21,662 nucleotides of DNA from a virus. The stretch covers positions 1-21,662 of the IMG/VR virus record IMGVR_UViG_3300008450_000535. One strand, 5' to 3'. The translations under genes and the position numbers were made by a program. The notes below the pieces were generated by a model. That model did not search any database. It had not been told where the DNA came from and saw only the letters and a list, made by a program, of their open reading frames with translations. Numbering within the stretch: position 1 is the stretch's first letter; each line of letters opens with the position of its first letter. This document shows positions 1 through 21,662 of this stretch, in pieces.

Positions 1-233
1 TTGAACTTGGTATTTCTAAACACTACGACAACAACCAAGATGTTATTGACGAATTAGGTTCAATCGGGGAAAAGTTCATTACTGAATATATCCCGTATGA
101 TGAATTGGAAGATAGTATCTGTAATAATTGTGATGAAGATGGTAGAATATATGGCTTTACAGATGACGAAGCTAAATCTACACTTATAGCATTAAAGGAA
201 ATGTTAAAGAAAATGGATAAATATATGTCTTAA
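1..233 (+). CDS. 3' end of a gene of unknown function (partial)
   Basis: The window opens inside a gene. The frame is open from base 3 to a TAA at 231-233, giving the last 76 residues. The fragment is acidic, has one C-x2-C pair (ICNNCDEDG) near its middle and ends in a lysine-rich helix-like stretch (ALKEMLKKMDKYMS). I do not recognise it. It lies directly before a scaffold-like gene and the capsid gene, a place where a prohead protease is often found, but no protease motif is visible in these residues, so no function is assigned. The start lies outside the window. Confidence 0.7.
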   Translation, partial: ELGISKHYDNNQDVIDELGSIGEKFITEYIPYDELEDSICNNCDEDGRIYGFTDDEAKSTLIALKEMLKKMDKYMS

Positions 234-280
234 AGATTTATAGGCATATTTATCATAAACAATAAAACAAAAAATAAACT

Positions 281-832
281 ATGAAAAATATTGAAATATT
301 ACAAAAAGTAGCTGACCTAGTTGGCTTCAAGTTTTCAAGTGTTTCCCATTCCTTCGCTGAAGTAGAATTAGATGGTGGCGTAATCATCACCAATTCAACT
401 GAAGGGGAGTTTGTATTGGGTGATACGATTAGTGTTAAAAACGAAGACGGAACTTATACTATCGTTGGTAGTGGCACACATCGTTTAGCCGATGGTGTTA
501 AAATCTTTATCACAGATGAAGAAGGTAAGTTGGTTGAAATCAAAGACGCTATGGAAGATGGTGAAGAAGACGAAAGTGAAGTTATTGTTGATGCTGAAAC
601 TGAAAAGATGGAAAGCTCACAATTAGACGCATTAAAGGCTGCGATACACGATGTATTGTTTGCGTTTGAAGCACACGCTAAAGAAATTGCTGACTTGAAA
701 GCTGATTTACAAGCCTTCAAGAAAGAAGCAAAGCATAATCCGTTGAAAGAAGATACTTTGATGTCTAATGCCTTTTCAGGTGATAGACGCTATGAAATCT
801 TGAGACAGATGAAAGAAAATAACAGAAAATAA
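281..832 (+). CDS. Probable capsid scaffolding protein
   Basis: This 183-residue acidic protein probably serves as the internal scaffold on which the prohead shell assembles. The N-terminal 85 residues look beta-rich (repeated short V/I/T strands with G turns). A strongly acidic linker follows at about residues 88-108 (DAMEDGEEDESEV). A predicted coiled coil covers roughly 112-150 (LDALKAAIHDVLFAFEAHAK and onward), and the C-terminus is basic (RRYEILRQMKENNRK), which is typical of scaffold proteins that touch the capsid lattice with a charged C-terminal helix. It ends 28 bases before the major capsid gene, the classic place for a scaffold. The ATG has an A-rich leader (AAAACAAAAAATAAACT) and no Shine-Dalgarno. 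The role is inferred from position and composition; no family was recognised directly. Confidence 0.6.
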   Translation: MKNIEILQKVADLVGFKFSSVSHSFAEVELDGGVIITNSTEGEFVLGDTISVKNEDGTYTIVGSGTHRLADGVKIFITDEEGKLVEIKDAMEDGEEDESEVIVDAETEKMESSQLDALKAAIHDVLFAFEAHAKEIADLKADLQAFKKEAKHNPLKEDTLMSNAFSGDRRYEILRQMKENNRK

Positions 833-860
833 AAACCCCCAATTAAACTAAAAAAAAATT

Positions 861-1796
861 ATGAAAAATCTAAAAAACTTCAATTTTGATTTTGATACTA
901 CTGGAATGGTAGATTACTTAAACGCAAACGCTGATTTGCTTTTACACAAAATCGTTATGGATACTATTGAAAGTTCAACTTACAAAGTAGTTCCTAACAT
1001 AAAATATGGCGAACTTATCCCTGTATACGAAACAGGAGACATCAATTCTATTGCTTTCCCAGGCACATCTTGTTCTTTCACAGGCGGAACTATTGAGCTT
1101 ACTGAAAGAGAATTGAAGGTATGCCAATACAACATCCAGAAGAACTGGTGCGACGATGAGCTCAACAGAACAATTATGTCTGTTAGATTATCACCTGGTT
1201 CTTACCCACCAAACTTGGCTCCATCTGTAGAAGAAAGCTTTATGGCGGACATCGCTAAAAAGGCTTCAGTTTATGCTTCAAGAAAGTTCTGGGGTGCTGA
1301 AACTGCGACTGATGGTTGTTCGGGTGTGATAGAGCAGTTGGAAAGCGCACCTTTCACAGCTGAAACTATCAACAAAACATATACAGCGATGACTATAAGC
1401 AACGCAACTTCCGTAGCAGACCAGTACATATTGGCATTACCTGCTCCGTTAAAAGTCATCAATACTATTATGGCGTTGAACCACAACGACTTCCAAGCAC
1501 TTCAGTTGGCTTTAAGAAACCAAAACTTATTCAACTTTAACCCAGTTACTTTGGAGAACGGACAAATGGCAATCCAAATCCCATTCACTAATGTAATTGC
1601 GATTTCTTGTGAAATCCCTGCTGGTTATATGGTATTGACTAACGCTGAAAACTTGATGATGGGAACTGACTTGTTGAGCGATATTTCATCACCTATTTCT
1701 TGGTATTCTTATGACTTCCAACAAACTAGATTAAAGTTGGCGATGAAGATTGGTTCTGCTGTAGGTATTCCTTCACAGGTAGTTTTCGCAAAATAA
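861..1796 (+). CDS. Major capsid protein (HK97-fold type)
   Basis: At 311 residues this is in the normal size range for an HK97-fold shell protein. The strand-rich stretch GGTIELTERELKVCQYNIQK followed by NWCDDELNR resembles the region in Bacteroidota phage capsid proteins where a strand of the form 'R-x-L-x-V' is followed by a Cys and an acidic-Leu-containing helix start. The C-terminal part (IPFTNVIAIS, GYMVLTNAENLMMGTDLL, RLKLAMKIGSAVG) fits the end of such proteins, where a fluorescing-like 'N-L-x-x-G-x-D' patch precedes the last strands. There is no N-terminal delta domain, in line with a separate scaffold gene just upstream. The A9 leader right before ATT-ATG suggests efficient translation. 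A strong hairpin follows the stop codon. Context (scaffold before, portal and connector after) supports the call. Confidence 0.8.
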   Translation: MKNLKNFNFDFDTTGMVDYLNANADLLLHKIVMDTIESSTYKVVPNIKYGELIPVYETGDINSIAFPGTSCSFTGGTIELTERELKVCQYNIQKNWCDDELNRTIMSVRLSPGSYPPNLAPSVEESFMADIAKKASVYASRKFWGAETATDGCSGVIEQLESAPFTAETINKTYTAMTISNATSVADQYILALPAPLKVINTIMALNHNDFQALQLALRNQNLFNFNPVTLENGQMAIQIPFTNVIAISCEIPAGYMVLTNAENLMMGTDLLSDISSPISWYSYDFQQTRLKLAMKIGSAVGIPSQVVFAK

Positions 1797-1809
1797 TTAA
1801 ACAATAACT

Positions 1810-1855
1810 TTCCTATTGGTTTATAGTTCTTCGGGACTATAAACCAAATAAGGAA
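1810..1855 (+). terminator. Strong cUUCGg hairpin after the capsid gene
   Basis: Bases 1816-1829 pair with 1834-1847 without interruption (one G-U), closing on a C(TTCG)G loop at 1829-1834, the exceptionally stable UUCG tetraloop. With small bulges the stem extends to 1810/1855. No T-run follows on the + strand (AAGATAAAAAAAT), so this is not a classical intrinsic terminator. It may protect the 3' end of the capsid mRNA, act as an RNA-processing site or attenuate transcription between two virion genes. Confidence 0.7.
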
Positions 1856-1891
1856 GATAAAAAAATATAACAAAATTAAATATAAAAAATT

Positions 1892-2488
1892 ATGGCTTCT
1901 AATTGCGTAATCACAAGCGGACTAGCATTAGCTAGTTGTGTAAATAATGTTCCTGGTATTGACGAATTATTCGTTTTGACTTCAACAGGAACTTCTACAG
2001 ACGCTCAATTTGCTTCTATCACTTATGATGGTGATGGATATATTACTTCATTTTCAGCTGCTACTACAGGTTTAACTTGGCAACAAATAGACCTAGTAAG
2101 AAATAGTAGCGCTGCGTTGAACGAAGAAACTTCAATCAACCTTCCTTCGTTAGGTTTCACATTCTTAACGAAATTGTTATTTACCATTCCTGGTTATTCA
2201 CAGGAAAACACTAACCTTTACCAACAAATCGTAAAGAATACACAATCTTACTTCATCGTAAAGTTGAAGACAGGTAAGTATTTCTTGGCAGGTGCTGATG
2301 TAAATGGTGGTGGCGGAATGTATGTTGAAACAGCAGGTATTGTTTCAGGTTCATTACCAGGGGACGACCAGTTGTATTCAATCGGTTTGACTTCACAAAG
2401 TTCAATTTCCGTTCCTGAAATGTTAGTATCAACTACCTTGTCTGCTTTCGTAGCAGGTTCAGGTTTCGGTTTATACTACAACAACTAA
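1892..2488 (+). CDS. Virion structural protein, possibly tail tube or capsid decoration
   Basis: This 198-residue protein has no membrane segment and is rich in Ser, Thr, Gly and short beta strands (FTFLTKLLFTIPGY, YFIVKLKTGKYFLAGADVNG, SQSSISVPEMLVS), as expected of a self-assembling virion protein. The middle part, in which a strand pair carries K-x-G-K-Y-F-L-A-G and is followed by a Gly-rich loop and G-x-x-P-G-D-D-Q, resembles major tail proteins of Bacteroidota phages. Its position directly after the capsid gene would equally suit a decoration protein. The ATG has an A-rich leader (AAATATAAAAAATT) like that of the capsid gene, pointing to high expression. It is flanked by the UUCG hairpin before it and a G/C-rich terminator after it, so it can form its own transcription unit. 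Confidence 0.5.
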   Translation: MASNCVITSGLALASCVNNVPGIDELFVLTSTGTSTDAQFASITYDGDGYITSFSAATTGLTWQQIDLVRNSSAALNEETSINLPSLGFTFLTKLLFTIPGYSQENTNLYQQIVKNTQSYFIVKLKTGKYFLAGADVNGGGGMYVETAGIVSGSLPGDDQLYSIGLTSQSSISVPEMLVSTTLSAFVAGSGFGLYYNN

Positions 2489-2506
2489 TAAAAAAACACT
2501 TTTTAG

Positions 2507-2533
2507 TGGGGGTGTAGAAACCCCCATTTTTTT
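2507..2533 (+). terminator. Rho-independent terminator
   Basis: TGGGGGT at 2507-2513 pairs with ACCCCCA at 2520-2526 around a 6-base loop (GTAGAA) and is followed by seven T at 2527-2533. It ends transcription after the capsid and second virion genes, separating these highly expressed genes from the adhesin operon downstream. Confidence 0.9.
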
Positions 2534-2542
2534 AAGCCAAAT

Positions 2543-2782
2543 ATGTTGGAAGTTAGAAAAGAATTAAAGGTTAGAAAGGACAATACTTATGTCCCAATAA
2601 ACCGATATGTTTTGACTAATTTACGACTTGATTTAGATAGTGAAATAATTACAATAAAGGTTCTATTCTACAGGAACGATGACCTATTATTTACCAAGTT
2701 ATTTAATATGGGTAAATGTGGTGATACGAATGTGAATGACCTAATCAAACAGGTTCATCAACAAATACAAAATGAAGGTTAA
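2543..2782 (+). CDS. Small hypothetical protein
   Basis: The 79-residue product begins with a basic stretch (MLEVRKELKVRKDN) and continues with predicted strands (YVLTNLRLDLDSEIITIKVL) and a C-terminal amphipathic helix ([16 protein letters not shown]). There is no membrane segment. I do not recognise the family. The gene begins 10 bases after the terminator T-run, and its last 11 bases overlap the ATG of the large adhesin gene, so the two are probably translated together. A helper or chaperone for the adhesin is possible but is only inferred from the overlap. Confidence 0.65.
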   Translation: MLEVRKELKVRKDNTYVPINRYVLTNLRLDLDSEIITIKVLFYRNDDLLFTKLFNMGKCGDTNVNDLIKQVHQQIQNEG

Positions 2783-5027
2783 ATCATTACTTACCCAATA
2801 CTTCCAAGGCGAACAAGTGTATAACTACGGGGGACAAGTTCCAGAAATATTATTTCCAAACCCAACCCCGCCACCAAGTCCAAGTCCATCATCTACACCT
2901 TCAATCACACCTACACAAACAAAGACCCCTACGCCGACGCCAAGTATTACGGCAACGATTACCCCAACGATTACTAACACACCTACAACAACACCTACCA
3001 ATACGAAGACCCCTACGCCTACAAGGACTTCAACACAGACCCCTACACCAACGAACACAGGCACACCGACACCGACACCTACCCAATCATCATTTACTTA
3101 TTCTATGACGGATTGTATTACGGGTGGAACTTCGTTTGGAAATTACAACACATCAACTTTGATATTGGGTGATGTTGTGAAATCATCGGTAAATAATCGT
3201 TGTTATACAATTCAATCATTAGAACCATTCTATAACCCATTAGGTCAAACCCTTATTGTTGGGACTTTCCCTGATTGTCCTACTTGTATTGGTCTGTATC
3301 AATTTACGGGATTGTTGTTTGATGGTTCAAGTGCGTTAGGTGCTTGTAATGGTATTTCTACACCTGATGCTTGGGGAAATATTCCTTATTGGGAGTTCAA
3401 TACAACCCTTTATTCTAATCCATATACCTTAAATCCATATCCTGCGGGATACTTGAATGGTTATGATGGTAATGTATTACAAATTGGAAGTGGTGGTGCT
3501 GTATTAGGTATTTCAGTATGTCCTTCACCGACGCCTACACCTACCAATACAACAACCCCTACGAACACAATAACACCGACACCGACAAGAACTTCGGCAG
3601 TTATTCCTGTTCTTTCACCTACCCCGACAGAAACGCCAACGGAAACACCTACACAGACACCGACCCCAACGAATACAGAAACGCCTACGCAGACACCTAC
3701 ACTTACACAGACCAAGACCCCAACACCAACAAGTGCTCCTTGTTCTACTTTCACATTATACAATTCAGGTTCAACCACAATTATCAACACTACTTATGTT
3801 GATTGTAGTGGTATTACCCAAAATACAGGAAATATACTTTCGGGTCAAACAATAACACTTTGTGCTAAAACTATAAAATCACAAACTAATTTAGTAATAA
3901 CTAATATTGGAAGTTGTCCTTTACCAACACCTACGACTACAGCGACACCGACTATCACACCAACACAAACGACTAGTCCAACGCCAAGTTGTAATTATTA
4001 TCAAGCAATAAATGATAGTTTAAGTGGGACATTATATTATGGTTATACCGATTGTGATGGAAATGTGATTACTTATGTTGAATTACCACCTTCATCAAGT
4101 CAATTCGTATGTGGTAGGGTTGCTCCATACTATATGTCTGGGGTCAATTCATTATCGGTAAATGATTTAGGTATTTGTCCTACACCGACGCCTACCCCTT
4201 CAATTACGCCTACTAACACACCCACACCTTCAATAACCCCAACAAACACAATAACCCCAAGTATTACCCCAAGTAATACCCCAAGTATCACACCTTCAAT
4301 CACACCTACAAATACACAGACACCAACAAAGACACCTACACAGACCCCTACATCTACACCTACTAGTGTATTATTATCGGGTGGAACTACTAGCACTTTT
4401 TCTAGTGGTGGAACAACATATAGGGTTCATACATTCACTTCTAATGGAACGATAAGTGTTATTAGGGGTGGTTTTGTTGAATTATTAGTAGTCGCTGGTG
4501 GTGGCGGTGGTGGTGGTGGTAGGTCAGCTGGAGGCTCTGGTGGTGGTGGAGGTGGTGGTGGAACACTATACTTACCATCGTTCTTGGTTTCATCAAGTTC
4601 GCCTGTATCTATTGGTAATGGTGGAGCAGGTGGTGGTAATTCATCTACAGGAACTAATGGTGATAATAGTGTTGTATTCGGTCAAGTGGCATTTGGTGGT
4701 GGTGGCGGTGGTTGTAATACAGCGTCAGGTTCTAATCCAGGATTGAATGGTGGTGCTGGTGGTGGTGCCGCTTGTGGTTCTATTGCTTTTGGAACAGGTG
4801 TCGCAGGTCAAGGAACAGATGGATTACCTGGTGGCGGAAATGGTGGTTCAGGAACTTACGCAGGATATTCTGTTGGTGGAACTGGAAATGGTTGTCCTGG
4901 TGGTGGTGTTATTACAGGTGCTAATGGTGCTGCCAACACGGGTAATGGTGGTGGCGGTGGTGTCGGTTCAACAGGTTTCGGTGGAAGTGGTGGTTCAGGA
5001 ATAATTAAAATTACATACGCAATATGA
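2772..5027 (+). CDS. Large Pro/Thr-repeat adhesin with Gly-rich C-terminal domain
   Basis: This 751-residue protein is built from globular modules joined by Pro-Thr linkers. Residues 1-30 form an N-terminal anchor ([18 protein letters not shown]). Four P/T/S/N tracts follow at about 31-106, 251-321, 383-406 and 470-533. Between them lie a ~140-residue domain with several Cys, then two short related modules with the plan Y-x-D-C-x-G ... L-x-(S/G) ... C ... V-x-x-(I/L)-G-x-C-P. From about residue 540 the chain forms a Gly-rich domain: a strand pair ([20 protein letters not shown], then [14 protein letters not shown]) opens the Gly-rich fold found at the ends of many phage fibres, and [13 protein letters not shown] closes it. 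No signal peptide is seen. It sits between capsid and portal genes, so it could be a head or neck fibre instead of a tail fibre. A role in binding cells or glycans is inferred from the domains. Confidence 0.75.
2862..3090 (+). repeat. Pro-Thr tract 1 of the adhesin gene
   Basis: The encoded chain is an irregular PTPTPS / TPTNT repeat of about 76 residues with virtually no acidic or hydrophobic residues, as expected of an extended, stiff linker. The DNA is C/A-rich (ACACCTACACC-like units). Codons vary between units, so perfect direct repeats at DNA level stay short. Confidence 0.85.
3521..3736 (+). repeat. Pro-Thr tract 2 of the adhesin gene
   Basis: A second linker of about 70 residues ([13 protein letters not shown], then [14 protein letters not shown]) joins the first globular domain to the first small Cys module. 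A few Glu residues distinguish it from tract 1. An anti-sense reading frame through this tract is only the complement of the repeat. Confidence 0.85.
3918..3989 (+). repeat. Pro-Thr tract 3 of the adhesin gene
   Basis: A short linker of about 24 residues ([20 protein letters not shown]) separates the two small Cys-containing modules. Confidence 0.8.
4179..4371 (+). repeat. Pro-Thr tract 4 of the adhesin gene
   Basis: A linker of about 64 residues with repeated [10 protein letters not shown] / SITPSNTP units joins the second small Cys module to the Gly-rich C-terminal domain. Confidence 0.85.
4489..5003 (+). repeat. Gly-rich region of the adhesin gene
   Basis: This GGTGGTGG-rich DNA encodes runs of 4-8 glycines broken by short Ser/Asn/Ala loops, such as AGGGGGGGG and NGGAGGGN. 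The pattern fits the polyglycine-type domain seen at phage fibre tips. Val-rich frames that run through the same DNA are products of the GGT repetition. Confidence 0.8.
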
Positions 5028-5470
5028 TATACATAGAACAAAACGCAACTAACAACATTTTCGTAAATGTATCCCAATACAAGACGGGTGATTTTGGTGC
5101 CAATCCAAGATACTTGTGGAGATTACAGAACGCTCAAGGTAGAAACATAGTAAGTTTCTACCCTGAAAACGCAACATCTACATATCCATCTATGTATGCC
5201 AATCGTTATGATGTGTTTAGTTTTGATACATTCAAGAACCTTCCACAGAACTTTAATTACACAGGGGGAACACCTTGTAATATTCACTTGGATAATGAAA
5301 ACCAGTATTGGTTGGGTGTTTATGAAATGCCATCAGGTTCAACATCATATAACCCTTCAAGTGTAAAGTTGTTAAATAGTTTGGCATTTATATTTGTTCC
5401 AACAAATAACGAGTTCTATACAGGAAATACTGCGAACTTCACACCTAACAAGATATACTACAAACAATAA
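5024..5470 (+). CDS. Conserved-looking virion-associated protein of unknown role
   Basis: The ATG overlaps the stop of the adhesin gene (ATGA). The 148-residue product opens with [18 protein letters not shown] and continues with PRYLWRLQNAQGRNIVSFYP. A beta-rich N-terminus of the form 'M-I-Y-I-x-Q-N-x-T-N ... Y-L-x-x-L-x-N' is familiar to me from small proteins next to fibre and structural genes in Bacteroidota phages. The rest is rich in aromatic residues and Asn (NENQYWLGVYEMPSG), and the chain ends in KIYYKQ. No membrane segment or catalytic motif is visible. The tight overlap suggests it is made together with the adhesin, perhaps as an attachment or capping partner, but that is inference. 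Confidence 0.65.
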   Translation: MIYIEQNATNNIFVNVSQYKTGDFGANPRYLWRLQNAQGRNIVSFYPENATSTYPSMYANRYDVFSFDTFKNLPQNFNYTGGTPCNIHLDNENQYWLGVYEMPSGSTSYNPSSVKLLNSLAFIFVPTNNEFYTGNTANFTPNKIYYKQ

Positions 5471-5480
5471 AGGACTGACT

Positions 5481-5491
5481 TATATTTATAG
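5481..5491 (+). promoter_or_regulatory. TATATTTATAG motif before the portal gene
   Basis: TATATTTATAG ends four bases before the portal ATG. The same 11 bases occur at 13558-13568 before the large terminase gene, and close variants stand before the genes starting at 9787 (AATATTTATAG) and 11686 (TATATTTATTAG). It could be the -7 half of a phage-class promoter (TAnnTTTA) or a translation-initiation element. No TTTG is present at the expected distance upstream here. Confidence 0.35.
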
Positions 5492-5495
5492 AAAT

Positions 5496-6623
5496 ATGGA
5501 AAACATACAGAAACCAATAGAACCTAAAATCCATTCGTTTAATGTTGATTATCAAATCAACAGATTAGACACCCGTGAAAATAGGGAAGCAACCGAAAGA
5601 AGTAAGCCTTGGGTTATGTGGGGATTGAAAAATGATTACCCACAATTTATCCTACAAGTAAAAGAACATTCACCTACGATGTCCGTAGCGATTGATGCGA
5701 AGGTAAATATGACCTATGGTGATGGGGTTGAAATAGAAGGACTTGGTAATGTTATGGTGAATAAGTATGAAACCATAAGTGAATTATATTACAAGATTTT
5801 TAACGACATTTGGCTTTTTGGGGGGTATAGTATTGAGACCATCAAGTCCCGTGATGGCAGCAGAATTGAAAGTATTTACCACATTCCATTCCAAGATATT
5901 CGTGTTGGAAAACACGATGTAGATACACACGACAGGGAAAAGGGAACTTTTTGGTTTTGTGAAGATTGGCAGAACGCACAACAAAGAAGGGTTGTTGTAA
6001 AGTTCCATTCTTTAGATATGGAGCGTCGTGAAGGTCGTGAATTGTTCTATTGGAAGGATTACACCCCAACGATGAATAGACACTATCCTTTAACACCATA
6101 TCAATCGTCTATTGATAGTTGTGTATTAGAAGCAGAAATCTACGAGTTCCATAAGAAAAACTTGGCGTCATCACTTATGCCAAACTTATTTATTTCGTTG
6201 GTAGGAGACCCTACACCTGAAGAACGACTTTCTACATATGAAGAATTGGTTAGGTCTTATCAAGGAAAGAACGGACAAAAACTTATGTTGGCTTTCAGTA
6301 ATTCTGCTGATGAAAGACCTGTGATTGAAGCAATCAGTAATACAGGAAACGATAGTTTCTACACAGAAATATTACAGATGTGCGTTCAGGCAATTCTTAC
6401 AGGACAACAGGTTTCATCACCATTATTATTGGGTATTTCAACCTTGAATAATTCACCATTCAGTCAAAACGCAGAAGAAATAAATATCGCTTGGCGTTTG
6501 ATGTTGGAAACCACAATTAAGCCGATGGTTAGAAAAGCAAATAGCTCATTAGAAAACATTTTAGCGTTGAAATACGATAGACCAATCAAAATAATAAACA
6601 AGTTTAGAACACCCGAATTATGA
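5496..6623 (+). CDS. Portal protein
   Basis: The portal forms the ring at one capsid vertex through which DNA enters and leaves. With the ATG at 5496 the protein has 375 residues, slightly short for the family. I preferred this start because the in-frame extension to 5394 would run through the 3' end of the preceding gene and lacks conserved features. Portal signs are the N-terminal KNDYPQFILQVKEHSPTMSV and AKVNMTYGDGVE, where a Y-P ... S-x-x-x-x-x-A-I-x-x-K segment leads into G-x-G. The C-terminal half has the usual LTGQQVSSPLLLGIST region followed by a long helix (NAEEINIAWRLMLETTIKPM) and a helix ending in ILALKYD. The connector gene follows with an ATGA overlap. Its place after capsid and adhesin genes is unusual, because portals normally come before the capsid. 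Confidence 0.82.
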   Translation: MENIQKPIEPKIHSFNVDYQINRLDTRENREATERSKPWVMWGLKNDYPQFILQVKEHSPTMSVAIDAKVNMTYGDGVEIEGLGNVMVNKYETISELYYKIFNDIWLFGGYSIETIKSRDGSRIESIYHIPFQDIRVGKHDVDTHDREKGTFWFCEDWQNAQQRRVVVKFHSLDMERREGRELFYWKDYTPTMNRHYPLTPYQSSIDSCVLEAEIYEFHKKNLASSLMPNLFISLVGDPTPEERLSTYEELVRSYQGKNGQKLMLAFSNSADERPVIEAISNTGNDSFYTEILQMCVQAILTGQQVSSPLLLGISTLNNSPFSQNAEEINIAWRLMLETTIKPMVRKANSSLENILALKYDRPIKIINKFRTPEL

Positions 6624-7180
6624 TTTACTGGATAGGAGAAGATTATGTCCGTGATAATTTACCTGTAGAATATTCCCTTTTAAGTGGAAACATCTTACCT
6701 GCGCTCCAACAATCCCATTTTATCAACGCCAGGGACATCGTTGGTGATAGATTGTTTGATAAGATAAATGAATTGATTTTAACTAACACTATTGATGACC
6801 CTGCTAATGAAAGGTTCAAGTTTCTTTTGGATAATTACCTACAGAATGTAGTGTTGTATTGGACGATGGTTTATATGACTACAAACTTATTAGCAAAATA
6901 CGCAAACAGGGGGGTTCAATCACAACAAGGGGAGTTCAGTAATAATGTTGATTTATCTGTATGGAGAACCTTGAAGAATGAGTTTAGTGATTTAGCGACT
7001 TATTGGAGCCAAAGAGCGAACGATTGGTTATATTGGAACCAAAACGATTATGTCCCATATTATACCTATATGATTTCCAACGGACTTCAACCAGCAAACC
7101 CAAGAGAAAAATGGCGTAATGGTGGATTGGTTTTAGGACAACGCAGAAGGTTCAGCTATAACAATATGTGCTGTTATTGA
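6620..7180 (+). CDS. Head-tail connector-like protein (DUF6712-like)
   Basis: This 186-residue, largely helical protein is coupled to the portal by an ATGA overlap. It contains LQQSHFINARDIVGDRLFDK near residues 29-48 and a long aromatic helix pair (YLQNVVLYWTMVYMTTNLLA) and ends in a basic tail (GQRRRFSYNNMCCY). The motif 'A-x-x-x-x-I-x-x-x-L-G/D-x-x-L-(Y/F)-x-x-(I/L)' and the length match what I know of DUF6712, a family found next to capsid and portal genes in Bacteroidota phages and thought to act as an adaptor below the portal. The family name is from memory of its features and not from a search. Confidence 0.65.
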   Translation: MIYWIGEDYVRDNLPVEYSLLSGNILPALQQSHFINARDIVGDRLFDKINELILTNTIDDPANERFKFLLDNYLQNVVLYWTMVYMTTNLLAKYANRGVQSQQGEFSNNVDLSVWRTLKNEFSDLATYWSQRANDWLYWNQNDYVPYYTYMISNGLQPANPREKWRNGGLVLGQRRRFSYNNMCCY

Positions 7181-7205
7181 TAAAGTGTCTTAAACACGAA
7201 ATAAA

Positions 7206-7403
7206 GTGTATCTACCGAAGTATAATAGGGGTGAAAGCATTACGGGTTATGTATCCCGTTGTTCCGCTAGTCCTGATATGGTAAAAAATGTAGGACAGAT
7301 TGGGGTTAGACAATCTATCTGTAAAGAACACGCAGAACAAATGCGTCAAGCACTACGACAACCCTTTACTGAAGTTCCAAAGAAATTGGGACAGAAAAAG
7401 TAA
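7206..7403 (+). CDS. Small basic protein, unknown function
   Basis: A 65-residue product is read from a GTG at 7206; no ATG is available near the N-terminus and the frame is closed by TAA at 7191. The sequence (GESITGYVSRCSASPDMVKN, then VGQIGVRQSICKEHAEQMRQ) has a predicted strand followed by two helices and a Lys-rich tail, and its codon use is like that of its neighbours. Two Cys are present, but not in a zinc-ribbon spacing. It follows the connector gene by 25 bases and could belong to the same transcript. I recall similar short proteins in Bacteroidota phages but no function. The start codon is uncertain. Confidence 0.6.
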   Translation: MYLPKYNRGESITGYVSRCSASPDMVKNVGQIGVRQSICKEHAEQMRQALRQPFTEVPKKLGQKK

Positions 7404-7434
7404 TTCAATTTATTTTCTTATTAGTTTGACTTTT

Positions 7435-7459
7435 GTTCCATCAGGAACTATTTATTGTT
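7435..7459 (+). promoter_or_regulatory. Short inverted repeat and TATTTATTG leader element
   Basis: GTTCC at 7435-7439 and GGAAC at 7444-7448 form a 5-bp hairpin with an ATCA loop, followed by TATTTATTG two bases before the ATG at 7462. TTTG at 7425-7428 lies at roughly promoter distance. It may be a weak promoter with an operator-like repeat; the evidence is thin. Confidence 0.25.
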
Positions 7460-7461
7460 AT

Positions 7462-7620
7462 ATGGGAAACAATAATAAGAAGGAAATGCGACCCGTTGCG
7501 GAACGACCCCTTCACGACAAACTTACCAACAAAGATTTATTAGCAGTTAAACAACAAGAATGGTTCAGGGAATTATCCCTTGAAAAGTCCATAAACTTTT
7601 TTTGGAACTTAAAGAAATAA
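7462..7620 (+). CDS. Small hypothetical protein
   Basis: From the ATG at 7462 the product is 52 residues, charged and mostly helical (PLHDKLTNKDLLAVKQQEWF) and ends in FFWNLKK. A longer frame upstream (from 7300) would overlap the preceding gene by about 100 bases and is less likely. No motif is recognised. It lies four bases before the next gene, which has a helix-turn-helix, so the two may be co-transcribed. Confidence 0.55.
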   Translation: MGNNNKKEMRPVAERPLHDKLTNKDLLAVKQQEWFRELSLEKSINFFWNLKK

Positions 7621-7624
7621 AGTT

Positions 7625-7810
7625 ATGGGAAGACCAGTATTATCACCGACACAAGTTCGTAGAATTAAAATGTTATTGGAAACGGGTGAATATACCCACA
7701 AGCAAATAGCAGAAAAATACAAAGTATCACGAACACAAATTACCAAAATCAATATCGGGTTGAAGAACCCTATGGATAAAAACGGAAGGTGGGGAGACAT
7801 AGAGCTCTAA
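7625..7810 (+). CDS. Small helix-turn-helix DNA-binding protein
   Basis: The 61-residue protein is almost entirely one helix-turn-helix unit. LSPTQVRRIKMLLETGEYTH forms the first helices, KQIAEKYKVSRTQITKINIG contains the turn (I-A-E-K-Y-x-V-S-R) and the recognition helix, and the rest is a short tail. It probably binds DNA as a regulator or as part of the replication or packaging machinery. The same pattern appears in the N-terminus of the protein encoded at 12222-12605, so the two are likely paralogues. It sits just upstream of the AT-rich hairpin region and the helicase promoter, which would make that region a natural binding target, although this is inference. Confidence 0.7.
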   Translation: MGRPVLSPTQVRRIKMLLETGEYTHKQIAEKYKVSRTQITKINIGLKNPMDKNGRWGDIEL

Positions 7811-7832
7811 CCAAAAGTCCTAAAGGATTTAT

Positions 7833-7893
7833 TATCATTTAACAATATAAATGATATTATTTTTTTTTCTTATGAAAAGAAAAATAATATCAT
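7833..7893 (+). promoter_or_regulatory. AT-rich nested inverted repeats before the helicase gene
   Basis: Two hairpins compete for the same bases. Bases 7833-7841 pair perfectly with 7848-7856 (9 bp, loop ACAATA). Bases 7851-7868 pair with 7876-7893 (18 bp with one G-T, loop CTTATGA). The segment 7851-7856 is used by both, so only one can form at a time. This can be an attenuator or anti-attenuator for the helicase transcript, an AT-rich unwinding element of a replication origin, or a protein-binding palindrome. Confidence 0.6.
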
Positions 7894-7917
7894 ATTGTAT
7901 AATGTAAATAATAAACC

Positions 7918-7949
7918 TTTGGAAATCTAAAAAAAAAGTTTTAACTTTG
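7918..7949 (+). promoter_or_regulatory. Bacteroidota-type promoter for the helicase operon
   Basis: TTTG at 7918-7921, a 20-base spacer and TAACTTTG at 7942-7949 match the -33 TTTG / -7 TAnnTTTG consensus of the main Bacteroidota sigma factor. The helicase ATG follows five bases after the -7 box, so the transcript would be nearly leaderless. Confidence 0.75.
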
Positions 7950-7954
7950 ACGAT

Positions 7955-9154
7955 ATGATAAAAGATTTTGAGAATAAGATGTTGAAATCCATTTTCAACA
8001 AACCCAGTATTCTAATCAAGAATATTGAATACATTACCCGTGATGAAATATTTGTTGAAAAGTATAACAAATATATTCTTCAACACATTATAGAATATTA
8101 CGGAAAGTATAATGAAGTCCCAAGTATAGATTTCGTTTGTGATATGATTATCAACGAAGGTGTTGCTCCACAGATTACTAAAATCTGTATAGACCATCTG
8201 TTATTGGTAATTGAACCAATAGAACTTACCGAAGGTGAAATGTCTTATTTGGAAGACAACATCAAAAAAAGATTGAAGGACAATATTGTTTCCAAAACAG
8301 CGAACAAGATTGAAAAACTTTCAACTGAAGAATTGGAAAAGGTAATTGAAGATGTGAATAATCTTCAACAGGAAAATCCAAACTACGAAACCATATACCT
8401 TTGGGAAGAACTTGTGGAAGAAACAAGACAACCAATTCCAACCAAATTGGAATTGATTGATGAATATGGAATAGCAAAAGGTGAATTGGGATTGTTGTTG
8501 GCAGGAACAGGTGTGGGTAAATCCGTATTTCTAACCTATCTGGCAAATAATTTTATGTTGGGTGGATACAAGACATTACACATAGTATTTGAGGGTCATA
8601 GAAACACTTATTTAAGAGCACACAGAACCAAACTTGGTAGTCCTTCAACGGAAGATTTACGAAGGGGAAAGACAATTTCCAACCTTCGTTTAGTCCAAAT
8701 GAAATCAAACAACACAACAACCAAAGATATTGAAGCTCTAATCAATAACACAATTCAAGATGGTTTTATTCCCGATGTGATTGTATTGGATTATGTGGAT
8801 TGTTTGGTTGGTTCTAACAAAAAGGAAATATGGCAGAATGATATTTCAATCGTAAATGAATTGGAACACATCAGTCAAAAGTATAACATCGCATTATGGT
8901 CTGCCGTTCAAGCAAACCGAAGTGGTATAAACAAAGAATTATCTATTGAAAACATTTCAGGTTCAATATCTAAAGCACAAAAAGCATCGTTCATCTTGGC
9001 TTTAACCAGAAGTCCCGAACAAGAAGAACAGAACCGAGCAACGATGTCTGTAATCAAAAACAGATTTGGTGTAAAAAGAAGTTCGTATAATTGTGTGTGG
9101 GTTCCAGCTGAAATGAAGATTGAACTACCTATTAAAGAAAAACCTTTATTATGA
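7955..9154 (+). CDS. Replicative DNA helicase (DnaB-type)
   Basis: This 399-residue ATPase should unwind the phage replication fork as a hexamer. The N-terminal ~100 residues are helical and resemble a DnaB N-terminal domain (FNKPSILIKNIEYITRDEIF, then YGKYNEVPSIDFVCDMI). The RecA-like core begins near residue 165. It has GELGLLLAGTGVGKS with Walker A at 183-190, the following IVFEGHR with the catalytic-type Glu at about 213, Walker B VIVLDYVD at 275-282, the motif-III-like ALWSAVQANRSG at 313-324, and the DNA-contact and arginine-finger region near VIKNRFGVKRS at 366-376. There is no zinc finger or primase domain, so priming must come from elsewhere. It has its own Bacteroidota-type promoter and overlaps the next gene by ATGA. 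Confidence 0.88.
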   Translation: MIKDFENKMLKSIFNKPSILIKNIEYITRDEIFVEKYNKYILQHIIEYYGKYNEVPSIDFVCDMIINEGVAPQITKICIDHLLLVIEPIELTEGEMSYLEDNIKKRLKDNIVSKTANKIEKLSTEELEKVIEDVNNLQQENPNYETIYLWEELVEETRQPIPTKLELIDEYGIAKGELGLLLAGTGVGKSVFLTYLANNFMLGGYKTLHIVFEGHRNTYLRAHRTKLGSPSTEDLRRGKTISNLRLVQMKSNNTTTKDIEALINNTIQDGFIPDVIVLDYVDCLVGSNKKEIWQNDISIVNELEHISQKYNIALWSAVQANRSGINKELSIENISGSISKAQKASFILALTRSPEQEEQNRATMSVIKNRFGVKRSSYNCVWVPAEMKIELPIKEKPLL

Positions 9155-9354
9155 ATATTATAGAAAGATGGTTCAATAGACACGATGTGTCTTCAACCAA
9201 AAGAAAAATGAAAGAATGGGAAACTGATAATGTCTATGAAATGTTTAAGGAAGTTTTTGGAAGAGAACTAACCCGTGATGAAAAAGACGAAGTGATGTTT
9301 TATTTATTAAATGAAGATAAGATACAGAAAAACGAAGAATATGAATATATTTAA
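9151..9354 (+). CDS. Small charged protein coupled to the helicase gene
   Basis: The ATG lies inside the helicase stop (ATGA). The 67-residue product is highly charged and helical (RWFNRHDVSSTKRKMKEWET, then ELTRDEKDEVMFYLLNEDKI) and ends in an acidic EEYEYI. There is no known motif. Translational coupling hints that it works with the helicase, for instance as a loader or modulator, but nothing in the residues proves it. Confidence 0.65.
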   Translation: MNIIERWFNRHDVSSTKRKMKEWETDNVYEMFKEVFGRELTRDEKDEVMFYLLNEDKIQKNEEYEYI

Positions 9355-9358
9355 TGGT

Positions 9359-9432
9359 AAGGGGGGTTTGCTTTCTAATAGTGTTCCCATATACTATTTT
9401 TATTCGTTTGTCCTTAATATTTGACCCCCCTT
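9359..9432 (+). promoter_or_regulatory. Structured intergenic RNA element closed by a G6/C6 stem
   Basis: AAGGGGGGT at 9359-9367 pairs with ACCCCCCTT at 9424-9432, followed by more T. The enclosed ~56 bases contain an inner hairpin (AATAGT at 9377-9382 with ACTATT at 9393-9398) and a single-stranded T-rich arm. The closing stem plus T-run could end transcription, but the large structured loop is unlike a simple terminator and may be a leader regulating the zinc-finger gene that starts 16 bases later. Confidence 0.55.
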
Positions 9433-9447
9433 TTTAATTCAACGAAG

Positions 9448-9774
9448 ATGGAACTAAATGAAGATGATGAATTATTAGTTAGAAGGAAGCGTGTTGATGA
9501 ATACGGGGAATGGGAATACGAATGTAGGTATTGTGAAAGATGGCTCCCCAAATCAAAGTTTAGGGGGTGTGTTGATTACATAGATGCCTATGGTAATTGT
9601 TTAATGTGTAAGAATTGTATTGCGTCAAAAGGACAAAGAACCCAAAAAGAAAATATGAATAAGGAAGTGAAACTAATGTTGAATAACTTAAATTATGATA
9701 CATCAGGGGAAATACCGATTTGGATACAATTTCACCAACGACATAACTTATCAATAAAAAACACGGACAACTAA
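9448..9774 (+). CDS. Small zinc-finger protein
   Basis: With the ATG at 9448 (a TTG at 9421 lies inside the preceding stem) the protein has 108 residues. It holds a C-x2-C pair (YECRYCERW) with LPKSKF right after it, and a second cluster, NCLMCKNCIASKG (C-x2-C-x2-C), about 27 residues later. The pattern C-x2-C-x(4)-P-x-x-x-F ... Y-x-x-C-x-x-C is a zinc-binding knuckle known from phage proteins related to recombination endonuclease VII and HNH-type nucleases, but no His/Asn catalytic set follows. It is therefore probably a DNA- or protein-binding zinc finger and not an active nuclease. The N-terminus is acidic (ELNEDDE). It lies between helicase and terminase genes, in the DNA-handling part of the window. 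Confidence 0.65.
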   Translation: MELNEDDELLVRRKRVDEYGEWEYECRYCERWLPKSKFRGCVDYIDAYGNCLMCKNCIASKGQRTQKENMNKEVKLMLNNLNYDTSGEIPIWIQFHQRHNLSIKNTDN

Positions 9775-9784
9775 TATTTATAGT
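9772..9784 (+). promoter_or_regulatory. TAATATTTATAGT motif before the membrane-protein gene
   Basis: This variant of the TATATTTATAG motif lies two bases before the ATG at 9787 and follows ACAAC, as the related element at 13547-13568 does at a greater distance. It could be a phage-specific promoter -7 element or part of the ribosome-binding region. Confidence 0.3.
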
Positions 9785-9786
9785 TT

Positions 9787-10068
9787 ATGAATGAAGTAAT
9801 AACGACTGGTATAATTGGTTTTCTTTCAACGATAGTAGGATACATCGTTGGTAATAGAAAAACCAAGGCAGAGGCAAACAGATTGGAAATTGAAAATGTT
9901 AAAGAAGTAATATCTGTTTATACAAATGCGATAAATGACTTGAAGGCTGAAGTCAAAGAATTAAAATCACAATTAGAAAAATACCAATCCCATATTGAAA
10001 AATTGGAAAAGGAGCTCTATTCTTTTAGAAGTGATATGAACCCTGAACTAAAACGAAACGCATTATGA
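9787..10068 (+). CDS. Membrane-anchored coiled-coil protein
   Basis: A 93-residue protein with one N-terminal membrane segment (VITTGIIGFLSTIVGYIVG, about residues 4-22), a basic stop-transfer patch (NRKTK), and then a continuous coiled coil from about 30 to 82 (DLKAEVKELKSQLEKYQSHI with Leu/Ile at a and d positions). The C-terminus should lie in the cytoplasm by the positive-inside rule. This layout is shared by some spanins and by phage membrane proteins that alter the host envelope. Without a lysis enzyme nearby a lysis role is not shown. It overlaps the next gene by ATGA. Confidence 0.7.
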   Translation: MNEVITTGIIGFLSTIVGYIVGNRKTKAEANRLEIENVKEVISVYTNAINDLKAEVKELKSQLEKYQSHIEKLEKELYSFRSDMNPELKRNAL

Positions 10069-10367
10069 TTGATAATGTAGAAGATATTGAAGTGGGTGAA
10101 TTGTTTAACCTATCTGTTGAAGACAGGAAAAGGGTAATACAAGCAGGGGTTGATGTATTGTTCCAAGAAATCATCATCACCGCACAGATGACGGATATAT
10201 TACCATCGCAGTTGTTAAATAACACACTAGCGAATATAGAACAACAAATCAAGTATCACACCGAAAACGACAACTATGAAATGTGTTATTATTTCACAGA
10301 AGTATTTTGGGAAGCAAATAAACGATTAGAAGATTTAAGAAAGCAAAACGGAAATGTGTTCTTGTAA
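10065..10367 (+). CDS. Hypothetical helical protein
   Basis: This 100-residue acidic protein is predicted to be all-helical (SVEDRKRVIQAGVDVLFQEI, then NYEMCYYFTEVFWEANKRLE). There is no membrane segment and no motif I recognise. It is joined to the coiled-coil gene upstream by ATGA and overlaps the following small gene by 14 bases, so it is part of the same compact operon that leads into the small terminase. Confidence 0.65.
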   Translation: MIDNVEDIEVGELFNLSVEDRKRVIQAGVDVLFQEIIITAQMTDILPSQLLNNTLANIEQQIKYHTENDNYEMCYYFTEVFWEANKRLEDLRKQNGNVFL

Positions 10368-10536
10368 GCAGACCCCATTACAGAAGGTAGAAGGAAGGAT
10401 TGCCAGTCGTGGTTGGGGCAACATCGCAAATAGTGAATTGCGTTTAATAGACCAATTCATATTTAGTAAATTAGGGGTATTACCTTCAACCCAAGAAGAA
10501 AGAATTGAAATGTATGGAACAGCCAAATCAAAATGA
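10354..10536 (+). CDS. Small hypothetical protein before the small terminase
   Basis: A 60-residue frame from ATG 10354 overlaps both neighbours (14 bases upstream, 23 bases downstream). The chain (VEGRIASRGWGNIANSELRL, then FIFSKLGVLPSTQEERIEMY) reads like a compact helical protein, and its composition matches the neighbours, so I consider it real. No function is recognised. Overlap with the small terminase start suggests coupled translation. Confidence 0.55.
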   Translation: MCSCKQTPLQKVEGRIASRGWGNIANSELRLIDQFIFSKLGVLPSTQEERIEMYGTAKSK

Positions 10537-10960
10537 TAAACCAAAAAGCAGACAGGGTAATTATGTCTATTCAAGGGAAGCCAAGAACAGACATTCAACT
10601 ATCCAAAAGCAGAATTGTATTATCAATAAACTAGCCGAAGGTAAATCGGTAAAACAGGCAACCAAGTTATGCGGCTGTAGTGATGTTTCATACTACAGGT
10701 GGAAGAAGTATGACGAAGAGTTTAAGGACAAGATTGAAGAATATTTCCAAATTGAATTAGAACAGGCAGAAGAAATATTAAAACAATCTTTAGCGGAAAA
10801 TCCAAACCTGCTCCAATTCTTCTTAAAACACAGACACCCCGAATACAAGGTCAAGCAATCAATAGAATTGAACCACACAGGTTTAGACAAAATTGAAGTC
10901 CGTGTTATACTACCCGACAATTACCAAGATACTACCCCTGATGAACCTGAAGTTCTTTGA
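10514..10960 (+). CDS. Terminase small subunit-like protein
   Basis: From ATG 10514 (a TTG three codons earlier is less likely) the product is 148 residues. A basic N-terminus is followed by a helix-turn-helix (KLAEGKSVKQATKLCGCSDV then SYYRWKKYDEEFKDK, about residues 35-70), where 'A-x-x-x-x-G-x-S-x-x-x-x-Y-R-W' is typical of phage small-terminase HTH domains. A helix rich in Glu (FQIELEQAEEILKQSL) and NPNLLQFFLKHRHPEYKVKQ follow; 'N-P-x-L-x-x-F-x-L-K-x-R-x-P-x-x-Y' is a signature of Bacteroidota phage small terminases just before the C-terminal segment. It should bind the packaging site and recruit the large subunit. The large subunit is 2.6 kb further on, separated by the small-gene cassette, which is unusual. 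A terminator follows the gene. Confidence 0.7.
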   Translation: MEQPNQNDKPKSRQGNYVYSREAKNRHSTIQKQNCIINKLAEGKSVKQATKLCGCSDVSYYRWKKYDEEFKDKIEEYFQIELEQAEEILKQSLAENPNLLQFFLKHRHPEYKVKQSIELNHTGLDKIEVRVILPDNYQDTTPDEPEVL

Positions 10961-11000
10961 TTACTGCTATTGTTAAAAACTGGTTCTACGGGATAGATAA

Positions 11001-11033
11001 AAAGGAAGGTGTAAAAAACCTTCCTTTTTTTTT
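11001..11033 (+). terminator. Rho-independent terminator
   Basis: GGAAGGT at 11004-11010 pairs with ACCTTCC at 11018-11024, extended by A/T pairs (11001-11003 with 11025-11027), and is followed by a T-run to 11033. It ends the transcript that includes the small terminase and marks the left border of the small-gene cassette. Confidence 0.9.
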
Positions 11034-11041
11034 GTAATATA

Positions 11042-11073
11042 TTTGGCAGTTTCAATAATTCGCCGTTTCTTTG
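11042..11073 (+). promoter_or_regulatory. Bacteroidota-type promoter 1 of the cassette
   Basis: TTTG at 11042-11045, a 20-base spacer and TTTCTTTG at 11066-11073 (first A of TAnnTTTG replaced by T). The -33 side is extended as TTTGGCAGTTTC, a pattern shared with the other cassette promoters. The ATG at 11078 follows after four bases. Confidence 0.65.
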
Positions 11074-11077
11074 TGGT

Positions 11078-11353
11078 ATGGAAAACAACACACTTACCCA
11101 AATGACTAACGAACAGAAACAGCACATTATGAAAATCGTTGGAAAATACACAGATGGTATTAAATACAATATGGAAATCATCTACAGCGAAGACACTAGT
11201 GGTTGGTTGGATATGCCAATTTTCTACGGGGTTGTATCATCTTTGGACGAACAGGAAGAATACTATTACAAGAACATAAACACTATGGAAGATTATTTCA
11301 ATTTTGTTGAAACCCTTGATGCCGAGTATAACCTTATTGGAATGAAAAAATAA
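11078..11353 (+). CDS. Small acidic cassette protein 1, unknown function
   Basis: A 91-residue acidic protein with a Thr/Gln-rich N-terminus, a middle part with strands (GIKYNMEIIYSEDTSGWLDM, PIFYGVVSS) and a helix-rich end (TMEDYFNFVETLDAEYNLIG). There is no cysteine, signal peptide or membrane segment. I do not recognise the family. It is driven by its own promoter four bases upstream, and the next cassette promoter overlaps its stop codon region, so it may be transcribed alone. Acidic small proteins of this kind are common among early phage inhibitors of host systems, but here this is only a suggestion. Confidence 0.65.
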   Translation: MENNTLTQMTNEQKQHIMKIVGKYTDGIKYNMEIIYSEDTSGWLDMPIFYGVVSSLDEQEEYYYKNINTMEDYFNFVETLDAEYNLIGMKK

Positions 11354-11354
11354 T

Positions 11355-11385
11355 TTTGGCAGTATCAAAATAATCAGTATCTTTG
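11355..11385 (+). promoter_or_regulatory. Bacteroidota-type promoter 2 of the cassette
   Basis: TTTG at 11355-11358, a 19-base spacer and TATCTTTG at 11378-11385 match the consensus well. The block TTGGCAGTATCAAAA at 11356-11370 is repeated exactly at 12951-12965 in promoter 4 of the cassette. The ATG at 11390 follows after four bases. Confidence 0.8.
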
Positions 11386-11389
11386 TATT

Positions 11390-11644
11390 ATGAATTACGG
11401 ACTAATCACTAAAAAAAGGTTTAACACCAACAGAGCAAAAAGTATTATTGCTAATACTTTGACTACAACCAAAACATCTATGGATAATCATAGTGAATTA
11501 CAGAAAGAATGCCGACACAATATCTATATGGATTTTGGTTGGACTAAAGGTTCTGTTGGTTTCGTAAATGAAAAAATGACTTTTATTATTAGGGAAATGT
11601 TGGTAAATATCACAGGTGGAATTGACCCTGAATTACCATTCTAA
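11390..11644 (+). CDS. Small cassette protein 2, unknown function
   Basis: An 84-residue protein with a basic, Thr-rich N-terminal half (LITKKRFNTNRAKSIIANTL) and a C-terminal half with predicted strands and a helix (GWTKGSVGFVNEKMTFIIRE). No membrane segment or catalytic motif is seen, and I do not recognise it. It has its own promoter, and a further promoter-like element begins six bases after its stop. Confidence 0.6.
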   Translation: MNYGLITKKRFNTNRAKSIIANTLTTTKTSMDNHSELQKECRHNIYMDFGWTKGSVGFVNEKMTFIIREMLVNITGGIDPELPF

Positions 11645-11649
11645 AATAA

Positions 11650-11680
11650 TTTTACAACATAAATTATTTTCGTATATTTA
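11650..11680 (+). promoter_or_regulatory. TTTTACAACATAAA element with TATATTTA box
   Basis: TTTT at 11650-11653, 19 bases and TATATTTA at 11673-11680 resemble a promoter with a changed -7 box (TAnnTTTA). The 14 bases TTTTACAACATAAA at 11650-11663 recur exactly at 13543-13556 before the large terminase gene. In both places they are followed by YTATWTT. The ATG of the next gene is at 11686. Confidence 0.45.
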
Positions 11681-11685
11681 TTAGT

Positions 11686-12225
11686 ATGGGAACAAAAGCG
11701 ATTTTCAAGATATACAACAACAATAAGTTTGTAATCGGTTCTTGGGTTAAACACGATGGGGGGGTGAATACAACATCTATATTCCCCTATTTCCTGAAGA
11801 ACCTAAAGTATGATGTGGATAAGAAATCCATTTACGACACAATCAACCAGTTCATCGCAGACAACAACTATGGTGTGATGTTCGGGGATAAGAAGAAACC
11901 ATTTTCAAGACAGACCACAGATGAAGGTATGACCGAATGTGAAGTTCTATTTTGGGATATTCCTTTAGGTGAAAAGAAATTGATGAATGAAGGTGTATGG
12001 GCTGAATACACTTATGAAGTTCGTTTCAGTAGTGATAAGGTTAAAATCACAATCAACTATAATGGAAACGAAAAGACCTACGAATTAAAGGGGTATTGGA
12101 ATACCACAACAATCGTTAAGATTGTTGGTGATGTAAATAAGTGGGTTGATGATATTGAATACGGATTAAACGATTGTGATTGTAAAGATGAAAAACCCCC
12201 AATAGAAAGGAAAGAAACAATATGA
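11686..12225 (+). CDS. Cassette protein 3, unknown function
   Basis: With 179 residues this is the largest product of the cassette. It starts with MGTKAIFKIYNNNKFVIGSW, a strand-rich beginning, has a helical middle (SIYDTINQFIADNNYGVMFG) and two further strand groups (EYTYEVRFSSDKVKITINYN, then KTYELKGYW), and ends in an acidic, Cys-containing tail (GLNDCDCKDEK). It looks like a compact alpha/beta or beta-sandwich cytoplasmic protein. I do not recognise the family. It is preceded by the TTTTACAACATAAA element and not by a canonical TTTG/TAnnTTTG promoter, so its expression time may differ from that of its neighbours. It overlaps the following HTH gene by ATGA. Confidence 0.65.
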   Translation: MGTKAIFKIYNNNKFVIGSWVKHDGGVNTTSIFPYFLKNLKYDVDKKSIYDTINQFIADNNYGVMFGDKKKPFSRQTTDEGMTECEVLFWDIPLGEKKLMNEGVWAEYTYEVRFSSDKVKITINYNGNEKTYELKGYWNTTTIVKIVGDVNKWVDDIEYGLNDCDCKDEKPPIERKETI

Positions 12226-12605
12226 GAGGCTCAAGCAAACTAACAGAACAACAGGTTCAGGAAATTAAAAGATTATTCGCAACAACTATGATGTGTGATG
12301 GCGACATCGCAGAAATGTATGGTGTATCAAGACCGCACATAAACGCAATCCGTAATGGAAAGCATTACCAAGACATTCCAAATCATTTAAGGGGTTTTAC
12401 GACAACGCACACGATGATTGATGGTTATGACTATTCATCAGGAGTTCGTCCCGTAGAAACGAATTATGATACGAAATATTTGATTATACACTACATCAAC
12501 GATGAAGTATTCCACGAGTGCGGAACATTCTATAATGAAGCACCTGATTACGATACTTTAAGGGATAGACACGACCACTTTGTAAAACGATTTGTAAGGA
12601 AATGA
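12222..12605 (+). CDS. Helix-turn-helix protein of the cassette
   Basis: A 127-residue protein whose N-terminal ~50 residues are a helix-turn-helix (LTEQQVQEIKRLFATTMMCD, then GDIAEMYGVSRPHINAIRNG). The same plan, L-x3-Q-V-x2-I-K ... I-A-E-x-Y-x-V-S-R-x2-I-x2-I, is found in the 61-residue protein encoded at 7625-7810. The C-terminal ~70 residues (TKYLIIHYINDEVFHECGTF, then DTLRDRHDHFVKRFVRK) form a separate strand-plus-helix part of unknown role, perhaps for dimerisation or ligand binding. It could regulate the cassette promoters, which share an extended -33 motif. The ATG overlaps the upstream stop, and its own stop overlaps the next small gene. Confidence 0.7.
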   Translation: MRGSSKLTEQQVQEIKRLFATTMMCDGDIAEMYGVSRPHINAIRNGKHYQDIPNHLRGFTTTHTMIDGYDYSSGVRPVETNYDTKYLIIHYINDEVFHECGTFYNEAPDYDTLRDRHDHFVKRFVRK

Positions 12606-12733
12606 AAATACCAAGACAACGAAAGAAGGGACACCATAGAAGAAAGGATAGGGTATTCATTATCCTTCAAGCGATAGAATGGTCTATCCAATTACAGAAC
12701 CAGTTAGGAAATATTATTTTTTATCAAAAATAG
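12602..12733 (+). CDS. Very small basic protein
   Basis: A 43-residue frame opens at an ATGA overlap with the HTH gene. Its N-terminus is strongly basic (MKIPRQRKKGHHRRKD), followed by an amphipathic helix (VFIILQAIEWSIQLQNQLGN). The overlap and gene density support it as a real gene, and a gap would otherwise remain here. It could bind nucleic acid through the basic patch. The TAG is directly followed by the next promoter. Confidence 0.5.
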   Translation: MKIPRQRKKGHHRRKDRVFIILQAIEWSIQLQNQLGNIIFYQK

Positions 12734-12765
12734 TTTGGTGGTGTGAAAACTTATCCGTAATTTTG
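12734..12765 (+). promoter_or_regulatory. Bacteroidota-type promoter 3 of the cassette
   Basis: TTTG at 12734-12737, a 20-base spacer and TAATTTTG at 12758-12765. A 24-base block at 12746-12769 that includes the -7 box is repeated without a mismatch at 12962-12985 in the next promoter. The ATG at 12773 follows after seven bases. Confidence 0.8.
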
Positions 12766-12772
12766 TATCGTT

Positions 12773-12949
12773 ATGGAAAACAATAAAAAAGTAATAATGA
12801 CTGAAACCGAATTGTCGGTTATTGGAATGATTTTTCAAGATTACGGAAAGGTAATTGAAGAAACTTATGTTTGGAATGATGAAGAATGGAACGCTTACCA
12901 ATCCATCGTAAAATACCTAAAAGAAAAACAATATATTTGTGAAATATAA
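12773..12949 (+). CDS. Small cassette protein 5, unknown function
   Basis: A 58-residue protein read from an ATG seven bases after a good promoter -7 box. It starts with MENNKKVIMTETELSVIGMI and continues with an acidic helix (YVWNDEEWNAYQSIVKYLKE) and ends in KQYICEI. The gene is short but fully framed by two promoters, so I regard it as real. A small helical bundle is likely; no family is recognised. Confidence 0.65.
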   Translation: MENNKKVIMTETELSVIGMIFQDYGKVIEETYVWNDEEWNAYQSIVKYLKEKQYICEI

Positions 12950-12981
12950 TTTGGCAGTATCAAAACTTATCCGTAATTTTG
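12950..12981 (+). promoter_or_regulatory. Bacteroidota-type promoter 4 of the cassette
   Basis: TTTG at 12950-12953, a 20-base spacer and TAATTTTG at 12974-12981. The left half matches promoter 2 (15 bases), the right half matches promoter 3 (24 bases), so it looks like a hybrid of the two. The ATG at 12989 follows after seven bases. Confidence 0.82.
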
Positions 12982-12988
12982 TATCATA

Positions 12989-13198
12989 ATGAAAACGATA
13001 TTCATAGACTACCCGACCAACTATTCTTTTAAGACAAAGAAAACTTTTGCTTCCAACGAAGAAAGAACCAAATATCTACATCAGGTATTGCGTAGAAATA
13101 AGGTTGAAAGTCCCTGCCACGATTATAGTGATTATGTGGTTGAAAGTGCCGATAAGTTAGGTTGTTATGATACTGAATATTGGTGTGTAGGTTCTTAA
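12989..13198 (+). CDS. Small cassette protein 6, unknown function
   Basis: A 69-residue protein with MKTIFIDYPTNYSFKTKKTF at its start, a helical middle (SNEERTKYLHQVLRRNKVES) and three Cys in the C-terminal half (PCHDYSDY, LGCYDTEYWCVGS). The Cys spacing does not form a recognisable zinc site. There is no membrane segment and I do not recognise a family. It has its own promoter on the left, and the next promoter begins seven bases after its stop, so it is probably expressed alone. Confidence 0.65.
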   Translation: MKTIFIDYPTNYSFKTKKTFASNEERTKYLHQVLRRNKVESPCHDYSDYVVESADKLGCYDTEYWCVGS

Positions 13199-13205
13199 AA
13201 AAAGA

Positions 13206-13237
13206 TTTGGTAGTATAAAAAAGATTTACTAACTTTG
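13206..13237 (+). promoter_or_regulatory. Bacteroidota-type promoter 5 of the cassette
   Basis: TTTG at 13206-13209, a 20-base spacer and TAACTTTG at 13230-13237, with the extended left part TTTGGTAGTATA. The ATG at 13258 lies 20 bases downstream, leaving a short A-rich leader (GACAAAACAAATAAGAT). Confidence 0.82.
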
Positions 13238-13257
13238 TAAGACAAAACAAATAAGAT

Positions 13258-13476
13258 ATGGCACAGAATAAAGACAGACAAATCGCATCACAATCAAGTA
13301 TGAAGTTGGTTCTTGATTGGGCTACTTCCTGTGGGAAGTGTTTAACTATGAAGGAACTAGTGGGAATGTCCGTAGTCCTTGTGGATTACATAGAAAATGG
13401 ATATTCAGCAGAAATTGGTAAAAGATTGGAAACAATCCAAGACCATATAGACAACAAAGGACTTCCCAAGAAATAA
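13258..13476 (+). CDS. Small cassette protein 7, conserved-looking
   Basis: A 72-residue protein with RQIASQSSMKLVLDWATSCG and then TMKELVGMSVVLVDYIENGY, SAEIGKRLETIQDHI. The end part, 'V-x-D-Y-x-x-N-G-Y-S-x-E-I-G-x-R-L-x-x-I', is familiar to me from short helical proteins in Bacteroidota phages and their hosts, usually encoded near DNA-replication genes, but I know no experimentally shown function. It has its own promoter, and the intrinsic terminator begins 25 bases after its stop, so the transcript is short and closed. Confidence 0.65.
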   Translation: MAQNKDRQIASQSSMKLVLDWATSCGKCLTMKELVGMSVVLVDYIENGYSAEIGKRLETIQDHIDNKGLPKK

Positions 13477-13501
13477 TTGTGATTGTCCTATATTGTGAAA
13501 G

Positions 13502-13531
13502 ACCCTAACCCGAAAAGGTTAGGGTTTTTTT
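13502..13531 (+). terminator. Rho-independent terminator at the right border of the cassette
   Basis: CCCTAACC at 13503-13510 pairs with GGTTAGGG at 13517-13524, with an extra A-T pair outside, around a CGAAAA loop, and seven T follow at 13525-13531. It shields the large terminase from the cassette promoters. Confidence 0.92.
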
Positions 13532-13542
13532 GTTATGTATCT

Positions 13543-13568
13543 TTTTACAACATAAACTATATTTATAG
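13543..13568 (+). promoter_or_regulatory. Phage-type promoter candidate for the large terminase operon
   Basis: TTTTACAACATAAA at 13543-13556 is directly followed by CTATATTTATAG, combining the two elements that recur in this window (14 bases identical with 11650-11663, 11 bases identical with 5481-5491). It stands between a terminator and the first gene of a long operon, which is where a promoter is required. No TTTG/TAnnTTTG pair of the host type is found here. Confidence 0.5.
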
Positions 13569-13573
13569 TATTC

Positions 13574-13593
13574 TGGGGGATTACCCCATTTTT
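13574..13593 (+). terminator. Leader hairpin with T-run just before the large terminase start
   Basis: TGGGG at 13574-13578 pairs with CCCCA at 13584-13588 around GATTA, followed by TTTTT to 13593; the ATG is at 13597. It has the form of a short intrinsic terminator but lies within the expected first 30 bases of the transcript. It may be an attenuator, or a 5' hairpin controlling access of ribosomes. Confidence 0.5.
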
Positions 13594-13596
13594 CGT

Positions 13597-14772
13597 ATGG
13601 AAGTAAAAGTATCAACATTATACTTGGATATAGACAAGGCAGTAAAGGAAGGTAAAAGACATATATTCCTTCGTGGCTCATCTAGAAGTGGTAAGACATA
13701 TCAAACCATATCTTACTTGATTTTATACATTCTACAGAACCCCAACACAACAATCACGATAGTAAGGGACACACTTGTATCTATCCGTAATTCTGTTCTA
13801 TTGGATTTTCAGGAAGTAATGAACCAAATGGGTTTATACAATCCTGAACTATTCAACAAAACAGAAGTAATCTACAGGTTTGATAATGGTTCATTAGTAA
13901 GGTTCTTGGGGGCAGATGATGGTTCAGGAAAACTTCGTGGTATGAAACAAGACATCGTATTCATCAACGAAATTACATCAGTCAGTCAAGATGCGTTTAT
14001 TCAGTTAGACATAAGAACTAGTAGGTTCATCATCGCAGATTACAACCCATCGGCTAGTGAAGATTGGTTCGTTTATGAATTGGAAGAAAGACCTGAAAAC
14101 CAACTAATCATTTCAACCTACTTACAAAATCCTTTCCTTGATGAAAGGATTGTAAAATCTATTGAAGGGTTGAAAGACATAGACCCTGAAATGTATGAAG
14201 TTTATGCGTTGGGTAAAAAGATTAAACCCCGTGAAACAATCTTTATCAACTGGGAAGTGGTTAAAGAAGCACCAAGATATTCCAAGATGTTAGGTGTAGG
14301 AATTGACTGGGGTTATAGTAATGACGAATGTGCGTGTGTGTGGGGACTTATCAACGAACCTGATAATGTAATCTACCTGAAGGAAGTATTCTACGATAAG
14401 GGATTGTCTAGTGATGATATATTATTCAAGATGCGTGATGGTGGATTACAGAAGACCTTTGAGGTCATCGCCGACAGCAGCGAACCCCGTATGATTGATG
14501 AATTAAAGAAGGGTGGTTATTCAAGAACAAGGGGGGTAAAGAAAGAAGCAGGTTCAGTCCTGTATGGTATAACCGAAATGAAAAAGTATAAACTACAGAT
14601 TGACGCTTCATCAACTAACTTGATAGAAGAACTAAAGAACTATAAATGGTTTAAGGATAGGTCAGGAAACATCACAAGTAAGACGACAGGTAAAGACCAC
14701 TTGATAGATGCGGCAAGATACTTGATTACGGAAATGACCTATAAACCAAAAGTGAAATATTCATTTATGTAA
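13597..14772 (+). CDS. terL: Terminase large subunit
   Basis: This is the motor that pumps and cuts phage DNA. From ATG 13597 the protein has 391 residues; the in-frame extension to 13483 would cross the terminator and promoter and is rejected. The ATPase half has Walker A RGSSRSGKT (26-34), Walker B DIVFINE (119-125, catalytic Glu 125) and a coupling-type motif IADYNPSAS (146-154). The RNase H-like nuclease half has GIDWGYSND (235-243, Asp 237), VIADSSEP (290-297, Asp 293) and DHLIDAARY (367-375), giving the three acidic clusters for metal binding. The length is a little below the usual 420-500. It starts a long operon of tail and adhesin genes, and the likely small subunit is encoded at 10514-10960, on the far side of the small-gene cassette. 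Confidence 0.93.
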   Translation: MEVKVSTLYLDIDKAVKEGKRHIFLRGSSRSGKTYQTISYLILYILQNPNTTITIVRDTLVSIRNSVLLDFQEVMNQMGLYNPELFNKTEVIYRFDNGSLVRFLGADDGSGKLRGMKQDIVFINEITSVSQDAFIQLDIRTSRFIIADYNPSASEDWFVYELEERPENQLIISTYLQNPFLDERIVKSIEGLKDIDPEMYEVYALGKKIKPRETIFINWEVVKEAPRYSKMLGVGIDWGYSNDECACVWGLINEPDNVIYLKEVFYDKGLSSDDILFKMRDGGLQKTFEVIADSSEPRMIDELKKGGYSRTRGVKKEAGSVLYGITEMKKYKLQIDASSTNLIEELKNYKWFKDRSGNITSKTTGKDHLIDAARYLITEMTYKPKVKYSFM

Positions 14773-14936
14773 TGAAACTTAAAAGAAACGGAAAACGATA
14801 CGACTACGATTACAACGCTGTTGTAATGAAGGGGGAATACTTTAGAGCCCTACAAAAATTAGCAAAACAACATAAACAACCATTAGGTAAAATGATAAGT
14901 ATATTGGTAGAACATTATGAAAGTAGTATTAGGTAA
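14772..14936 (+). CDS. Small ribbon-helix-helix-like protein
   Basis: A 54-residue frame starts at a TAATG overlap with the terminase stop. After a basic beginning (MKLKRNGKRYDYDYN) it shows a strand (AVVMKGEYF), a helix (RALQKLAKQHKQ) and a second helix (PLGKMISILVEHYESS), the order and length of an Arc/CopG-type ribbon-helix-helix domain that binds DNA as a dimer through the strand. The gene overlaps the following one by 20 bases. It may be a repressor of late genes or an accessory of packaging. The fold is inferred from sequence pattern only. Confidence 0.6.
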   Translation: MKLKRNGKRYDYDYNAVVMKGEYFRALQKLAKQHKQPLGKMISILVEHYESSIR

Positions 14937-15531
14937 GAAGGAATATGGGGTATTACCCATCACTATAGAGCAGTATGAATTACTGAAGAATAACCCCGAC
15001 ATCAAAGCAACGGAACTTATTACGATGATGACGGGAGCACCGATTGAAGAAGTTAAACAGGCACCTTTTACACAAGTATCATTTGTGGCTAAAATGTTGA
15101 TGACTGAATGGTCTAATACAGATACAACCCCGTTGAACTTGGTTGTTGATTTCAAGGGTAAGAAGTATGGTCTAATTAAACCATCACAATTATCCTATGA
15201 AGAATGGATAAACCTTGAAGTGTTTATGGCTGAAAGTCCTTTGGATTTGGTTAAACTGGCAACCCACATATACAAACCATTAGCGAACGATAAGATAGGT
15301 GAAGATAGGGAACTTATCCCCTATTCATTAGACGAGTGTATGGGTCGTCTAAATGACTTCAAGCAATTCCCTATAACTTGGTTATTTAGCAGCCTTTTTT
15401 TTTTAACAACTTTCGTTCAAGAACTTACAAAAGCTTCCCTATCATATATGGAGACGAAAGCGATAGAGAGCAAAACAAAAGACAAAACAAAAACAAAGAT
15501 ACTACGACAGAAGAAGTCCAACAATCCGTAG
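14917..15531 (+). CDS. Tail assembly chaperone-like protein (zero-frame product)
   Basis: The 204-residue product starts with a strand-rich part (MKVVLGKKEYGVLPITIEQY), then helices (NPDIKATELITMMTGAPIEE) and a predicted second beta part (TPLNLVVDFKGKKYGLIKPS), where the target peptide of tape-measure chaperones might bind. The C-terminal 45 residues change to a hydrophobic patch (ITWLFSSLFFLTTFV) and a Lys/Thr-rich tail. The call rests on three points: position after the terminase and at the start of the tail genes, length, and a T10 run at 15395-15404 that lets ribosomes enter an overlapping -1 frame, as in gpG/gpGT-type chaperone pairs. In such systems both products fold the tape-measure protein. 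No tape measure is visible downstream in this window, which weakens the call. Confidence 0.55.
   Translation: MKVVLGKKEYGVLPITIEQYELLKNNPDIKATELITMMTGAPIEEVKQAPFTQVSFVAKMLMTEWSNTDTTPLNLVVDFKGKKYGLIKPSQLSYEEWINLEVFMAESPLDLVKLATHIYKPLANDKIGEDRELIPYSLDECMGRLNDFKQFPITWLFSSLFFLTTFVQELTKASLSYMETKAIESKTKDKTKTKILRQKKSNNP
15395..15460 (+). promoter_or_regulatory. Probable -1 frameshift site with downstream stem
   Basis: Ten T at 15395-15404 followed by A include T TTT TTA (15399-15405) in the zero frame, the same heptamer as used by HIV-1 gag-pol. CTTTCGT at 15410-15416 can pair with ACGAAAG at 15454-15460 (7 bp plus one G-T), starting four bases after the heptamer, the usual place for a stimulatory structure. 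A T10 run can also cause RNA-polymerase slippage, with the same outcome. Confidence 0.6.
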
Positions 15532-15692
15532 TAGATTTTTATTACCAATCACTTATGTTGTGCGCTCAAGACGACATCTTAAAGGTAAATCCTGTTCTTA
15601 AATTAGAATTGTTTGAGGTATTAGGGTATTTATCATATAGGTTGGATAAAGCCCATAAAGAAAACCAACGACATCAAAAAGCAATACAATAA
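15405..15692 (+). CDS. -1 frame extension of the tail assembly chaperone-like gene
   Basis: The -1 frame is open from 15390 to a TAA at 15690-15692, in a stretch where the zero frame ends at 15531 and no other gene would fill the last 160 bases. The 95 residues read from the slip site include KDTTTEEVQQSVVDFYYQSL and MLCAQDDILKVNPVLKLELF, then EVLGYLSYRLDKAHKEN: a helical, charged, protein-like sequence with the codon use of its neighbours. The joined product would have about 258 residues (163 + 95). Its stop overlaps the ATG of the next gene as TAATG, like other gene joints here. An ATG at 15555 could start a separate 45-residue protein instead; the long open overlap before it argues for frameshifting. 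Confidence 0.6.
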   Translation, partial: NNFRSRTYKSFPIIYGDESDREQNKRQNKNKDTTTEEVQQSVVDFYYQSLMLCAQDDILKVNPVLKLELFEVLGYLSYRLDKAHKENQRHQKAIQ

Positions 15693-17752
15693 TGACTATA
15701 AAAGATATTATACAATTATTCGGTTATTTCACAGCACAACACCCGATATTACGAACTTTCAGTTGGGGTAATCTAGCTGACTATTCAAGGGATAATTACA
15801 TCACCGAATATCCTGCGTTCCACGCAGTTCCACAGCCTTCTTTGGTTGAAAAGAATTATGCTGATTTTAATTTCAACATTTTAATCTACGATTTGTTAAA
15901 TGAATATGTAGATGGAGACCCAATCAATTCTAATCAGTTGGATAGTTTGGCTTTGACCGAAACTATCCTAAATGACTTCTATGCGTTCTTTACAAACCAA
16001 CTAACCCAATACGGATACTTCTTGACTACAAGTGTGAATTACACACCCTTTATGGATAGATTTTCCCAAGATGTTTGTGGGGTTGAAGCAACCATTACCA
16101 TCAGGGTAGAACAGACGGCTTGTATTCCTGCCTTCATAACTGAAAATGGTTTCTTGTTATACGAAAACGGAAACACGATGACTAGTGAAGATTGTGAAGT
16201 GGTGAATTATAGTTCCCCTTCTTGTCCTAATGAAACCATCGGTCAATTACCAATCTTTAGTGGTGATTATACTGGTGGTTGGGTAGTGTTTAATAATTCA
16301 GGTAATACAATCACTTACAGAATAAATGTAGATGACTTGAAAGGTAATTCAGGAACATCAGGCACGAGCGGAACTTCGGGGACATCAGGTAGTAGTGGAA
16401 CATCAGGACAGAACGGAACTAGTGGTAGTTCAGGAACTTCAGGTTCATCGGGGACTAGTGGTATATCAGGTTCGTCAGGTAGTTCAGGAACAAGTGGTTC
16501 TTCAGGACAGGACGGAACATCAGGTTCGTCAGGGACTTCGGGTAGTTCAGGCACTAGTGGCACATCGGGGACTTCAGGTAGTTCAGGAACATCAGGAATA
16601 AACGGACAATCCAATTCGTTTTTTGATTATCAAGCGAAGACAACCATAACAACTGGCGACCCCGCATCAGGTCATATCATTTGGGATAATTCATCACAAA
16701 CGGGAGCAACAAGTATAAATGTTAGTGAAATAAAACAGGGTGGGGATAATATTGATTTATTCTTATCTAATATCCCATCAGGTTCAACCATAACAATCCA
16801 AGATAAAACAAACCACACTTTATATCAAACCTATATTGTTGGAGCATCTACGGACAATTCTACTTATTGGACTTTCCCAATTACTTTGGTTAGTGCGACC
16901 ACCACATTTGGAAACAACGATGATGTGTTATTCATCTTTGTAAATCTACCATCAGGAACATCAGGAACTTCAGGTTCAAGTGGTTCGTCAGGTAGTTCAG
17001 GAACTAGTGGGGTTTCAGGAACATCAGGTAGTAGTGGAACGAGTGGTAGTTCAGGAACGAGCGGCACATCGGGAACAAGTTTTAGATGGCGTGGTGGTTG
17101 GGGTGCTTTTGTTTCTTATCTTGTAAATGATGTTGTATCCTATAATGGTTCTAGTTATGTTTGTATTGTCGCAAATACATCAAGTTTTTTCCCACCCCCA
17201 AGTAGCGACCCTACAAACTGGTCTTTGATGGCTCAAGCAGGAACTAACGGAACATCAGGTAGTTCAGGAACATCAGGACAGAATGGAACAAGTGGTAGTT
17301 CAGGGACTTCAGGAAGTTCAGGAACGAGCGGTTCATCATCAGCGGTAGATGTGTATAGCGGGGGAACTTTGGTTGTATCACAAGCAACCAGATTAGATTT
17401 TTCAGGAGCAACAATCACTAGTGGTGGAACGGGTATTGCCGAAATCGTCATTACAGGTGGCGGTGGTGGTGGGGGAACTGACCCTATCCGTGTGTTAAAT
17501 CAAACATTATCAACTTCAGGTTGGACTTACAATACAGGAACAACCTATTACGATTACACCTATAGTAATGGTTCTATTACTTCTGCTTCAAGGGTGGATT
17601 TCGTCCCATATAATTCATCAGCATATACCGCACAGGTTGCTAGGGTTCAAGCCTATAATTCAGTAGGTTCAGGGACATCAACATTTTATTCACAATATCC
17701 CCCGACTGCTAATATCACAGGGGACATATACATATTCACAACAACACCATAA
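15692..17752 (+). CDS. Tail-completion-like domain fused to collagen-like repeats and binding modules
   Basis: This 686-residue protein has at least five parts. Residues 1-~150 (AQHPILRTFSWGNLADYSRD, FHAVPQPSLVEKNYADFNFN, then PFMDRFSQDVCGVEATITIR) match a ~150-residue domain I know as a stand-alone protein in the tail region of Bacteroidota phages, possibly a tail terminator. After a short linker, GTSGSSG repeats occupy about 218-305, 420-462 and 517-549. A beta domain sits at ~310-415. At ~464-515, RWRGGWGAFVSYLVNDVVSY followed by NGSSYVCI and DPTNWSLMA is a good match to the chitin-binding type-3 / CBM5-12-like module. The last ~135 residues are beta-rich (GWTYNTGTTYYDYTYSNGSI) and end in TGDIYIFTTTP, probably the receptor-binding tip. 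The function is most likely a tail-attached fibre that binds host surface glycans. Confidence 0.75.
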   Translation: MTIKDIIQLFGYFTAQHPILRTFSWGNLADYSRDNYITEYPAFHAVPQPSLVEKNYADFNFNILIYDLLNEYVDGDPINSNQLDSLALTETILNDFYAFFTNQLTQYGYFLTTSVNYTPFMDRFSQDVCGVEATITIRVEQTACIPAFITENGFLLYENGNTMTSEDCEVVNYSSPSCPNETIGQLPIFSGDYTGGWVVFNNSGNTITYRINVDDLKGNSGTSGTSGTSGTSGSSGTSGQNGTSGSSGTSGSSGTSGISGSSGSSGTSGSSGQDGTSGSSGTSGSSGTSGTSGTSGSSGTSGINGQSNSFFDYQAKTTITTGDPASGHIIWDNSSQTGATSINVSEIKQGGDNIDLFLSNIPSGSTITIQDKTNHTLYQTYIVGASTDNSTYWTFPITLVSATTTFGNNDDVLFIFVNLPSGTSGTSGSSGSSGSSGTSGVSGTSGSSGTSGSSGTSGTSGTSFRWRGGWGAFVSYLVNDVVSYNGSSYVCIVANTSSFFPPPSSDPTNWSLMAQAGTNGTSGSSGTSGQNGTSGSSGTSGSSGTSGSSSAVDVYSGGTLVVSQATRLDFSGATITSGGTGIAEIVITGGGGGGGTDPIRVLNQTLSTSGWTYNTGTTYYDYTYSNGSITSASRVDFVPYNSSAYTAQVARVQAYNSVGSGTSTFYSQYPPTANITGDIYIFTTTP
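16343..16608 (+). repeat. GTSG/SSG repeat block 1
   Basis: About 88 residues of G-x-S triplets (GTS, GSS, with QNG, QDG and ISG variants) form a collagen-like Gly-every-third pattern without proline. Serine codons alternate between TCA, TCG, AGT and AGC and glycine between GGA, GGT, GGC and GGG, so the DNA repeats are imperfect. Confidence 0.9.
16950..17080 (+). repeat. GTSG/SSG repeat block 2
   Basis: About 43 residues of the same Gly-x-Ser pattern, between the middle beta domain and the chitin-binding-like module. Confidence 0.9.
17240..17340 (+). repeat. GTSG/SSG repeat block 3
   Basis: About 33 residues of the same pattern, between the chitin-binding-like module and the C-terminal tip domain. 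Reverse-strand frames rich in VPELP here are complements of the repeat. Confidence 0.9.
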
Positions 17753-17755
17753 GAT

Positions 17756-19939
17756 ATGCCATTTCAATTACCAAACCAAACATCTTTTGCTTTAGCGAAA
17801 CCGACATATTCAGGTTCAACTTGGGTTAGACCTGCCGATTGGATTACAATAACCGACACCGCTGGTGAAGTTCAGTTTTTAGTTAGTGATGTTGTGTATC
17901 CTGTATATGCCATAACCACAACCTTCACACAAACAGGGGGTATTGGAAATATCTATATTGATTGGGGAGATGGGGTTATTGATACTATTTCAACTATAGG
18001 TTCAACAACAACAAATCACACATATACAACAGGGACAGGAACACCTTGTAGTAGAGGTTATACAACTTGGAAGGTTAGAATATATGGTGATGTGGGAACA
18101 CAAATAACACAGGCACTTCAAGTAATCCCGACATTTTTTGGTTCTTTCGCAAGTTCTACGGGAACATTAGAAGAATACTATGGTGATAATACAATTTTAC
18201 AAGCGGCTTTTTTACACCCCACCAATTCAGTTGTATTTAGATATTTAGAATACGCTAAATTACCAACATCTATGCCTGTAAATACATCATTTCAACAGGC
18301 ATTCGTTCAGTGCTACGCATTACAAAAACTAATATTACCCGTATCATCACCGAACGCAACATCAATTAGAAGTATTATTGGTTCTTGTCCTTTATTGGAA
18401 GAACTAATATTACCACAAGAATTACCAAATGTGGTAGATTGTAATTCTTTAGCGAGCAATTGTAGTTCTTTAGTTAGGGTAGTTTTTCCTGCTACTATGA
18501 ATAGTTCTACAGATTGGGGTAATGCTTTCCAAAACTGCTATTCGTTAGGTTCAATACAAATGCCAACAACAAATGCGGCAACAACTTTCGGTAATACATT
18601 TTTAGGTTGTCGTATGTTGTTAAATGTTGAAATAAAAAGTTGGTCTTCAGCAATAACCACAATAAATCTAATCACTACTTTTGGTGGTTGTTTTGCGTTA
18701 GAAGATGTAAAATTACCACCATCAATTACATCAGGTGCTTTAGTGAATATGCTACAAACTTTCCAGAATTGTTATTCGTTAAAAAGTTTTACATCATTTC
18801 CAATCAATTTTAATACAACAACATTAGCACAAACTTTTAATAACTGCTATTCTTTAAGTAAAGTAGTATTACCAACATCAATACCAAGTTTGGCTTCTAT
18901 GTCTAGCACTTTTAATGGTTGTAGTCAATTAGCAGAAATTACACTACCAACTGCGGTAAGTGGTAGTATTGATATGGCGAGTTGTTTTTTTGGTTGTAGT
19001 GGTTTAAGTGAAATTAATATACCATCAACTTATACTTTAAGCAATTTAGCAGCAACTTTCCAAAACGCAACTGGTGTTAAAAGAATTACATTACCTGCTG
19101 CGGCTCCAACATCTATGAATAATATGTGTAATGGTTGTGTTGCGTTAGAAAGTATCGTAATGCCAACAAATATGGCATCAACGCAACTTATCGCATCAGC
19201 ATTTCTAAATTGTAGTTCATTACAATCAATTACATTTCCTTCAACTGCTAATAGTATAACAAGTATGAATGGAACTTTCCAAAACTGCTTTAATTTAAGA
19301 ACCATTACATTACCGACATCTATGACGGGTTGTAATAACTGGTCTTCAACTTTTGCGAATTGTAGTTCGTTAAAAAGGGTTGTATTACCAGCGACATCAA
19401 ACGCAACAAATACAACTTACGCATCTTGTTTTACCCAATGTTTTTCATTAGAAAGTATCACCTTTCCAACAACACAATCATTAGCGGTAAATACAATCGC
19501 ACAAATGTTAAACCAAGCATATAATATTTCAGGTATGACTAATACACAATTTTTAGGTAATAATTCAACAGCGGCAGGAAACACGACTTATGTTGATGGA
19601 ACATCATTTTTTGTAAATGGTGGTTTCCGTTTTACAGGTTCATTATCTTTTAGTTGTAAGTTTAGTAAATTGATGATTTCAAGTCCAAATGTGGTAATAA
19701 AAAATGGTATAACGGGTTTAAGATTATTGAATAATGGTGCGGGACAATATGGGGGAACTGCTCCACAAATAGATATTAGAAATACTAATTTAGGACAGGC
19801 TGCGTTGGTTCAGGTCTTTACTGACTTACCAACAATAACCGCAAAACAAATAGACATTACAGGAGCAACAGGAGCCGCAGCACTTACCCCCGCTGAAAGA
19901 GCAATCGCAACAGGTAAGGGTTGGACTATTATTGGATAA
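17756..19939 (+). CDS. BspA-type leucine-rich-repeat adhesin
   Basis: The 727-residue protein starts with a beta-rich part containing IYIDWGDG (66-73), the signature of PKD-like Ig domains. From about residue 181 to 585 it carries roughly 16 repeats of 23-27 residues with the plan T-F-x-N-C-x-S-L-x-x-I-x-L-P, as in AFQNCYSLGSIQMP or TFANCSSLKRVVLP, which is the LRR_5 (BspA-like) type. This type is typical of surface adhesins of Bacteroidota and parasites. The C-terminal part returns to beta structure (GGFRFTGSLSFSCKFSKLMI) and ends with LTPAERAIATGKGWTIIG, an ending I know from other LRR surface proteins. No signal peptide is seen, in line with assembly on a virion. It starts four bases after the preceding fibre gene. 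A role in host binding is inferred. Confidence 0.8.
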   Translation: MPFQLPNQTSFALAKPTYSGSTWVRPADWITITDTAGEVQFLVSDVVYPVYAITTTFTQTGGIGNIYIDWGDGVIDTISTIGSTTTNHTYTTGTGTPCSRGYTTWKVRIYGDVGTQITQALQVIPTFFGSFASSTGTLEEYYGDNTILQAAFLHPTNSVVFRYLEYAKLPTSMPVNTSFQQAFVQCYALQKLILPVSSPNATSIRSIIGSCPLLEELILPQELPNVVDCNSLASNCSSLVRVVFPATMNSSTDWGNAFQNCYSLGSIQMPTTNAATTFGNTFLGCRMLLNVEIKSWSSAITTINLITTFGGCFALEDVKLPPSITSGALVNMLQTFQNCYSLKSFTSFPINFNTTTLAQTFNNCYSLSKVVLPTSIPSLASMSSTFNGCSQLAEITLPTAVSGSIDMASCFFGCSGLSEINIPSTYTLSNLAATFQNATGVKRITLPAAAPTSMNNMCNGCVALESIVMPTNMASTQLIASAFLNCSSLQSITFPSTANSITSMNGTFQNCFNLRTITLPTSMTGCNNWSSTFANCSSLKRVVLPATSNATNTTYASCFTQCFSLESITFPTTQSLAVNTIAQMLNQAYNISGMTNTQFLGNNSTAAGNTTYVDGTSFFVNGGFRFTGSLSFSCKFSKLMISSPNVVIKNGITGLRLLNNGAGQYGGTAPQIDIRNTNLGQAALVQVFTDLPTITAKQIDITGATGAAALTPAERAIATGKGWTIIG

Positions 19940-19943
19940 AATT

Positions 19944-20135
19944 ATGGTGTATAAATTATTTATAGAAGAAGGATTGTATCAAGACAAAGATACAAAAGAA
20001 CAAAGAAACTTACTTGAAGGGGAAATCGCATATACCCCTGAAGGTATAAATGTGGGTTGGACTGAATTGGAAAACCTTGAAGCAGCGTTGGAATATTTCA
20101 ACCTTGAATTAGTGCCTGAACCTGAAGAAGAATAA
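19944..20135 (+). CDS. Small acidic protein, unknown function
   Basis: From ATG 19944 (a TTG at 19932 inside the preceding gene is less likely) the product is 63 residues: MVYKLFIEEGLYQDKDTKEQ, then NLLEGEIAYTPEGINVGWTE, ending in the very acidic PEPEEE. It looks like a small alpha/beta protein without membrane segment. It lies between the LRR protein and a tail-completion-like gene and overlaps the latter by one base (TAATG). It might be a chaperone or attachment factor of the LRR fibre, which is a guess from position. Confidence 0.6.
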   Translation: MVYKLFIEEGLYQDKDTKEQRNLLEGEIAYTPEGINVGWTELENLEAALEYFNLELVPEPEEE

Positions 20136-20665
20136 TGGAAGAAGAATTGTTAAATCTTATTGGTGAATACTTGGTTAAACAAGTCAAGGAACTAATCCTT
20201 ACCCCCAAACCAAGATTTACAAAAATCGGGAATATGCCTAAACCCCGTAGTCCATATAATTTTAGTTCTAATGGAAAAAGTGGTTCATTATACAATTCTG
20301 TTTCTTATGTTATTAGGGACGGGGAAATTGATATTTTGATGAATGACTATGGGATTGATTTTGTGTTTGGTGAAGGTTCTAAACCAAAAAGACAACCACC
20401 CGTAGAACCTATTGAAAGATGGGTTAAAGCAAAAATAAAACTTCAAGGAGCCGCAGCAAGAAGTATGGCTTTCGCAGTAGCCAAGAACCTATCAAAAGTG
20501 GGATACAAGGGATACAGAATATTTACTGATGAGTTCCAAGAAGAAACTGGTAAGTATGTAGAAAGTTTGTTAGAACAACCACAATACCAAGAAGCAGTAT
20601 TAGGGGACATATTTGATAGAATAAACATATTTGGAACACAACAATATAATATAGCATTATCGTAA
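20135..20665 (+). CDS. Tail-completion-like protein (HK97 gp10-like)
   Basis: This 176-residue protein opens with a helix (EEELLNLIGEYLVKQVKELI), then SPYNFSSNGKSGSLYNSVSY and IDILMNDYGIDFVFGEGSKP, followed by a helix rich in Ala/Lys (AAARSMAFAVAKNLSKVGYK) and an acidic end helix. The arrangement 'T-G-x-L-x-x-S-(V/I) ... strand pair ... Y-(A/G)-x-x-x-x-x-G' fits the HK97 gp10-like neck proteins that join the head to the tail tube. The fit is moderate because the domain is longer than the usual ~120-150 residues. It is coupled to both neighbours by TAATG overlaps, so it belongs to the tail operon. Confidence 0.55.
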   Translation: MEEELLNLIGEYLVKQVKELILTPKPRFTKIGNMPKPRSPYNFSSNGKSGSLYNSVSYVIRDGEIDILMNDYGIDFVFGEGSKPKRQPPVEPIERWVKAKIKLQGAAARSMAFAVAKNLSKVGYKGYRIFTDEFQEETGKYVESLLEQPQYQEAVLGDIFDRINIFGTQQYNIALS

Positions 20666-21662
20666 TGATTACATTTTTATCACAACCAGAAACAATACAG
20701 CCTGTATATGGCAACTTGGTATATCAATTCCAATCAACAGCAGCAACAGACCCATCGTTATACAAATACAGATATGTTGTAAATGTCTTTACACAAGACG
20801 GACTGATTGCCGAGCTCAAGATTACACCATCAAGTCAAGGGTGGGGACAGATAGACCTTTCCCCAATTCTATTGAACTACACATCATCTAAACCCGTGAA
20901 TATCGGGTGTTCTGGTGATACACCAATCCACCAAGCAGCGTGGGGTTATTTAAGGGACAATATGATTATCTACGACATTATGGTAGGTGAAGAATATTCA
21001 ACAACACCCGCAGGTGTTGTAATCATTTATGATGGTAATGGAAATGTTGGAAACCCTGCTGTTCGTAGTGATGTGTGTTATGCCACGAATGGTGTGAAGG
21101 AATGGTTTAACGGAAAGTCGTATGACTTTGACCCGTTTTATTTAACAGGACAGACAGCAACTTTTCCACAATACACATCAAGATTTTTAACCAATTCCCC
21201 AAGAACAAGATATATCCGTGAAGGTGATTACGCATTACTAGCTGCTGTGAATTGGTTTGATACTACAGATGTATTACCTGCTCGTGAAATCTATTCTGCT
21301 TTATTCACATTCTACGATAATGATGATAATGTGATTTCAACAGGTAGAACCTATAATGTAGAAAGCCTATGTGGAACAAGACCTAATTGTTCTTACTACG
21401 ATGGATTTTGGGACACCCCTACTAATTGGACGGAACAACAAGTAGTTTATTTGGGTGTGGGTAGTCCTAACCTTGAAGAACACGGAATAAACATTCCTGC
21501 TACAACCAAGTATTACAAGGTTGAATTGGAAGGGACACTATCCCAACCAACCCCACCAACACCACAGATAGACGACTTTGATGGTTGTTCGTGTGGAACT
21601 TATGATGGTGATAATTCATTAGGGGAAGATGAAGTAGAAATTGAATATATTTCTTGTTTGGG
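20665..21662 (+). CDS. Virion protein of Bacteroidota-phage type (3' end outside window)
   Basis: The frame starts at a TAATG overlap and stays open to the window end (at least 332 residues). It begins with MITFLSQPETIQPVYGNLVY and KYRYVVNVFTQDGLIAELKI, then WGQIDLSPILLNYTSS. This opening, with 'Q-P-x-x-x-x-P-V-Y-x-x-L-x-Y-x-x-x-S' and 'G-x-x-D-(L/I)-S-x-I-L-x-x-Y', is known to me from large structural proteins at the distal tail or collar of Bacteroidota phages. The remaining part is beta-rich with scattered Cys (ESLCGTRPNC, DGCSCGTYDGDN). The last visible residues are acidic. Its function in the virion is inferred; the 3' half is needed to say more. Confidence 0.65.
   Translation, partial: MITFLSQPETIQPVYGNLVYQFQSTAATDPSLYKYRYVVNVFTQDGLIAELKITPSSQGWGQIDLSPILLNYTSSKPVNIGCSGDTPIHQAAWGYLRDNMIIYDIMVGEEYSTTPAGVVIIYDGNGNVGNPAVRSDVCYATNGVKEWFNGKSYDFDPFYLTGQTATFPQYTSRFLTNSPRTRYIREGDYALLAAVNWFDTTDVLPAREIYSALFTFYDNDDNVISTGRTYNVESLCGTRPNCSYYDGFWDTPTNWTEQQVVYLGVGSPNLEEHGINIPATTKYYKVELEGTLSQPTPPTPQIDDFDGCSCGTYDGDNSLGEDEVEIEYISCL

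Follow-up and report, generated by a model that had tools for sequence, protein, structure and literature searches.

Organisation of the slip gene and its neighbourhood

The window analysed here (the whole stretch of 21,662 nucleotides, corresponding to positions 1 to 21,662 of IMG/VR virus record IMGVR_UViG_3300008450_000535) contains on its plus strand a gene for the large terminase subunit (TerL; Terminase_3, 13483-14772), followed by an open reading frame of 54 amino acids (14772-14936) and then, as the second gene after the terminase, a zero-frame gene of 204 amino acids (14917-15531) that is referred to below as the slip gene. The encoded protein has no Pfam match and is not named by any database family, but emerges from the comparisons described below as a homologue of P12024S_38 and as a candidate gpG-like tail assembly chaperone. 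Reading in the zero frame passes through a run of ten T (T10, 15395-15404, plus strand) as CTT TTT TTT TTA (15394-15405), with heptamers in phase at 15396-15402 (T TTT TTT) and 15399-15405 (T TTT TTA), and no other gene-internal run of T or A in the window reaches nine. The -1 frame is open from 15390 to 15692 on the same strand, bounded by stops at 15387 and 15690 (TAA, 15690-15692), and would encode a GT-like C-terminal part; its stop codon overlaps the ATG of the next gene in a TAATG joint (15690-15694, plus strand). A switch of frame at the run would join the -1 part to residues 1-162 of the zero-frame protein in a fusion of 258 amino acids, these 162 residues being common to both products, while the last 42 residues of the 204-residue product, which are rich in Lys, belong to the zero frame only.

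The T10 with its in-phase T TTT TTA, the open -1 frame, products of 204 and about 258 residues and the TAATG joint had all been claimed in a preliminary description of this DNA, and were recovered at the positions and lengths given above. The programmed -1 slip that was also proposed there is, in the form of -1-type recoding at the T-run, very strongly supported by the comparison of relatives. On that basis the gene is predicted to yield two products with a common N-terminus from a -1-type switch at the run, and is almost certainly recoded there in some way.

The gene downstream of the slip gene (15692-17752, plus strand) encodes an N-terminal part of ∼156 amino acids, which we guess to be of neck or tail type, and a fibre-like part composed of GTSG repeats. 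This GTSG-repeat protein and a long PTPTPT-repeat protein encoded at 2772-5027 are probably adhesins or fibres. The repeat proteins of the window turn over rapidly between relatives and, in the related phage G001, the fibre part has a gene of its own.

Conservation of both frames in close relatives

Three scans of IMG/VR recovered ∼70 contigs that carry the slip gene, from which 34 distinct sequences were taken as family 1, with identities of ∼50-90% between the zero frames of the aligned members. These sequences combine, in 34/34 cases, 9-11 consecutive T at matching codons with an open -1 frame, and the -1 peptide is conserved as FFFNNFR..TY..FPIIYGDE...DFYYQSLMLCAQDDILKVNPVLKLELFEVLGYLSYRLDKA. 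Within the overlap, 13 close relatives gave an N/S relative to neutral of 0.43 in the -1 frame versus 1.25 in the zero frame, indicating stronger constraint on the -1 frame in this segment. Upstream of the overlap the relative N/S was 0.45 in frame 0, and past the zero-frame stop it was 0.11 in frame -1. The substitution pattern is accordingly that of the zero frame before the overlap, mainly that of the -1 frame within it and that of the -1 frame after it, which argues that translation follows the -1 frame from the run onward.

Two contigs (L023 and L024) stop inside the T-run, and one assembly (L082) carries T9, as against T10 in its sisters L080 and L081, with the result that its frame is broken. 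These cases probably reflect assembly trouble at the homopolymer, real variants in length being possible.

Distant relatives in cultured phages and Bacteroidota genomes

A tblastn search of cultured phages with the window gene returned no match. AlphaFold models of the slip-gene proteins are of low confidence; that of the zero-frame protein nonetheless gave matches to 31 phage proteins at E <0.001. One of these, I6R9M9 of the cultured Nonlabens (Persicivirga) phage P12024S, was taken as P12024S_38, the product of the gene directly after TerL, from its length of 175 amino acids. The link between the window gene and P12024S, made first via the predicted fold, was then confirmed by profile comparison, in which hhalign against P12024S-type proteins gave 97.5% (E 5.5e-12) and 96% (E 3.3e-9) for the two frames at an identity of ∼20-25% for both. 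Comparison of the -1 peptide with homologues, as suggested in the preliminary description, hence showed the -1 frame to be homologous to that of the P12024S-type relatives. In P12024S itself (JQ823122, 23136-23830) a T9 lies at the matching codons and the -1 frame runs on into P12024S_39, although the annotation treats _38 and _39 as hypothetical proteins unrelated to each other, and PHROGs 32199 and 38404 split them likewise. Their similarity to the window proteins is only distant; _38 and _39 very probably constitute one recoded pair. In the case of Flavobacterium phage 6H, protein R9VW65 was considered as a further relative and rejected, no convincing matching slip being found.

The P12024S-type sequences, designated family 2, have at least 570 relatives in IMG/VR, and the run was T9 in 109 of 110 distinct windows and T10 in the remaining one. 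A scan of GTDB added nine relatives, all from Bacteroidota and all with T9 or T10, of which the eight distinct ones were counted in the final table. In Dysgonomonas the slip gene is chromosomal in 20/25 genomes, and the copies that were read have exactly T9 in 12/12 cases, generated by a different codon layout. The named strain Galbibacter pacificus CAA-3 carries a prophage-like block (L326, 8188-18901) in which TerL, a T9 slip gene, connectors, tape measure and capsid follow one another in the order seen in the window phage, and which represents a good experimental system.

Invariance of the T-run

In total 197 distinct relatives were compared (34 + 144 + 8 + 11 distinct sequences), covering IMG/VR phages, the cultured P12024S, Bacteroidota genomes and chromosomal Dysgonomonas genes. 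Of these, 197/197 carry 9, 10 or 11 uninterrupted T at matching codons and have both frames open, and no run of T7 or T8 was found at the slip site in any of them. The run results from the codon layouts NTT TTT TTT TAY/TGG, CTT TTT TTT TTA and N[CG]T TTT TTT TTR, such that a left codon with one T (GCT, GGT or AGT) is always accompanied by at least two T on the right side and a left codon with two T permits a right side that gives one, with the compensating layouts representing only about three independent lineages. Since all of the seeds used for retrieval were codon-degenerate, the T-run itself was not selected. The FFYHLGN seed with which contigs were fetched could introduce a bias in the residues seen at the run, to which the WGWY-seeded pattern and the genome scan are less subject. 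Requirements of the protein may maintain the residues that flank FF, and this could also hold the run near nine.

Nature of the slippage signal

The preliminary description had drawn attention to a stem beginning four bases past the heptamer. A stem of 7-8 bp does exist in the window, where CTTTCGTT (15410-15417) can pair over 8 bp with GACGAAAG (15453-15460) within 15410-15460 of the plus strand, but it is lost or replaced in most relatives; having been kept in only a few close ones, it was rejected as a required element and is probably incidental. Folding of the downstream sequence gave no structure signal in family 2 (mean z ∼0, n=80) and slightly negative values in family 1 (z -0.8 to -1.1), the sequences of which are not independent. 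No use of Shine-Dalgarno sequences was detected in the genomes of these phages, and Bacteroidia ribosomes are reported not to recognise such sequences (PMC9976891). The comparison consequently revealed neither of the stimulators associated with programmed -1 ribosomal frameshifting, i.e. a downstream structure or an upstream Shine-Dalgarno-like element. Since the stem is not conserved, family 2 shows no structure and Shine-Dalgarno signals are lacking, it is the run alone that constitutes the signal.

RNA polymerase or ribosome as the slipping machine

According to the proposed mechanism, translation from one start would give rise to two proteins, most of the product being the 204-residue zero-frame protein and a fraction switching to the -1 frame at T10 to give the 258-residue fusion with its conserved C-terminal domain. 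The T10 run would be the entire signal, operating without a conserved stem or Shine-Dalgarno-like stimulator. RNA polymerase would add one U (or lose two) in some transcripts at runs of at least nine T, with a possible contribution from -1 slippage of the ribosome on U UUU UUN. Both the slipping machine and the ratio of the products are what we infer from the comparisons presented here, which tilt somewhat towards slippage by RNA polymerase, either alone or together with the ribosome.

The preliminary description had allowed for slippage by both machines, and the part played by the polymerase has since been strengthened, though not proven, by the floor of T9 and by the avoidance of such runs elsewhere. 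Outside the slip gene, T9+ runs occur once in ∼620 kb of coding sequence from these phages versus ∼8.5 expected from shuffles of synonymous codons (five listed genes having been set aside as fragments of the slip-gene family), and A9+ runs seven times versus ∼38 expected. Similar shuffles of other Dysgonomonas coding sequence gave 1 versus 9.0 for T9+ and 6 versus 37 for A9+. The depletion of T7 is independent of phase, with 31 of 57.5 expected in the slip-prone phase versus 35 of 69.8 outside it. A conserved run of at least nine T together with avoidance of such runs in other coding sequence is the pattern looked for in transcriptional slippage. In many bacterial genomes, selection against slippage-prone runs becomes visible at a length of nine (PMC1088944). 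Since a heptamer requires only seven nucleotides, the T9 floor and the phase-independent avoidance elsewhere favour slippage of RNA polymerase. They do not prove it, because a T9, whatever its phase, includes an in-phase T TTT TTT; for the same reason the phase of the run was discarded as a means of discriminating between the machines. Nor is the avoidance specific to RNA polymerase, since long runs also invite slippage during DNA replication. An early stop in the +1 frame, located within 15 nt in 173/178 phage sequences, was likewise rejected as proof of polymerase slippage, because the two coding frames of family 2 make it unavoidable there and Dysgonomonas lacks it.

Frameshifting by the ribosome only, in which the P- and A-site tRNAs would slip on U UUU UUU or U UUU UUA and the extra T's would be a by-product of conserved residues, is a serious possibility that falls short of being probable. 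It fits the in-phase T TTT TTN heptamer that is present in every one of the 197 relatives, the precedent of known G/GT pairs, since all tail-chaperone slips in one review are described as ribosomal (PMC5009743), and the hairpins that are possible in some members of family 1. However, the downstream structure is not conserved, a Shine-Dalgarno stimulator would not be expected to work in this phylum (PMC9976891), runs of seven or eight T number 0/197, and the independence from phase of T7 depletion elsewhere also stands against it. Returning to the polymerase, the more specific proposal that, throughout this lineage of Bacteroidota phages and the Dysgonomonas set, the chaperone ratio is set by RNA-polymerase slippage on an obligatory T9+ as opposed to the ribosome has, on our estimate, an even chance of being correct. 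The hosts concerned would, on this reading, have ribosomes that cannot use Shine-Dalgarno stimulators.

A putative tail assembly chaperone

Two forms, short and long, that share their N-terminus and occur in long-tailed phages with a tape measure point to a G/GT-type tail assembly chaperone, and by analogy we consider this assignment of the slip-gene pair to be probable. As with lambda gpG and gpGT, the products would then cover the tape measure and bring in the tail tube. The role in tail assembly put forward in the preliminary description stands as a good inference from the long-tailed context and from Dysgonomonas, where the slip gene adjoins tape-measure genes, but a match in sequence to a named family has not materialised: searches against tail-chaperone families gave none in Pfam, and in PHROG only families of unknown function or a weak match to the 'tail protein' family phrog_166, the latter in 5/28 members. 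Foldseek, run with a model of pLDDT 66, returned uncharacterised phage proteins, one protein annotated as a tail assembly chaperone at E 0.12, and no match in the PDB. Weak Foldseek matches to T4 gp26 and gp51 were also seen; a link to these proteins is not claimed, because they fall in phrog_150, which differs from the weakly matched phrog_166.

The position between major tail protein and tape measure that is typical of G/GT genes was not observed in the window family, P12024S or Galbibacter. In all three the slip gene follows TerL and the tape measure lies ∼4-9 kb further on (∼8.9 kb in G001), the tape-measure gene being recognised by the character of its sequence in G001 and by family match in P12024S and Galbibacter. 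Since the slip gene follows the terminase, a different role for a genuinely recoded gene, as a neck, baseplate or packaging factor, suggests itself, and would be compatible with either mechanism of slippage. The retention of the post-TerL position in these three settings and the lack of a sequence match to any tail-chaperone family speak for such a role, but it is unlikely given the G/GT pattern of the products, the long-tailed genomes with their tape-measure gene, the tape-measure neighbours in Dysgonomonas and the weak phrog_166 match.

Alternatives to recoding

The existence of two separate genes, with the -1 part starting by itself through internal initiation or reinitiation, is very improbable. 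In its favour, the annotation gives P12024S_39 a separate ATG, which overlaps the stop of _38, and a Met located 45 residues before the end of the -1 part is conserved in family 1. Against this, the -1 frame is conserved and under purifying selection back to the run (FF[FL]xxFR), it has no ATG from the upstream stop to +130 nt in 185/197 relatives, and separate genes would leave the invariance of the T-run without a reason; an internal start was rejected on these grounds. The preliminary description had named, as an outcome contrary to slippage, homologues in which the -1 part is a separate ATG gene with no conserved open frame before it, whereas the frame of P12024S_39 proved to be open and homologous as far as the run. 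Error in sequencing or assembly of the homopolymer, or decay of the gene, might be suspected from the T9 of L082 and the contigs that end in the run, but is refuted by the recurrence of the run and both frames in many independent metagenomes, cultured P12024S/L and Bacteroidota genomes, and by the conservation of both the zero-frame and the -1 tails, leaving it a negligible probability.

Relation to known systems

Lambda gpG/gpGT and relatives are tail assembly chaperones produced via -1 ribosomal frameshifting, and G/GT recoding is known (PMC5009743). The present pair resembles them in belonging to long-tailed phages and in the low conservation of sequence between families. It differs in having as its slip site nothing but 9-11 consecutive T, maintained much more strictly than a heptamer and without conserved stimulators, in a gene that mostly follows the terminase as opposed to the major tail protein and lacks a sequence match to the named chaperone families. 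Transcriptional slippage is likewise already known in bacterial genes, including those of secretion systems (PMC5009743, PMC4256274). Thermus dnaX (A9), Shigella mxiE and spa13 and Citrobacter tssM share with the slip gene a homopolymer of A or T with a length of at least about nine, at which the product is lengthened or shortened in some transcripts with no need of stimulators (PMC1088944, PMC5009743, PMC4256274), but unlike the slip gene these are bacterial genes. A further counterpart is P12024S _38/_39, with homology in both frames, the location after TerL and T9 at the same codons. The literature searched contained neither a phage tail chaperone made by transcriptional slippage nor one with a T9+ run as its only signal across the phages of a phylum.

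The analysis names a large unannotated family, with the IMG/VR relatives counted above, as a recoded, tail-chaperone-like pair, whose gene is split by gene callers or whose long form is missed. If the polymerase slips, then the short-to-long ratio needed in tail assembly would be set at transcription; phages would in that case have solved a classic problem in a different way, one testable in cultured hosts (Nonlabens with P12024S, Galbibacter pacificus CAA-3 and Dysgonomonas). The floor of nine T would furthermore serve as a natural gauge of polymerase slippage in Bacteroidota.

Phage structural genes in Dysgonomonas

The structural genes of phage type in Dysgonomonas (L328, L329 and L345-L349) are scattered among host genes, and comprise TerL, portal, a DUF6712 connector, neck-like proteins, tape measure, the T9 slip gene and large tail proteins. 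A literature search on this gene set returned no paper. The set looks to be domesticated and vertically inherited, and is perhaps a gene-transfer agent. TerL is present in 23/25 genomes, usually as a single copy and mostly 67-72% identical to the query; in one genome (G031) it lies at 4.539 Mb, with slip genes at 4.974 and 5.001 Mb.
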